64,000 nt of DNA from positions 1,302,001 to 1,366,000 of the forward strand of contig NZ_SAXU01000001.1 in NCBI RefSeq assembly GCF_008016455.1. The letters run 5' to 3'. A program made the position numbers and the translations under genes. Positions within the stretch are counted from its first letter, which is position 1; each line of letters starts with the position of its first letter. Below are positions 1 through 64,000 of this stretch, in pieces. The DNA is from Brachyspira aalborgi (GTDB taxonomy: Bacteria > Spirochaetota > Brachyspiria > Brachyspirales > Brachyspiraceae). The notes under the pieces are model-generated. The model was not told the origin of the DNA, did not search any database, and worked only from the letters and a program-made list of their open reading frames with translations.

Positions 1-55
1 ATTTTTAAACTTATTGTATAAATTAAAAGTTAGTTAAAAAATATTTAAATTGTTA

Positions 56-83
56 TTGACTAATTTTTTAAATATTGTATAAT
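56..83 (+). promoter_or_regulatory. Promoter of first vsp gene
   Basis: TTGACT (56-61) and TATAAT (78-83) are separated by 16 bp, which predicts transcription from about position 90. The next convincing gene, vsp, starts at 665, so the leader would be about 575 nt long. The spacer and flanks resemble the promoter of the second vsp gene (20654-20681, minus strand), which supports the assignment. Confidence 0.6.
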
Positions 84-150
84 TTAATTAAATATTAATT
101 TTATTGATAGAGTTATGATAGTAAAATATTTATCTTATAGTTTAGGTTAC

Positions 151-213
151 CGTCAACCGTCAACCGTCAACCGTCAACCGTCAACCGTCAACCGTCAACC
201 GTCAACCGTCAAC
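151..213. repeat. 7-bp tandem repeat (CGTCAAC)9
   Basis: Nine perfect head-to-tail copies of the 7-bp unit CGTCAAC fill 151-213. They lie about 60 nt downstream of the predicted vsp transcription start and about 450 nt before the vsp start codon. The unit is far more GC-rich than its surroundings. Copy-number change by slippage would alter leader length and would shift any frame translated through it, because 7 is not a multiple of 3. Confidence 0.97.
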
Positions 214-417
214 CATGAGATAAATTTATTCTTTGCAAAATTTTTATATAAGTTAGTTCAGTTATTTTTTAATATAATTCATTGCGGGCTTAAAAAATTT
301 AAGGCTTGGCAATCAACTTTTAAAAAATTTAATTTTAATAATTTTGAAATAATAAGTCTTTTAGATTATGGCTTTTGCTATAATTACGGCTTTAATCATA
401 ATGAGAATAATCTAAAA

Positions 418-567
418 AATTATAATCCTTCGGTTAATGAAAATTATAATTTTGCATTCGGTGAAAATTGCAATTTCGTAAAATATTTTAATTACGATTT
501 TATAAACATTGAAAGCAAAAATTATAATTTGTCAAAAATCGGAAATTATAATTCTTTAAATGGTTCT
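418..567 (+). repeat. Degenerate 24-bp repeats in the vsp leader
   Basis: The near-palindromic motif AATTATAAT or a close variant recurs at 418, 442, 466, 490, 520 and 544. The spacing is 24, 24, 24, 30 and 24 bp. In one frame each unit encodes an Asn-Tyr-Asn-like start followed by about five variable residues. All spacings are multiples of 6, so the block may be a decayed repetitive coding sequence or a regularly phased array of binding or structural sites. It sits in the untranslated leader of vsp. Confidence 0.7.
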
Positions 568-664
568 TGTTATGGTTTTTGGCGTATTTATTGCATTTGC
601 GATAATTTGAAGGATTTTTTATTTAATACGAAAAATCAAAAAAATTTTAAAAAGGAGAGAGAAA

Positions 665-1798
665 ATGAAAAAGATTTTTCTAACAACAATAGCTTTGCTT
701 TCTATGGCAAGCGCAACAATTTTCGGTATGTATGGTCCAGATTCAGATTGGATATTTTTTCTTACCGATGGAAACAGATTTAGAGCAAGAGCCGACCAAT
801 TAGGTTTTACGCTTGGAAACGACACTATTAAAGGAACTTTTGGCTTCAGAAACAAAGGTTTCGGCGGACAGTTTGGCAAAATGCTAAACACAACGGATGG
901 AGTAAATTATAACTTTAATCCTACAATTTCAATGGGACTTGGTTATACTTCTTCTTTAATCAGCGTTGGCGTTGGCTATAATGCAACCATAGGCTCGCAA
1001 AGATGGACAAAATATAACGGTAAAGCGGAAGGCAAAAAGACAGAAGCCGTAGCTCATACGCCTGTATTAGTTTTGAATGCAATGGATAATGCATTTAGAA
1101 TGGCTATTCCTATTCAAGTGGTTAATCTAGCAGACAAACGTGAAAACGGAGATAAAAGCAGATTCACCGCAGTAAGTTTGGACGCTCAATTTAGATATTA
1201 TACGGGTTTAGATTTCCTTCCTCAAATTAGATTATATTTAAGATATGGTAATTACGGTTATGAAGCTACTGAAGGAGGCACGAAAGATAAAGGCACATTT
1301 GCAGAAACTTTTGGATTTGATTTTAGATTATGGTTTGGTTCAATGGTTGAAGAAGTTGCGATTAATCCTATAATCAAAATTCAATATAACGGCGCTTTAG
1401 GAAAACAACATAATCAAACGAGAATTCAAGCCGCCGATTTGGTTAGTGCTACAACGACTATTGGCAGTTCAGGCTATACTCCTACTTGGGCAAAAGGCGC
1501 TTGGGATTTGAAAATAATTCCAGCTTTGGGAATAACTGCAAACAGCGATATAGTTTCATTGTATGTTGAGCCTTCATTAGGTTTCCAAATTAATCAAAAA
1601 GGAAGCGCAACAGACAACAAAGTTAAAGAACTTTACAGTTTATATTATGGCGCTTATGCAGAAATTTATATTACGCCTTTGAAAAACCTTGAATGGTATT
1701 TTGAAGTAGATTTAAATAACGGCGGAACTACTGCAGACCAAAGCGCTATAACATTTGCAAGCACTACGGGAATAACTTGGTATTTGCCAGCGCTTTAA
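665..1798 (+). CDS. vsp: Variable surface protein (Vsp family)
   Basis: This 377-aa exported protein belongs to the Brachyspira Vsp family of abundant outer-envelope proteins. The ATG at 665 follows AAAGGAGAG at the usual distance. Residues 1-21 form a signal peptide (MKKIFLTTIALLSMASATIF) followed by a mature start near GMYG. The body is rich in short alternating aromatic and glycine segments, as in beta-barrel outer membrane proteins. The chain ends in a hydrophobic strand finishing TWYLPAL, like a barrel C-terminal signature. It is homologous throughout to the protein encoded at 19160-20347: the first 55 residues and the last 10 are nearly identical, while internal loops differ in length and sequence. 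The single-gene unit has a long repeat-bearing leader and its own terminator. Family assignment is confident; the exact function of Vsp proteins is not known. Confidence 0.92.
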   Translation: MKKIFLTTIALLSMASATIFGMYGPDSDWIFFLTDGNRFRARADQLGFTLGNDTIKGTFGFRNKGFGGQFGKMLNTTDGVNYNFNPTISMGLGYTSSLISVGVGYNATIGSQRWTKYNGKAEGKKTEAVAHTPVLVLNAMDNAFRMAIPIQVVNLADKRENGDKSRFTAVSLDAQFRYYTGLDFLPQIRLYLRYGNYGYEATEGGTKDKGTFAETFGFDFRLWFGSMVEEVAINPIIKIQYNGALGKQHNQTRIQAADLVSATTTIGSSGYTPTWAKGAWDLKIIPALGITANSDIVSLYVEPSLGFQINQKGSATDNKVKELYSLYYGAYAEIYITPLKNLEWYFEVDLNNGGTTADQSAITFASTTGITWYLPAL

Positions 1799-1822
1799 TA
1801 AATAGAAAGTAAATAAATTTAT

Positions 1823-1862
1823 AATAAGGGACTTGTCGATTGGCGAGTTCCTTATTTATAAG
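1823..1862 (+). terminator. Rho-independent terminator of vsp
   Basis: The arms AATAAGGGACTTG and CGAGTTCCTTATT pair with two G-U pairs around an 8-nt loop. A weak T-rich tract (about 1861-1872) follows. It lies 25 nt after the vsp stop codon. Confidence 0.75.
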
Positions 1863-1963
1863 TTTTTTCTTTTGGAAAGAAATTCTTTTATTTTTTTGAT
1901 ACCAAAAAGAATAAATAATTTTTGTTATCAAAAAAGAATAAGAATTTTAATTTGCTTTACCAA

Positions 1964-2070
1964 AGGTTAGTAGAGAGATAAAAAGAAATAGTTTTTTTCT
2001 TATTTTATTTGATATTAAAAAAGTAAGATTAAAAATTTGATTTACTTTAAAGAAGGTTAGTAGAGCGATA
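1964..2070. repeat. Direct repeat pair, about 90 bp apart
   Basis: The core AAGGTTAGTAGAGNGATA occurs at 1964-1980 and again at 2054-2070, and the 20-30 bp on either side are also similar but degenerate. The surrounding stretch 1863-2200 has no credible gene. It looks like an old tandem duplication of non-coding DNA downstream of vsp. Confidence 0.65.
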
Positions 2071-2197
2071 AAAACAAGAATTTTAATTTAATAATAAAGT
2101 AAAAATTTAAATTGCATCTTTCTTATACAGAGGATTATTCTCAAATCCTTTGTATTTCCTATAATTTTGGCGTCTTTCGTTTGTTGCGGACGGAGGG

Positions 2198-2236
2198 CGC
2201 TTTAATTAATTAGAAAGTAAATAATTAAAAACAAGG
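2198..2236 (+). pseudogene. Relic of a vsp 3' end
   Basis: The sequence GCGCTTTAAT followed within a few bases by AGAAAGTAAATAA matches the last codons, stop and 3' flank of the upstream vsp gene (about 1791-1816). The remainder of the gene is absent. I read it as the scar of a duplicated or recombined vsp copy, although only about 30 bp match. Confidence 0.4.
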
Positions 2237-2242
2237 GGGAAG

Positions 2243-2331
2243 CCCTTGTATGCTATTACAGAAAAAGCATACAAGGGGTAAAAACCACTTGTTATTATAT
2301 TTTTAAACAACAAGTGGCTTTAGCCCCTTGT
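2243..2331. repeat. Two consecutive palindromes, the second nested
   Basis: The first palindrome pairs CCCTTGTATGCT (from 2243) with AGCATACAAGGG (to 2277). The second spans 2271-2331: the outer arms ACAAGGGG and CCCCTTGT flank inner arms CCACTTGTT and AACAAGTGG. The ACAAGGGG block is shared by both structures, so they are mutually exclusive. The following 2332-2604 is AT-rich and shows nothing recognisable. The structure lies between vsp and the 5S gene, where convergent transcripts would meet. Confidence 0.7.
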
Positions 2332-2602
2332 ACAATATTATCAAATTTATTATGCAACAAAAATAAGACACTTAAAAATTTAAATGCCTTCAAAAATTGA
2401 GATATATAAAATTTAAAATACAATTATGGCTTTGTTTAACGAAATTATAGTATTTTTAGTTATCATATAAAATCCATTACTTATTTGTAATTTAATTTAT
2501 TTATATCGAAATTATACAATCTTTTAAAATAATGTCAACATAATTAATTTAAATATTTTTAATTTACAAAAAATTTTGAACATTGATTAAAAATAAATTA
2601 TA

Positions 2603-2638
2603 TAAAAAATCCCAACAGATAAAATCTATTGGGATTAA
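2603..2638 (-). terminator. Terminator of the 23S-5S unit
   Basis: Reading the minus strand, AATCCCAA pairs with TTGGGATT, and inner arms AGAT and ATCT extend the stem around a 3-nt loop. A T-rich run follows downstream. The hairpin starts about 14 nt past the 5S 3' end. Confidence 0.85.
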
Positions 2639-2651
2639 ATATATAATATAT

Positions 2652-2769
2652 ACCCGGCAACTTTCTACTCTCCCATAAAGCTACCCTTATAGTACCATTG
2701 ACGATGAAAGGCTTAACTGCCGTGTTCGGAATGGGAACGGGTGTATCACTTTCTCTATGGTCGCCGAAA
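2652..2769 (-). rRNA. rrf: 5S ribosomal RNA
   Basis: The minus strand reads as a canonical 5S RNA of about 118 nt. It contains the conserved block CCCATTCCGAACACGG, and complementary ends (CGGCGACCA near the 5' end and TTGCCGGG near the 3' end). It lies about 115 nt downstream of the 23S 3' end, is co-oriented with it and is followed by a strong terminator. The ends are estimated from the terminal helix. Confidence 0.95.
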
Positions 2770-2796
2770 TAATATTAACAAATTAAAGAACTTTAT

Positions 2797-2820
2797 TCTT
2801 TGTCAGATATATAAGAGCGC
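2797..2820 (-). other. 23S processing stem, 3' arm
   Basis: This segment is complementary to 6099-6121 over about 23 bp with a single mismatch. A second, shorter match (2826-2834 with 5933-5941) is nested inside it. Together they bracket the whole 23S gene and would form the long precursor stem normally cut by RNase III. Confidence 0.75.
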
Positions 2821-2884
2821 AGATTGTCTCATTCTTTATCTATCGTTTAATTAATTTGAAAAACAAAAGAAGAAAACGATAATA

Positions 2885-5870
<2,986 letters not shown>

Positions 5871-6098
5871 ATTATCCTTTCCTTCTTTAACTAAAGATAA
5901 ATTAAAAATTTAAAAATCAAATATGCTCTTGAATGAGACTTTAGCTAAAAAGCTGTTTCTTCTAATTCTTTAGTAACTTTCCGCTTATTGTTTCTACTCT
6001 AAGACACACAATCTAATTGTGTATTTTAATTATTTAGTGAAGATTTTTTAAATGCCGATTTCCGTTTTATTGGAAAAATACTTTCTAAAAAATCTACG

Positions 6099-6121
6099 CT
6101 CTTATATATCTGTCAAAGAAC
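6099..6121 (-). other. 23S processing stem, 5' arm
   Basis: This is the partner of 2797-2820. The minus-strand sequence TCTTTGACAGATATATAAGA is the inverse of that found downstream of the 23S gene, with one mismatch. It lies about 45 nt downstream of the predicted start of transcription. Confidence 0.75.
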
Positions 6122-6161
6122 TTATACCTCAATATTTTTTATTTTTAATTGAGGTTATTGA

Positions 6162-6189
6162 ATAATACCATATTTAAAAAAAATAGCAA
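6162..6189 (-). promoter_or_regulatory. Candidate promoter of 23S-5S
   Basis: On the minus strand TTGCTA (6184-6189) and TATTAT (6162-6167) are 16 bp apart, with a T-rich spacer like that of the 16S promoter. The predicted start is near 6155, upstream of the processing stem. The -35 box is weaker than that of the 16S promoter. Confidence 0.45.
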
Positions 6190-6376
6190 TAGTTTTTTAA
6201 CCTAAATTTTCAATTTTTTTAATTTTTTTTAAATTTTTTACTAATTTATTCCCAATAATCATACATTTAATACATATTTTTAAAAATTATTAATTGTTAT
6301 TTTATAAAATCGCTTGAATTTGAGTTTTTTATTAATTTATTTCTTTGGAGATGTAGGTAATCTATATAAAATAAAT

Positions 6377-8827
6377 TTAACGGATATTCTTTAATTTAAA
6401 TTTTTTAATAAAGCAATATATTGCATAAATAATTAATATTGATAAAACTATAATATGCAATATTACGCTTATGTAATTTGCTATATTAAAATATTTAGCC
6501 GTTCCCCAATCAACTTTTTGAAAAGATAAAAATTTGTTTAAATTTTCAAAATCGTTTTTATCGAAACCGCTAAATTGCGGATAATTTTCGTTAAAAAATA
6601 TTAAGCTTCTTGGGTCGGTAAAATTAAACTTATTATCGACTATTTTAAATGGACATCCCAATTCCTTTGCCTTAAATGTCTCAAGAAAATAACCATAAAT
6701 AGGTTCGTAAGGAAATCTTGAAGAGTTTAATTTGTAAGTCCCATTTAGATAATCTTGCATATTATTAAATTCGTTTTTATCGTTAATACTATTTACTTTA
6801 AATTTGTTATGATTATTTTTTATCTCTTTATAAACATTTTTATCAAACGATATATTTAAATTTTTATAACTAGTATTATAATTTCTTATTAATATAAATT
6901 TAAATGAAAACAATATTATCGTAATAAAAATTGAGATTAAAATTATTTTTTTATAAATAAACGCATATTTATTTTTTATATTTTTAAGCAAAAGAATAAA
7001 TATAAATATTATAGGCGAAATCCATACGCTCGCCATTCTTAAATGAATATTTACTCCTCTTAATTTTTTGAAAGACGAACGAATTAATCCGTCTGCAAAA
7101 AATATATCAAAATATAAATAAATTAAAATTATAGTTAATATTATGTTAAATTTATTTTTATCTACAAAATTAATAAAATCTTTCTTTGAATATTTGAAGG
7201 CAAAAAATATTATAATTATAAAAATTATTAAAGGCAAAGATATATCCGCTTCCCATATTAACCGTTCAAAACCAATTAGGTTAATACTGCCTATAACCAA
7301 ATCTAAAATAGGATACCATATTATATTGGATATATTTTCGATAAGTAATTTTGGGTCGTTCGTATATAATCCCCAAGGTCCCCTATCTATTTTAGAACCT
7401 AAAATTAAAGAAGGTATAAATTTAGAAATCGCCATTATTATTCCAAGCATAGCCGAAATTATTATGGATACGCTTTGTAAAATAAATTTTTTATTAGGTT
7501 TGAATAAAATACAGGCTACCCCCAATAAACTAAAACATGTGAGAAAAAATATTGTTTGCATAGCTCCGCCAAATATCATAATCGAAAACGATAAAGCGCT
7601 TATAATTATCCTTATAAAAGGATTTAGTCTATCGGAAAAAGACGCCAATATTATAACGGCTGTAAAAGGATGATATAAAAAAGCCCAATGCCCAACCATT
7701 ATATGATGAATATAATAACCCGTGCATGAAAATAATATTGCAGCTGTTAATGATATTTCAAAAGAGCATTTTAATATGTCTTTTGCGATATAATAAAACG
7801 ATATAAAACCTATAATAACAAATATAAATATTGATAATAAATAAGCATTCCAAAAAGGCATTAAATATCGTAAAAAATAAAATATAGAAAATTGGTCGTA
7901 TTGAGGATTTGGATAAGATAAAGTTCCCGCTCCGAATAACGGCGAAGCAAATTCTATATTAAATATTCCGTTATTTTGAGCGTATAACAACATAGAATAG
8001 GCTCTTGGAATTATTAAAGAAAAATCATGTCCAACAAAAGGATAGCTTGAATTTATTATAAATATATATAATGCTCCAATAAATATAGCCGTAAAAATTA
8101 AAATAAATTTTTCATTTTTAGAATTAAATAATAACGAATATATTTTATCTGCAAACTTATTAATTAATAAAAGTGTCAGTAATAGTATCGTAATAGTGTA
8201 TATATGTCCCGCCATATTTTTACTAGACAATATGCATAAATAAGTGGCGATAAAAATAGATAATGAAATTAATATGGGAAATATAATATTTATCAATTTT
8301 TCAATATTATAATTTATTATCAATAAAAATAATAATAAATAAATTATTAATACAATACAACTTACGATAATACTAAATTTAATTTTTAAAACATAATTAA
8401 TATTATCAATATTTTCTTCTTCAATTCCATCTAATCTTTTATCTGAAATAAAATTCCCATAAGGACTTCCATCGAATTCCATTTCGGCATTTTTCATATA
8501 ATCGGGCAAATTAGATAAATTTGGATAAACGCCATAAATATCGCTATTTCTAAAAATTTTATCATAATATCTAATTCTAAAGTTATAAACATAATCTGTA
8601 ATATTTTCGTTGGTGAGTAAATAATTATTCAGACTTTTTTCGTCCAATTCATTATTTACAATATTACTTAAATTATTTAAATCCAAAGTTCGCTCGATAT
8701 TCAATTTGAAATTGCTTAAATATCCAATTCTGCTTTTAGAACCCAAGATTGATAAAATTATCAAGGCAATAATTGTGATAATTACAAACGAAATGTAAAT
8801 TATTAGAAATAATTTTTTGTTTTTCAT
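6377..8827 (-). CDS. Large multi-pass membrane protein (possible GT-C/YfhO-like)
   Basis: This 816-aa protein starts at an ATG preceded by AAAAGGAAAG. It has an N-terminal membrane segment (about residues 6-28), then a soluble segment to about 145 that is probably outside the membrane. At least ten more hydrophobic segments follow to about 640, then a second soluble region (about 650-780) and a C-terminal anchor (about 785-806). This layout of many helices with a periplasmic loop after the first helix resembles GT-C-fold glycosyltransferases and YfhO-like proteins. I cannot point to a conserved catalytic motif, so transfer of a lipid-linked sugar is only a guess. It stands alone between the rRNA unit and the transporter operon. 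Confidence 0.55.
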   Translation of the reverse strand: MKNKKLFLIIYISFVIITIIALIILSILGSKSRIGYLSNFKLNIERTLDLNNLSNIVNNELDEKSLNNYLLTNENITDYVYNFRIRYYDKIFRNSDIYGVYPNLSNLPDYMKNAEMEFDGSPYGNFISDKRLDGIEEENIDNINYVLKIKFSIIVSCIVLIIYLLLFLLIINYNIEKLINIIFPILISLSIFIATYLCILSSKNMAGHIYTITILLLTLLLINKFADKIYSLLFNSKNEKFILIFTAIFIGALYIFIINSSYPFVGHDFSLIIPRAYSMLLYAQNNGIFNIEFASPLFGAGTLSYPNPQYDQFSIFYFLRYLMPFWNAYLLSIFIFVIIGFISFYYIAKDILKCSFEISLTAAILFSCTGYYIHHIMVGHWAFLYHPFTAVIILASFSDRLNPFIRIIISALSFSIMIFGGAMQTIFFLTCFSLLGVACILFKPNKKFILQSVSIIISAMLGIIMAISKFIPSLILGSKIDRGPWGLYTNDPKLLIENISNIIWYPILDLVIGSINLIGFERLIWEADISLPLIIFIIIIFFAFKYSKKDFINFVDKNKFNIILTIILIYLYFDIFFADGLIRSSFKKLRGVNIHLRMASVWISPIIFIFILLLKNIKNKYAFIYKKIILISIFITIILFSFKFILIRNYNTSYKNLNISFDKNVYKEIKNNHNKFKVNSINDKNEFNNMQDYLNGTYKLNSSRFPYEPIYGYFLETFKAKELGCPFKIVDNKFNFTDPRSLIFFNENYPQFSGFDKNDFENLNKFLSFQKVDWGTAKYFNIANYISVILHIIVLSILIIYAIYCFIKKFKLKNIR

Positions 8828-9289
8828 AATTCTTTCCTTTTAGAAATAAATTTTAATATGCTAAATAGAGCATAAATATTTTGAGATTTAATTTTTGCAA
8901 TAATGAATTCAGTTTTAACGGAGTAAAACTTTATGATAAATTTTATATAATTTAATAGCGTTGGTAATACATTTACTACATTTTTAGAAATGACAATGCG
9001 GCGTGAAGTGAAGTGAAGTGAAGTGAAGTGAAGTGAAGTGAAGTGTCACAAGCATAATCTACTACCATATTTATATCTTTTTTAATTTTTGTTAGACTAA
9101 TTTTAACATGTTAAATAAAAATGTCAATAGTAAAAAAATCAATTTTTAAGGTTGTATTACTTCGTTTCACTCTCAATGATATAGCAATTATGGTGAAGAT
9201 TAGTCAAATACTTTATTAGGTTCTTTTTTCTCAAAGTCGTTGTCGTGGTTTATTCTATGGTAAAGATTAATTTATTCTAATAATTATTA
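8828..9289. other. Gene-free spacer with hairpin
   Basis: This spacer separates two divergently transcribed units. It holds the start region of the membrane protein, a 7-bp-stem hairpin (AGTTTTA/TAAAACT, 8911-8930), and a pentanucleotide tandem repeat at 9003. The palindrome TTAACATGTTAA lies near 9105. I see no coding sequence in it. Confidence 0.6.
9003..9045. repeat. Pentanucleotide tandem repeat (GTGAA)8
   Basis: Eight perfect GTGAA units plus a partial GTG occupy 9003-9045, about 245 bp upstream of the symporter promoter. It is not within a gene. Its length makes it prone to slippage. Confidence 0.95.
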
Positions 9290-9318
9290 TTGACAAAAAA
9301 TACTATAAATAGTATAAT
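9290..9318 (+). promoter_or_regulatory. Consensus promoter of the met transport operon
   Basis: TTGACA (9290-9295) and TATAAT (9313-9318) are exactly 17 bp apart, a perfect vegetative promoter. Transcription would start near 9325 and leave only about 26 nt before the ATG, too short for a SAM riboswitch. Confidence 0.85.
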
Positions 9319-9350
9319 ATAGCCTTAAAAAATATTAAGAGAGGATAAAA

Positions 9351-10538
9351 ATGTCTGATTTAAATGAATTAACACTTCAGAAAACTAAAAAGGATTACTT
9401 TTTAATTAAACTTTTTATTGGTATTGCATTAGGCATAATTATAGGCATATATTCTAATGAAGGAATAATAAATGTAATACAGTCTATAAAATATATTCTT
9501 AATCAAGTTATATCTTTTATGGTCCCTTTAATAGTTTTAGGATTTATAGCTCCAGCAATTACCAAAATGGGAGATAAAGCGAGCAAAATGTTGGGAGTTA
9601 TACTTATTATAGCTTATGCTTCTTCCGTATGTGCCGCTTTATTTTCCACGATAGCTGGATATACGATTATACCTAACTTAAATATACCTTCAAATGTAGA
9701 GGGTTTAAGAAAATTACCAGAGATAATATTTAAATTAGATATAAGCCCAGTTTTTTCGGTTATAACGGCATTATTTTTGGCTATATGCGGCGGAGTTGCC
9801 GTAGTAAAAACTAAATCCGAATATTTTAAAAACTTGTTAAACGAGCTTAACGATATAATGCTATTTTTAGTTAGTAAAGTCGTAGTGCCAATACTTCCCG
9901 TTTATATAGGAACAACATTTGCAACTTTATCATACGAAGGCGCTATAATAAAAAGAGTTCCCGTGTTTTTAATAGTTATATTGATAGTTATTATAGGACA
10001 TTTTATTTGGCTTGCTTTATTATATTCTATAGCTGGAATAATATCTAAAAGAAATCCTTTAAGAATATTAAAGCATTACGGACCAGCATATCTTACGGCT
10101 GTAGGCACAATGTCTTCCGCTGCAACTTTGCCCGTAGCTTTACAATGCGCTAATAAATCTGACGCTTTAGATAAAGATATTGTAAATTTTGCAATACCAA
10201 TGGGGGCTACAATTCATTTATGCGGTTCTGTTTTAACGGAAACTTTTTTCGTAATGACTATATCAAAATTATTATACGATTCTATTCCAAGCGTTGGAAC
10301 TATGATATTGTTTTGCATATTATTAGGAATTTTCGCCGTTGGGGCGCCTGGCGTTCCAGGAGGAACCGTTGTCGCTTCTTTAGGAATTATCATATCGATT
10401 TTAGGATTTGATAATGACGGAACGGCTTTAGTTTTAGCAATTTTTGCCTTGCAAGATAGCTTTGGAACGGCTTGCAATATTACGGGAGACGGAGCTATAG
10501 CTTTAATGCTTCAAGGAATATTTAAAAAAGGACAATAA
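9351..10538 (+). CDS. Dicarboxylate/amino acid:cation symporter
   Basis: This 395-aa protein belongs to the DctA/GltP (SDF, DAACS) family of Na+- or H+-coupled carriers. It sits in the inner membrane with about eight transmembrane helices and two re-entrant hairpins. The family's serine-rich hairpin motif appears as SSAATLPVALQCA around residue 262, and a Gly-rich segment GAPGVPGGT lies near 330. The C-terminal helix carries the substrate- and ion-binding region (DSFGTACNITGDG). The start follows GAGAGG. It is the first gene of the 9.3-16.8 kb operon. The specific substrate, which could be Glu, Asp, Ser, Thr or a dicarboxylate, cannot be read from sequence alone. Confidence 0.88.
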   Translation: MSDLNELTLQKTKKDYFLIKLFIGIALGIIIGIYSNEGIINVIQSIKYILNQVISFMVPLIVLGFIAPAITKMGDKASKMLGVILIIAYASSVCAALFSTIAGYTIIPNLNIPSNVEGLRKLPEIIFKLDISPVFSVITALFLAICGGVAVVKTKSEYFKNLLNELNDIMLFLVSKVVVPILPVYIGTTFATLSYEGAIIKRVPVFLIVILIVIIGHFIWLALLYSIAGIISKRNPLRILKHYGPAYLTAVGTMSSAATLPVALQCANKSDALDKDIVNFAIPMGATIHLCGSVLTETFFVMTISKLLYDSIPSVGTMILFCILLGIFAVGAPGVPGGTVVASLGIIISILGFDNDGTALVLAIFALQDSFGTACNITGDGAIALMLQGIFKKGQ

Positions 10539-10570
10539 AAATTTAATAAAATACATAGAGAAGATAAAAA

Positions 10571-11623
10571 ATGATTATATTAGAAAATGTTAGTAAAACT
10601 TTTAATACCGAAAATAATAAAAAACTTAACGCCGTAAACGATGTTTCTTTGAAAATTGAAACAGGTTCGATATACGGAATAATAGGTTTTTCGGGAGCGG
10701 GCAAATCAACTCTCGTTAGATGCATTAATCTTTTAGAGCGTCCAACTTCTGGGCATGTTTATATAGACGATGTTGAAATGACTTCTTTATCAAATAGTCA
10801 GTTAAGAGAAAAAAGAAAAAAAATAGGAATGATATTTCAGCAATTCAATTTATTTGCTTCAAGAACGGTATTTAAAAATGTAGCTTATCCATTAAGATAC
10901 AGAGGCTTATCTAAAAAAGAAATTGAAAAAAAAGTTATGGCTTTGCTTGAGCTTGTCGATATAAAAGAAAAAGCTTTCGCCTATCCTTCGCAATTAAGCG
11001 GCGGACAAAAACAGAGAGTAGCGATTGCAAGAGCGCTTGCCAACGAACCAAATATACTTTTATGCGATGAAGCTACAAGCGCGTTAGACCCGCAAACTAC
11101 AAGCTCTATATTAAAATTATTAAAAAAATTAAACGAAACTTTAGGGCTTACTATAGTAGTTATAACTCATGAAATGAATGTAGTTAAAGAATTATGTCAT
11201 AAAGTAGCCGTTATGAATAAAGGAGTTTTAATTGAAGAAGGAAATATATTTGATGTATTTTCCGCTCCTAAAAATCAAATAACTAAAGATTTTATAGACA
11301 CAACTTCAAATGTTTCAAAAATATATTCTTTAGTCGAAGAAAAAGACGAACTTACAAAAATTAAACCAAACGAATGCATAGTTAGATTAAGATATAAAAA
11401 AGGAAATGTTGTAGAGCCTATGGTTTCGCATATTTCGAGAGTTTATAATGTTGATATTAATATTATATTTGCAAATGTCGAAGTAGTTGACGAAAGTCAT
11501 TTAGGCGGTTTGGTTGTTATAATGCATGAACTTGAAAAAGACGGAATAAAAAAATCGATTCTATTTTTACAAGAAAAAAATATTGATGTGGAGGTAATAT
11601 TAGATGCTAGAAATATTGACTAA
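10571..11623 (+). CDS. metN: Methionine ABC transporter ATP-binding protein MetN
   Basis: This 350-aa ATPase has the Walker A motif GFSGAGKST (near residue 38), the signature LSGGQKQR (near 141), and Walker B ILLCDEATSALDP. A C-terminal NIL domain (about 270-345) binds methionine in this family and inhibits transport when intracellular Met is high. It drives MetI, the next gene, which overlaps it by 20 nt and suggests translational coupling. It lies 32 nt after the symporter gene. Confidence 0.93.
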   Translation: MIILENVSKTFNTENNKKLNAVNDVSLKIETGSIYGIIGFSGAGKSTLVRCINLLERPTSGHVYIDDVEMTSLSNSQLREKRKKIGMIFQQFNLFASRTVFKNVAYPLRYRGLSKKEIEKKVMALLELVDIKEKAFAYPSQLSGGQKQRVAIARALANEPNILLCDEATSALDPQTTSSILKLLKKLNETLGLTIVVITHEMNVVKELCHKVAVMNKGVLIEEGNIFDVFSAPKNQITKDFIDTTSNVSKIYSLVEEKDELTKIKPNECIVRLRYKKGNVVEPMVSHISRVYNVDINIIFANVEVVDESHLGGLVVIMHELEKDGIKKSILFLQEKNIDVEVILDARNID

Positions 11624-12284
11624 ATTAATTCCAAATGTTATGAACGATTTGCCAAGACTTTATAAAAGCATAGGACAAACCTTTATAATGCTTATTCATT
11701 CGGGCTTAATATCGTTTTTTATAGGCGGTTTGCTTGGAATACTTTTGGTAGTTGCAAAAAAAGACGGAATATTAGAAAACAAATTAATATACAATATATT
11801 AAGCAATATTATTAATTTTTTTAGAGCTATTCCTTTTATTATTCTTCTTGCAATGCTCGTTCCTTTAACAAGATTAATTATGGGAACGGCAATCGGAGTA
11901 AAGGGCGCTATAGTTCCTTTAATATTTGGAACAGTGCCTTTTTTCGCAAGACAGATGGAAAGCGCATTATCCGAAGTTAATCCTGGTTTAATAGAAGCGG
12001 CTCAATCTATGGGTTCTTCTCCAATCGCTATAATTTTTAGAGTTTACTTAAAAGAAAGCATAGCGCCAATTGCAAGAGCTATTACGATAACTGCAATAAG
12101 TTTAATCGGATTAACTGCAATGGCTGGCGCAATAGGAGCTGGCGGACTTGGAGATTACGCTATTACGGCGGGATATTATAGAAATAAATTGGATATTATA
12201 TATGTTTCCGTTATACTTTTAGTAATATTGGTTGGAATAATTCAAGCGATAGGAAATTTTATAGTAAAAAAATCAACGCATTAA
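11604..12284 (+). CDS. metI: Methionine ABC transporter permease MetI
   Basis: This 226-aa inner-membrane permease has five predicted helices. The cytoplasmic coupling loop EAAQSMGSSP around residue 131 contacts the ATPase. Length and motifs fit MetI. The ATG at 11604 lies inside the end of metN and follows GAGGTAAT. With MetN and one of the four downstream MetQ-like lipoproteins it should form a MetNIQ importer for methionine or related compounds. Confidence 0.92.
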   Translation: MLEILTKLIPNVMNDLPRLYKSIGQTFIMLIHSGLISFFIGGLLGILLVVAKKDGILENKLIYNILSNIINFFRAIPFIILLAMLVPLTRLIMGTAIGVKGAIVPLIFGTVPFFARQMESALSEVNPGLIEAAQSMGSSPIAIIFRVYLKESIAPIARAITITAISLIGLTAMAGAIGAGGLGDYAITAGYYRNKLDIIYVSVILLVILVGIIQAIGNFIVKKSTH

Positions 12285-12301
12285 TTTAAGGAGTTTATTT
12301 T

Positions 12302-13258
12302 ATGAATAATATAAAGACAAGAAAAATAGCGATAATCGGAGCTGGACATGTCGGCTCTCATGCAGGATATTCTTTAGCTTCTCAAGGTTTAGTTGAAAAT
12401 ATAGTTTATATAGATATTGATAAGAAAAAAGCTTTCTCTCAAGCGTTAGATATATTTGATTCTATAGTTTATCTTCCGCATAGAATAATTGTTAAAGACG
12501 GAGATTATAGCGATATTGACGATGCCGATATAATGGTTATTTGCGCGGGACCTTTGCCTAATATGTCTCAAACAAGAATGGATACTTTAGGTGATACTGT
12601 AGCCGTTATGAAAGATATTATTTCAAATATAAAGAAAACTAAATTCGCGGGAATAATAATAAATATATCAAATCCTGCAGATGTTATTACTCATTATATT
12701 CAAAATCAATTAAATTACGATTATAAAAAAATAATATCGACAAGCACAACTTTAGATTCTGCAAGATTAAGAAGAGCGATATCGGAAGAAATAAATATTG
12801 ACCAAAAATCAATTTATGCATATTCTCTTGGAGAGCATGGCGAAAGTCAAATGGTAGCTTGGTCAACCGTCACTATTGCAGGCAAACCTTTATTTGAATT
12901 AATAAAAGAAAAACCTGAAAAATACGGAAAACTTGACTTAAATAAAATAGCCGAAAAAGGAAAAAAAGGAGGTTGGGAAGTATTGGGAGGAAAAGGCTCA
13001 ACCGAATTTGGAATCGGCGCTTCTCTTTCGGAAGTTGTAAAAGCCATAATATGCAATGAGCATAGAGTTTTGCCCATTTCGGTTTATTTAAATGGAGAGT
13101 ATGGACAAAAAGATGTTTATGCGAGCGTTCCAGCGGTTTTGGGAAAAGACGGAGTAGAAGAGATAATAGAGCTTAATATGACTGAAGAAGAAAAAAAATT
13201 ATTTGATAATTCTTGCAAAATTATGAGCGAAAATTATAAATTAGCTTTGGGTATGTAA
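12302..13258 (+). CDS. L-lactate/2-hydroxyacid dehydrogenase family
   Basis: This 318-aa NAD-dependent enzyme is of the lactate/malate dehydrogenase fold. It has the Rossmann motif GAGHVGSH (near residue 13), NISNPADV around 121, and the catalytic histidine in GEHGES near 180. The substrate-specificity loop reads PLPNMSQTR, without the Gln of true lactate dehydrogenases or the Arg of malate dehydrogenases. A branched or bulkier 2-oxo acid is therefore plausible, as in L-2-hydroxyisocaproate dehydrogenases. It lies 17 nt after metI with AAGGAG before the start, in the middle of the methionine-transport operon. A role on the 2-oxo acid of methionine or a similar amino acid is an inference from context. 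Confidence 0.8.
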   Translation: MNNIKTRKIAIIGAGHVGSHAGYSLASQGLVENIVYIDIDKKKAFSQALDIFDSIVYLPHRIIVKDGDYSDIDDADIMVICAGPLPNMSQTRMDTLGDTVAVMKDIISNIKKTKFAGIIINISNPADVITHYIQNQLNYDYKKIISTSTTLDSARLRRAISEEINIDQKSIYAYSLGEHGESQMVAWSTVTIAGKPLFELIKEKPEKYGKLDLNKIAEKGKKGGWEVLGGKGSTEFGIGASLSEVVKAIICNEHRVLPISVYLNGEYGQKDVYASVPAVLGKDGVEEIIELNMTEEEKKLFDNSCKIMSENYKLALGM

Positions 13259-13302
13259 TTTTTTAAATTAAAAATCTAAATAAAAAAAGAGGTAAAATTA
13301 AA

Positions 13303-14097
13303 ATGAAAAGAATAATTATATTTTTTATATGCATAATATTATTAATATCATGCAAAGAAAAACCAACAAATAAAATTAAAGTTGGAATTATAGGAGATTC
13401 GGAAAAAGTTATTTGGCAAGAAGTTATAAATAAAGTTTCTAAAGACGGAATAGAAATAGAGCTTATAACTTTTGGAGATTATCTTTTGCCTAATCAGGCT
13501 TTGAATGACGGAGATTTGGATTTAAATAATTTTCAGCATCATGCATTTTTCGACAATGAAATAAAAAATAAAGGTTATAATCTAACTGCAATAGCCGATA
13601 CTTGTTTGGCTGCAATGAATATTTATTCTCAAAAAATTTCTAATGTAAACGAAATTAAAAGAGGAGATAAAATTGCAATTCCAAATGACCCTTCAAACGG
13701 AGGAAGAGCCTTAAAAGTTTTAGAAGCCGCGGGTTTAATAAAACTTAAAGATAAAAGCGTAGCTAATCCAATAGTTAAAGATATAATCGATAATCCTTTA
13801 AATTTAGAGATAATTGAAGTAGACGCTGGAAGTATATATAGACTGCTTCCCGATGTCGCTTGCGCGGTTATAAATTGTAATTTTGCTTTAAGTTTCGGAC
13901 TTAATCCGAGCCAAGACGCGATTTTTCAAGATAATCCTACAAATTATTCTGGAAATGGCTATATAAATATAATAGTTGCAAGAACGGAAGATAAAGACAA
14001 TGAAATATTAAAAAAGATAGTAAACGCTTATCAATCTGACGAAGTAAAAGAAATTTACGCTAATGATTTTAAGGGAGCTTTAATAGCGGTTTGGTAA
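13303..14097 (+). CDS. MetQ/NlpA-family substrate-binding lipoprotein 1
   Basis: This 264-aa lipoprotein has a short signal sequence ending in lipobox LLISC (Cys 17) and is anchored on the outer face of the inner membrane. The family pattern DGDLDLNNFQHH (about residues 68-79) and the later motif IPNDPSNGGRALKVL line the ligand pocket in MetQ proteins. It is the first of four tandem paralogues that presumably share MetN and MetI. The start follows AAGAGG. Its central 130 bp are nearly identical to those of copy 3. The exact ligand is unknown. Confidence 0.88.
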   Translation: MKRIIIFFICIILLISCKEKPTNKIKVGIIGDSEKVIWQEVINKVSKDGIEIELITFGDYLLPNQALNDGDLDLNNFQHHAFFDNEIKNKGYNLTAIADTCLAAMNIYSQKISNVNEIKRGDKIAIPNDPSNGGRALKVLEAAGLIKLKDKSVANPIVKDIIDNPLNLEIIEVDAGSIYRLLPDVACAVINCNFALSFGLNPSQDAIFQDNPTNYSGNGYINIIVARTEDKDNEILKKIVNAYQSDEVKEIYANDFKGALIAVW

Positions 14098-14152
14098 AGC
14101 TATAATTTATAAAAATTTAAAACTAAAAAAATAATTTTTTAAGGAGAAAATA

Positions 14153-14974
14153 ATGATATTAAAAAAGATTTCTATCAAGAGAGTATTGTTTATATTGGTT
14201 ATATTTACGGCTATATTTTTTGCCGCATGTTCCAAAAATAAGGATAGCATAACTGTAAAAATAGGATTTGTTGGAGAATCCGATATGGTTATATGGAAGC
14301 CCGTTCAGGAAAAACTTTCTAAAGAGGGAATAAATTTAGAGCTTATTTCATTTGCTGACTATATTCCTAACCAGGCGCTTAATGATGGCGAGATTGATTT
14401 GAATGCATTTCAGCATCATGCCTATTTAAATGATGAAGTATCAAATAAAGGCTACGATATAGTCGCTATAGCCGATACTTATATTTCTGCAATGAATATT
14501 TATTCTCAAAAAATCTCTAATGTAAACGAAATTAAAAGAGGAGATAAAATTGCAATTCCAAACAATCCTTCAAACAAAGGAAGAGCCTTAAAAGTATTGC
14601 AAGCTGCAGGATTAATAAAACTTAAAGATAACGCCCCTGATAATCCCGAAATATCCGATATAGCTGAAAATTCTCTGGACTTGGATATAGTGGAAGTTGA
14701 GGCTGCGAGTATATACGGTTTTCTTCCAGATGTGGCATGCGCCATTATAAATTGTAATTTTGCTTTGGATTTTGGACTTAATCCTGGAAAGGATTTTATA
14801 TTTCAAGATAATCCAAAAATATATGATAATAATATGTATGTTAATTTAATAGCTGCGAGGACTGAAGATAAAGATAACGAAATATATAAAAAAATAGTTG
14901 ACGCTTATCATTCGCCCGAAGTAGAAAAAGTTTACGCGGAAGATTTTAAAGGAGCTTATATAGCGGTTTGGTGA
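14153..14974 (+). CDS. MetQ/NlpA-family substrate-binding lipoprotein 2
   Basis: This 273-aa paralogue has a longer signal peptide and lipobox FFAAC (Cys 26). It shares the NDGEIDLNAFQHH pocket motif. Two substitutions mark the binding region: IPNNPSNKGR replaces the IPNDPSNGGR of its siblings, and VEAASIYGFLPD replaces the VDAGGIY version. These changes sit in segments that contact ligand in MetQ structures, so its specificity may differ. AAGGAG precedes the start. Confidence 0.88.
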   Translation: MILKKISIKRVLFILVIFTAIFFAACSKNKDSITVKIGFVGESDMVIWKPVQEKLSKEGINLELISFADYIPNQALNDGEIDLNAFQHHAYLNDEVSNKGYDIVAIADTYISAMNIYSQKISNVNEIKRGDKIAIPNNPSNKGRALKVLQAAGLIKLKDNAPDNPEISDIAENSLDLDIVEVEAASIYGFLPDVACAIINCNFALDFGLNPGKDFIFQDNPKIYDNNMYVNLIAARTEDKDNEIYKKIVDAYHSPEVEKVYAEDFKGAYIAVW

Positions 14975-14976
14975 AT

Positions 14977-15062
14977 TGAAATTTTTATTATTATAATATA
15001 AAATATTTCAATCATTTTAAAAATTAAAAAAATAAAAAACGCCAAATAAACGGCGAAGGAGA
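14977..15062 (+). promoter_or_regulatory. Hairpins between lipoproteins 2 and 3
   Basis: This 93-nt gap is longer than the others in the operon. It contains an AT-rich inverted repeat (TTGAAAT at 14978 with ATTTCAA at about 15005) and a short CGCC/GGCG hairpin directly upstream of the AAGGAG of copy 3. These may set relative expression or stabilise the upstream message. Function is inferred only. Confidence 0.35.
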
Positions 15063-15067
15063 AACTA

Positions 15068-15904
15068 ATGAAAATAAAAAAACAATTGCTTATTTCGTTG
15101 TCTATATTTGTTATATTGTCTTCGTTTATGACTATGCTTTTTATATCATGTTCCAATGAAAATAAGGGTAGTATAATCGTAAAAATAGGACATGTCGGAG
15201 AATCGGATAGAGCTATATGGAAACCGATTCAAGAAAAACTTTCTAAAGAAGGAATAACCGTAGAACTTGTTTCTTTTGCCGATTATTCTATGCCAAATCA
15301 GGCTTTGAATGACGGAGATATAGATTTGAACGCTTTTCAGCATCATGCATATTTCTATAATGAAACTAATACTAAAGGTTATAATTTGTCTATAATAGGA
15401 CTTACTTTTATCTCGGCAATGAATATTTATTCTCAAAAAATTTCTAATGTAAACGAAGTTAAAAGAGGAGATAAAATTGCAATTCCAAACGACCCTTCAA
15501 ACGGAGGAAGAGCCTTAAAAGTTTTAGAAGCTGCGGGTTTAATAAAACTTAAAAATAACGCTCCCGATAATCCCGAAGTTTCGGATATAGGACAAAATCC
15601 TTTAAACTTGGAAATAATAGAAGTCGATGCGGGCGGAATATATAGATTGCTTCCCGATGTCGCTTGCGCGGTTATAAATTGTAATTACGCTTTAGATTTT
15701 GGATTAAATCCTGGCGAAGATTTTATATTTCAAGATAATCCAAAAATATATAACAACAATATGTATATTAATTTAATAGCTTCAAGAACGGAAGATAAAG
15801 ATAATGAAATATACAAAAAAATTGCTGACGCTTATCATTCGCCCGAAGTAGAAAAAGTTTACGCGGAAGAATTTAAGGGCGCTTATTTGCCAGCTTGGAA
15901 ATAA
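15068..15904 (+). CDS. MetQ/NlpA-family substrate-binding lipoprotein 3
   Basis: This 278-aa paralogue has a 27-residue signal peptide and lipobox LFISC (Cys 28). The pocket motifs NDGDIDLNAFQHH and IPNDPSNGGRALKVL match copy 1, while the C-terminal third matches copy 2 at the DNA level, giving the gene a mosaic appearance. AAGGAG precedes the start. It most likely delivers methionine or a close analogue to MetNI. Confidence 0.88.
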   Translation: MKIKKQLLISLSIFVILSSFMTMLFISCSNENKGSIIVKIGHVGESDRAIWKPIQEKLSKEGITVELVSFADYSMPNQALNDGDIDLNAFQHHAYFYNETNTKGYNLSIIGLTFISAMNIYSQKISNVNEVKRGDKIAIPNDPSNGGRALKVLEAAGLIKLKNNAPDNPEVSDIGQNPLNLEIIEVDAGGIYRLLPDVACAVINCNYALDFGLNPGEDFIFQDNPKIYNNNMYINLIASRTEDKDNEIYKKIADAYHSPEVEKVYAEEFKGAYLPAWK

Positions 15905-15951
15905 AATAACAAAAATTTAAAATTATATAAATAAAAAAAGGAGAAATTAAA

Positions 15952-16788
15952 ATGAAAAAAGTTTTAAACATTTTGACAATTGCATTAATTATTATTTTTG
16001 CAATCATATCATGCCAAGAAGGAAGCGATTCTTCTTCAAGCGCGAGTTATTCTAACAAAGTTATAAAAGTTGGATTTGCAGGAGATTCGGATTATCAAAT
16101 TTGGAATCCTATAGTTTCAAATTTGGCAAAAGAAGGAATAACGGTAGAATTGGTTACTTTTGCCGATTATACGATACCTAATCAGGCTTTAAATGACGGC
16201 GAGATAGATTTGAACGCGTTTCAACATTATGCCTATTTCAATGACGAAGTTTCAAATAAAGGTTATAAATTAACCGCTATAGCTAACACTTATATATCGG
16301 CAATGAATATTTATTCCAAAAAGATTAAAAGCGTTAGCGAAGTTAAAAAAGGCGATAAAGTTGCAATTCCAAACGACCCTACAAACGGCGGAAGAGCATT
16401 AAAAGTTTTAGAAGCTGCGGGATTGATAAAAGTAAAACCTGAAGCTGGCGATACTCCGAGCGTTTCCGATATAATCGACAATCCTTTAAATTTGGATATA
16501 ATCACAGTCGATGCGGGCGGAATATATAGCTTGCTTCCCGATGTAGCTTGCGCGGTTATAAACGGAAATTATGCGATAGACTTCGGATTAAATCCAGGTT
16601 CCGATTATATATTTAAAGACGACCCTGCGATTTATAGCGGAAATTCTTTCGTTAATTTAATCGCGGCAAGAACTAAAGATAAAGATAACGAATTATATAA
16701 AAAAGTTGTCGCAGCTTATCAATCTGAAACGGTTGAAGAAATCTACGCTAACAATTTTAAAGGTTCTTATTTGCCAACTTGGAAATAA
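15952..16788 (+). CDS. MetQ/NlpA-family substrate-binding lipoprotein 4
   Basis: This 278-aa member is the most divergent of the four. Lipobox AIISC (Cys 21) is followed by a Ser-rich linker (residues 25-34). It has QHYAYF where the others have QHHA, IPNDPTNGGRALKVL, and VINGNYA where copies 1-3 have VINCN. These differences near the ligand site suggest another preference. AAAGGAG precedes the start, and the operon terminator follows within 65 nt. Confidence 0.88.
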   Translation: MKKVLNILTIALIIIFAIISCQEGSDSSSSASYSNKVIKVGFAGDSDYQIWNPIVSNLAKEGITVELVTFADYTIPNQALNDGEIDLNAFQHYAYFNDEVSNKGYKLTAIANTYISAMNIYSKKIKSVSEVKKGDKVAIPNDPTNGGRALKVLEAAGLIKVKPEAGDTPSVSDIIDNPLNLDIITVDAGGIYSLLPDVACAVINGNYAIDFGLNPGSDYIFKDDPAIYSGNSFVNLIAARTKDKDNELYKKVVAAYQSETVEEIYANNFKGSYLPTWK

Positions 16789-16852
16789 TAAGAGTAAAAC
16801 TATAAAAATATTTAAGAATATCTTAAAAATTAAAATAGTTCTTGTAAAATAA

Positions 16853-16893
16853 AGACTCTATTATTAATTAATTTAATAATGGAGTTTTTTTAT
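16853..16893 (+). terminator. Terminator of the met transport operon
   Basis: GACTCTATTATT pairs with AATAATGGAGT (one G-U) around a short AT loop and is followed by seven T. It ends the symporter-metNI-dehydrogenase-lipoprotein operon. Confidence 0.85.
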
Positions 16894-16920
16894 TTTATAA
16901 TTTAAATATTCAAGACTAAA

Positions 16921-16963
16921 ATCCGCATTGACGAGCAATCGACTTTTAATAAAATTCATTTAT
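16921..16963. repeat. Dispersed ATTG...CAAT element, copy 1
   Basis: The short hairpin element CATTGACGAGCAATC is followed by CTTTTAATAAAATTC. The same tail and related hairpin recur at 22988-23032, and hairpin-only relatives occur at 20437-20463 and 21971-21999. All copies are intergenic. Confidence 0.55.
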
Positions 16964-16978
16964 TAATTAAATTAAATT

Positions 16979-17006
16979 TTGACAAATAAAATTATTCTGT
17001 TATAAT
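16979..17006 (+). promoter_or_regulatory. Promoter of Rpn gene 1 (leaderless)
   Basis: TTGACA (16979-16984) and TATAAT (17001-17006) are 16 bp apart. Only 7 nt separate TATAAT from the ATG at 17014, so transcription should begin at or next to the A of the start codon. No ribosome binding site exists. The layout matches that of Rpn gene 2 base for base. Confidence 0.75.
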
Positions 17007-17013
17007 ATATCTT

Positions 17014-17895
17014 ATGAAAAAAAATAGAGAAATTGACAAGTTAAATGATTTATTTGTCCGATACTTGCTCGGCAAAAACGGAAACGAAAATATGCTTGAG
17101 GATATGGTTAACGCCGCTTTAAGTGATTTCAATTTTGAAGAAGTTAAAGATTTGGAAATAATCGACCCTTATAACCTTTCGGAAAATATAGATTTGAAAG
17201 AATCAATTATAGATATAAAAGCGAAAACAAAAGACAATCAAACTGTAATTATTGAAATTCAACTTTGCGGAAATATGGATTTTGTCAAAAGAATTTTTTA
17301 TTATATTTCAAAAAATATTGTAAACGAATTAAAGGAAGGCGAAGATTATAAAAAATTGCCAAGAATTATAAGCATAAATTTACTTAATTTTAATTTAGAT
17401 TTTGGAGACGAAGGAAAACCTCACCGTTGCTTTAAATTAATCGATACGAAAAATCATAATATAGATTTAGATTTTATTCAAATGCATATTATAGAAGCGA
17501 AGAGGTTTATTGAAATAATTGAAAAATCTACTTTAAACGAACTTAAAAAGAATAGATTATTAACTTGGATGAAATTTTTTACAAGCAAAAATTTAAAAGC
17601 TATAGAAAAAGAATTAATGGAGGCAAACCCGATTATGACAAAAGTAATTGAAGAATACAAAAGATTTACTTCTGACGATAAACTTATGAGAGCTTATGAC
17701 GCCCGAGATGCATTTTTACTAGGGCAAAAAATGATGTTATCAAGAGAAAGAGAGGAAGGTAAAGCGGAAGGAATTAAAGAAGGAATTGAAAAACAAAATT
17801 ATACCATTGCAAAATCAATGAAAAAAGACGGAGCGGATATTAACCTAATCTCAAAATACACAGGCTTAAGTATTGAAGAAATTGAAAAATTATAA
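17014..17895 (+). CDS. Rpn-family PD-(D/E)XK nuclease 1
   Basis: This 293-aa protein belongs to the recombination-promoting nuclease/putative transposase (Rpn, PDDEXK) family. Core residues visible are D67 (IIDIK) and E81-x-Q83 (VIIEIQ), the usual Rpn catalytic arrangement. An amphipathic central region and a C-terminal tail (EGIKEGIEKQ then TGLSIEEIEKL) are typical of the family. Such proteins cut DNA and promote RecA-independent recombination; they are not true transposases, and no terminal repeats flank the gene. It is a single gene with an apparently leaderless promoter. A paralogue lies 3.8 kb away. Confidence 0.85.
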   Translation: MKKNREIDKLNDLFVRYLLGKNGNENMLEDMVNAALSDFNFEEVKDLEIIDPYNLSENIDLKESIIDIKAKTKDNQTVIIEIQLCGNMDFVKRIFYYISKNIVNELKEGEDYKKLPRIISINLLNFNLDFGDEGKPHRCFKLIDTKNHNIDLDFIQMHIIEAKRFIEIIEKSTLNELKKNRLLTWMKFFTSKNLKAIEKELMEANPIMTKVIEEYKRFTSDDKLMRAYDARDAFLLGQKMMLSREREEGKAEGIKEGIEKQNYTIAKSMKKDGADINLISKYTGLSIEEIEKL

Positions 17896-17961
17896 ATAGA
17901 AAAATAATTATAAAATTTTAGCGTTTAATAATTTTTACTTGTATTAAATTATTTAAAATAA

Positions 17962-18693
17962 TTATCTTAATTTATCTTTCAAATTGTTTGCGCTTTTACC
18001 ATTATAAAGTATATATAGATATTCTATGCTACTATCTTTTATATAAAATAAATCCCCATGTTTAACTTTATTGATTTTTATATTTGATTCGTCATAATCT
18101 ATAATTTGTTCAAATTCATTTGTTTTGTCGTTAAATTTATATAAATGTAAAAATGAAATGGCTCTATCGTTTGGATTATAACTTATTAAATATGAACAAC
18201 CCATAAAAATATCTCCATTCACGGTTTTTACAATAATATTTGAATCTACACTTTTTTCATTTATTTTAAGTTCGTAAAATAATTCTTCCCAAATATGTTT
18301 ATAAGGCGTCTGGTCAAAAATTTTCGCATATATTTTATATATAAAATTTCTTGTTTTATCAAAACGATACATAAACGCTCCAATAATAATACCTATTATA
18401 AACGAAATAAAATAAATTGCAGATAAAAATAAAGCTATATTTATCTTATTTTCAAATAATTCGTTTTTATCAAATGAAATAATTATTTTTAATATATTAT
18501 CTATAAAATTAAATAAGCTAAATTTAGAAATAAAAAGAATTAACAACCATAAAATAATAGTCGCTATAATAGATTGCAAAATTTTATAAAAAGTATTTAC
18601 ATTTCTTACATACGAAAATAAATTTATCGAACTAATGACAATAAAACCAGGCAAAATAAATATTATAGAGGTTATAAAAGTAGAAAAATCCAT
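17962..18693 (-). CDS. Membrane protein, possibly DUF6338-like
   Basis: This 243-aa protein has an N-terminal hydrophobic segment beginning FITSIIFILPGFIVISS, where a conserved-looking Pro-Gly sits inside the helix. Two more membrane segments follow (about 37-57 and 85-110). The C-terminal half, about 130 residues, is soluble, polar and rich in beta-forming segments. The layout reminds me of DUF6338 proteins, but that is recall rather than proof. Its ATG begins 2 nt after the stop codon of a 54-aa ORF, so the two are translationally coupled. Confidence 0.6.
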   Translation of the reverse strand: MDFSTFITSIIFILPGFIVISSINLFSYVRNVNTFYKILQSIIATIILWLLILFISKFSLFNFIDNILKIIISFDKNELFENKINIALFLSAIYFISFIIGIIIGAFMYRFDKTRNFIYKIYAKIFDQTPYKHIWEELFYELKINEKSVDSNIIVKTVNGDIFMGCSYLISYNPNDRAISFLHLYKFNDKTNEFEQIIDYDESNIKINKVKHGDLFYIKDSSIEYLYILYNGKSANNLKDKLR

Positions 18694-18695
18694 GA

Positions 18696-18860
18696 TTATC
18701 GATTATTACTATTCGTATTATTGCTATTATTTATATTTGTATTACTATTTTTATTATTAAAATCTTTTACAATTTCCCTTAATTTATCTACACTTTTAGA
18801 TACATTATTAATATTTAAATTCTCGGTGGATTGTTTATTTTTATTAAAAATATTAAACAT
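18696..18860 (-). CDS. Small Asn-rich protein, 54 aa
   Basis: A short ORF starts at ATG 18860 behind a strong AAGGAG, and a perfect promoter lies 31 nt upstream. It encodes a basic N-terminus (MFNIFNKNKQ), a possible amphipathic helix (residues 17-35, NNVSKSVDKLREIVKDF), and a tail made almost only of Asn, Ser and Thr. The stop codon lies 2 nt before the start of the membrane protein at 17962-18693, forming a two-gene operon. It has no recognised family. The RBS, promoter and coupling make it more credible than a random short ORF. Confidence 0.6.
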   Translation of the reverse strand: MFNIFNKNKQSTENLNINNVSKSVDKLREIVKDFNNKNSNTNINNSNNTNSNNR

Positions 18861-18891
18861 ATTTACTCCTTAAAAAATTTTTCCTGTTTCT

Positions 18892-18920
18892 ATTATATCA
18901 TATATAATTAATTTTGTCAA
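18892..18920 (-). promoter_or_regulatory. Consensus promoter of the two-gene membrane operon
   Basis: On the minus strand TTGACA (18915-18920) and TATAAT (18892-18897) are 17 bp apart. The predicted start is near 18885, 25 nt before the small ORF. Confidence 0.85.
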
Positions 18921-19011
18921 GTCTTTTTTAGTTAAAAATTCAAAATTTTAATTAATAATTGATAAATTAATATAAAAAATAAAACATTTACTACATATTT
19001 TTTACTAATCA

Positions 19012-19047
19012 TAAAAAAAACCGCAGACTTAAAAAAGCCCGCGGTTT
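19012..19047 (-). terminator. Terminator of second vsp gene
   Basis: On the minus strand AAACCGCGGGC pairs with GTCTGCGGTTT (11 bp with two G-U pairs) around an 8-nt loop and is followed by eight T. It is 112 nt past the vsp stop codon. It should also separate vsp from the small-ORF operon further downstream on the same strand. Confidence 0.9.
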
Positions 19048-19159
19048 AACCAACTTTATTTTATAAACAAACGCTCAATTTTCAGTCTTACGATTAAACT
19101 TTTAAAATCCAATCGTAAATATTTTTTGCTTCCTTTTTACTCAAAAAGAACAAAATCTA

Positions 19160-20347
19160 TTAAAGCGCAGGTAAATACCAAGTAATACCTGTAGTAGCGT
19201 TGAAACCTAAACCAAGTTTTGTAAATGAAACTTGATGAGTAGTTGTTGTGCCTGCAGTATCCGTAGTAGCATAAGTGCCTGAACCGCCCAAATTTCCAAG
19301 TTGGGCTTCAAAATACCATTCAAGATTTTTCAAAGGCGTAATGTAGATTTCCGCATAAACTCCATAGCCTAAACTATAAACTTCTTTAGCGTTTTTATCG
19401 GTGCTTCCAGGTTGCTCAACTTTCAAACCTAATGTAGGTTCTAAATAAAGCGAAACTATATCGCTATTAGCAGTTAATCCCAAACCAGCTACTAAATTTA
19501 AATCCCAAGCGCCCTTTGCCAAAACTGAACTAAGAACAGGAAACCCATCAGCATTCATAATTTTAACCGCTTCTACTCTCGTGGTTCTGTGGTATTTTCC
19601 TAAAGCGCCATTATAAGCCAATCTAACATAAGGTTTTAAAGCAACTTCTTCAACCATAGAGCCAAAGTAAAGTCTAAAGTCAAAGCCGAAACTTTCGCCA
19701 ATTTTTGCGCTAACATTTCCCTCTTTGAAATTTCCGCCGCCATATCTCAAATATAATCTAATTTCAGGAAGCATATCCAAACCCGTATAATATCTAAATT
19801 GAGAATCAACGCTCACTGCATTTATACTTTTTTTAGTGCCAGTCGCATCTTTATCGTTCATAACATAAACTTGAATCGGAATAGCCATTCTGAAAGCGTT
19901 ATCTAATGCATTCAAAACTAATACAGGCGTATGCGCCACAGGGTTATAAGGTTTTAAGTAATCAGCATTGCCATTCTGTTTATAATCTTTTTTTCCAATG
20001 GTTACATTATAACCAACGCCAACGCTGATTAAAGAAGAAGTATAACCAAGTCCCATTGAGATTGAAGGCTTAAAGTCATAATTAAAACCTCTGCCTTGAG
20101 CTGGATATTCTGAGTTTTCGCTTAATAAACTTCCATAGACTCCGCCAAAATCTGCATTATTGTCGAAACCGAAAGTTCCTTTAATAGTGTCGTTTCCGAG
20201 CGTAAATCCAAGTTGGTCTAATCTTGCTCTGAACTGATTGCCATGCGTGAGGAAGAATATCCAATCCGTATCAACCCCATACATACCGAAAACTGAAGCG
20301 CTTGCCATAGACAATAAAGCTATAGCGGTTAAAAAAATCTTTCTCAT
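19160..20347 (-). CDS. vsp: Variable surface protein (Vsp family), second copy
   Basis: This 395-aa paralogue of the protein at 665-1798 is on the opposite strand. The signal peptide (residues 1-21, ending SVFG) is almost the same, and the mature start GMYGVDTDWIFFLTHGN differs at few positions. The shared core includes GLGYTSSLISVGVGYN, the block AFRMAIPIQV and the terminal TGITWYLPAL. Insertions distinguish it, notably around residues 68-85 and a Thr-rich segment near the C-terminus. ATG follows GGAGAG. It is expected to be an outer-membrane or surface protein made from its own promoter with a roughly 300-nt leader. Confidence 0.92.
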   Translation of the reverse strand: MRKIFLTAIALLSMASASVFGMYGVDTDWIFFLTHGNQFRARLDQLGFTLGNDTIKGTFGFDNNADFGGVYGSLLSENSEYPAQGRGFNYDFKPSISMGLGYTSSLISVGVGYNVTIGKKDYKQNGNADYLKPYNPVAHTPVLVLNALDNAFRMAIPIQVYVMNDKDATGTKKSINAVSVDSQFRYYTGLDMLPEIRLYLRYGGGNFKEGNVSAKIGESFGFDFRLYFGSMVEEVALKPYVRLAYNGALGKYHRTTRVEAVKIMNADGFPVLSSVLAKGAWDLNLVAGLGLTANSDIVSLYLEPTLGLKVEQPGSTDKNAKEVYSLGYGVYAEIYITPLKNLEWYFEAQLGNLGGSGTYATTDTAGTTTTHQVSFTKLGLGFNATTGITWYLPAL

Positions 20348-20653
20348 TTTTTCTCTCCTATAATTTTTTTAGATTTTTACCAAGTTTAAAACTTTCGCAA
20401 ATTTCAATTTTATCAAAGCTCCCTTGCGTCCAACTTCGTCATTGCCGAACAAACGAAGCAATCCACAATTCGCCTTGCATCGAAAAACTAAATTGTCGTT
20501 GCGGATATTTATTTCTAAATATTGGCAATTTGTTTTTCGTCCGTTTTAATCGCTCCGTTTATCGTTGCGAGATAATCGAGGCGCTTAAAACAATAAAATC
20601 AAAATCATTTGCGATTATTAAAAACAAAGGCAAATGAAAAACTTTTTAATGAA
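20348..20653 (-). other. Long vsp leader, no gene
   Basis: About 300 nt separate the predicted start of transcription from the vsp ATG. The stretch is less AT-rich than typical spacers, contains one copy of the dispersed ATTGC...GCAAT element (20437-20463) and ends with the ribosome binding site GGAGAG. I see no ORF of note in it. Confidence 0.6.
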
Positions 20654-20681
20654 ATTATACAATATGTTAAAAAAATGTCAA
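20654..20681 (-). promoter_or_regulatory. Promoter of second vsp gene
   Basis: On the minus strand TTGACA (20676-20681) and TATAAT (20654-20659) are 16 bp apart. The spacer and the bases after TATAAT resemble those of the first vsp promoter at 12 of 16 spacer positions. Confidence 0.75.
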
Positions 20682-20775
20682 CACTTAAAACAAATTTTTT
20701 TTAAAAAAATTTAATTTTTTTCAAGTGAAAATTCATATAAAAATCTATATTTAATCAAAAAAATCGTGCAACTTT

Positions 20776-20803
20776 TTGACAAATTGAGATATTTTGTTAT
20801 AAT
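20776..20803 (+). promoter_or_regulatory. Promoter of Rpn gene 2 (leaderless)
   Basis: TTGACA (20776-20781) and TATAAT (20798-20803) are 16 bp apart, then exactly 7 nt precede the ATG at 20811. The segment from TGTTATAATATATCTTATGA is identical to that of Rpn gene 1. Confidence 0.75.
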
Positions 20804-20810
20804 ATATCTT

Positions 20811-21668
20811 ATGAACGAATTTGAATATTTAGAAAAAAGCAAAAACGAAATTATTACCATTGATAGTTTAAATAAAAAAAATGATTGTTTTATCAGATAT
20901 TTATTTTCTGACGAAGGAAATGAAAATATTGTTTTAGATTTTATTAACGGAGTAATGATTGATTTAAATTTTCAAACTTTTAATAATGTTGTAATTCTTA
21001 ATCCATTTAATCTTACAAAATATTTAGACGGCAAAGAATCTATTGTTGATGTGAAATGTATAACTGAAGATAATCAAACCGTTATAATAGAAATTCAATT
21101 ACAAGGAAATCAATATTTTATTCGCAGAAGTCTTTATTATTGGGCAAATAGCTATAGTTCACTTTTAAACAAATCGGAAAATTATACAAAACTTTCGCCT
21201 GTGATTAGCATTAATGTTTTGGACTTTATTTTATTTAACGATATTAAAGATTTTCATTCTTGCTATTTATTGAAAGAAATTAAACATAATAAAATATTAA
21301 CCGACCATTGCATGTTGCATTATATTGAGCTTCCGAAATTTAATTTAAATAACGACAAAGAAAAATTATCAAGTTGGATAAAATTTTTCAAGGGGGAGAA
21401 TATGTCAAACTTAATAAAAGAGAATAATATTTTTGAAGAAGTAGAAAAGAGATGCCAAAGTTTTATCGATAGCGACCCATTGATAAATGCGTATAGAAAA
21501 AAAGAATGGAATGAATATTTTTACAAGGATATGATGAATGTAGAGAGAGAAGAAGGAATAAAAAGCGAAAAATATTTAATCGCCAAAAATTTAAAACAAA
21601 TGAACATTGATAAAGCCTTGATAAGCAAAGCAACAGGATTGAGTATTGAAGAGATAGAAAAACTTTAA
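20811..21668 (+). CDS. Rpn-family PD-(D/E)XK nuclease 2
   Basis: This 285-aa protein is counted from ATG 20811. An in-frame GTG at 20766 lies upstream of the promoter and cannot be the start. The PD-(D/E)XK core shows D80-x-K82 (SIVDVK) and E94-x-Q96 (VIIEIQ). The C-terminal tail ends in TGLSIEEIEKL, identical to the paralogue at 17014, but the rest of the protein has diverged strongly. The predicted role is a DNA nuclease that promotes recombination. It stands alone with an apparently leaderless promoter. Confidence 0.85.
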   Translation: MNEFEYLEKSKNEIITIDSLNKKNDCFIRYLFSDEGNENIVLDFINGVMIDLNFQTFNNVVILNPFNLTKYLDGKESIVDVKCITEDNQTVIIEIQLQGNQYFIRRSLYYWANSYSSLLNKSENYTKLSPVISINVLDFILFNDIKDFHSCYLLKEIKHNKILTDHCMLHYIELPKFNLNNDKEKLSSWIKFFKGENMSNLIKENNIFEEVEKRCQSFIDSDPLINAYRKKEWNEYFYKDMMNVEREEGIKSEKYLIAKNLKQMNIDKALISKATGLSIEEIEKL

Positions 21669-21997
21669 TATTTTATTTAAAAATTTTATTAAGCATTTTT
21701 AATTGCTAAAATTTATATTTAATTAAAAAAATTCCGTTTATCAATATTACAATTTAATCAAAAATTCTAAAAATCAAGTTTATCAATATATACAATTAAT
21801 TTAATTCAAAAAACTAACTTTAATAAAAAATTCGCTATTTTCCTTTAATAATAAAATCGTGTTTAGAAAAAAAAATTATAAAAAATTCCCGTAATTTTAT
21901 TTATAGAAGAAATTATTAAAATGAATTTTATTAATTTTATTTAAATTGTTTACTTTATAAAAAGTTTATCATTGCGATACTATTTAGCCGAAGCAAT
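21669..21997. repeat. AT-rich spacer with dispersed element, copy 3
   Basis: This 329-bp convergent spacer is low-complexity AT-rich sequence. The only structured part is ATTGCGATACTATTTAGCC followed by GAAGCAAT at 21971-21999, an element found again at 22988. No gene or clear terminator is visible. Confidence 0.55.
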
Positions 21998-22876
21998 TTA
22001 AATTTTTGAATTGCAATTTTTTAATTCTTCAATCCAATTATAAGAAAATCCTATATGTTCCAAATCTATATCGCTTTTATGTTCGTCTACAAGCGACATT
22101 AATTTTTTTAATGTTTCATTATTCCATTTATCTTTGAAAGGATAAAGTTTCTTAAGAGACAAAATAGCTCCAAATAATTTTCTTTTTGATTTCTCTTCTA
22201 AATTATCGATTCCAGAAGGCGCCGCCGAAAAAGTTCTAAAATATAATCTACCGTAATGAGCGCAAATGTTTCTTAAATCTGTGCAACATCGAAGCCAACT
22301 TCCTACAAATTTTGGGTTTGTTTTATAAATATCGTTAGATAAATTTTCTCTATCTTGCCAAGTCATATTTGCAAAAAATTTAGAAAGCATTCCAAATGTA
22401 AACATTTCCGATGCCGCCCAAATTGGAAACTCTCCTCCGTATTTGTATATATGATGTTTTACAAAAAGAATATTTTTATTTTTATCTATTTCTCTTTTAA
22501 AATTTTCAATAAAATTTTCATGAAGCTCCGCTTTCACAGAAAAATTAGCTTTATCCATATATCCCAAAGCTCCGTATTTATGAGCATGAAAATAAGCGAT
22601 TTTTGAACGAAGAAAAATTTCCGTTTCTTCCAATGCGTTAAACAATATTCCATGAAGTTTTCTGTCGAATTCGTAAATAGAAAAAACGCGCTCAAACGAT
22701 AAACCTTCTTCATAATTTCCATTATCTAATTTAAATGGCAAAAAATACGCGCTCAAGCGATAATAATTAACCGATTCGAGTATAGAAATGCATTTTTTAT
22801 CGTCATTTATAATGCAACCTCTTTTCTTTAATTTTTCAAGTTGTTCTTTGTATTTAAGCGGAGGTTTCGGATACAT
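21998..22876 (-). CDS. Abi_2/AbiF-type HEPN protein
   Basis: This 292-aa protein is taken from ATG 22876, preceded by GGGGAA. The frame extends 31 codons further up, but that part runs through a hairpin and U-run and is not expected to be translated. It resembles the AbiD/AbiF (Abi_2) family of abortive-infection proteins: an N-terminal LKYKEQLEKLKKRGCII helix, YYRLSAYFLPF near residue 55, and the canonical HEPN ribonuclease motif R-N-x3-H at R202-H207 (RNICAH). Such proteins cut RNA and arrest growth on phage infection. It is a single-gene unit with its own promoter and a structured 5' RNA. Family call is confident; toxin activity is inferred. Confidence 0.85.
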   Translation of the reverse strand: MYPKPPLKYKEQLEKLKKRGCIINDDKKCISILESVNYYRLSAYFLPFKLDNGNYEEGLSFERVFSIYEFDRKLHGILFNALEETEIFLRSKIAYFHAHKYGALGYMDKANFSVKAELHENFIENFKREIDKNKNILFVKHHIYKYGGEFPIWAASEMFTFGMLSKFFANMTWQDRENLSNDIYKTNPKFVGSWLRCCTDLRNICAHYGRLYFRTFSAAPSGIDNLEEKSKRKLFGAILSLKKLYPFKDKWNNETLKKLMSLVDEHKSDIDLEHIGFSYNWIEELKNCNSKI

Positions 22877-22889
22877 AAATTCCCCATAT

Positions 22890-22935
22890 AAAAAAAATGT
22901 CCCCCATGTCCGCAAAAGCGCTGGGGGTCCTGTTG
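22890..22935 (-). ncRNA. Short hairpin RNA upstream of the AbiF-like gene
   Basis: The predicted transcript begins near 22934. The segment ACCCCCAGCGC (about 22928-22918) folds with GCG (22913-22911) and TGGGGG (22906-22901), and an 8-nt T run (22897-22890) follows, as in an intrinsic terminator. It is exceptionally GC-rich for this genome. The GGGGAA ribosome binding site just downstream (22885-22880) could pair with the same CCCCC arm as an alternative. Non-coding RNAs upstream of AbiF/Abi_2 genes have been described as antitoxin-like partners; that this is one is inference. Confidence 0.6.
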
Positions 22936-22940
22936 CTTTA

Positions 22941-22969
22941 AATATACGACAAATTTTAATTTTTGTCAA
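22941..22969 (-). promoter_or_regulatory. Promoter of the hairpin RNA/AbiF-like unit
   Basis: On the minus strand TTGACA (22964-22969) and TATATT (22941-22946) are 17 bp apart. Transcription would start at about 22934, directly upstream of the GC-rich hairpin. Confidence 0.7.
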
Positions 22970-22987
22970 TTACTTTTTTAAAAATAT

Positions 22988-23034
22988 TATCATTGCTATG
23001 CTATTTAGCCGAAGCAATCCGCTTTTAATAAAAT
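22988..23034. repeat. Dispersed ATTGC...GCAAT element, copy 4
   Basis: ATTGCTATGCTATTTAGCC then GAAGCAATC is followed by CGCTTTTAATAAAATTCC. The hairpin part matches 21971-21999 and the tail matches 16943-16960. It is intergenic, between the Abi promoter and fabV. Confidence 0.6.
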
Positions 23035-23122
23035 TCCTTTTTTAATAAAACTAAATTTTAAAAAATAGCCTTAAATCAAAATAAATTATTATAAATACTA
23101 TTCACTTAACCAATTAAACTAT

Positions 23123-23151
23123 TGCAAAAAATGTTATTATATTGTATTATT
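23123..23151 (+). promoter_or_regulatory. Promoter of fabV
   Basis: TTGCAA (23123-23128) and TATTAT (23146-23151) are 17 bp apart, placing the start near 23158, about 37 nt before the fabV ATG. Confidence 0.55.
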
Positions 23152-23194
23152 ATCTGGACATTTTAGAATAAAAACTATTAAAAGGAGTATAAAA

Positions 23195-24373
23195 ATGATA
23201 GTAAAACCTCAAATATCTAATAATGTATGCAGAACTTCTCACCCATTAGGTTGCAGGCAAGAAGTTGAAAATCAAATTAATTATGTTAAATCTAAACCAA
23301 AGATTAACGCCAATATAAAAAATGCGTTGATACTTGGAGCTTCTGGCGGATACGGACTAGCAAGCAGAATAGTTTTAGCTTACGGTTTAAATGCAAATAC
23401 TATGGGCGTTTCTTTTGAAAGGGCGGCAACCGAAGAAAAAACGGCGACTCCTGGATGGTATAATAATCAAGCCTTCAGCGAGTTTGCAAAAAGAGACGGA
23501 CTAAAAGAAAAAACTATTGTGGGAGATGCTTTTTTAGAATCTTCAAAAGAAAGCATTATAAAGCAAGCTAAAGAATTCTTTGACGGAAAAATCGACATTC
23601 TAATTTATAGTTTGGCTACGGGAATAAGAAAGGACGAAAAAGAAAATATAACTTATCGTTCCACTTTAAAACCTGTAGGACAAAAGTATAAAGGAATCGG
23701 AGTCGATTTCATGAAAGAAGAGCTTATAAATGTGGAAATAGAACCCGCTACCGAAGAAGATATAAAAGCTACAGTAAAAGTTATGGGAGGCGAAGATTGG
23801 AGTTTATGGATTGAAGATTTAATTAAAGCCGATATGCTTTCAGAAAACGCTTTAACTTTAGCCTATTCTTATATCGGTCCTGAAATAACTAAAGCCATAT
23901 ACAGAGACGGAACAATCGGAAAAGCAAAAGACGATTTGGAAGAAACTGCAATTAAACTTGATAAAATGATGCAAGATAAACTCAAAGGACATGCTTATGT
24001 TAGCGTGGCAAAAGCCGTTGTCACGAGAGCGTCCGCCGTTATTCCCGCCATGCCTTTATATATAAGCATTCTATTCAAAATAATGAAAGATAAAGGAATT
24101 CATGAAGGTTGTATAGAGCAAATGTATAGACAGTTTAACGAAAAATTATTTTCAGGAAAAGGCGCGATATTGGACGAAAAACATAGATTAAGATTAGACG
24201 ATTGGGAATTAAGAGACGATGTTCAAAAAGAAGTTTTGGAATCTTGGAATAAAGTAAAAGATAACGACACTTTAAAAGCGAACGCCGACTTAAATCAATT
24301 TAGAGACGAATATTTGCATTTGCATGGTTTCGGTTTCAACGGAATCAATTATGACGCCGATGTGCAAATATAA
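23195..24373 (+). CDS. fabV: trans-2-enoyl-CoA/ACP reductase FabV
   Basis: This 392-aa enzyme reduces trans-2-enoyl-ACP or -CoA with NADH, the last step of a fatty-acid elongation or butyryl-CoA cycle, in the cytoplasm. The nucleotide-binding motif is GASGGYGLASR (residues 48-58). The FabV-type catalytic pair Y-x8-K is Y236 and K245. The N-terminus IVKPQISNNVCRTSHPLGC is typical of the family, and the length is close to the usual 390-400 aa. AAAAGGAG precedes the ATG. It is a single-gene unit with promoter and terminator. Confidence 0.95.
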   Translation: MIVKPQISNNVCRTSHPLGCRQEVENQINYVKSKPKINANIKNALILGASGGYGLASRIVLAYGLNANTMGVSFERAATEEKTATPGWYNNQAFSEFAKRDGLKEKTIVGDAFLESSKESIIKQAKEFFDGKIDILIYSLATGIRKDEKENITYRSTLKPVGQKYKGIGVDFMKEELINVEIEPATEEDIKATVKVMGGEDWSLWIEDLIKADMLSENALTLAYSYIGPEITKAIYRDGTIGKAKDDLEETAIKLDKMMQDKLKGHAYVSVAKAVVTRASAVIPAMPLYISILFKIMKDKGIHEGCIEQMYRQFNEKLFSGKGAILDEKHRLRLDDWELRDDVQKEVLESWNKVKDNDTLKANADLNQFRDEYLHLHGFGFNGINYDADVQI

Positions 24374-24408
24374 TTTATAATAAAATTAAAAATATTAAAA
24401 AATAATTA

Positions 24409-24454
24409 AAAAAATTGCTTCTTAAATAATTTATATTTACGGAGCAATTTTTAT
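24409..24454 (+). terminator. Terminator of fabV
   Basis: AAAATTGCTTC pairs with GGAGCAATTTTT across an AT-rich loop of about 19 nt and is followed by T-rich sequence. The stem is fair but the loop is long. Confidence 0.55.
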
Positions 24455-24555
24455 TTAATTTGCTTAAAAAATTTAAACAAATTTTTTTATTTTTTATTAT
24501 CTTAATAATAGATATTATGTTTAAATAAATAGCGGACATTGTCGATAATATATAT

Positions 24556-24592
24556 AAGTCAACAAAATACTATAAAATTTTTATGTTGACTT
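24556..24592. promoter_or_regulatory. Inverted repeat upstream of the xer gene
   Basis: AAGTCAAC (24556-24563) pairs with GTTGACTT (24585-24592) around a 21-nt AT-rich loop. It lies 37 nt upstream of the recombinase start, so it could be a leader hairpin or an operator. There is no T-run for a terminator. Confidence 0.45.
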
Positions 24593-24628
24593 TATTATGT
24601 ATATATTTAATTTAAGAGGCAATTTTCA

Positions 24629-25555
24629 ATGTCAGTAAAGCAGATTTCAGACAAAGAAATACTATCAATGTATTTAAACTACGAGAGAGTGGAAAAGGGC
24701 TTATCTTTAAATACTCTTGAATCCTATGGCAGAGATTTAGCGATATATCTCGATTTTTTAAGCAGAAATAAAAAAAGCGTATTAAAAGTTAGCAGAAGCG
24801 ATATTGAAAAATTTTTAGACGAAAGAAAAGAACAAGGCGCAAAATCTAGAACTGTGGCAAGAAATAAAGTTAGCGTTGTTAATCTCTATAAATTTTTGGT
24901 AATGGAAAATTATATTACAAAAAATCCAACCGATAATTTGGAGATTATAAGATTAAAAAGAAATTTGCCCGAATCTCTTACATCGCTTGAAGTTGAAAAT
25001 TTAATTTCTGTTCATAACGAAAAAACCGATAAAGGCTTGAGAGATAAGGCTATTTTTGAGCTTATGTATTCTTCGGGCTTAAGAGTAAGCGAAATTTGTT
25101 CTTTGAAAATTGAAGATATATCTTTTGAAGGAAAATATTTAAGAATATTTGGAAAAGGCAAGAGAGAGAGAATCGTCCCAATTAACGATAGCGCTTTAGA
25201 TATACTTAAAAGATACATAAATACAAGCAGAGTAATTTTAGTAAAAGGTAAAGATACCAACGAATTATTTTTAAATTTTAGAGGAGATAAAATTTCAAGA
25301 GTAGGAATTTGGAAAATAGTAAAAGAGGCTATGAGAAAGAGCGGAGTTGAAAAAAATATTCATCCTCATACTTTTAGGCATAGTTTTGCAACGCATTTAA
25401 TTCAGCATGGGGCGGATTTAAGAGCGGTGCAAAGAATGTTAGGACACTCGGATATAACGACAACGGAAATATATACTCATGTTGATTCTTCACATTTGAA
25501 AAAACAAATTGACAAACATCCTAAACATCCTAAACATACGAGAGAAAATATATAA
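24629..25555 (+). CDS. Tyrosine recombinase XerC/XerD
   Basis: This 308-aa site-specific recombinase carries an N-terminal SAM-like DNA-binding domain (about 5-95) and a C-terminal catalytic domain. The full catalytic set is visible: R152, K176, H247, R250, H273 and nucleophile Y282. Length and even sequence along the chain fit the XerD type that resolves chromosome dimers at dif. The C-terminus carries KHPKHPKH, made by a 9-bp repeat, which is unusual. The next gene follows after 31 nt. I cannot tell XerC from XerD by eye. Confidence 0.9.
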   Translation: MSVKQISDKEILSMYLNYERVEKGLSLNTLESYGRDLAIYLDFLSRNKKSVLKVSRSDIEKFLDERKEQGAKSRTVARNKVSVVNLYKFLVMENYITKNPTDNLEIIRLKRNLPESLTSLEVENLISVHNEKTDKGLRDKAIFELMYSSGLRVSEICSLKIEDISFEGKYLRIFGKGKRERIVPINDSALDILKRYINTSRVILVKGKDTNELFLNFRGDKISRVGIWKIVKEAMRKSGVEKNIHPHTFRHSFATHLIQHGADLRAVQRMLGHSDITTTEIYTHVDSSHLKKQIDKHPKHPKHTRENI

Positions 25556-25586
25556 TTAAAATATAAATAAAGGAATAATTTTAAAA

Positions 25587-27866
25587 ATGAAAAAAAGCAT
25601 ATTAGCCACGACTATATTATTATTAATTTCAGTTTCGCTTATATTATTGACTTTTGGAATCAGCGAAAGAATAGCCATAATAAATTATAATAACGAATCT
25701 ACTCAATATAAATTAGACGAAGACAATAAATTTCGTAGAATAGATATGTATAATCCCGACTCGCTTTCTTTAGCTACAGTAAAACCTATATACGATTACG
25801 ATTTAGCTGTAGATTTGGAAGATTTTTATTTTAAAGAAAATATAAGCGCCGACAATAAAATAGAACTTTTGAATCAAGAATTATTATTAAGCGAAAACGA
25901 ATTAAACGGAAATATGCCAAATCCAAATGTTTTGCCCGCTTTAGTATTTTCTGCAAATAATACGGATTCCGCTGCGGATAAATTAAGCGAAGCGGTTAAT
26001 ACGGCTATAAGAAATTCAAGAAATAGAGAAGCGCCGAGAGTTTCTATAGATTTGTCTAAAATTTCTGTTTTCAGATACGAACCCGTTGTAATAAACGCTT
26101 CAATATACACGGGAGATTTTATAAAAAATATAAGCATATATGTTAGATATAAATCGGATAAAATTGTAAAAAAGAACGGAGACGATAGATACGCTATAAA
26201 TGTATTTAAAGTTCAAAACTCTCAATATAAAGGAACTTATTTGCATCCTTTCGGCGGAACTTTAGGAGAATATCAAGCCGTAGTTTTAGTTCAAACTGCA
26301 AAAGGAATATACGGATATACTAAAGATTTTACCGTAAAAGGAAGACAATCGCCGCCTGCAAAAGAAACTAAAAAAATAGCGACTTTAGAATATGCTATAG
26401 ATTTAACAACAAAAAAAGTGCCGAGCGTTGAAACGGGAGAGTTAACAACTTACGATGCTATATACGATTGGATAAGATATATGAAATGCGATATATTTTG
26501 GGCTATAGGCGGACAAACTACGGGCTGGACAAAAGGCATTAACTCTGACGAGCCTTGGTCAAAAGATATGATTAAAAATATTGAAAATTTAGCGTCTAGC
26601 AAGAAAAAAGGAAATGTTGAACTTGGCGCTTATGTTATGAGTTATTTTGCCGCAGGAGGCGGAGCGAGAAAAGGAGGATACGATGTTTCAATAGGTTATA
26701 ATTCTGAAACAAAAAGTTTGGTTGAAAGCAGACATATATCTTTAGCCGATACTAAAAGAGTTCAAGATATAATAGATATTTTAAAAAGATACGATTCTAA
26801 CCCAAATATTTCTTATGTCGGATTGGATTTTATAAGAACGGGAGAAGTTGACGGTTATGAAATGGTTGATGAAATGGTAGAGCTTACGGGCATTTATGTT
26901 CCCGCTAATTGGAATACAATGAATAAACAAGCGAGAATGAGATGGCTTGCAGTTAACAGAGGAAAAAAAGAAATTGGAATGAAATGGCGATGGTTTAGAG
27001 CGCATAAAGAATCTTTAATAATAAAACAAATAAAAGAATCGGGAATAAAGAAAAAATTATGGGCTTTCACTTTAGGTTGGGCGCAAGGGCAAGAACATGG
27101 ACAGGACCCTTATATGTTTTTTGATGCGGGAATAGATTATGATGCGGTTATGATATACGAAGCGAACAGAGCGCAGCATGTCGGTATGCTTGCAAGTTGG
27201 CCCAGATATTTATCGGGAGAATATAATACTTTAGTCGGCAATATGATTGATAATAGACTTCAAGATGGAAGTTTAAGACCCGAATTAGAATATATGAAGA
27301 GAGTTTACGAATCGGAAGCGAAATTTAATAGAAGCAGTAGAATAAGAGGAGTATTCTTTCATGATATTTCAAGAATGTTATGGTCCAAATATAAAGGCTA
27401 TGGAAATACTATAAGAGAATGGGCTAATATAAACGCTTCGATAGTTTCAAGAATAGAAGAAAAATATTCTGAAAATCCTTTTAATGTTAGCGTTAAACTT
27501 GACGAGAAAAGCAGAACTGGAATTTTGACTATAGTTAATAGAACTTCAAAACAACAAAAAAATGTTTCTATAAAAACGGATTTATCTCAAGCGTTATCGG
27601 CTATAGCTCTTGATTACGACACTATAAATATAGAAGCGGGCGAAACTGCAGAGATAAATTTTAAATACGCTTACGGAGGAAGTAGATATTCTTCTTTAAT
27701 GTCTTTTAGAGTAATATCCGATTCGGGAGAAGAAAATGTCGCTGTAGCCTATACTTTATTGCATACTTTAATTCCTAAACCCGAACCCGTAAAAGACGAA
27801 AGCGCGATTATAGCCAAAGGTGAAGAATCTAAAAGCAATAGTGAAAAAAATACAAAAGACAATTAA
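25587..27866 (+). CDS. Large exported protein, probable TIM-barrel
   Basis: This 759-aa protein has a signal sequence or anchor (residues 1-25). A poorly conserved N-terminal region leads to a beta-sandwich-like segment (about 150-255). A long central region (about 265-620) alternates strands and helices in TIM-barrel fashion, with motifs such as MKCDIFWAIGGQTTGW, VGLDFIRTGEVDGYE and FDAGIDYDAVMIYEA. A C-terminal beta domain (about 630-725) and a charged tail follow. Acidic residues in the central strands would suit a glycoside hydrolase, but I cannot assign a family. It may be co-transcribed with the recombinase gene. Confidence 0.6.
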   Translation: MKKSILATTILLLISVSLILLTFGISERIAIINYNNESTQYKLDEDNKFRRIDMYNPDSLSLATVKPIYDYDLAVDLEDFYFKENISADNKIELLNQELLLSENELNGNMPNPNVLPALVFSANNTDSAADKLSEAVNTAIRNSRNREAPRVSIDLSKISVFRYEPVVINASIYTGDFIKNISIYVRYKSDKIVKKNGDDRYAINVFKVQNSQYKGTYLHPFGGTLGEYQAVVLVQTAKGIYGYTKDFTVKGRQSPPAKETKKIATLEYAIDLTTKKVPSVETGELTTYDAIYDWIRYMKCDIFWAIGGQTTGWTKGINSDEPWSKDMIKNIENLASSKKKGNVELGAYVMSYFAAGGGARKGGYDVSIGYNSETKSLVESRHISLADTKRVQDIIDILKRYDSNPNISYVGLDFIRTGEVDGYEMVDEMVELTGIYVPANWNTMNKQARMRWLAVNRGKKEIGMKWRWFRAHKESLIIKQIKESGIKKKLWAFTLGWAQGQEHGQDPYMFFDAGIDYDAVMIYEANRAQHVGMLASWPRYLSGEYNTLVGNMIDNRLQDGSLRPELEYMKRVYESEAKFNRSSRIRGVFFHDISRMLWSKYKGYGNTIREWANINASIVSRIEEKYSENPFNVSVKLDEKSRTGILTIVNRTSKQQKNVSIKTDLSQALSAIALDYDTINIEAGETAEINFKYAYGGSRYSSLMSFRVISDSGEENVAVAYTLLHTLIPKPEPVKDESAIIAKGEESKSNSEKNTKDN

Positions 27867-27885
27867 TTTATTATAAATAAAAAAT

Positions 27886-27921
27886 AAGAGGGGATTGATT
27901 TTTGCAATTCCCTTTTTTTAT
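27886..27921 (+). terminator. Terminator after the exported protein gene
   Basis: GGGGATTG pairs with CAATTCCC (one G-U) around a 6-nt T-rich loop and is followed by seven T. It lies 20 nt after the stop codon. Confidence 0.85.
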
Positions 27922-27956
27922 TCAAAAATTATTTAATAAATAGAATAATATTTTTT

Positions 27957-28448
27957 ATGGAAAAATACAAAGAAGAAATTTTTAATAATTTTAATATATC
28001 AATCGCTCTCTATCGTCCTGAAATACCCGCAAATACGGGAAATATTGGAAGGCTATGCGTTGGGCTTGGAATAACTTTGCATATCGTCTCAAAACCTTCT
28101 TTTATTTTAAGTTCAAAAGAGATAAGGCGGGCGGGATTGGATTATTGGGAAAATTTAAATCTTATAAAACATGAAAACGAAAATACTTTTTTGGAATATT
28201 CTAAAAAAAATAATTTGAGAATAGTTCCCGTTTCAAAATTCGGAAATATAAGATTCGATAAATTTGATTATTCAAATAAAGATATATTTCTTTTTGGAAG
28301 AGAGAGTTCGGGTTTAAGAGAATCTTTATGGGAAAATAATTTAGATAATTCGATTTATATTCCAATGACGGGTAAAGTTCGTTCAATTAATCTTTCTAAT
28401 TCTGCGGCTATAATTTCTTACGAAGCTTTAAAGCGTATTAAACTTTAA
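27957..28448 (+). CDS. trmL: tRNA (cytidine/uridine-34-2'-O)-methyltransferase TrmL
   Basis: This 163-aa SPOUT-fold methyltransferase methylates the wobble ribose of tRNA-Leu using SAM. Family motifs are the N-terminal YRPEIPANTGNIGRLC (near 19-34), FGRESSGL (near 110) and the C-terminal knot segment IPMTGKVRSINLSNSAAI. Length matches TrmL. No good ribosome binding site is visible before the ATG, and an AT-rich TAATAT lies 6 nt upstream, so translation may be leaderless. It converges on prmC. Confidence 0.9.
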   Translation: MEKYKEEIFNNFNISIALYRPEIPANTGNIGRLCVGLGITLHIVSKPSFILSSKEIRRAGLDYWENLNLIKHENENTFLEYSKKNNLRIVPVSKFGNIRFDKFDYSNKDIFLFGRESSGLRESLWENNLDNSIYIPMTGKVRSINLSNSAAIISYEALKRIKL

Positions 28449-28499
28449 TTAATTTTTACGATTGATTATATTATCTATAAAATGAAATACTTAAAATAA

Positions 28500-29375
28500 T
28501 TAATATAATTTTTTATTTGCAATATAATTATGACAAATCAAAAATCTATCCTTACCGCTCAAATCTTTCTTAATCTCTGCATTTTTTATATTAAAACTTT
28601 CGCATATATTAATTAATTCTTTTCCTTGATTAAATCCAATTTCAAAGAAAAAAGCACCGTTATATTTTAAATATCTATCTATAATATTAAAAAAATTTCT
28701 GTAAAAATCCATTCCGTCATAACCAGAATATAAAGCGTTTTCAGGCTCAAAATTTAAATCTCTTTGCAAATTATCTTTATCTTTCAAAGCGACATAAGGA
28801 GGATTTGAAACTATTATATCAAATTTATTTTTGGGAGTAAAACTTAAAGCGTCCGCATTTATTATATTTATTAAATTTTTATTTTGCAAAATATTCTCGC
28901 AATTTTTTTTTATAACTTGCATAGCTTTTTCGCTTATTTCAATAGCGGTTATATCTGCATTTTCAAAAAGTTTTTTTAAAGTTATAGCAATATTTCCGCA
29001 TCCCGCTCCTATATCGCAAACAGAAAATTTTTTATTTTTTTTATCAATATATTCTTTAATCAAGTCAATAATCTCTTCCGTTTCGACTCTCGGAATAAGA
29101 ACGGAATTATTGACATAAAAATCAATTCCGTAAAATTCTTTTTTATTTGTAATATATGCTATAGGCTCAAAATTAAGTCTTCTATTTATAAGAGTTTCAA
29201 TTCTATTAATTTCATTTTCGTTTAATTCTATAAGCGCATTTGAAATAAGTTTTGTTTTGCTCAAATTAAGAGAATGTGAAATTAAAATTTGAGTTTCAAT
29301 ATAAGCGATTTTATAATCTTTTGTAATTTCGATTAATTTTTTTGAATAATAATTTAAAGCCTGATTGATATTCAT
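28500..29375 (-). CDS. prmC: Release factor glutamine methyltransferase PrmC
   Basis: This 291-aa enzyme methylates the Gln of the GGQ motif in peptide release factors. It has an N-terminal helical domain (1-80), a SAM-binding motif CDIGAGCGNIAI (around 118) and the catalytic NPPY motif (around residue 190). Its substrate gene prfA lies 21 kb away in this window rather than next to it, unlike the common prfA-prmC pairing. The start is 25 nt downstream (on the minus strand) of the terminator of the 16S gene. Confidence 0.93.
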   Translation of the reverse strand: MNINQALNYYSKKLIEITKDYKIAYIETQILISHSLNLSKTKLISNALIELNENEINRIETLINRRLNFEPIAYITNKKEFYGIDFYVNNSVLIPRVETEEIIDLIKEYIDKKNKKFSVCDIGAGCGNIAITLKKLFENADITAIEISEKAMQVIKKNCENILQNKNLINIINADALSFTPKNKFDIIVSNPPYVALKDKDNLQRDLNFEPENALYSGYDGMDFYRNFFNIIDRYLKYNGAFFFEIGFNQGKELINICESFNIKNAEIKKDLSGKDRFLICHNYIANKKLY

Positions 29376-29389
29376 AATAATTATATTAT

Positions 29390-29422
29390 TAAAAATAAAA
29401 ACCAGCCATAAAGCTGGTTAAT
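29390..29422 (-). terminator. Terminator of 16S rRNA
   Basis: On the minus strand AACCAGC pairs with GCTGGTT around TTTATG and is followed by TTTTATTTTT. It shows that the 16S gene is a separate transcription unit from 23S-5S. Confidence 0.85.
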
Positions 29423-29444
29423 ATGAGTTAAGATATAAAAAATG

Positions 29445-29464
29445 CTTTCAAATATGAATAGCAG
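29445..29464 (-). other. 16S processing stem, 3' arm
   Basis: This segment is complementary to 31133-31152 at 18 of 20 positions. The pair brackets the 16S gene and would form the precursor stem. Confidence 0.7.
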
Positions 29465-29491
29465 TAAGATTTAAGTCGGACATCTCCGAAT

Positions 29492-31008
<1,517 letters not shown>

Positions 31009-31176
31009 AATTATTTTATCACTCTATCGAGTAATGATTTACTTATGCAAGAAATTGTTACAAATTGTAACTTTGGGTCTTTTGAACTATTTAAGTTCTA
31101 CACCAGTTGTGTTTGTTTTTCTTAAATTGCTTCTGCTATCCATATTTCAAAGAACTTTTTAATCTTTTGTTTATCA
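31009..31176 (-). other. 16S leader region
   Basis: This gene-free leader of about 165 nt contains the 5' arm of the processing stem (31133-31152). The element AAGTTCTTTGA (minus strand, about 31147-31157) is also present in the 23S leader. It resembles a boxA-type antitermination site by position and by its CTTT core. A hairpin TTACAAATTGTAA lies near 31058. Confidence 0.6.
31133..31152 (-). other. 16S processing stem, 5' arm
   Basis: This is the partner of 29445-29464. The minus-strand sequence CTTTGAAATATGGATAGCAG is repeated with two mismatches downstream of the 16S gene as its inverse. Confidence 0.7.
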
Positions 31177-31204
31177 ATTATAGCATTAAAAAAAAAAATG
31201 TCAA
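31177..31204 (-). promoter_or_regulatory. Promoter of 16S rRNA
   Basis: On the minus strand TTGACA (31199-31204) and TATAAT (31177-31182) are 16 bp apart. The spacer begins with an unbroken run of 12 T. Both boxes are perfect, as expected for a strong rRNA promoter. Confidence 0.85.
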
Positions 31205-31238
31205 TACTTTTTAACCCATTTTTTTAAAAAAATTCGCA

Positions 31239-31267
31239 TTGCATAAATAAAAATGCCGTTATATAAT
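31239..31267 (+). promoter_or_regulatory. Promoter of macrodomain-like gene
   Basis: TTGCAT (31239-31244) and TATAAT (31262-31267) are 17 bp apart, placing the start near 31274, about 47 nt before the ATG. Confidence 0.55.
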
Positions 31268-31320
31268 ACATATCATACATATTTTAAAGATTTTAAAATA
31301 AAAATTTAGGAGAAAATATC

Positions 31321-31728
31321 ATGAAAAGAGTATCGGCAAGATATATAGACAAATTGGCAGATAATGAAATATTTGTTTTTGGAAGCAATACGCAAGGAGC
31401 GCATGGCGGAGGAGCGGCAAAAATGGCAATGAACTTTGGCGCAATTTACGGAAAACCTTTCGGACTTCAAGGAAAAACTTTTGCAATTCCTACGGTTGAT
31501 TATACAAAGAGCGGTAAAATGTCAATCGAAAGTATAAAAGAATATGTCGATAAATTTTTAGAATTTACGAAAGAAAATAAAGATAAAAAATTTTTGGTTA
31601 CAGAAATAGGTTGCGGAATAGCGGGCTTTAAAGTTTCGGATATAGCGCCTTTATTCAAAGAAGCGATTAAAGACAAATACGACAATGTATATTTACCGCA
31701 AAGTTTTATTGATTATTTAATGAAATAA
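31321..31728 (+). CDS. Macrodomain-like small protein
   Basis: This 135-aa protein has the conserved start IFVFGSNTQGAHGGGAAKMA (residues 17-36), a Gly-rich loop seen in a family of short bacterial and phage proteins with a macrodomain-like fold. VTEIGCGIAGF (around residue 94) is its second conserved segment. A macrodomain would bind ADP-ribose or a nucleotide derivative, but no enzymatic role can be read from the sequence. AGGAG precedes the ATG. It is upstream of McrBC, with a separate promoter between them, and an ADP-ribosylglycohydrolase lies on the far side of McrBC. Confidence 0.65.
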   Translation: MKRVSARYIDKLADNEIFVFGSNTQGAHGGGAAKMAMNFGAIYGKPFGLQGKTFAIPTVDYTKSGKMSIESIKEYVDKFLEFTKENKDKKFLVTEIGCGIAGFKVSDIAPLFKEAIKDKYDNVYLPQSFIDYLMK

Positions 31729-31790
31729 AAATTATATACAATTATAACTATAAATAATTTTTTAGAAATAATTAATATATCTTCGTAAAA

Positions 31791-31818
31791 TTGAAATATA
31801 ATTTTTTTAATATATAAT
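31791..31818 (+). promoter_or_regulatory. Promoter of mcrBC
   Basis: TTGAAA (31791-31796) and TATAAT (31813-31818) are 16 bp apart. The start would be near 31825, giving a leader of about 100 nt with a 21-codon ORF (31846-31911). Confidence 0.5.
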
Positions 31819-31845
31819 ATATCTATATAATTTTAGGATTTTTAT

Positions 31846-31911
31846 ATGGCAAGAAATTTTTACAAACTTATATTAAAATTAAATTTATTTATAATTATGT
31901 TTTCATTGTAA
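31846..31911 (+). CDS. Possible 21-aa leader peptide before mcrB
   Basis: A short ORF in the mcrB leader encodes a basic, hydrophobic peptide (MARNFYKLILK then LNLFIIMFSL). Its stop codon overlaps the AAGGAG used by mcrB, so translating ribosomes would sit on the mcrB initiation site. TAGGA lies upstream of its ATG. There is no homology support, so it may be chance. Confidence 0.25.
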   Translation: MARNFYKLILKLNLFIIMFSL

Positions 31912-31927
31912 AGGAGCATTTATTAAG

Positions 31928-33697
31928 TTGAGCGAATATATTTATTTTGGTAGTAAATGGGGAGAGAAAAAAAAGCCACTTCTTAATATATTTTTAAATC
32001 ATAAAGTGGCGTTTGCAGGGCTAGGCTCTTTAGACAAAGTAAATAATTATAAGAAAAAATTTAAGAAAGATACAAAAATAGCTATTAAAGAAGGGACTGA
32101 AGTAAAGGCTGTAGGTATTGCAGAAGAAGATTTTAACTCTTTAAATAATTTAGGAATTAATTTTTCAGATGAGGAATTGGAACAGTTTGACTATGCTGTA
32201 GATGAAACGGTATTAGCGGTAAAAGTAAAATTATTTAAATTATCGGAAGAAGATTGTTTTAAATATCCAGCGGCAATAGACAGATGCAAACCTATTAAAA
32301 GTAACGAAGATATTATAAATAAAATTGACAAATTAATAAAAAAATATTCTGGAGAAAAAATGAAAGAAGAAATAAAAGAATTATTAATTCAAAATAAAAA
32401 CCTAATCTTAACGGGAGCGCCGGGAACGGGCAAAACCTACTTGGCTAAACAAGTAGCTTCCAAAATAATATTAAATAAAGATTATGACGAAAGCGTTGAA
32501 AATGATATTAATTTTAAAGAACAATGCGCATTCGTGCAATTCCATCCTTCCTACGATTATACAGATTTTGTGGAAGGTTTGCGCCCTAAAAACGATAACG
32601 GAAATATTGGTTTTGAAAGAAAAGACGGAGTTTTTAAAGCTTTCTGTAAAAAAGCTCTTAAAAATTTAAAAGATAGTCAAAAAGATATTACTACTTTAAA
32701 TTATGATGAAATTATAAAAAAATATTTAGAAGATTTTTATAATGATGTAAGTGTAGAAATAGCTGATAATAGCGAAGGATATAAAATACATGGAATAGGC
32801 GGAGGAATTGCTGCACCTATTATAGAAATAAATTACAATAAAAGTGAAGCGGAATTAGACTACACCGTAAAAACTAAAAATGGCAATGAATATAAATTTA
32901 ATAATAAATTAGATTTAATAGCAGATTATTATAAAAAATTTGTTTCTAAAAAACCAAACGAATGGAAATACAAAGATTTTGTTGATACTCTAAATGTAAA
33001 AGGCTATCATACATATATTTACGGTTTTTTAAAATCATTTTATGATAAATATAATGAAAAAATAGAACAAGAAAAAAATAATATAACGGTTCAAGAAGTA
33101 GAAAAGAGAGATTTTGTATTTATAATAGACGAAATAAACAGAGGCGAAATTTCAAAAATTTTTGGCGAATTATTCTTTTCGGTTGATTCTGGCTATAGAG
33201 GGGAAAAAGGAAAAGTCCAAACTCAATACGCAAATTTAATCGAGGATGGAGACCAGTTTAAAGACGGTTTTTATATTCCCGAAAATGTTTATATAATCGG
33301 AACTATGAACGATATTGACAGAAGCGTTGAAAGTATGGATTTCGCTATGCGTAGACGATTCGCTTGGAAAGAGATTAAAGCCGAAGACACTCAAAATATG
33401 CTTGACGAATATAAATGGGAAAATAAAATTGACGCCGATATAATTCAAAGCGCTAAAGAAAAAATGAATAAATTAAACGAAGCGATATCAAATACGCAAG
33501 AATTATCTGACGCTTATAATATCGGAGCTTCCTATTTCTTAAAATTAAATAATTATTATAAAGATAATAATAAAAAAGAGGCTTTTAAAAAGTTATGGGA
33601 AAATCACTTAAATATTATTTTATTTGAATATACGAGAGGAATGCCAAACCAAAAAGATATTATTGATAAGCTGAAGAAAGAAATTATTGAAGAATAA
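31928..33697 (+). CDS. mcrB: McrB-like AAA+ GTPase restriction subunit
   Basis: This 589-aa subunit of a modified-cytosine-dependent (type IV) restriction system starts at TTG 31928 behind AAAGGAG. The N-terminal 130 residues form a recognition domain unlike E. coli McrB in detail. The motor has Walker A GAPGTGKT (163-170), Walker B FIIDEINRGE (about 399-408), the McrB signature MNDIDRS (about 459-465) and the arginine-rich MRRRF. A segment between Walker A and B (about 255-385) is long for an AAA+ domain. GTP-driven translocation with McrC, encoded 22 nt downstream, would cut DNA between modified sites. Confidence 0.88.
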   Translation: MSEYIYFGSKWGEKKKPLLNIFLNHKVAFAGLGSLDKVNNYKKKFKKDTKIAIKEGTEVKAVGIAEEDFNSLNNLGINFSDEELEQFDYAVDETVLAVKVKLFKLSEEDCFKYPAAIDRCKPIKSNEDIINKIDKLIKKYSGEKMKEEIKELLIQNKNLILTGAPGTGKTYLAKQVASKIILNKDYDESVENDINFKEQCAFVQFHPSYDYTDFVEGLRPKNDNGNIGFERKDGVFKAFCKKALKNLKDSQKDITTLNYDEIIKKYLEDFYNDVSVEIADNSEGYKIHGIGGGIAAPIIEINYNKSEAELDYTVKTKNGNEYKFNNKLDLIADYYKKFVSKKPNEWKYKDFVDTLNVKGYHTYIYGFLKSFYDKYNEKIEQEKNNITVQEVEKRDFVFIIDEINRGEISKIFGELFFSVDSGYRGEKGKVQTQYANLIEDGDQFKDGFYIPENVYIIGTMNDIDRSVESMDFAMRRRFAWKEIKAEDTQNMLDEYKWENKIDADIIQSAKEKMNKLNEAISNTQELSDAYNIGASYFLKLNNYYKDNNKKEAFKKLWENHLNIILFEYTRGMPNQKDIIDKLKKEIIEE

Positions 33698-33718
33698 TAA
33701 ATTAAATTAGGTATAATA

Positions 33719-35095
33719 ATGAAATGCATTCCATTAATAGATAATAGAAGTCATGCGATTAACGATTTAAAATATTTTGAAACCGAAGAAACTATTTCAG
33801 AAGAAGATATAAATTCATTAGAAAAAATATCTCACAGAACTATAAAAAATATAATAGAAAACGATAATTTATTGATATTTCCAAGCGATTTAAATAAAAG
33901 TAAAGATATTGACAAAAGTAAAACTATTTTTAATATTTATAATGATAAAATATTAACAAATAATTTAATGGGTTTTATAGGCTATAACGATACTCAAATA
34001 AAAATTACTTCAAGATTTGCTTCAAACGAAAATGATTATTTTCTTCACTATATGCTGCAAAAAGTTTTATGTTTAAATATATTTGATTTGCAACATTCTA
34101 CCAATAAAGACGATTCTTTTGATTTTTTGATTTATATGTTTCTTGATTTATTTCAAAAAGCGATTAGACAAGGAATTTTTAAAAGCTATCAAAAGAGAAA
34201 ATATAACGATGCAAATGTTAGAGGCGTTATTGATATAAATCGACATATAAAAAATAATATTCCTTTCAATGGAAAGATTGCATATAATACGAGAGAATAT
34301 AGCTATGACAATAATATAACTCAATTAATAAGACATACGATAGAATATATAAACACGAAAAGCAGAGGAATTTTAAATATAAACGAAGATATAAAAAGCG
34401 GAGTATTTCAAATAATTGAAGCGACTAAAAGATACGATAAAAATAAAAGACAAAGTATAATAAATAAAAATCTAAAAAAATTAAATCATCCATATTTTTA
34501 CGAATACGAACCTTTAAGAAAAATATGCATTCAAATATTAAGGCATGAAGAATTAAAATACGGACGAGAAGAAAATAAAATTTACGGCATTTTATTTGAC
34601 GGCGCTTATCTTTGGGAAGAATATATTTGGACGATATTAAAAGATTTGAATTTTAAACATCCTGAAAATAAAACTGGAAAAGGTGGAATAAATTTATTAG
34701 AAAAAGATTGGGAAGTTTTTCCAGATTTTTATAAAATAAATAATGAAAAAAATATTGTATTAGATACTAAATATAAAAGATTAGAAAATAAAGATATCGA
34801 TAGAAATGATAAACATCAAATAATTTCTTATGTTTATACTTTGGGCGCTAAAATCGGAGGTTTCGTTTATCCTTCGGAAAATAAAGAATTTAGTTTTGAC
34901 AATATAGGAATTTTAAATAGAGAATATAATAAAAACATTTTGGAAGATTATAGTCCTTCAATTTTTAAATACGCTTTCTTAATACCAAATAAAAAATCAA
35001 ACAAAGAAAATTTTGAAAATATTAACGACTTTAAAAAGGAAATTGAAAAATCGGAAAATGATTTTAAGGAAAAAATCAAAAACGAATTTCAATAA
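33719..35095 (+). CDS. mcrC: McrC-like nuclease subunit
   Basis: This 458-aa partner of McrB has an N-terminal region (about 1-200) that contacts the McrB ring in the family. A C-terminal PD-(D/E)XK nuclease is visible as VFPDFYKI (about 331-338) and VLDTKYK (about 345-351). The conserved FDGAYLWEEYIW precedes it. The gene follows mcrB by 21 nt without a strong ribosome binding site, suggesting coupling. The C-terminal 40 residues are charged and helical, which is a local feature. Confidence 0.88.
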   Translation: MKCIPLIDNRSHAINDLKYFETEETISEEDINSLEKISHRTIKNIIENDNLLIFPSDLNKSKDIDKSKTIFNIYNDKILTNNLMGFIGYNDTQIKITSRFASNENDYFLHYMLQKVLCLNIFDLQHSTNKDDSFDFLIYMFLDLFQKAIRQGIFKSYQKRKYNDANVRGVIDINRHIKNNIPFNGKIAYNTREYSYDNNITQLIRHTIEYINTKSRGILNINEDIKSGVFQIIEATKRYDKNKRQSIINKNLKKLNHPYFYEYEPLRKICIQILRHEELKYGREENKIYGILFDGAYLWEEYIWTILKDLNFKHPENKTGKGGINLLEKDWEVFPDFYKINNEKNIVLDTKYKRLENKDIDRNDKHQIISYVYTLGAKIGGFVYPSENKEFSFDNIGILNREYNKNILEDYSPSIFKYAFLIPNKKSNKENFENINDFKKEIEKSENDFKEKIKNEFQ

Positions 35096-35158
35096 TTTAT
35101 CATTTTAAAATATTTTAATTTATGATATGATAAAGCGATTAAATTACATGGAGAAAAT

Positions 35159-35983
35159 ATGCTTGGAGCTATAATTGGAGATATTGTCGGTTCTATATAC
35201 GAATTCGACAATATTAAAACAAAAGATTTTAATCTATTTACAAACGAAATGTTTTTTACGGACGATACGGTTATGACTGTAGCGATTGCGGACGCCATTA
35301 TAAACGGTGCTAAACCCGAAAATTTTATTTTGTCAATGAAAAAATGGGGAGTCGATTATATTGATAAAAGTTATGGGCGTTCTTTTAGAAGATGGCTTAA
35401 ATCCGAAAATTCCGAGCCTTATAACAGCTGGGGAAACGGTTCTGCGATGCGAGTGTCTCCATGCGGCTGGGTTGCAAAATTAAGCGAACCTTTTGAAGAA
35501 GGATTAAAATTAACGGAAGATTTGGCTAAAAAATCCGCCGAAGTTACGCATAATCATCCCGAAGGAATAAAAGGAGCGCAAGCTACGGCATCGTCAATAT
35601 TTTTTATGCGTCATGGAAAATCAAAAAACGCTATTGAAGAATATAAAAATAAACTTAAAGATTATATACAAAATAAATATAAATACGATTTAAATTTTAC
35701 TCTAAATGAAATTCGTCCTTCTTACGCTTTTAATGAAAGTTGTCAAAAAACCGTTCCTCAAGCCATAGTTTCATTTTTGGAAAGCGAAAATTTTGAAGAC
35801 GCAATAAGAAATGCAATTTCAATCGGAGGCGATAGCGATACTCTTGCTGCAATTACGGGAAGCATTGCAGAAGCCTCCTACGGAATTCCCGAAGATATAA
35901 AAGAGAAAGCTATAAGTTATTTAGATAATAAAATTAAAGAATTATATAATAAATGGGTTAATTTTATCAACTTAAAAAATTAA
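35159..35983 (+). CDS. ADP-ribosylglycohydrolase family protein
   Basis: This 274-aa hydrolase of the ARH/DraG fold removes ADP-ribose from proteins or small molecules using two Mg ions. Metal-binding motifs are the N-terminal GAIIGDIVGSIYE, FTDDTVMT (about 38-45) and the C-terminal GGDSDTLAAI (about 222-231). A GNGSAMRVSP segment (about 92-101) is typical. GGAGAAAAT precedes the ATG. It follows mcrC by 63 nt and may belong to the same transcript, so its link to ADP-ribose is notable next to a defence system. Substrate unknown. Confidence 0.9.
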   Translation: MLGAIIGDIVGSIYEFDNIKTKDFNLFTNEMFFTDDTVMTVAIADAIINGAKPENFILSMKKWGVDYIDKSYGRSFRRWLKSENSEPYNSWGNGSAMRVSPCGWVAKLSEPFEEGLKLTEDLAKKSAEVTHNHPEGIKGAQATASSIFFMRHGKSKNAIEEYKNKLKDYIQNKYKYDLNFTLNEIRPSYAFNESCQKTVPQAIVSFLESENFEDAIRNAISIGGDSDTLAAITGSIAEASYGIPEDIKEKAISYLDNKIKELYNKWVNFINLKN

Positions 35984-36021
35984 TCTTAAATTAGTTTAAT
36001 AGAAATAAATTAAATAAATTT

Positions 36022-36891
36022 TTAATTAATTAAAGGCAATCTATCAAGAATATTTTTTATCATAATCTCAACTCTCGGGATATGTTCCGCTATAGTTAAA
36101 CCTACAATTTCTTTTTCTTTAGCGATATCGTTTATAACTCTAACTACTTCTTTTATTTTCATTCCGTTTTCAACGACTCCGACAGCCGCTATTAATTCTT
36201 TAGGTTCGAGGACATCCAAATCAAAATGAATTAAAACTTTTGAAGCGCCGCATTCTTTAAGCCATTTTATTATTAAGTCGCTATTTTTAGAAACTTCTTT
36301 AGGAGTCAAATGTTTAATTCCGTATTTTTGTTGTCTTAATTTTATCTCTTCTCTCTCCCAATCTCTTATTCCAACCAATAAAATTTTTGAAGCGTCTATT
36401 TTGCTTGGAAGAGCGGACATTATATTTTTATCGCCTTCACCTATACAAGCCGTTAAAGCCATTGCATGATATCCTGCATAAGAATCGTTTGGAAGAGTAA
36501 TATCAGGATGAGCGTCAATCCAAATTATAGCGATATCGTTATTATATTTTTTATTAAGAAAAGTAAAAGGAATTACGCTTACGGAACATTCTCCGCCGAA
36601 TACTATTATTTTATCGGGATTATTTTTTTCAAGTATTTTAAGAGCTTCTTTGCTTTGATTAAGAATAAAATCATAATCCATAATTCCGTTTTTTATCTCT
36701 CTTTTGCTTATATCCATAGAAATTGGAACTTCAAAAGTTTCCTGAAAGTCGTTTTTCGGAGCGAGCGTATTTAATAATTGCGCTCCCAAATAATATCCTC
36801 TTGAAGAATCCTCTTCTGAAAGCTCGGGTATACAATTAGAGATAACTCCGCCTTGCCATTGAGGATAAATTAATCTTATAGTTTTTGACAT
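36022..36891 (-). CDS. Arginase/agmatinase-family hydrolase, atypical metal site
   Basis: This 289-aa protein has the ureohydrolase fold. DAHPD (126-130) and FDLD (about 222-225) supply Mn ligands, and a Gly-Gly motif reads GGECS (99-103). In arginases this is GGDHS, where the His binds the first Mn; here it is Cys 102. The usual DP after the DxD is replaced by EP. Cys-containing homologues exist, so the enzyme may still be active on another guanidino or amide substrate. It lies 97 nt downstream of the type II methyltransferase gene on the same strand, so it may be co-transcribed with it. Substrate not assigned. Confidence 0.8.
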   Translation of the reverse strand: MSKTIRLIYPQWQGGVISNCIPELSEEDSSRGYYLGAQLLNTLAPKNDFQETFEVPISMDISKREIKNGIMDYDFILNQSKEALKILEKNNPDKIIVFGGECSVSVIPFTFLNKKYNNDIAIIWIDAHPDITLPNDSYAGYHAMALTACIGEGDKNIMSALPSKIDASKILLVGIRDWEREEIKLRQQKYGIKHLTPKEVSKNSDLIIKWLKECGASKVLIHFDLDVLEPKELIAAVGVVENGMKIKEVVRVINDIAKEKEIVGLTIAEHIPRVEIMIKNILDRLPLIN

Positions 36892-36987
36892 AAAATTTCC
36901 TTAATTAAATAATATTATCGTATTTTACTTATTATAATATATAATGCAAATTAATTAAATGTAAGCATAATTTTAATTATAATACAA

Positions 36988-37878
36988 TTATGAAATTTTT
37001 TCTTTCAAGTTTAATATTCTATTATTAGCGAGATTAATATATTCTTTATTTATTTCATAACCTACAAAATTTCTATTATTCTTTATCGCAGCTATAGCTG
37101 TAGTTCCGCTTCCCATAAACGGGTCTATTACAATATCGTTTGTAAATGAAAAAAGTTTTATTAATCTATTCGGTAATTCTTCAGGAAAAGGAGCGGGATG
37201 CCCTATTCTCTTTGCGCTTTCAGTATTCATAGTCCAAACGCTTTTAGTCCATTCTATAAACTCTTCTTTAGTTATATTATCTTTTCTTAATTCTTTTTCT
37301 TCTTTATTTCTTTCTCTTTTATAATTGCCTTTAGAAAAAATTAAAATATATTCATGAACATCTCTCAATATAGGATTACTAGCGCTTTGAAAACTTCCCC
37401 AAGCCGTAGATATTCCAGCGCCTGCGGATTTATTCCAAATAATTTCACCTCGCATATTAAAACCGATTTCAATCATAATTTTTGATACATAATCGGATAA
37501 CGGTATATAAGGTTTTCTGCCAATATTCGCTATATTAATACAAGCCCGTCCTCCATCAACCAATACTCTATAAGTTTCAGTAAAACAATTTTTAAGTAAA
37601 CTCAAATATTCGTTTAGAGATAAATCATTATCATATTCTTTCGATACATTATAAGGCGGAGAGGTTATCATTAAATGCAGAGAATTATTAGGAATATCTT
37701 TCATATTCTCGCATGAACTAGCAATAATTGTATTTAATAATTCGTTTGGAAATTCATTAACGATAATATCAGAATTATTATTTTTTATCTCTTTATATAA
37801 TTTTGAATTATAAAATTTAGAAGAATCATGAGCTACTCTTCCTTTCGTTCCAAATGAGCTTGTTTTAGTTCCTTTCAT
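36988..37878 (-). CDS. Type II DNA methyltransferase, likely N4-cytosine
   Basis: This 296-aa methyltransferase is of the beta order: catalytic motif IV TSPPYN (72-77) comes first, and the SAM-binding motif I DPFMGSGTT (about 252-260) comes near the C-terminus. The TSPPY form is more usual in N4-cytosine than N6-adenine enzymes. It lies 11 nt downstream of the predicted restriction enzyme gene, so the two form one R-M operon that also continues from trxB. Target sequence unknown. Confidence 0.88.
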   Translation of the reverse strand: MKGTKTSSFGTKGRVAHDSSKFYNSKLYKEIKNNNSDIIVNEFPNELLNTIIASSCENMKDIPNNSLHLMITSPPYNVSKEYDNDLSLNEYLSLLKNCFTETYRVLVDGGRACINIANIGRKPYIPLSDYVSKIMIEIGFNMRGEIIWNKSAGAGISTAWGSFQSASNPILRDVHEYILIFSKGNYKRERNKEEKELRKDNITKEEFIEWTKSVWTMNTESAKRIGHPAPFPEELPNRLIKLFSFTNDIVIDPFMGSGTTAIAAIKNNRNFVGYEINKEYINLANNRILNLKEKIS

Positions 37879-37889
37879 TTAATAATAAA

Positions 37890-38750
37890 TTATTCCTTTA
37901 TTAATTCCAAAAATTTTGACGCAATATCTTCATTGCTTTTTTCTTTACTTGCAATTTTAATAATATTTCCAAGTTCTTGTTTTGAAAGCATTGCAGAAAA
38001 ATAATTAAGTTCATTAGATAATAAATTTTCTAATAAATCTAATAAATCTTTTTCTTTATCTATAGTTTTAAAACCAAAATTAGGAGTTTCTTTTATATAT
38101 TTTGTTTCTGTAGGATTAGGATTTAACGAAATAAAAGATTGTATTACTCCCGTCTTTTTCAACATATCGACTTTTTTAATATAATTTTCGGTTATAGGAC
38201 TATTGCCTAAAACAATTATAGGAATATGAGAAGATTTAATACTCGATACTCTTATATTTATAGATTTTCCTATAGCTTTAAGCATAGAGTCACTTCTTAA
38301 AAGTGATGGATTACCGCAATGTGTTTTATAATCTCCTATGCATATTACTTTATTATTTTCAAGTTTATAATTTGAGATTATACTCATCTTAACTTCAAAT
38401 ATTATTTTTATATTTTCTGATTTTTGATTTGTATCTACCGTTTTACAAAATGCAATATCTGCGCTTGATTGTTTAGTTAAACCAATTTCTTCGCATACTA
38501 CATTATTTAACGCGTATAGATTAAACTTTTTAGCTATAGGATATAAAATATTTTTAGCCCAAGTTTCAGTAAAATGTCCTATTAAACTATTTCTCGATTG
38601 TAAAGTAAGATTTTGTTGTTTATCCTTGTCTTTCGGAATATAAGCAAAATATTCTCCATTTAGGTTATAAAAAAGTTTTTCTTTAGAAGCAAATTTTTTT
38701 AAGGATTCGTTAAAAAATTCTATTTCTACGCTATTATTCCATAAATTCAT
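37890..38750 (-). CDS. Probable type II restriction endonuclease
   Basis: This 286-aa protein has no obvious close family, but its position directly before the methyltransferase gene and a PD-(D/E)XK pattern identify it. D98 (SSADIAF) and E119-V-K121 (IIFEVKM) are spaced 21 residues apart. An N-terminal helical region precedes the core, and the C-terminal quarter is helical. It begins 13 nt after the trxB stop codon. The AT content and codon use match the rest of the window. Confidence 0.72.
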   Translation of the reverse strand: MNLWNNSVEIEFFNESLKKFASKEKLFYNLNGEYFAYIPKDKDKQQNLTLQSRNSLIGHFTETWAKNILYPIAKKFNLYALNNVVCEEIGLTKQSSADIAFCKTVDTNQKSENIKIIFEVKMSIISNYKLENNKVICIGDYKTHCGNPSLLRSDSMLKAIGKSINIRVSSIKSSHIPIIVLGNSPITENYIKKVDMLKKTGVIQSFISLNPNPTETKYIKETPNFGFKTIDKEKDLLDLLENLLSNELNYFSAMLSKQELGNIIKIASKEKSNEDIASKFLELIKE

Positions 38751-38763
38751 TGGTTTATATATC

Positions 38764-39702
38764 CTATAAATGCTGTAAATATTCCGTAGCCATCATTGCA
38801 GCAATTGCTCCTTCTCCGACTGCGTTTGCAACCTGACGAACTGGTTTTACTACCGAATCTCCGCATGCAAATACGCCTTTAATATTTGTAGACATTGTGG
38901 CTAAATCTACTTTTATTTGTCCTGTTTCTTTCATATCGAGTCCCGTATCTTTTAAGAAATCGGTAGCTGGCTCTTGTCCAACGAATACAAATATTCCGTC
39001 AACCGCTTGCTCATGAATTTTATTATCTAAAACATTTTTTATTTTCACGCTTGAAACTTTCTCTTCTCCGCAAATCTCTTCAATAACGGAATCTAAAACA
39101 TATTCTACTTTTCCCGTGTCTGTTAAATGTTTAACATTTATCGCATCCGCTCTAAACTCTTTTCTTCTATGAACCAAATATATTTTATTTACAAATCTTG
39201 TTAAAAAATAAGATTCGTCAAAAGCGCTATTTCCTCCTCCTACAACGGCAACGGTTTTATTTCTGTAAAATGCTCCGTCACAAGTTGCGCAATATGAAAC
39301 GCCTCTTCCCGAAAATTTTTCTTCTCCTTTCGCTCCCAATTTTCTAGGAAAACCGCCCATAGCGAGTATTATGCTTTTTGTTTTATAAGTTTTTCCATCG
39401 GCTGTTAATAAAGTTTTTATTTTATCGTTAATATTTTCAACTTTTATTATTTCATCGTATTCTATCGGATTTTTAGAAAATTTTTCGGCATGCTTTTGCA
39501 TTCTATCGACAAGCTCAAAAGAACTTATCTCTTCGGGAAATCCTAAATAATTTTCAATAGTATCGGTATTCATCATCTGCCCGCCAATTCCTTTTTTTTC
39601 AATAAGCAAAGAATTTGTTAAAGCTCTTCCCAAATATAACATAGCTGAAAGTCCAGCGGGTCCTCCACCCACTATAATAGAATCGTATATATTTTCAGAC
39701 AT
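38764..39702 (-). CDS. trxB: Thioredoxin reductase TrxB
   Basis: This 312-aa NADPH-dependent flavoenzyme reduces thioredoxin in the cytoplasm. FAD-binding GGGPAG is at 12-17, the redox-active CATC at C138-C141, and the NADPH-binding GGGNSA at 155-160. The C-terminal FAD motif reads GVFACGD. The length is typical. AAGGAG precedes the start. It is the first gene of the unit that continues into the restriction-modification pair. Confidence 0.95.
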   Translation of the reverse strand: MSENIYDSIIVGGGPAGLSAMLYLGRALTNSLLIEKKGIGGQMMNTDTIENYLGFPEEISSFELVDRMQKHAEKFSKNPIEYDEIIKVENINDKIKTLLTADGKTYKTKSIILAMGGFPRKLGAKGEEKFSGRGVSYCATCDGAFYRNKTVAVVGGGNSAFDESYFLTRFVNKIYLVHRRKEFRADAINVKHLTDTGKVEYVLDSVIEEICGEEKVSSVKIKNVLDNKIHEQAVDGIFVFVGQEPATDFLKDTGLDMKETGQIKVDLATMSTNIKGVFACGDSVVKPVRQVANAVGEGAIAAMMATEYLQHL

Positions 39703-39818
39703 AAATTAACTCCTTTTATTTAATATTAATTACAAACAATAAAATATTTGTTTTATCCTTAAAACTTTTATTATATTATATATAATTTATTATAAATAGT
39801 CAAGTATTTGTTTTACAA

Positions 39819-41282
39819 TTAAAACTTTTTGAAATGCTTATTTACATAGGCGATTATTTCGCTTGCGCTCGCTATCTCTCTTGAAGAATTTCCGACTCTT
39901 ATAAAGAATTTTTCTTCTTTAGCGCCTTGTTTATTAGTTATTTTTGTATATATTGGTTTATTGCTTTTATTAATATAAACTATGCATATATCTTTGCCTT
40001 CTTCTTCTATAAAATCAATCCTTATGCATTCCGCCGAAAAAGAATTTCCGTAATAATTTTCTATAAGAGTTCTTAAATGAAGTTCAAAAAAATCTTTATT
40101 TCCCTGCTTTAAAGTGGAATAATCATAATCCAAACCTAAAATTTTTCCATCGTCCGATATTCCTATAAATAATCTTCCGCCTTCGGCATTGGCAAAAGCT
40201 GCGATTGACTTCATTATAACCTCTTCCAAAGATTTATTTATTTTTTCGCTATAACTGTCGTATCTTAAAGTAGATTTAAATTCAACTACAGCGCTTTCGC
40301 CTTCGTTTATAATTTTCTTTATATCTACATGATTTGTCATTAAATCTTCTATTATTTTTACATAATGAGTCGCAAGAACTATTATAATAGAAATCACTAT
40401 AATAACAAATAAAATAAATATTAAAAGCGCGGGAACTTGTATTCTCTTTATTAAAGCCTTTTCGGGAATTATTATTCCGATTTGATTTGTATTATTTGCA
40501 ACCGTAAAAATGCCTTTATATCCCCAATAATTTTTATTATTATAAGAAATTTTTAATATATCGTCTTCAGATTCAAAAAATCTTTCGGTTAGAATATTTG
40601 CAATTTCCATATAATCGGAAGGGCTTTCGTTGGTTGTAGATTCGGATATTGGAAAAGTTATTTTACTGTTTCCCGTTACCAAATAAGCGTATATATCTTT
40701 AATATTATTTATATCTATTGCCTGCAAATTAATATTAAACAAAGCGTTATATTCAAAAGCTATATCTTCGCTCGCTATATAAAGCAAATGAATATAAGGT
40801 TTATTATTTCTTACATAAAAAGAATCGATACTTATTTGTTCAAAAGGCATTGAATGATAAGCGTTACTTTCGTTATTGGTAACTATATTTCCTATAACTT
40901 TATAGCCTTCTCCTTCTTTCGTTATTGCCATATAACTATTTCCAAATCGCATTGCCGCATTTTCAATAAAGTTATGTTTAGGGAAAAAATTTGTAATTAA
41001 AACTTTGTATATATCTTCCGACTGTCCTATAGTGTCAAATATCGGCGTCATTTGCATTGAAAAATAATAAGTCGGATAATATATTTTAGAATATTCTTCA
41101 ATTACATTATTTTTTACATCTTGAAATAAAGATTTAAAAATAAATTTAACGGGAATAGGACTTCGTATTTGAAAGTATATGAAAACTAATATGGCTATGA
41201 ATAATATCGCTATAATAATATCTCTCAATATTTTATTTATTAATTCCGTTTTTGAGAGAAATCTCCCAGATATAACTTTCAT
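39819..41282 (-). CDS. Membrane protein with AlbA_2 (Schlafen-like) domain
   Basis: This 487-aa protein is taken from ATG 41282. A TTG 69 bp upstream is also in frame, but its extension is not credible. A first membrane helix (about 20-40) is followed by an extracytoplasmic sensor-like domain (about 45-280), a second helix (about 290-315) and a cytoplasmic AlbA_2 domain (about 335-480). That domain shows GESAVVEFKSTL, FANAEGGRLFIGISDDG and the C-terminal FFIRVGNSSRE. AlbA_2 domains relate to Schlafen nucleases and to ATP-binding regulators. The layout resembles a transmembrane receptor with an unusual output. No partner gene is evident, and the gene is divergent from murF. Confidence 0.72.
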   Translation of the reverse strand: MKVISGRFLSKTELINKILRDIIIAILFIAILVFIYFQIRSPIPVKFIFKSLFQDVKNNVIEEYSKIYYPTYYFSMQMTPIFDTIGQSEDIYKVLITNFFPKHNFIENAAMRFGNSYMAITKEGEGYKVIGNIVTNNESNAYHSMPFEQISIDSFYVRNNKPYIHLLYIASEDIAFEYNALFNINLQAIDINNIKDIYAYLVTGNSKITFPISESTTNESPSDYMEIANILTERFFESEDDILKISYNNKNYWGYKGIFTVANNTNQIGIIIPEKALIKRIQVPALLIFILFVIIVISIIIVLATHYVKIIEDLMTNHVDIKKIINEGESAVVEFKSTLRYDSYSEKINKSLEEVIMKSIAAFANAEGGRLFIGISDDGKILGLDYDYSTLKQGNKDFFELHLRTLIENYYGNSFSAECIRIDFIEEEGKDICIVYINKSNKPIYTKITNKQGAKEEKFFIRVGNSSREIASASEIIAYVNKHFKKF

Positions 41283-41438
41283 ACCATATCCATTGCCTAT
41301 AATATTATGTAATTTTTTATAAATAATAACATAATGTATAATATATATCAACCTTAATATATGCGAACGGTTAAATATTTATTTTCAAATATTGACTTTT
41401 TTATTAAAGATTTCATAATTAAATTATGATAATTATTA

Positions 41439-41467
41439 TTGACAATAATTACATTTCTTATTATAAA
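41439..41467 (+). promoter_or_regulatory. Promoter of murF
   Basis: TTGACA (41439-41444) and TATAAA (41462-41467) are 17 bp apart, placing the start about 35 nt before the ATG. Confidence 0.6.
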
Positions 41468-41509
41468 TATTTTTATAAAATTATTTTTTAATTAAAGAGA
41501 TAAAATTAA

Positions 41510-42847
41510 ATGGGAAAAACTTGCTTAAAAGATATAATAAAAGTTGCAAAAGAATTAAAAGCCGATTATTTAAAAAATATAGAAAAAGAAGAAAATAAAG
41601 AATTATATATTTCAACCGACAGTAGAGAAGATTTTAATAACGATAAAATTTTTTTAGCGATAAAAGGAGAAAAATTTAACGGAAACGATTTCGCTTTAGA
41701 TTGTTATAATAAAGGCTGCAGATATTTTATTTTAAGCGAAAACATAAAAATGCCCGAAGATGCTAAAGTTTTTTATTATGACGATACGATTATTTTTTTT
41801 ATAAAACTTGCAAGAGAATATAGACGAAGATTCGATATTCCGATTATTGCTATAACGGGAAGTTGCGGAAAAACAACGACTAAAGAATTAACGGCTTTAT
41901 TTTTATCGACAAAATACAAAGTTCTTAAAACGGAAGGAAATTTAAATAATGAAATCGGAGTTCCTAAAACAATTTTTAATTTAGATAAAACTTTTCAAAT
42001 AGCGATTATTGAAGCGGGAATGAATCATAAAAACGAACTTTTAAGAATATCGGAAGCTATAGAATCCGATTTAATTTTAATAAATAATATTGAAGAAGTT
42101 CATTTATCTAATTTAGGCTCTATAAAAAATATAGCTTTGGCAAAAAGCGAATTATTTAATAACGCGAAAAAAAACGCTATAGCCATAATAAATAAAAATT
42201 CAAATCAAGTAGAAACTTTAATGAAAGAAGCTAAAAAGAAAAATCTAAATATAATTGAAATTGACATTAAAGATATAATTAAAATTGATAATCAAACTTT
42301 TGAATATAAAGGAATTATTTTTAAACATAATTTAATCGGAGATTTTAATTTAAATAATATTTTATCGGCATTGAAAATAGCGGAAATTTATAATACGGAT
42401 TTAAAAGAATGCTCTAAAATTTTAATAAATTATAAATCGCCAAAAAATAGAATGCAGATAATAAATATAAACAAATGCATTATAATAAACGACTGCTATA
42501 ATTCAAATCCTTCCGCTTTAAAAAATATGATTAATTATTTATCGAAAAGAAAAGAGAATAAAAAAATTGCGGTAATTGGAGATATGCTTGAAATTGAACC
42601 TAAAAGCGAATTCTATCATAGAGAGATTGGCGATTTGATTAATTCTTTAAATAATATAAATGTGGTTATAGCTTGCGGAAATTATTCAAAATATATTTAT
42701 GAAACGGTTAATTGCGAAAAATATTATTTTGAAAAAGCGGAATATTCTATTTCTAAAATAAAAGAGTTTATAAAAGAAGATACGGCAATTTTAATAAAAG
42801 CATCTTTGGGAATGAATTTCAATATTATTATTGAAAATTTAAAATAA
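41510..42847 (+). CDS. murF: UDP-MurNAc-tripeptide--D-Ala-D-Ala ligase MurF
   Basis: This 445-aa cytoplasmic ligase adds D-Ala-D-Ala to the peptidoglycan precursor with ATP. It has an N-terminal substrate domain (1-105), a central ATPase domain with P-loop ITGSCGKTTT (115-124) and the segment EAGMNHKNEL (about 174-183), and a C-terminal domain with NDCYNSNPSA (about 327-336). The length matches. It stands alone between a divergent gene and the convergent mltD-like gene, whose stop codon is 3 nt away. Confidence 0.93.
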   Translation: MGKTCLKDIIKVAKELKADYLKNIEKEENKELYISTDSREDFNNDKIFLAIKGEKFNGNDFALDCYNKGCRYFILSENIKMPEDAKVFYYDDTIIFFIKLAREYRRRFDIPIIAITGSCGKTTTKELTALFLSTKYKVLKTEGNLNNEIGVPKTIFNLDKTFQIAIIEAGMNHKNELLRISEAIESDLILINNIEEVHLSNLGSIKNIALAKSELFNNAKKNAIAIINKNSNQVETLMKEAKKKNLNIIEIDIKDIIKIDNQTFEYKGIIFKHNLIGDFNLNNILSALKIAEIYNTDLKECSKILINYKSPKNRMQIININKCIIINDCYNSNPSALKNMINYLSKRKENKKIAVIGDMLEIEPKSEFYHREIGDLINSLNNINVVIACGNYSKYIYETVNCEKYYFEKAEYSISKIKEFIKEDTAILIKASLGMNFNIIIENLK

Positions 42848-42850
42848 AAA

Positions 42851-44260
42851 TTAATCTCTATTTACGGGAATTCTTAAAAATATTTCGCTGCCAACAGAAA
42901 GAACATTGTTTTTTAATTTATTCCAAGCCTTTATTTCCGAAATATCAATTTTAAATTTTCTCGCTATAATCCAAAGAGTATCGCCTTCTCTTATATGATA
43001 CATTATATCTTTATATTCGTAATCGGGCGGAGGCAAAGATTCAAAATAAACAAATCTTCCGTCTCGAAGTCTCTCTCTTTCCTCTTCGTATTGTGCTATA
43101 TCTACTTGTTTAGCGTTATCTAATCCCTGAATTGGAATCATAACCTGCTGCCCGATATTTATATTTTTAGATTTTAATTTATTTATTTCAACTATAGCCT
43201 GAATAGGAACATTATAAAATCTCGATAGATGCGAAAGAGTTTCATTCATTTTAACTTCATGCTTTCTGAAAGTAATTCTCTCTTCTGCAGGAATACTGCC
43301 AAATGTATCGTAAAATTTTTTCTCTTTTCCTTCGGGAATTCTTAAAGGATATCTAATCATTGAAGGAGGAGTTACATTTCTTGCCAAATGAGGATTTAAA
43401 GCTTTCAAATCCGCCGTGTCGACTTCAATCATTTCTGCAATTATAGATAAATCCGCCGCATCGTCAATATAAACCAAATCGCCTTGAGGAAAAATTACAT
43501 TAGGCTTGTTTATTTTAAATCCGAATCTTTCGGGATTTTTAGCTATTATAACCGCCGCCACATATTTTGGTATATATTCTCTAGTTTCTTTTGGCAAAAC
43601 ATCCGCTTTAACTAAATCGTCAAAATTATTGCTTTTAGCTTTTTTTATAGCTCTTGAAATTCTTCCGCCCCCCGCGTTATAAGCCGCTAAAGCTATAACC
43701 CAAGATTTAAAATTTTTATCGAGTCTTATTAAATGCTCCGCCGCCGCTTTAGTTGAGCGTTCAGGGTCAAATCTATCGTCCGCCCAATAATTAACTTTAA
43801 GATTATATATAGCTCCCGTCATTGGCATAAACTGCCAAAGTCCCGCCGCTCCTGCATGCGAAATTGCTTGAGGATTAAAGCTACTTTCAATTATTGGCAA
43901 ATATATCAAATCTTCGGGAACATTTTTTTCTTTAAAAACTTGTTTTATATAAGGCAAATAAATCTGCGCTCTGTCTATTATTCTTTGCATATGAGGTTTC
44001 CAATTTCCTTGATACATATTTATATAATAAGAAACTCTCTCATTTCTAAAATTATTTACATCGAAGCCTGCAAGTTCTACAACTTTTACATCTTTACCCA
44101 AAGCCTCGCCGTAAACGGTAAGCTCGTATAAATTAACTCCTTCCAAACCTTTTCTTACATACATATCGAAAGTATCGCATGAATTTACGAATAATATTAA
44201 AATCGTTAGAAAAATTGAAGTTATAATTTTATTTATTTTGTTTTTATTAATAATTTTCAC
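42851..44260 (-). CDS. MltD-like lytic transglycosylase with LysM repeats
   Basis: This 469-aa exported enzyme cleaves the glycan strands of peptidoglycan. It starts at GTG. The N-terminus is a lipoprotein-type signal with Cys 28 (LFVNSC), a loose spirochaete lipobox. The SLT domain (about 95-235) shows catalytic E125 in ESSFNPQAIS, then GAAGLWQFMP and AYNAGGGRI. Two LysM domains that bind peptidoglycan follow at about 338-383 and 422-466. Architecture and length match MltD. Confidence 0.88.
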   Translation of the reverse strand: MKIINKNKINKIITSIFLTILILFVNSCDTFDMYVRKGLEGVNLYELTVYGEALGKDVKVVELAGFDVNNFRNERVSYYINMYQGNWKPHMQRIIDRAQIYLPYIKQVFKEKNVPEDLIYLPIIESSFNPQAISHAGAAGLWQFMPMTGAIYNLKVNYWADDRFDPERSTKAAAEHLIRLDKNFKSWVIALAAYNAGGGRISRAIKKAKSNNFDDLVKADVLPKETREYIPKYVAAVIIAKNPERFGFKINKPNVIFPQGDLVYIDDAADLSIIAEMIEVDTADLKALNPHLARNVTPPSMIRYPLRIPEGKEKKFYDTFGSIPAEERITFRKHEVKMNETLSHLSRFYNVPIQAIVEINKLKSKNINIGQQVMIPIQGLDNAKQVDIAQYEEERERLRDGRFVYFESLPPPDYEYKDIMYHIREGDTLWIIARKFKIDISEIKAWNKLKNNVLSVGSEIFLRIPVNRD

Positions 44261-44353
44261 CTTATTTAATTATTTAATTAAAGAATTGATAATTATATTT
44301 AACATTATTTTTTAAGATTTGCAAGCGTAAAAATATTTATAATTTTAAATTTA

Positions 44354-44382
44354 TTGACAAATATTAGTTGTTTTGATATAAC
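44354..44382 (+). promoter_or_regulatory. Promoter of the 314-aa membrane protein gene
   Basis: TTGACA (44354-44359) and TATAAC (44377-44382) are 17 bp apart. The start is about 38 nt before the ATG at 44427. Confidence 0.6.
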
Positions 44383-44426
44383 TTTTAAATAATATTTTTT
44401 AATTTATTATTAAGAGAATAAAATTT

Positions 44427-45371
44427 ATGATAAGCATAAAAAGACGCAGACAAATAAAATTTATAATTACATTATCTATAATATTATTAATTATAATATC
44501 TACTATTCTTATATATGGATTTTATCCTTACGGTTTGCATAAAAAATATATGCATAAAGTGAAAATGCCTAAAGATAGCATAGTTTATATAAGCGCGAAA
44601 AATTTGAATAATAATTTATTAAACGAAATAAAAATATCCGATTTTTTACAAACTTTTAATAATTTAAAAAATAATTCTAATTTGTCCGCTAAAATAATTT
44701 CGTCTATTTTAAATAAAAGAAATTTCTCTATATTGTTATGGCAATATAATAATAATTTTGAAGATTCTGAATTATTTTATTTTTTAGATACGGGAAAATT
44801 GATAAATCTTTTTGCAAATAATTTTTTAAATATAAAAAAATTAAATATTGGCAAAATAGAATACGATATAAATAAAATTAATTATGACGGAATGAAATTT
44901 TTTATTGTAGGAAACGATAAACCTTTTTTATATTTTGCATTTTATAACGGACTTTTAATTATAACTAAAAATTATATAAACTTAAAAAAGATAATTTATT
45001 TTTTAAGCTCGAAAACGAATACATTAAAAGAAATTAATATTTTAAATCAAATTCCAATTTCTTATAATTCCGATATTTCATTTTATATTAATAAAAATTT
45101 ATTTAATTTGCCAAATATAAATAATTTCGCTTTGCTTAATATTTTGCAATATTTTAAAAAAGATATATACGGAGCGATTAAATTAAAAGAAGATAATATT
45201 AAATTAAATATTTTTATCGATTATAAAAAAGACGATATTGACATTCTTACTCTTTATACTTTGAAAGGACTTAATAATATTCCGATTAAAATTTTCAATT
45301 ATAACAATAGCGTTATAAAAAATGCGATTGTAAAATCAAATTATATTAATATTGATATTGATTTAAAATAA
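44427..45371 (+). CDS. Hypothetical membrane-anchored protein
   Basis: I do not recognise this 314-aa protein. A basic N-terminus (KRRRQIK) is followed by one strong transmembrane helix (about 12-34), after which the chain is presumably outside the inner membrane. The remainder is rich in Asn, Ile, Leu and Lys, with alternating strands, and has no cysteine or obvious catalytic motif. Very high Asn content fits the local AT bias. It is a single-gene unit with its own promoter, preceded by a weak GAG-type binding site. Confidence 0.6.
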   Translation: MISIKRRRQIKFIITLSIILLIIISTILIYGFYPYGLHKKYMHKVKMPKDSIVYISAKNLNNNLLNEIKISDFLQTFNNLKNNSNLSAKIISSILNKRNFSILLWQYNNNFEDSELFYFLDTGKLINLFANNFLNIKKLNIGKIEYDINKINYDGMKFFIVGNDKPFLYFAFYNGLLIITKNYINLKKIIYFLSSKTNTLKEINILNQIPISYNSDISFYINKNLFNLPNINNFALLNILQYFKKDIYGAIKLKEDNIKLNIFIDYKKDDIDILTLYTLKGLNNIPIKIFNYNNSVIKNAIVKSNYINIDIDLK

Positions 45372-45476
45372 AGAATTAATATTTAAATCTTTTCTAAAAA
45401 TATTATATATAATAAAATTCTAAATTTTTAAATATTAATATATTTTATGAACAAAATAATATATTAGAATAATAGC

Positions 45477-45504
45477 TTGAAAAAATAAATTTGTATGTTA
45501 TACT
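45477..45504 (+). promoter_or_regulatory. Promoter of the res-mod operon
   Basis: TTGAAA (45477-45482) and TATACT (45499-45504) are 16 bp apart, about 38 nt upstream of the start of transcript coding sequence at 45549. Confidence 0.5.
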
Positions 45505-45548
45505 ATACATATATTCAATAAATTAATATAATTAATTAAGGATATTTA

Positions 45549-48365
45549 ATGTTTCATTCGATAATTACTAAAAAACGAGATATTTGGTATAAATCTAAAG
45601 ATTGTGCCGTAAACGGAATTATAAACTATATACAAAAACAAAATAAATTAAGAGACGCTCAAATCGAAGCTATAAAAACTTATTTATATCTCAAAATAGC
45701 ATGCGATAATAAACCTTTATGGCGACTTTTTTATGAAGGAACTTTTAATTCTTTAGAGCTTGATACTCTCAAAATATCTCATAATTTACGAAAATACCTC
45801 AAAGCAAATCCACAGGCATTATCTCTCTATCAATACGCTTTATATAACAATAAGCAAAATCTTATTCAATGCATTGAAAAAGAATATAACGGTATTGATT
45901 ACAAATCTTTTTTCATGAAACTTTTTTACGAAGTAGATTATACGGATTATTTATTTTCTTTACCTATGGGAGCGGGTAAAACTTATTTAATGGCAAGCTT
46001 TATTTATCTTGATTTATATTTTGCTAAAAATGAAATAAAAAATAAAAATTTCGCTCATAATTTTATTATATTAGTTCCATCAGGATTAAAAACTTCTATC
46101 TTGCCAAGCCTCAAAACTATACAAACATTTGAGCCTTCATGGATTGTTCCAGAACCGAGCGCCTCAAATCTAAAAAGATTAATAAAATTTGAAATTCTAA
46201 ACGAAAGTAAAACGGATAAAAAAAGCAATAAAATTAGAAATCCGAATGTGGCAAAAATTTCTTCATATCAGCCTTATTCAAATATGTTCGGAATAGTTTT
46301 GATTACAAACGCCGAAAAAGTAATTTTAGATAAAATAGATAAAGAGCCTACCTTGTATAAAGATGCGACTAACGAAGAAAAACTTTCTTGGATAGAAGCA
46401 AACGAATTGCGTAATACGATATCAAAAATACCAAATCTCAGTATTTTTATTGACGAAGTGCATCATGCGGCAAAAGATAATATTAAACTTAGGCAAGTCG
46501 TTAATGAATGGAATAAAAACGGTTCTATAAATATGGCGGCGGGATTTTCAGGAACGCCTTACTTGAAAAATAAAGAAAAGATACAATTAAACGATATTAT
46601 AATAGAATATAAAGAAATTTCTAATATCGTATATTATTATCCGCTTATTAAAGGAATAGGCAACTTCTTAAAAACTCCTACCGTAAAAATATCTTATAGT
46701 TCAAATAGATTAGAGATTGTAGAAAGCGGCTTAAGAGAATTTCTTGAAAACGATACAAAATACAAAAATAATTTAGGCTCAAAAATAGCTATTTATTGCG
46801 GGAATATTGAAAATCTTGAAAATATTATTTATCCTAAAGTATGCGAAATTCTTTTAGAATATAAAATTAACCATAACAAAGCCGTATTGAAATTTCATAA
46901 AGGAAATAGCTATTATCCAGAACCAAAAGACGCTCAATATATTTTTGATAATCTCGATTCCCCTTTATCTAAAATTAAAGTTATATTGCTTGTTCAAATC
47001 GGCAAAGAAGGTTGGGATTGCAAAAGTTTAAGCGCCGTAATATTATCTCAGGAAGGAGATTGTCCTACAAATATGACGCTTCAAACAAGCTGCAGATGTT
47101 TGCGTCAAGTAGAAAAAAATAAAGACGAAAAAGCTTTAATTTATCTTAACGAAACAAACGCTAATAAACTTTCAATGCAACTTAAAGCCGAACAACAAAT
47201 AAGCATAGAAGAATTTCAAAAAGGAGCGCAAAAAGAACAAATACAAATCAATCGTTATGATAGAACAAAACAGCTAAATCTTCCGTTTATTGATTTTTAT
47301 CAAATAAAACTCGAATATGAAAGCGTCCTTAATAGAAAATCGAATCCAAAAGAAGATTTATCAAAATTAGATTGTATAGAAAACGAACAAACTTTAATTA
47401 TAGAAAAAGATTTTAAAGATAATATTATAAATCAAAATATCGAAGAATATATTCAAAAAGAAGAATACGCAAATTTTAATCAATGGCTTTATAAAATTCA
47501 AAAAAATAGTTTTTATACTATAAAATTAAAAGAGCTTAAAACCTATAAAGACGAACTTAAAAATATTTTTAATAATATTACTTATGCTAAAAATGAAAAA
47601 CTATACTTTGACGATAAATACAATAAAACGGAAATAGAATCTTTAATAAGAAAAGCGTTCAGCGACAAAAGAGACTTTAATATAAAAAAAGAAATATTGC
47701 CTCAAAGCGCCGAACTTTTGCTTGTAGAAAGATTAATATCTCCTTTATTTGTGGAAAGCAAGGAAGAGAGAAGATTTATTCCCGAGCAAGAAGAAGTAAA
47801 ATCTATTATTGACGAAGATAACGGCAAATTAGGAAGAGAGTTAACAAAAAAAGAATTGCAAGCTATAGAAATGTTAAAACAAACGGGCAACGAAGATGTA
47901 ATTTCGCTTATGCAATCTAAAACTAAAAAACATCCTCATAGAGATAAAACCTATCATTATTTGCCATATAGAACCGACAGCGATTTTGAAATATCTATTT
48001 TTAATCAAATTCTTACTTTGCAGGATTTCAACGATTTTGGACTTGAAATTTATTATAACGGAGAATCTAATCTTACAAATTTCAGAATCTTTACATATAA
48101 AGATAATATAAGTTTAGGATATTATACGCCAGACTTTTTGATTATTAAACGAATTAAAAATAAAATAGATAAAATATTAATATTAGAAACTAAAGGCGCG
48201 GTTTTTTCAAAGAATTTTGAAGATAAAAAAAATTTTATGCAAGAATTTATAAATATAAATAATAAAGAATACGGCTATAATAGATTTGAATTTCTTTATA
48301 TAGAAGATTCCAACGAAAAAGCTATTATAGAAATAGATAAAAAACTTAAAGATTTTTTTAGTTAA
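45549..48365 (+). CDS. Type III restriction enzyme Res subunit
   Basis: This 938-aa DEAD/DEAH-type helicase is fused to a nuclease. Walker A reads MGAGKTYL (about 139-146), the DEAH-like box DEVHHAA (about 302-308), and motif III GFSGTPY follows (about 332-338). The second RecA domain carries QIGKEGWDC and QTSCRCLRQ. A C-terminal PD-(D/E)XK nuclease shows YTPDF (D about 862) and LETKGA (E 880, K 882). The protein would translocate or switch along DNA and cut when bound to Mod. AAGGAT precedes the ATG. Res is placed before Mod, the reverse of the usual order. Confidence 0.88.
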   Translation: MFHSIITKKRDIWYKSKDCAVNGIINYIQKQNKLRDAQIEAIKTYLYLKIACDNKPLWRLFYEGTFNSLELDTLKISHNLRKYLKANPQALSLYQYALYNNKQNLIQCIEKEYNGIDYKSFFMKLFYEVDYTDYLFSLPMGAGKTYLMASFIYLDLYFAKNEIKNKNFAHNFIILVPSGLKTSILPSLKTIQTFEPSWIVPEPSASNLKRLIKFEILNESKTDKKSNKIRNPNVAKISSYQPYSNMFGIVLITNAEKVILDKIDKEPTLYKDATNEEKLSWIEANELRNTISKIPNLSIFIDEVHHAAKDNIKLRQVVNEWNKNGSINMAAGFSGTPYLKNKEKIQLNDIIIEYKEISNIVYYYPLIKGIGNFLKTPTVKISYSSNRLEIVESGLREFLENDTKYKNNLGSKIAIYCGNIENLENIIYPKVCEILLEYKINHNKAVLKFHKGNSYYPEPKDAQYIFDNLDSPLSKIKVILLVQIGKEGWDCKSLSAVILSQEGDCPTNMTLQTSCRCLRQVEKNKDEKALIYLNETNANKLSMQLKAEQQISIEEFQKGAQKEQIQINRYDRTKQLNLPFIDFYQIKLEYESVLNRKSNPKEDLSKLDCIENEQTLIIEKDFKDNIINQNIEEYIQKEEYANFNQWLYKIQKNSFYTIKLKELKTYKDELKNIFNNITYAKNEKLYFDDKYNKTEIESLIRKAFSDKRDFNIKKEILPQSAELLLVERLISPLFVESKEERRFIPEQEEVKSIIDEDNGKLGRELTKKELQAIEMLKQTGNEDVISLMQSKTKKHPHRDKTYHYLPYRTDSDFEISIFNQILTLQDFNDFGLEIYYNGESNLTNFRIFTYKDNISLGYYTPDFLIIKRIKNKIDKILILETKGAVFSKNFEDKKNFMQEFININNKEYGYNRFEFLYIEDSNEKAIIEIDKKLKDFFS

Positions 48366-48392
48366 ATTTTTAAAAAAAATTAAGGGGAGACA

Positions 48393-50222
48393 ATGCCAAT
48401 AAAATATATTCCATATTATCCCGATACGATAACGGGACAAGCGATTTTAGATAATTTTACAAGGACTCTTAAATATAGCGATAACGATAGAGTAAAGGAT
48501 AAAATATTAAGAGGAATGCCACTTTATGAAATGAAACATTTAGAAACTGTAAAATCGAATTCTAAAAATAATAACGAAAATATGCTTATTAGAGGAGAAT
48601 GTTTATCGGCATGCGCGTATTTAAAAGATAAAGGAATTACGGTAGATTTAGTTTATATCGACCCGCCTTTTGCAAGCGGAGCGGATTATGCGAAAAAAGT
48701 GTATATAAGGCAAAATCCTAAAATAGCGCAAGCCATAGAGCAAGCGCAAATCGAAATGGGCGAAGATTTTCAAAGTTTTGAGGAAAAAATGTATGGCGAT
48801 ATTTGGAATAAAGAAGATTATTTAAATTGGATGTATGAAAATCTAACGGCGATAAAATCCATAATGAGCGAAAACGCGAGCATTTATGTGCATTTGGATT
48901 GGCATATCGGGCATTATGTAAAAATTTTAATGGATGAGGTTTTTGGGGAGGATAATTTTGTAAATGAGATTATTTGGTGCTATACGGGACCAGCTAATCA
49001 AAAAAACAATTTTCCAAGAAAACATGATACTATATTTTGGTATTCAAAGGGAGAAGATAAAGTTTCAAATATGGAACTTGTAAAAATTCCATATAAGAAA
49101 TTAAGCACAGGAACTAATAAAAAAGGAACTATATTCAAAGAAAATTATAACTTAAGTGAAGAAGGTAAAATAGTTGAGGATTGGTGGATTGATATATCTC
49201 CTGTAGATAGATTGCTTAATGAACAAGAAGATTATTCTACGCAAAAACCCGAAGCATTATTAGAAAGAATCATAAAAGCAAGTAGCAATGAAAATATGCT
49301 TGTTGCCGATTTCTTTGGAGGAAGCGGAGTGGCTGCGGCGGTGGCTCATAAACTTGGCAGAAAATTTATACATTGTGATATAGGCATAAATTCTATACAA
49401 ACTACAAGAGATAGACTTAAAGCCTTAAATTCAAGTTTTGATATATTAGAAATAAAAGACGGCATAGAGCTTTTTCGCAATCCCGCTCAAACAATGGACA
49501 AAATAAAAACGCTTATTAGCGGACTTGTAGAAACAAGCGAACTCGATAAAAACTATTGGATAGGAGCTTTAAACGATAGCAAATTGGGAATCGTTCCCAT
49601 ATATGTTCCGAATCTGCTCGATAGCTCTCAAAAAGTTTTGGATAAGGTATTAATGAACGATATTTTAAATAAAGGCGTTAGCGAACTTCCCGAAGAGATT
49701 AAAAAAGTTATAGTATATTATATCGATATAGACAATAGAAAAGATATAGATAAAATGATAAAAGATTTTAAACATTCGCTCGCTCAAGTTGAACTTTTGC
49801 CTTTACAAGATTTGCTTGACGAAGTTGTGGCTATGGATTCGATTGAATATAATATAAAGAAAATAGGAACAAAATTTGAAGTTGAAATTATAAGTTTTTT
49901 AAGCGATAGAGTTATTAAAAAAATTAACGAATATAACCAGAAAAAACAAAGCCAAACTATAAAAAACGGAAAAAAATTTAAGCCAATAAATATAAGCGAA
50001 AACGGTTTAGAACTTATAGAATCGGTATCGCTCGATTGCTCAAACGAAAAAGGAATATGGATAAGCGACAGCGAAATAAAAATAGATAAAAATTCTTTTA
50101 CTATTAAAGACGGAATAAAAACTAAAGGATTTTGGAACGGAAAAATAGCTTGCGATAAAAAGCCTTTGCGTTTGAAAGTGCGAAATATATGCGGAGACGA
50201 AAGTATTATAATATTAAAATAA
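48393..50222 (+). CDS. Type III-like DNA methyltransferase Mod subunit
   Basis: This 609-aa methyltransferase is of the beta order. Motif IV DPPF (about 90-93, in [12 protein letters not shown]) precedes the target-recognition region (about 180-280), and motif I DFFGGSGV (about 306-313) follows. The DPPF form suits N6-adenine methylation. The C-terminal 270 residues should contact Res. AAGGGGAG precedes the ATG, 27 nt after res. Between motif IV and motif I the recognition region differs most from any pattern I know. Specificity is unknown. Confidence 0.87.
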
Positions 50223-50282
50223 TCAAAATAAAACTTAAATAATTAAAAAATATCTTTTATTATTTTTTACTTTGTAAAATAG

Positions 50283-50310
50283 TTGATAAATATAATTAAT
50301 CGTATATAAT
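50283..50310 (+). promoter_or_regulatory. Promoter of prfA
   Basis: TTGATA (50283-50288) and TATAAT (50305-50310) are 16 bp apart. The AGGAG for prfA follows at about 50321. Confidence 0.65.
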
Positions 50311-50339
50311 AAAAATTATTAGGAGATAAAAATAATTTT

Positions 50340-51416
50340 ATGTCGATTACAGATAAATTATCGCTTGTTGAAAATAATTATAATGAAATAGTTGAAAAAT
50401 TAAACAATGGAAATATAAAAGATAATAGAGCGATTCAAGAGCTTATGAAAAAAAAATCAGAAATTGAGGATGTAGTTTTTGAATATAAAAAATTAAAAGA
50501 AGTTTTAAAACATATTGAAGAATCTGAAGAGATTATAAAAAATTCAGATAGCGATAAAGAGCTTAAAGAAATGGCTATATCCGAAATTGAAGAGCTTAAT
50601 CAAAAAAAAGAAAATATTTTATCGAATTTAAGATTATTACTTTTGCCTAAAGATAAAAACGAAGGAAAAAATATTATAATAGAGATAAGAGTTGGAACGG
50701 GCGGAGAAGAATCGGCTTTATTTGTAGGAGATTTATTTAGAATGTATGTTAGATTTATTGAAAGAGCAAATTTAAAAATGGAGATAATAGACTCAAGCCC
50801 TACGGAATTAGGCGGCTATAAAGAAGTTATATTTTCAGTTTCTGGAAAAGACGCTTATAGAAGTTTGAAATTTGAAAGCGGAACTCATAGAGTGCAGAGA
50901 ATTCCCGCGACAGAATCGGGAGGGAGAATTCATACTTCGGCGTCTACTGTGGCGGTTATGCCCGAAGCTATGGAGAGCGATGTCGTTATTAAAGACGAAG
51001 ATATAAGAGTCGATATATTTCGTTCAAGCGGACCTGGAGGGCAGTCGGTAAATACAACCGATAGCGCCGTTAGAATTACGCATTTGCCAACGGGTTTGGT
51101 AGTTCAATGTCAGGATGAAAAAAGTCAACATAAAAATAAGGCAAAGGCTTTGAAAGTTTTAAGAGCGAGAATATACGAAAAAGAGGAAGCCGAAAGAAAA
51201 GCGAAAGAATCGAAAGAGAGAAGAGAACAAATTGGCTCGGGAGATAGAAGCGAGAGAATAAGAACTTATAATTTTCCGCAAAATAGAGTAACCGACCATA
51301 GAATAAATTTAACATTATATAAATTAGACAGATTTATGGACGGAGAGATAAACGAAATAACGGAAGCTTTATTTAAAAAAGAGCAGGAAGATATGCTTGT
51401 TTCCTACTCGGATTAA
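50340..51416 (+). CDS. prfA: Peptide chain release factor 1
   Basis: This 358-aa release factor ends translation at UAA and UAG. The codon-reading tripeptide is PAT (about 189-191), which marks RF1 rather than RF2. The peptidyl-tRNA hydrolysis motif GGQ lies in SGPGGQSVN (about 232), whose Gln is the target of PrmC, encoded at 28500-29375. A coiled-coil N-terminal domain precedes it. Length is typical for RF1. Confidence 0.95.
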
Positions 51417-51458
51417 TTTTAATTAAAAAATATATTGAATTTTAATAGAGGTTTTTAA

Positions 51459-52898
51459 ATGAATTTTTTAATATTAGTCGATAATTCTTTTTCAAATAAA
51501 TATTCAAAAGAATTTGAAAGTCAATTTTTAAATAAAATAAAATCTCTTAAAAATAATTTAAACTGCGATATTAAATTTATAGAAAATAAAAATATTGAAA
51601 ACATAGAAAATTATTTAAATAATATTTACGAAGAAAGCGAAGGCTATAATAATATAATTTATATTCCATGCAATATGCCGCTTTTTAGCGCGGAAGAAAC
51701 GATAAAACTTACAAAAATTCATGAAGAAAATATTGCTTATTTCAGTTATGGAGAAAATTATCCTATTGGAATAATTCCTTTTATAATAAGAAGAGACGCT
51801 TTTGAAAAATTATTTAATATCTCAAAAAATAAAAATATAAAAATTTCGGAAAATGCGATAAAAGATATAGTTTTTATAGACCCGAATTTTTTTGAAATAG
51901 AAATTTTGGTTTCGGAATTTGATATGAGATATTATAGATTATATTTATTTGCCGATTGCAAAAGAAATTCTATTTTAATATCTCGCCTTATCGATTATAA
52001 AAGTTATGAGGAGATTGTAAAAGCTATAAAAGAAAATCCTATTATAAGAAGAACTTTGCCCGCATATATTGAAATCGATATAAATAATAGACAAAATATT
52101 TTAAATAAAAATTTATTTTCATGCGAAAGTTTAAAAAAAGAATTATCTAAAGAAGAAAAAAATATATTGTTTGACGATTTTAAAAATATATTTGATAAGT
52201 TAGTTAATTTTTGCGAAGATTTTCATTTATCAATAGGCAGTTTTTACGAACCTTTAATTAATAAAGATATTTTTGAAATTTTAGATTATGCGACTAAAAA
52301 TAAAAATGTGACTATTTATTTGGAAACAAACGCTTTTTTGCTCGATAACGATAAAGCTAAAAAATTAATTAATTTGCAAAACGAAAGAGAAAATCTTTTT
52401 GTAATAATTCATTTAGATGCGATAGACGAAAATATTTATAATAAAATTTACGAAAACGGCGATATTAAAACTATTTTGTCGAATATAGATTATTATTTGA
52501 TTAGAGAGCCTAAAAATACTTATTTGCAAATAACTAAACAAAAAGCGAATTTCGATTTTTTAGCTTCATATTATAAATATTTTGAAAAGTATAAAGTAGA
52601 AATTATAATGCAAAAATATTATACATTTAGAGGAATTATAGAAGACAATAGAGTAGGCGATATGTCTCCTTTAATTAAAGTCGGTTGTTGGCATTTGGCT
52701 AGAGATTTATTTATTGACGCTTACGGCGATATTTATATTTGCAGATTTGATATTAACAAAGAAAAAAAAATATCTTCAATAAACGAAAACGATTTAAAAA
52801 ATATATGGAAACAATTTGAAAATTATTATATTGATAATGTTTTTGAAAAATTAGATTTTTGTAAAAATTGCGATGAATGGTATTTATATAATTTTTAA
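51459..52898 (+). CDS. Spiro-SPASM protein
   Basis: This 479-aa protein belongs to a spirochaete-specific family. The N-terminal third (1-150) looks like a nucleotidyltransferase-like alpha/beta fold with a CNMP segment. A barrel-like middle (about 230-390) follows, then a C-terminal SPASM domain with cysteines in GCWHLARD, YICRF and FCKNCDEW (about 410-475). Despite the SPASM domain I find no CxxxCxxC radical-SAM cluster motif. It starts 43 nt after prfA, preceded by AGAGG, so the two may be co-transcribed. Function is unknown. Confidence 0.8.
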   Translation: MNFLILVDNSFSNKYSKEFESQFLNKIKSLKNNLNCDIKFIENKNIENIENYLNNIYEESEGYNNIIYIPCNMPLFSAEETIKLTKIHEENIAYFSYGENYPIGIIPFIIRRDAFEKLFNISKNKNIKISENAIKDIVFIDPNFFEIEILVSEFDMRYYRLYLFADCKRNSILISRLIDYKSYEEIVKAIKENPIIRRTLPAYIEIDINNRQNILNKNLFSCESLKKELSKEEKNILFDDFKNIFDKLVNFCEDFHLSIGSFYEPLINKDIFEILDYATKNKNVTIYLETNAFLLDNDKAKKLINLQNERENLFVIIHLDAIDENIYNKIYENGDIKTILSNIDYYLIREPKNTYLQITKQKANFDFLASYYKYFEKYKVEIIMQKYYTFRGIIEDNRVGDMSPLIKVGCWHLARDLFIDAYGDIYICRFDINKEKKISSINENDLKNIWKQFENYYIDNVFEKLDFCKNCDEWYLYNF

Positions 52899-52928
52899 TT
52901 TTTATTTATTATAAATTAAATTTGATTT

Positions 52929-53357
52929 ATGGAAAGAATAATAATTAAATATTTGCAACTCGTTATAGTCTCTTTTATAATTCGTTTTTTAGTTTTAAGA
53001 TTTTTACTCGAATTTTCTATAATTAAAAAATTTTTCTATATGAGAGAAATGCTTCCCTGCGTTCGTAATTGGAATAGTAGAATAAAAATGATTTATTACT
53101 GTGAAATATTTTCTTTTATTCAAAGTTTATTAATCGCTTTTTATTTTATGGTTTTCTGTCATTTTATTTCTTTAAACGAATTCTTAAAAATATTTATATC
53201 TTTTTTATTGTATTTTACTTTTATAATTATTGAAAAATTGCGATTTGCGATAACGCTTACAAATTATCCGACTTCGCTTCTTTTAATGGACACTTTTATA
53301 TATTTATTTATAGGCTTATTGCAATTTATGGCTATGGGTTTTATTTTATTTAATTAA
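52929..53357 (+). CDS. Hypothetical small membrane protein
   Basis: I do not recognise this 142-aa protein. Four hydrophobic segments (about 6-30, 55-80, 84-102 and 115-140) make up nearly all of it, with a short basic loop MLPCVRNWNSRIK between the first two. The ATG follows only weak binding-site sequence, 30 nt after the spiro-SPASM gene, so it may be translated from the same message. Confidence 0.55.
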   Translation: MERIIIKYLQLVIVSFIIRFLVLRFLLEFSIIKKFFYMREMLPCVRNWNSRIKMIYYCEIFSFIQSLLIAFYFMVFCHFISLNEFLKIFISFLLYFTFIIIEKLRFAITLTNYPTSLLLMDTFIYLFIGLLQFMAMGFILFN

Positions 53358-53380
53358 TTTGTTTAATCAATTTTGTTTAT

Positions 53381-54367
53381 TTAATTTTGTTCTATTGTCA
53401 TAGAAGCGCCTATATCCATTGAATTTGTTTTTCCTTTATATTTCGCTTTTTCGGAAACTATGCAATCGTCCATTAAAACATTTGATATATTAACCTCTTC
53501 AAACATAATGCAATTTTTAAGTATAGAATTTTTTATTTGAGAATTTTTTCCTATATGAACATAAGGACCAATTACCGAACTTTCTATTTTTACATCCTTA
53601 TCTATAAACACAGGAGGAACTATAGCAGAATCTTTAATATTATCGCTTAATATTTTATTCTTTATTATTAGTCTGTTAGTTTCTATCATAGTAGATTTTT
53701 CGCCGCAATCAAACCATCCTTCCAATTTAAATGTTTTGAAAATTAATCCTCTTTCAATCATATATTCCAAAGCGTCAGTTAATTGATATTCGTTTTTAGT
53801 TTTGATATCGTTTTTTATTATATAATCAACCGCTTCAAATAATTCTTTTGAGTTAATAATATGATACAAACCCGTTAAAGCTAAATTGCTTATAGGCTCT
53901 TTCGGTTTTTCTACTAATTTTTTTATTATTCCTTTATCGTTTAAAATAGCGACTCCAAATCTGCTCGGATTATCGACTTCGCATACGCCTAAAGAGTTTT
54001 CATTTTTAGAGATTATTTCAGGCAAATTTAATTTAAAAATCGTATCGCCTAATATAATAAAAATTTTATCGTTATCTTTAATATATTCTCTCGTTAAAGA
54101 AATTGCATGAGCTAAACCTTTATATTCTTTTTGAACTACAAAAGAAAGTTTAATGTTTTTATATTTTGAAGTTAAATATTCAATCATTTTTTCTTTCAAA
54201 TATCCTACTATAAAAATAACCTCTTCCAAATCGGGTATTAAAGAAATATCGTCCATTATAAAATCTATAATCGTAGAACCCGCTATTGGCAAAATCGGTT
54301 TTGGTTTTGTATTAGTATGCGGTCTTAATCTTGTGCCTTCTCCCGCCGCTGGAATTATAACTTTCAA
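53381..54367 (-). CDS. Sugar-phosphate nucleotidyltransferase
   Basis: This 328-aa enzyme makes an NDP-sugar from a sugar 1-phosphate. The signature GEGTRLRPHTNTKPKPILP (about 9-27) is complete. An N-terminal Rossmann-like domain with LGDTIFK (about 105) follows. A C-terminal left-handed beta-helix (about 245-320) with hexapeptide-like repeats (VIGPYVHIGKNSQIKNSIL) resembles GlmU or glucose-1-phosphate thymidylyl/uridylyltransferases. I cannot choose among glucose, GlcNAc or mannose substrates. It converges on the preceding membrane-protein gene. Confidence 0.88.
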   Translation of the reverse strand: MKVIIPAAGEGTRLRPHTNTKPKPILPIAGSTIIDFIMDDISLIPDLEEVIFIVGYLKEKMIEYLTSKYKNIKLSFVVQKEYKGLAHAISLTREYIKDNDKIFIILGDTIFKLNLPEIISKNENSLGVCEVDNPSRFGVAILNDKGIIKKLVEKPKEPISNLALTGLYHIINSKELFEAVDYIIKNDIKTKNEYQLTDALEYMIERGLIFKTFKLEGWFDCGEKSTMIETNRLIIKNKILSDNIKDSAIVPPVFIDKDVKIESSVIGPYVHIGKNSQIKNSILKNCIMFEEVNISNVLMDDCIVSEKAKYKGKTNSMDIGASMTIEQN

Positions 54368-54553
54368 AATATAATCCTTAAAATATTTTTTATATATTAG
54401 TATAATAGTAAAAAAAATTATATCAAGCCTTAAAATAAAGAAGTTATTATTTTAGCGTTTAGTTTTTATAATAAACTCGAATAAATTTAATATATAATTT
54501 TTTTAAATATTTTTTATTATAATATTTAATAAGCAAATATTGAAAGAATTATT

Positions 54554-55846
54554 TTAATCGTCTATTCTTATTGACTTTATAGCGTCTAAACAAATTTCTC
54601 TGTTTTCTTCTCCGTTATAAGTAAACCAAATAAGCAAAGCCAATTTATTTGTAATCGCGGCTACTGTTATTATATTATCTTCGTTATCTAATTTTTTCTC
54701 GTATGCTATATTTTTTATATCGTTAGATTCTATTTTTATATTTAAAGGTTTTCCCTTATCTTCGTCCGCTATATCCATTTGTTTAATAACATAATCCATT
54801 ATAATGTCGGTTTCTTCGTTTGAAAAAGTATAAACTTGCATCGCTATATAAATATTAATATCTCTGAATTCCACTAAAGTTTTATCGCTTCTATTCATAT
54901 TCATACGCATTGGCAAAATCATTGTAAATCCGCCCGCTATTGTATATCGCGCTTTTTCCATTCTAAATCCTATATTTATATTTGAAACGACATTATTTTT
55001 ATTTTCTTCGATAAATTTTACCAAATTAGAATCGTCCAAATATTCGGCGACTTTTATTAAAATATTATAAGGATATCTCAAATTTTTATCTCTTTTATAA
55101 GCTTCTTCAAAAGAATAAATTATTTCTTTATAAAGTTTTTTTTCTTTGTCGTCTATAATTTCTCTAAAAGGAAAATAAAGCCATATCATGCTAATTAAAC
55201 TTTTAAACCAAAATTGAGCGTTCATCTCTTCGTCATTCCAAATAAAAAAATCTTCCGCAAAAACTTTTTTATCTTCTTCATTCGCTGCAATTAAATCTGT
55301 AAACCAAGTTTTTCCCCAATAGCCTAAAGTCGAAAGCGCAAAATATTCTTTTTCTATTATTGGATAATCATAAGGCATAGCTATCATAAAATTTCCAAAA
55401 CCTTTATCATGATGTTCCAAAAGCATTTTAGAATAATCGGCTAAAGAATCTATAAAAAATTTTTTGAGTTTATTAAAATCTCTCTCTTTAAAATAACCGC
55501 TTGGGTCTTTATAATCTTCATTTTCTTCAAATGTTATATCAAGCCTTCTTGAAAGTCTGTCTAAAATATTAATTATAAATTTATGGTAGCCCGCTCCAAA
55601 AGTTCCCGTGCTTACAGTTACAAATAAAGTATTTTCTTTATATTCAAAATATATTGGGTCGGCGGTTGGATGAAAAGAATATATTAAAGTATTTTCATTT
55701 TCTATTACGGAATACTCCGAAAGCATTATTAAAGGATTTATATTAACTTCATTTAAAGACGACACTATGGCTTTAAATAATCTATCTCGAATAGGAATAA
55801 CTCGTTTATTATCAAATTTGGCATAAAGTAAAAATTCTACATTCAT
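54554..55846 (-). CDS. Hypothetical cytoplasmic protein, 430 aa
   Basis: I do not recognise this 430-aa soluble protein. It starts MNVEFLLYAKFDNKRVIPIRD and has no signal peptide or membrane segment. The middle (about 95-260) is rich in Trp, Tyr and Phe with an acidic background (for example YWGKTWFTDLIAANEEDKK). The C-terminal 150 residues are beta-rich. The acidic composition and lack of cysteine make it look like a folded housekeeping-type protein. Neighbours are a nucleotidyltransferase and an acetyltransferase, with sizeable gaps, so it is probably a single-gene unit. Confidence 0.6.
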   Translation of the reverse strand: MNVEFLLYAKFDNKRVIPIRDRLFKAIVSSLNEVNINPLIMLSEYSVIENENTLIYSFHPTADPIYFEYKENTLFVTVSTGTFGAGYHKFIINILDRLSRRLDITFEENEDYKDPSGYFKERDFNKLKKFFIDSLADYSKMLLEHHDKGFGNFMIAMPYDYPIIEKEYFALSTLGYWGKTWFTDLIAANEEDKKVFAEDFFIWNDEEMNAQFWFKSLISMIWLYFPFREIIDDKEKKLYKEIIYSFEEAYKRDKNLRYPYNILIKVAEYLDDSNLVKFIEENKNNVVSNINIGFRMEKARYTIAGGFTMILPMRMNMNRSDKTLVEFRDINIYIAMQVYTFSNEETDIIMDYVIKQMDIADEDKGKPLNIKIESNDIKNIAYEKKLDNEDNIITVAAITNKLALLIWFTYNGEENREICLDAIKSIRIDD

Positions 55847-55990
55847 AACATTTTATTATAATATTTTGTAAATATAATAACATTTTTAATTATTTTATCA
55901 AGTATTTTATTCTTTATTATTTTAAATCATAATTCAATATATAAAAAATTAAAATAATATTATTTATTGTAAAATCAAATAAATATCTTT

Positions 55991-56563
55991 CTACTTTGTA
56001 GAATTCTCAATAATTTTTTCTATAGTTTTTAAATCAATATCTTTCATAAAAGTAAACGGCTTCGGATTTAATTCATGTTCCGCAATTTCTTTTTCAAATA
56101 TAGAAACATTATGCCAATTTCCACATTTATATCCCGTTTTATGATATTCTCCGATTTTTTCAAAACCCAAAGAAAGATGCAATTTTTCGCTTTTAATATT
56201 CGGAGATGTTATCAAACTATAAACCGTTTTTATGCCTTGAAATTTTAGAATTTCAATTAAAGTTAAACATAATTTTTTACCAAAACCTTTTGAAACGCTT
56301 GATTTATCTAAATATATCGATAGCTCTACATTCCATTGATAAGCCGCTCTCTCAATATATCTATGAGCGTAAGCGTATCCTAAAATCTCTCCTTTCTCTT
56401 CGCAAACTAAATAAGGATATTTTTCAATAATATTTTCAATTCTTTTTTCAAATTCCGAAACTGTCGGAAGAATATATTCAAAAGTTATAGCGGTTTCTAT
56501 ATATTGGGAATAAATCTTAAGCAGAGAAGAAGCGTCTGAAATTTTTGCTAATCTGATTTTCAT
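55991..56563 (-). CDS. GNAT acetyltransferase, Pat (phosphinothricin) type
   Basis: This 190-aa acetyl-CoA-dependent N-acetyltransferase has an N-terminal IRLAKISDASSLLKIYSQY and the segment GYAYAHRYIERAAYQWNVEL (about 65-84). The acetyl-CoA loop, canonical RGxGxG, is reduced to SKGFGKKLC (about 91-99). The C-terminal motif SLGFEKIGEYHKTGYKCGNW matches the phosphinothricin/methionine-sulfone acetyltransferase subfamily. The substrate may be a methionine derivative or an amino acid analogue. Confidence 0.85.
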   Translation of the reverse strand: MKIRLAKISDASSLLKIYSQYIETAITFEYILPTVSEFEKRIENIIEKYPYLVCEEKGEILGYAYAHRYIERAAYQWNVELSIYLDKSSVSKGFGKKLCLTLIEILKFQGIKTVYSLITSPNIKSEKLHLSLGFEKIGEYHKTGYKCGNWHNVSIFEKEIAEHELNPKPFTFMKDIDLKTIEKIIENSTK

Positions 56564-56608
56564 TTTATTATTATAATATATTTTTTAATTATTTTAAATA
56601 ATAAGAGA

Positions 56609-57556
56609 TTAAAATATTTTGTCGGCATTTTTTAAAATATATTCTATTGTAAATCCAATAGCTTCGAGAGTTTTAATATCGATTTTATCAATCGTATCTT
56701 CTGAAGTATGATGATATTTATAATCCATATCTATTATATCGATAAAAGGAATTTTATTCATTATAAATGGAATATGGTCGTCCGTTATAATTCCGTAATG
56801 TTCATTAATAAAATAATTTCCAAATCCTAAACTTTTTGCATATTCCCAAATCTTATCGTATATATTCGGATAATAAGCGTAAGCAAGACTTTCGTATTTA
56901 AATTTAGCGTTATAACCTCCAACCATATCTAGAAGTATTCCAAATTTTATTTTTTCCTTTTCTAAAATTTTATCATTTACAAATGCAATGCTTCCTTGAA
57001 TCCAATCCGTTTCAGTTAAACCGTTTCCGTTATTATAAAATAAATTTCCATCGTCTTCCAAATCAAATAAAATAAAACAAATTCCATAATGCAATTTTTC
57101 GTTTTTTAAAGAATTCATAAGCTCAAGCAATACTCCAGAACTGCTCGCTCCGTCATTTGCGCCGTCAATAGGTTTATTTCTGTTTTCAATTTTTTTATCT
57201 TTTTCCGCTACGGAACGACTGTCATAATGGCTCGCTATAATAATATATTCTTCAATTTCGCCTTTCAAAAAAGCGTAAATATTTTCTCCTTTTCTGCCTT
57301 TAATATAAGGAGCTTCAAAATTATGCGTAAAAACTTTATAACCCATAGATTTCATTTCTTCTTTAAAAAATATTCTTGCATTTTTATGCGCTTCGCTTCC
57401 GTAAACTCTCGCTCCAAAATCGACTTGTTTTTTTATATAATTATACGCGTTTGTCGAATTAAAATAAAATTTATTATTTTTGGAAGGACTCGCATTGGCG
57501 TCTTTACATGAATATAAAAGCATCGATATAATAGTTAAAATAAAAATGTATCTCAT
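56609..57556 (-). CDS. M28 metallopeptidase/glutaminyl cyclase-like lipoprotein
   Basis: This 315-aa lipoprotein has a lipobox LLYSC (Cys 17) and a zinc-dependent M28 domain. Zinc and catalytic residues visible are H110 (ASHYDS), D135 (GANDGAS), the Glu of FDLEDDG (about 182-188), Asp in LLDMVGG, and His in DDHIPF. The layout matches both aminopeptidases and glutaminyl-peptide cyclotransferases of this family. Signal and lipobox place it at a membrane surface facing the periplasm or outside. Confidence 0.85.
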   Translation of the reverse strand: MRYIFILTIISMLLYSCKDANASPSKNNKFYFNSTNAYNYIKKQVDFGARVYGSEAHKNARIFFKEEMKSMGYKVFTHNFEAPYIKGRKGENIYAFLKGEIEEYIIIASHYDSRSVAEKDKKIENRNKPIDGANDGASSSGVLLELMNSLKNEKLHYGICFILFDLEDDGNLFYNNGNGLTETDWIQGSIAFVNDKILEKEKIKFGILLDMVGGYNAKFKYESLAYAYYPNIYDKIWEYAKSLGFGNYFINEHYGIITDDHIPFIMNKIPFIDIIDMDYKYHHTSEDTIDKIDIKTLEAIGFTIEYILKNADKIF

Positions 57557-57691
57557 AATTATAGATTTTCAATTTATTATTTGTAAACGATTTTATTATA
57601 TAACATTTTTATATATTGTCTATATTTTTAATATTTGAGAAAATTCATTATTAAACATATTGAATAAAGAATTTAAGAAATAGGTTTATTT

Positions 57692-58549
57692 TTATGTAAA
57701 AAACCTCGCGTATATTCCGCAAGGAAGAATTAATTTTGAATTTTCTATCGGTATTCCAATCTCTCCGCTTTCAAAAAATCCTTTATTTTTTATATTTGTT
57801 TCTAAAATATTTTTTAAAGATATATGAGAAAAACTTGCAGTATAACAATTAATTAAAAAAAGTATAGGCTCGTCAGATAATAATTTTACGCATTCTTTCA
57901 TTAATCTTGTTAAGCTTGTTTCTATTTGCCAAAGCTCGCCTTTAGGTCCTCTGCCGTAAACTGGAGGGTCCATTATAATAATATCGTATTTTCGTCCCCG
58001 TCTCGATTCTCTTAAAACAAATTGAATAACATCTTCTATAATAAACCTTACTTTTTTATCTTCAAGTTTATTTAACTCTATATTTCTTTTCGCTTGTCCT
58101 ACAATTTTTTTTGAAGCGTCAACATGCACAACTTCTTCGCATCCCGCATAAGCGCAAGAAATAGTAGCGCCTCCCGTATATGCAAATAAATTTAAAGCCT
58201 TTATATTATTTTTTTTAGATTGTTTTATTTTATCAATTATGAATTGCCAATTAACCGCTTGCTCGGGAAAAAGTCCGATATGTTTGAAATTGGTAAACTC
58301 TATATAAAACGATAAATCTTGATATTTGATAATAAAATTTTCTTTCGGCTTATTTATATATTCCCAATAACCGCCGCCTTTATTTGAACGATGATAAATA
58401 GCGTCTAAATTCTCCCATTTGTTTTTTTGCTTTGCCCAAATAACTTGAGAGTCGGGACGAGAGATTAAAAAATTTCCGATTCTTTCTAATTTTTCTCCGT
58501 CTCCGCAATCTATTATTTTATAATCGTTCCATTTATCCGCTAAAAGCAT
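57692..58549 (-). CDS. Class I SAM-dependent methyltransferase (RlmI/RlmL-like)
   Basis: This 285-aa methyltransferase has a SAM-binding motif NLFAYTGGATISCAYAG (about 120-136), an acidic VHVDAS strand (about 141-146) and the catalytic DPPVYGRG (about 194-201). This pattern is typical of COG1092 rRNA m5C or m2G methyltransferases. It lacks a PUA domain and so is shorter than RlmI. It lies 19 nt downstream of motB on the same strand, where spirochaetes usually have fliL, so it may ride on the motility operon. The exact RNA substrate is unknown. Confidence 0.82.
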   Translation of the reverse strand: MLLADKWNDYKIIDCGDGEKLERIGNFLISRPDSQVIWAKQKNKWENLDAIYHRSNKGGGYWEYINKPKENFIIKYQDLSFYIEFTNFKHIGLFPEQAVNWQFIIDKIKQSKKNNIKALNLFAYTGGATISCAYAGCEEVVHVDASKKIVGQAKRNIELNKLEDKKVRFIIEDVIQFVLRESRRGRKYDIIIMDPPVYGRGPKGELWQIETSLTRLMKECVKLLSDEPILFLINCYTASFSHISLKNILETNIKNKGFFESGEIGIPIENSKLILPCGIYARFFT

Positions 58550-58568
58550 ATTTTATTTTTTATTATTT

Positions 58569-59372
58569 TTATCTTTGATTATAATAAGTGACATCGCTTC
58601 TAACTATAACTATATCGACTCTTCTATTTAAGGCTCTTCCGTCAGGCAAATCGTTTGAAGCCATAGGACGAGTGTCGGCATATCCCGCGACTGAATATTT
58701 ATTTCTATCTAATTTTCCCGTTTGGTCATTTTCAAATAATTTTTCTAAAATAACTATAGCTCTTGCAGCAGAGAGTCCCCAATTATTTCCAAATTGTCTT
58801 TCAAGTTGACTTCCTGGAATTATAGCTCCCGAATCGGTATGTCCTTCTATTCTTATCTCGTTAGGCAAACCGCTTAAAACGGATGCAAGTTTAATAAAAG
58901 TTTCCGTATTATTTTGATTTTCTACTAAATTAGTTCTTCCCGATTCAAAATATTGGTCCGCTCCAAGCGTTATTACAAATCCTCTTTCATCTTCCGTCAC
59001 TCTTATTTTTTTACTTTTTATTTCCGATTCCAAAACCGAAGTGGCTTCATCTATACTTCTGCCCATAGAATATCCTCTATCAGCGCTTGGCAAAGTTTCG
59101 GCGCTCGCTCCTCCGTATATTAAACTGCTTTGAGATAAAGTAGCTCCCCCGTCCAAAACGCCAAAAGAACCTTGAAACGCTGTGGCTATAAGTTGCATTG
59201 CGGAATTTTGAGATAAAGCCGCTTCCATTGAGGCAAGCAACATAACGAAGAATGTTAAAACCAAAGTTACGAAATCTCCGTAAGTTTGAAGCCATAAAGG
59301 AGCGGAAGGTCCTGGAACTTGAGCTTTATCTCCCGCTTTTTTAGCTTTTTTACCAAATTTAGTAGTAGCCAT
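58569..59372 (-). CDS. motB: Flagellar stator protein MotB
   Basis: This 267-aa stator subunit anchors to peptidoglycan through a C-terminal OmpA-like domain (about 140-255; GHTDSGA near 178). The single membrane helix (about 34-55) starts next to D33 (QTYGDFVTLVLTFF), the conserved proton-binding Asp. The N-terminus is short, basic and cytoplasmic. AAGGAT precedes the ATG. With MotA it forms the ion channel that drives the periplasmic flagella. Confidence 0.94.
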   Translation of the reverse strand: MATTKFGKKAKKAGDKAQVPGPSAPLWLQTYGDFVTLVLTFFVMLLASMEAALSQNSAMQLIATAFQGSFGVLDGGATLSQSSLIYGGASAETLPSADRGYSMGRSIDEATSVLESEIKSKKIRVTEDERGFVITLGADQYFESGRTNLVENQNNTETFIKLASVLSGLPNEIRIEGHTDSGAIIPGSQLERQFGNNWGLSAARAIVILEKLFENDQTGKLDRNKYSVAGYADTRPMASNDLPDGRALNRRVDIVIVRSDVTYYNQR

Positions 59373-59407
59373 TATAAATCCTTAATTCTATTCCCAAATA
59401 AATTATA

Positions 59408-60199
59408 TTATCTATCTCCAACTTGTTCATTAACTTTTTGTCTTTGAGCAGGCGGAAGGAAAGATACCAATTTATCTTTAACTATTCTTGGATTATCTCC
59501 AGCCTGTATAGATAATATCCCTTCTATCATAATTCCTTTTATCAAAGCTTCGCTTGAATGTCTTGATGCAAGTCTTCCAGCTATAGGCAATGCAAAACCG
59601 TTAGCTATAACCGAACCGTAATAAGTCGTGATAAGAGCTACAGCCATACCAGAACCGATTGCTTCAGTTCCTCCGCCTCCGCCTAAACTTCTAAGCATTA
59701 TAACCAAACCTATAAGCGTTCCTATCATACCCCAAGCTGGATATAATGAAGCGGCGTCTTCAAATACTTTTCTTACGGTATCATGTCTCGCCTCAATATT
59801 ATCAATTTCCGTATTCAATATATTTTTTACAAGTTCTGGGTCCGTTCCGTCAACTACTAATTGCATGCCTTTTTTTAAGAAAGGGTCTGAAACTTCTTGT
59901 ATATCGTCTTCCAATACCAATAAGCCTTCTCTTCTTGCTTTCTCTGAAAAACTTATTAAGGTTATTATCATTTGGGCTTCGTCAAAGTTTGGTTTTGTTA
60001 AAAGAATTTTTATGGCTTTTGGAACTCCCAATACGGTTGATAAGTCATTAGCGACTAAAAGCGAAGTGCTTCCTCCAAGTCCTGTAACAACTAAAGACGC
60101 TATATCGACCATGTGTCCGACATTACCGCCTCCTGAAATAATACCGAATAAGTTAATTACTATAACGGCTACAAAGCCTATAGGCACTATTATATCCAT
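59408..60199 (-). CDS. motA: Flagellar stator protein MotA
   Basis: This 263-aa inner-membrane stator subunit has four predicted helices. The large cytoplasmic loop between helices 2 and 3 (about 65-145) contacts the rotor. The conserved SLYPAWGMIGTLIGLV segment (about 153-168) contains the Pro implicated in torque coupling. The motB gene follows 35 nt later on the same strand. Confidence 0.94.
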   Translation of the reverse strand: MDIIVPIGFVAVIVINLFGIISGGGNVGHMVDIASLVVTGLGGSTSLLVANDLSTVLGVPKAIKILLTKPNFDEAQMIITLISFSEKARREGLLVLEDDIQEVSDPFLKKGMQLVVDGTDPELVKNILNTEIDNIEARHDTVRKVFEDAASLYPAWGMIGTLIGLVIMLRSLGGGGGTEAIGSGMAVALITTYYGSVIANGFALPIAGRLASRHSSEALIKGIMIEGILSIQAGDNPRIVKDKLVSFLPPAQRQKVNEQVGDR

Positions 60200-60257
60200 A
60201 TTTTACTCTCTAAAAAATTAATTAAAAAATATTTATATCAAAATTACTGCTATTATT

Positions 60258-60482
60258 CTATTCTTCATTTCCATAAAAAGACGGTTTTTTAATAGTATCT
60301 TCGTTTATAATTCTTTTTCTATATTCTATAATTCTGTTTAATACCGTTTCAAAACTGTCTTTTGTAACTATCTTTCTTCCCGAAAGCATAGTTATAACTA
60401 AATCAGGAGTCTCTTCCATAAACTCTATTTGATGCGGATTAACATATAAAATCGTTTTATCAAATCTCGTTATATGTATCAT
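60258..60482 (-). CDS. flbD: Flagellar protein FlbD
   Basis: This 74-aa protein is the small FlbD found between flgE and motA in many spirochaetes and Firmicutes. The start MIHITRFDKTILYVNPHQIE and following segment TPDLVITMLSGRKIVTKDS are typical of the family. Its function is not well defined. The length is normal. It lies about 55 nt from flgE and 58 nt from motA, in the same orientation. Confidence 0.9.
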   Translation of the reverse strand: MIHITRFDKTILYVNPHQIEFMEETPDLVITMLSGRKIVTKDSFETVLNRIIEYRKRIINEDTIKKPSFYGNEE

Positions 60483-60537
60483 TAAAACTCCCGATTAATT
60501 ATACTATAAAATAATAAATATGTCTATTTACTATTAT

Positions 60538-61860
60538 TTATCTTTTAAGCGCTATAACTTCTTGAAGCATTTGGTCCGCGGTAGTTATAGTTCTTGCATT
60601 TGATTGAAAGCCTCTTTGAGTTACTATCATATCTGTAAACTGTTCGCTCAAATCTACATTCGACATTTCTAAAGTTCCCGCTTTAATAGAGCCTCTGCCT
60701 TCAACAGCCGCAGGTCCTATATTAGCAGCTCCCGAGTTATTGCTTTCCACAAATAAAGTGTCTCCCGCTTTTTCCAATCCGCCCGCATTATTAAATTTTG
60801 CTAAAGCGACTTGTCCTAATGTCTTTCTATTTCCGTTTGTAAATACTCCCGTTATTTGTCCGCTATCGTCAATGCTAAATCCTTCAAGCATTCCCATCGT
60901 ATAACCGTCTTGCTCAATCGCTTTTGTAGTTGAAGGAGATTCAAATTGAGTAATTCCGTTAAATAAACCAACCTCGCCAAGAGTCAAGTAAATAGTTTGT
61001 TCAACTTCGCCTTCAGTTCCTTGATAAGTAAAAGAAACATTTGGCATTAAAACTCCTTCTTCTTGAGTTTGTCCGCCATCGCTTACGGATATTAAAGAGC
61101 CTGCATCGTTAAATACTAATTGAAAAGTATTATTTCCTCCGCCTTGAACAGGGTCGCCAGCGGATACGCTTATACTTCCTTCAGTCGCATCTGGAATTTC
61201 TATAACCATATCCCATCTATTTATATCTGTTCTATTAAAAGTCGCTCTTAATTGTCTTGGTATTCCTGTAGAATCGTAAACCGTAATATCCGATTGATGA
61301 TAATCTGAATTTTTTTGCAAATTACAGAAAAATCTTGTATTTTCCGTAGCCCTTGCTGGGTCCTTTGAGCCGACAGGAATAATTAAATCTTCAATTCCAG
61401 CCGCCGTATTAATTATCATCTCTCCCGTTTCATTCATTTGAGAATTCCAACCTTGCACTTTATAACCGTTTGACGGATTAACCAAATAACCGTTTTTATC
61501 TAAAGAAAAAGCGCCGTTTCTCGTATAAAAAGAATTATTTCCTCTCTTTTCAATAAAGAATCCTTCTCCTTGAATCGCTAAATCGGTATTGACTCCCGTC
61601 ACTTGCAAAGCTCCTTGAGTGTGAATCGTGTCTATAGTGGCAACCATCATACCTAATCCAACTTGTTGAGGATTGATACCGCCTCTATCTTCTTGCGGTT
61701 TAGCGGCTCCGCTTATAGATTGGCTTATCATGTCCTTAAAAGTCACTCTTCCTCTTTTAAATCCGTAAGTATTAACATTGGCTATATTATTTCCAACCAC
61801 ATCCATTCTAGTTTGATGATTTTGTAAACCAGACACGCCGGCAAATAATGAACGCATCAT
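60538..61860 (-). CDS. flgE: Flagellar hook protein FlgE
   Basis: This 440-aa hook protein starts MMRSLFAGVSGLQNHQTRMD behind GGAGG and carries the N-terminal flagellar rod motif (NNIANVNTYGFKRGR) and the C-terminal NARTITTADQMLQEVI helix that pack together inside the hook. K166 and C179, 13 residues apart, match the pair that forms covalent lysinoalanine links between hook subunits in Treponema. The hook operon here runs flgE-flbD-motA-motB. Confidence 0.95.
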   Translation of the reverse strand: MMRSLFAGVSGLQNHQTRMDVVGNNIANVNTYGFKRGRVTFKDMISQSISGAAKPQEDRGGINPQQVGLGMMVATIDTIHTQGALQVTGVNTDLAIQGEGFFIEKRGNNSFYTRNGAFSLDKNGYLVNPSNGYKVQGWNSQMNETGEMIINTAAGIEDLIIPVGSKDPARATENTRFFCNLQKNSDYHQSDITVYDSTGIPRQLRATFNRTDINRWDMVIEIPDATEGSISVSAGDPVQGGGNNTFQLVFNDAGSLISVSDGGQTQEEGVLMPNVSFTYQGTEGEVEQTIYLTLGEVGLFNGITQFESPSTTKAIEQDGYTMGMLEGFSIDDSGQITGVFTNGNRKTLGQVALAKFNNAGGLEKAGDTLFVESNNSGAANIGPAAVEGRGSIKAGTLEMSNVDLSEQFTDMIVTQRGFQSNARTITTADQMLQEVIALKR

Positions 61861-61993
61861 AAGGCGTATTCCTCCAAAAATTTTAATATTTCTTATAAAA
61901 TATTTTCGGTATAATTAAAAATTGCTTAATAGTTTTTATAATAGAAATTGTTATTTGATTTGAGTCTATTTTGAAAATAATTAATTTTTAACT

Positions 61994-64000
61994 TTACCAA
62001 GTAACAATATATTCCGTGTAAATATATCCTTTGCTTATAGATTCCGTAATTGCAACTTCCGAACTGTTAGGATATTTTTGTCTGAATATATTTCCAATCA
62101 TTTCATAATAATAATTTTCTATTGTCAAATCATAATTAGAAAAATAATGCAAATGATAAATAACTTTTCTTTTTTCTATTTTAACTATTTCAATATTAAT
62201 GTTTTTAAATATTTTTTTATTAAAATTAATAATTACTTTCGCTAAAGATTTTCCGCTCAAAAATCTTATTGAAAATTTCTTAAATGAGCTTAATTGATTA
62301 AAATCATATTTCGCCTTATCCGTAATCGCATTTTTTGAACCTTTATAAAAATCTTCGTTAATAACATTTATTGGAATTGTAAACGCGGAAGAGAGTCCAA
62401 ATCTTTTAATATATTTCGCTTTTTTAATATCAATGTATATTAATTTAGATTCTTCGGATATTTTTTCAAGTAAATTATTGAAATTATCTTTTCCTACGAT
62501 ATTTATCATATAACTATACATATTTTTTATAAATTTAAATGTGGCGAATGCATTTTCTCCAATATTTATTTTGTTTTTTAAAGTTTCGTCAAAATCTATA
62601 GAATCGTAATAAGTCGAGGTTTCCTCCAAATTATCTCCGACTTTAGAAATCTCTTCAATATCTTTTACTAAATTAAACATATTCGATATATTTTCGTCCA
62701 TGCCTTTTGTTTTTAAGACTATATCGTTAGAATCCTCCGATACTCTTCTAATGGCGTCTCCGTTATTAATCGATAATTCGGATAATTTTGATAAATCGGT
62801 TAAATCCGCGTATAATTTATTATGGAATAATGTATATTGTTCTCTTATATCTTTAATCGCATCGTATAAAATTGTTATAGAAGATATTATTTCTTTGCTT
62901 GAAGAAGATTTTTCATCGGTAATTTCTTTTAATTTATTCATATTTTCTTCAAAACTTTGAGTTTTAGAAAATATATCGTCTATGGCGGAAATTCTTTCTT
63001 CTATGCTTGATGTTATTAAATCAAATTGTTTTTCCATACCTCTAATAATATTTCCTGCATTTTCAGATTGAGTATTTGTTATAACCGCTAATTTTCTTAT
63101 CTCTTCCGAAATAATACTAAATCCTTTTCCTTGCTCTCCCGCATGAGCGGCTTCTATAGCAGCGTTCATAGCGAGCATATTCGTTTGTTGAGATGTGTCG
63201 ATAGTAGAGTTGACAAAATCGGTAATTCCGCGCATTGAAGAGACAAGATTTTTTACGGCATTCTCCGTTTTTAATATTCTATCTTTGCTGCTTTTAGCTA
63301 AAGTAATTACTTGTTCCGTTTCATCTTTAACTTTAGATATTGACGAAGAAACTTTATCTATATCTAATTGCATATTTGAAGAAGTCGAATAAATTTTACT
63401 AAAATTTTCTAATTGATTATCAATTTTATTTTGAAGAGTTTTTGCCGTATTTCCTACTAAATTTAAATCCGTCAAACTATCGGATATAATTTTATTTATT
63501 TCCAAACTGCTATTTTCAATTTCTTTAATTTCGTTTTCCTGCTTTTGCGCGTTATCTACTATTAATTTAGATGTTTCAATCATAGAGGAAGAAATTTTTG
63601 ATATATCATTAACTTTATCGTTAAGAGAATTATTCTGTTCTTTTGAAAGCTTTATTGTTTTAGCGCCGCTTGAAAAAATATATTGAACCATATGCTGATA
63701 TATATTTATCCAATTACTTATATCTCCAAAAGCGTCTTTAGAAGTTATTTTAGTCGTATTTATAAATATATTATGATTAAAAACTCCCTCTTCAAGTTCG
63801 GAAGATATTTTTTTTAAAGGTTTTAAAGATATTGGAATCGCTATATTAAGAATAATAATTATTATAAGAATCGATATTATAAAAATTGCGATTAATATTT
63901 TATTAATATTATTAAACGAATCTGAAAAATAATTTTGCGGAACAAACATAAGAAAATTATAATTCTCGCTATCAAGTTGTTTTGTAAATAAAGTATAATT
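61994..64000 (-). CDS. Methyl-accepting chemotaxis protein, 5' end outside window
   Basis: The reading frame stays open from 61994 to the window edge, so the first codons are missing; an internal Met at 63949 is not the start. The visible 668 residues begin with the end of an extracytoplasmic sensor, followed by a membrane helix (about 34-56), HAMP-like linker and a long coiled coil. The signalling hairpin includes NMLAMNAAIEAAHAGEQGKG and EEIRKLA. After the coiled coil a further domain of roughly 180 residues ends the protein, which is unusual for chemoreceptors. It probably transmits to CheA/CheW. The receptor stop codon is 133 nt from flgE. Confidence 0.9.
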   Translation of the reverse strand, partial: NYTLFTKQLDSENYNFLMFVPQNYFSDSFNNINKILIAIFIISILIIIIILNIAIPISLKPLKKISSELEEGVFNHNIFINTTKITSKDAFGDISNWINIYQHMVQYIFSSGAKTIKLSKEQNNSLNDKVNDISKISSSMIETSKLIVDNAQKQENEIKEIENSSLEINKIISDSLTDLNLVGNTAKTLQNKIDNQLENFSKIYSTSSNMQLDIDKVSSSISKVKDETEQVITLAKSSKDRILKTENAVKNLVSSMRGITDFVNSTIDTSQQTNMLAMNAAIEAAHAGEQGKGFSIISEEIRKLAVITNTQSENAGNIIRGMEKQFDLITSSIEERISAIDDIFSKTQSFEENMNKLKEITDEKSSSSKEIISSITILYDAIKDIREQYTLFHNKLYADLTDLSKLSELSINNGDAIRRVSEDSNDIVLKTKGMDENISNMFNLVKDIEEISKVGDNLEETSTYYDSIDFDETLKNKINIGENAFATFKFIKNMYSYMINIVGKDNFNNLLEKISEESKLIYIDIKKAKYIKRFGLSSAFTIPINVINEDFYKGSKNAITDKAKYDFNQLSSFKKFSIRFLSGKSLAKVIINFNKKIFKNINIEIVKIEKRKVIYHLHYFSNYDLTIENYYYEMIGNIFRQKYPNSSEVAITESISKGYIYTEYIVTW

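What the first reader, a model, noticed from the sequence alone, without database searches (positions are those of the whole stretch)
22877..22970. AbiF-like HEPN gene preceded by a promoter, a GC-rich hairpin RNA and a U-run
Seen: a TTGACA-17-TATATT promoter on the minus strand, then a hairpin with a CCCCCA/TGGGGG stem and eight T. Immediately after comes the GGGGAA ribosome binding site and the ATG of an Abi_2-type protein with a complete R-N-x3-H motif. The hairpin is by far the most GC-rich short segment outside rRNA. The CCCCC arm could pair either with TGGGGG (terminator) or with the ribosome binding site, so the two folds would switch toxin expression. Known: AbiF-type HEPN proteins have been linked to upstream non-coding RNAs acting as antitoxins and proposed as relatives of Cas13 ancestors. 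Inference: this is an RNA-controlled abortive-infection unit in Brachyspira.
Basis: partly seen in the sequence, partly recalled or inferred. Interest (0 to 1): 0.82.

Follow-up and report, generated by a model that had tools for sequence, protein, structure and literature searches.

The report
Brachyspira AbiF toxin with RNA antitoxin
A Brachyspira genome carries a phage-defence-type toxin gene (AbiF, a relative of the ancestors of the RNA-cutting CRISPR enzyme Cas13) directly behind a very short hairpin RNA that almost certainly restrains it; this is a new, unusually small example of an already described kind of toxin-antitoxin pair.

Summary
In detail: promoter (22969-22941), GC hairpin plus eight U (22927-22890), ribosome binding site, and an intact 292-aa Abi_2/AbiD-F gene (22876-21998), all on the minus strand, with R202-N-x3-H207. 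It is not chance. The same promoter-hairpin-U-run-gene block precedes AbiF homologues in Brachyspira (9 of 9 genomes with a close AbiF, 0 of 17 without), other spirochaetes, Bacillota and phages. A covariance model trained without Brachyspira ranks this hairpin first in the 64-kb window. The family covaries strongly. The predicted protein fold matches PbAbiF bound to its antitoxin RNA (8vz6, Z 25). The best reading is a type III-like toxin-antitoxin pair: a ~45-nt AbiFr-type RNA limits read-through into the toxin gene and binds and inhibits the HEPN RNase. 'By far the most GC-rich' is also wrong. Novelty is modest: AbiF and its RNA are known (Rfam RF03085, RCd22, PbAbiF), but this RNA lacks the usual CUCU loop and is missed by the Rfam model, as are most relatives tested. 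Toxicity, expression and binding were not tested.

The parts
22964..22969 (-). -35 box TTGACA
   Evidence: conserved TTGACAAAAA in Brachyspira homologues
22941..22946 (-). -10 box TATATT, 17-nt spacer
22890..22934 (-). predicted abiF-type antitoxin RNA (AbiFr-like), about 45 nt, AACAG...hairpin...ACA-U8
   Evidence: (blind covariance model, 20.2 bits, best of window); transcript ends inferred
22901..22927 (-). hairpin: outer stem CCCCCA/UGGGGG, 5' bulge G, inner stem CGC/GCG with UUUU loop, 3' internal-loop strand GACA
   Evidence: family covariation
22890..22897 (-). U-run (8 T), probable termination or 3' end
   Evidence: T-runs at the same place in homologues
22881..22885 (-). ribosome binding site GGGGA (G-run not conserved in other Brachyspira)
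21998..22876 (-). abiF (Abi_2/AbiD-F) HEPN toxin gene, 292 aa
22256..22273 (-). HEPN catalytic motif R202-N-I-C-A-H207
21950..21997 (.). 48-bp direct repeat abutting the stop codon, overlaps a dispersed genomic repeat
22970..23018 (.). 48-bp direct repeat abutting the -35 box (88% identical to the other copy)

Best explanation
The locus is an AbiF toxin with an abiF-type RNA antitoxin (type III-like). A housekeeping-type promoter makes a ~45-nt RNA consisting of little more than one abiF hairpin. Most transcripts are expected to stop at its U-run (inferred), so free RNA is in excess of abiF mRNA. A minority read through and give the toxin (inferred from RCd22). The protein is a HEPN RNase that dimerises to form its active site around R202/H207 (fold shown here by prediction; dimer by homology). 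The RNA hairpin binds each monomer, with its 3' internal-loop strand (GACA here; GACCA in most Brachyspira relatives, [N]CCCA in their nearest relatives) probably blocking the RNase site (inferred from PbAbiF). Phage infection or loss of the locus would deplete the short RNA and free the RNase, giving growth arrest (inferred).
For: Protein: Abi_2 4e-48 and AbiD 3e-100; nearest solved protein 8vz6 (PbAbiF) at 1e-22; AlphaFold model pLDDT 94.5 matches 8vz6 at Z 25.0 over 280 residues, followed by Cas13a and Cas13d chains. Catalytic R202, N203, H207 invariant. RNA: hairpin plus T-run in 65 of 81 distinct upstream regions of homologues, against 4.15 in dinucleotide shuffles and 3 of 77 control segments. 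A blind model without Brachyspira ranks 22893-22934 first in the window, E 0.012, 20.2 bits against 10.4 for the next. Covariation 0.461 against 0.161 shuffled and at most 0.092 slid. RNA and close AbiF co-occur in 9 of 9 Brachyspira genomes, each once, and 0 of 17 without it (Fisher p 3e-7 ignoring ancestry). RNA loop subtype tracks protein clade: 8 changes against 28.4 shuffled. Literature: C. difficile RCd22 with abiF motifs is an RNA antitoxin that binds AbiF and is co-transcribed with it past a terminator; R202/H207 needed for toxicity (PMC12373285). PbAbiF-AbiFr complex described in PMC12737573.
Against: The Rfam abiF model does not find this RNA. R1 with default filters did not report it genome-wide; it was seen only with filters off or by the Brachyspira pattern. 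The apical loop is shortened to UUUU and lacks the CUCU of most relatives. The U-run is 3 nt away from the stem, so termination strength is uncertain. No expression, binding or toxicity data.
Confidence: 0.87

Rival explanations
1. Leader attenuator only: the hairpin is a constitutive terminator that keeps abiF expression low in cis and the RNA has no antitoxin action of its own.
For: Hairpin plus U-run sits between promoter and gene in most homologues; deleting RCd22 raised abiF mRNA 17-fold in C. difficile.
Against: Conservation is greater than a terminator needs: AACAG 5' end, conserved internal-loop strands and inner stem in distant homologues, loop subtype following protein clade; ACA spacer makes a poor terminator; RCd22 and AbiFr neutralise the protein directly.
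Confidence: 0.08
2. RBS switch: the CCCCC arm pairs alternately with UGGGGG or with the RBS GGGGA and so switches translation.
For: The two G-runs exist in this one sequence.
Against: RBS-paired fold -11.3 against -19.1 kcal/mol; pairing probability 7e-6; ten other Brachyspira homologues have no G-run at the RBS.
Confidence: 0.02
3. RNA-guided nuclease: the RNA acts as a guide that directs AbiF to phage RNA, as in Cas13.
For: [quoted passage not shown] Cas13 chains are the next fold matches.
Against: The RNA is one compact hairpin with no variable spacer-like segment, and its single-stranded parts are conserved; PbAbiFr and RCd22 are reported to inhibit.
Confidence: 0.02
4. Chance hairpin or terminator unrelated to abiF.
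For: Single-sequence folding is only z -2.
Confidence: 0.01

Closest known systems
abiF RNA motif, Rfam RF03085
   Same: Short hairpin with 6-7 bp outer stem, 3-bp inner stem and a longer 3' internal-loop strand, just upstream of Abi_2 genes; the model reaches its threshold on homologues L017, L038 and L043
   Different: Internal-loop strand GACA instead of the consensus CUCAAAU, loop UUUU instead of 11 nt with CUCU; below detection by the Rfam model
RCd22-AbiF of Clostridioides difficile prophages (PMC12373285)
   Same: Promoter, abiF motif RNA, then abiF with the same catalytic positions R202 and H207; 40% identical protein (L038 is the phage phiC2 homologue)
   Different: RCd22 has two motifs and a separate terminator, about 100-130 nt; here a single motif with its own U-run, about 45 nt; prophage lysis module there, between a PDDEXK_2 gene and fabV here
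PbAbiF-AbiFr, PDB 8vz6 (Zilberzwige-Tal et al., Cell 2025, seen here through PMC12737573 and the PDB entry)
   Same: Same fold over the whole chain, Z 25, and HEPN motif
   Different: 24% identity; RNA sequence not compared here
Lactococcal AbiD/AbiD1/AbiF abortive infection proteins
   Same: Abi_2 family, PADLOC AbiD model
   Different: Anti-phage action not tested here; chromosomal, not on a plasmid
ToxIN-like type III toxin-antitoxin systems
   Same: RNA antitoxin encoded upstream of a toxic RNase and expected to inhibit it directly
   Different: HEPN RNase, not the ToxN fold (own knowledge); single RNA unit, not a repeat array

Membership tests
AbiF/Abi_2 (AbiD-F) HEPN toxins | Abi_2 domain over curated threshold | tested here: met
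   164.4 bits against cut-off 25.6; AbiD 3.4e-100
AbiF/Abi_2 (AbiD-F) HEPN toxins | Intact R-phi-x3-H RNase motif, conserved | tested here: met
   RNICAH 202-207; R, N, H invariant in 22- and 32-protein alignments
AbiF/Abi_2 (AbiD-F) HEPN toxins | AbiF fold | tested here: met
   Predicted model against 8vz6 Z 25.0, rmsd 2.5, 280 residues
AbiF/Abi_2 (AbiD-F) HEPN toxins | Toxic RNase that forms a homodimer | not testable with these tools
   needs expression and biochemistry
abiF RNA (RF03085) | Match to the Rfam covariance model at gathering score | tested here: not met
   no match in window or genome even at E 10
abiF-type RNAs in the wide sense | Two-stem hairpin with AACAG 5' end, asymmetric internal loop, U-run, immediately upstream of abiF, covarying with homologues | tested here: met
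   blind model R1 hit, covariation, co-occurrence
Type III toxin-antitoxin system | RNA binds and neutralises the protein toxin | not testable with these tools
   inferred from RCd22 and PbAbiFr
Type III toxin-antitoxin system | RNA gene and toxin gene in one transcription unit separated by a terminator | tested here: inconclusive
   one promoter upstream of both, hairpin and U-run between; terminator atypical and transcript untested

The most novel reading that the evidence does not exclude
This may be among the smallest RNA antitoxins: a single ~45-nt hairpin that is leader, terminator and toxin inhibitor in one. AbiF RNAs may form several loop subtypes, co-inherited with their toxins and largely missed by Rfam, whose internal-loop strand sets cognate specificity; the same Brachyspira genome holds two different pairs.
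Probability: 0.4. Interest if true: 0.5.

Novelty: new member of a known kind. Interest (0 to 1): 0.36.

Why it matters
AbiF and its RNA are the proposed starting point of Cas13. Spirochaete pairs, not mentioned in the text of the experimental AbiF paper read here and missed by the Rfam model, widen the known set of natural antitoxin RNAs and reduce the RNA to a very small core, which makes it practical to ask which nucleotides inhibit the HEPN site and what sets pair specificity.

Tried and rejected
RBS switch rejected by energies and by lack of conservation. Rfam annotation failed at gathering and permissive thresholds. Weak Rfam hits (CRISPR-DR43, snoZ101, tmRNA) are below cut-off and not meaningful. 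R1 with default filters did not report the own-genome hit, while an unfiltered scan of the window did. A model from the closer GUGUCCC subtype was aligned but not built because the 3' arm was out of register. An empty-site comparison at fabV was inconclusive: orthologous fabV loci share little upstream sequence, and the closest genome's contig ends inside fabV.

Full report
What is there. On the minus strand a near-consensus promoter (TTGACA-17-TATATT, 22969-22941) is followed within 7 nt by AACAGGA and a hairpin: outer stem CCCCCA/UGGGGG (22927-22922 with 22906-22901), 5' bulge G, inner stem CGC/GCG closing UUUU, 3' internal-loop strand GACA; then ACA, eight T (22897-22890), GGGGA and the ATG at 22876. 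The gene (22876-21998, 292 aa) is Abi_2 in Pfam and AbiD in PADLOC. The GC claim is overstated: the segment is among the richest 36-nt stretches outside rRNA but not the richest.

The protein. phmmer finds one solved relative, 8vz6 (E 1e-22), titled PbAbiF dimer bound to ncRNA. AlphaFold2 on a 32-sequence alignment gives pLDDT 94.5. Foldseek and VIA-align place 8vz6 first (E 5e-13; Z 25.0, 2.5 A over 280 residues), followed at Z about 7 by Cas13a and Cas13d chains; a Z of 7 alone would not be evidence for a helical protein, but these are the chains expected from the published link (PMC12165695). R202, N203 and H207 are invariant in alignments of 22 and 32 homologues.

The RNA is conserved with the gene. 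In Brachyspira homologues (61-64% identical by tblastn) the promoter, AACAG (AATAG in a few), hairpin and T-run recur immediately upstream although the flank further upstream differs from the window's. An IUPAC pattern for the hairpin occurs exactly once in each of nine Brachyspira genomes and nowhere in the other 17; these nine are the nine with a close AbiF. Reading 81 distinct upstream regions from spirochaetes, plasmids, phages and viral contigs, 65 hold a GC stem and T-run, against 4.15 in shuffles and 3 of 77 control segments. The usual layout is promoter, AACAG, one hairpin, T-run, ribosome binding site, gene.

Blind test and covariation. A covariance model built from 11 homologues, none from Brachyspira, ranks 22893-22934 first in the unfiltered window scan (20.2 bits, E 0.012; next 10.4 bits). 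With default filters it missed this copy genome-wide but found five other Brachyspira copies. On 44 distinct matches all seven outer pairs and two of three inner pairs change on both sides in some sequences, score 0.461 against 0.161 shuffled and at most 0.092 for slid partners; this alignment was fitted to the model, but the seed alignment, made without structure, also exceeds its controls on most measures.

Relation to Rfam abiF. RF03085 reaches its gathering score on three of 18 homologous loci tested and scores below it on three more (L042, L018, L020), but does not see the window RNA. The bridge is therefore homology through intermediates such as L043, not a direct match. The 3' internal-loop strand falls into subtypes (CUCAAAU; GGACC; [N]CCC; GGUAGCUCAC) that follow protein clades better than shuffled labels (8 changes against 28.4; near-copies inflate this). 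The window protein sits with the Brachyspira clade inside the [N]CCC clade, with which its RNA shares the AACAGGAC...GACAUUUUUU flanks. Within Brachyspira the window RNA has a shortened apical stem and GACA in place of GACCA, making it the shortest seen.

Mechanism. RCd22 of C. difficile is transcribed from one promoter with abiF, most transcripts stopping before the gene; it represses in cis and neutralises the protein in trans by binding, depends on the stems, and R202/H207 are needed for toxicity (PMC12373285). AbiFr in the PbAbiF complex binds one RNA per monomer and inhibits the RNase through bulge nucleotides (PMC12737573). By homology the window locus should work the same way with a single hairpin. 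Shown here: anatomy, conservation, covariation, predicted fold, intact active-site motif. Inferred: transcript, termination, binding, toxicity, response to phage.

The proposed switch. With the RBS paired to the CCCCC arm the leader folds at -11.3 against -19.1 kcal/mol; the pairing has probability 7e-6; ten other Brachyspira loci have no G-run at the RBS position (GGTTA, GGTCA or GCTTA). It is rejected.

Verdict. A real AbiF toxin gene with its abiF-type RNA, a new and compact member of a known kind in Brachyspira.

Noticed in passing
window 21950-21997 and 22970-23018: The 972-bp module (stop codon to -35 box) is abutted on both sides by 48-bp direct repeats, 88% identical, that overlap a short dispersed repeat with about 48 matches in the genome. 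This may mark how the module was gained.
   Followed up: partly
L002 (genome C1:1899193-1899837, -): A second, distant Abi_2 gene in the same genome with a different upstream hairpin (UCCGCAGGGCUUA..AGCUCACUCUGCGGA), similar to that of other Brachyspira (L027-L029); possibly an orthogonal pair.
   Followed up: partly
L015 and L016, just upstream of abiF: In two other spirochaete loci the hairpin's own GGGGGG 3' arm lies 7-8 nt from the ATG, so it may double as the ribosome binding site and be masked by the hairpin.
   Followed up: no
L095, 1353-1402 and 1415-1462: Two tandem hairpins of this family upstream of one abiF gene, like RCd22.
   Followed up: no
window 17014-17895 and 20766-21668: Two PDDEXK_2 (transposase-like nuclease) genes near the module.
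   Followed up: partly
window 19160-20347: Gene for a Serpulina/Brachyspira variable surface protein (Pfam Serpulina_VSP, 3e-94).
   Followed up: no
window 23195-24373: fabV-type enoyl reductase gene; the same genome holds a second copy, 76% identical, at C1:1166205.
   Followed up: no
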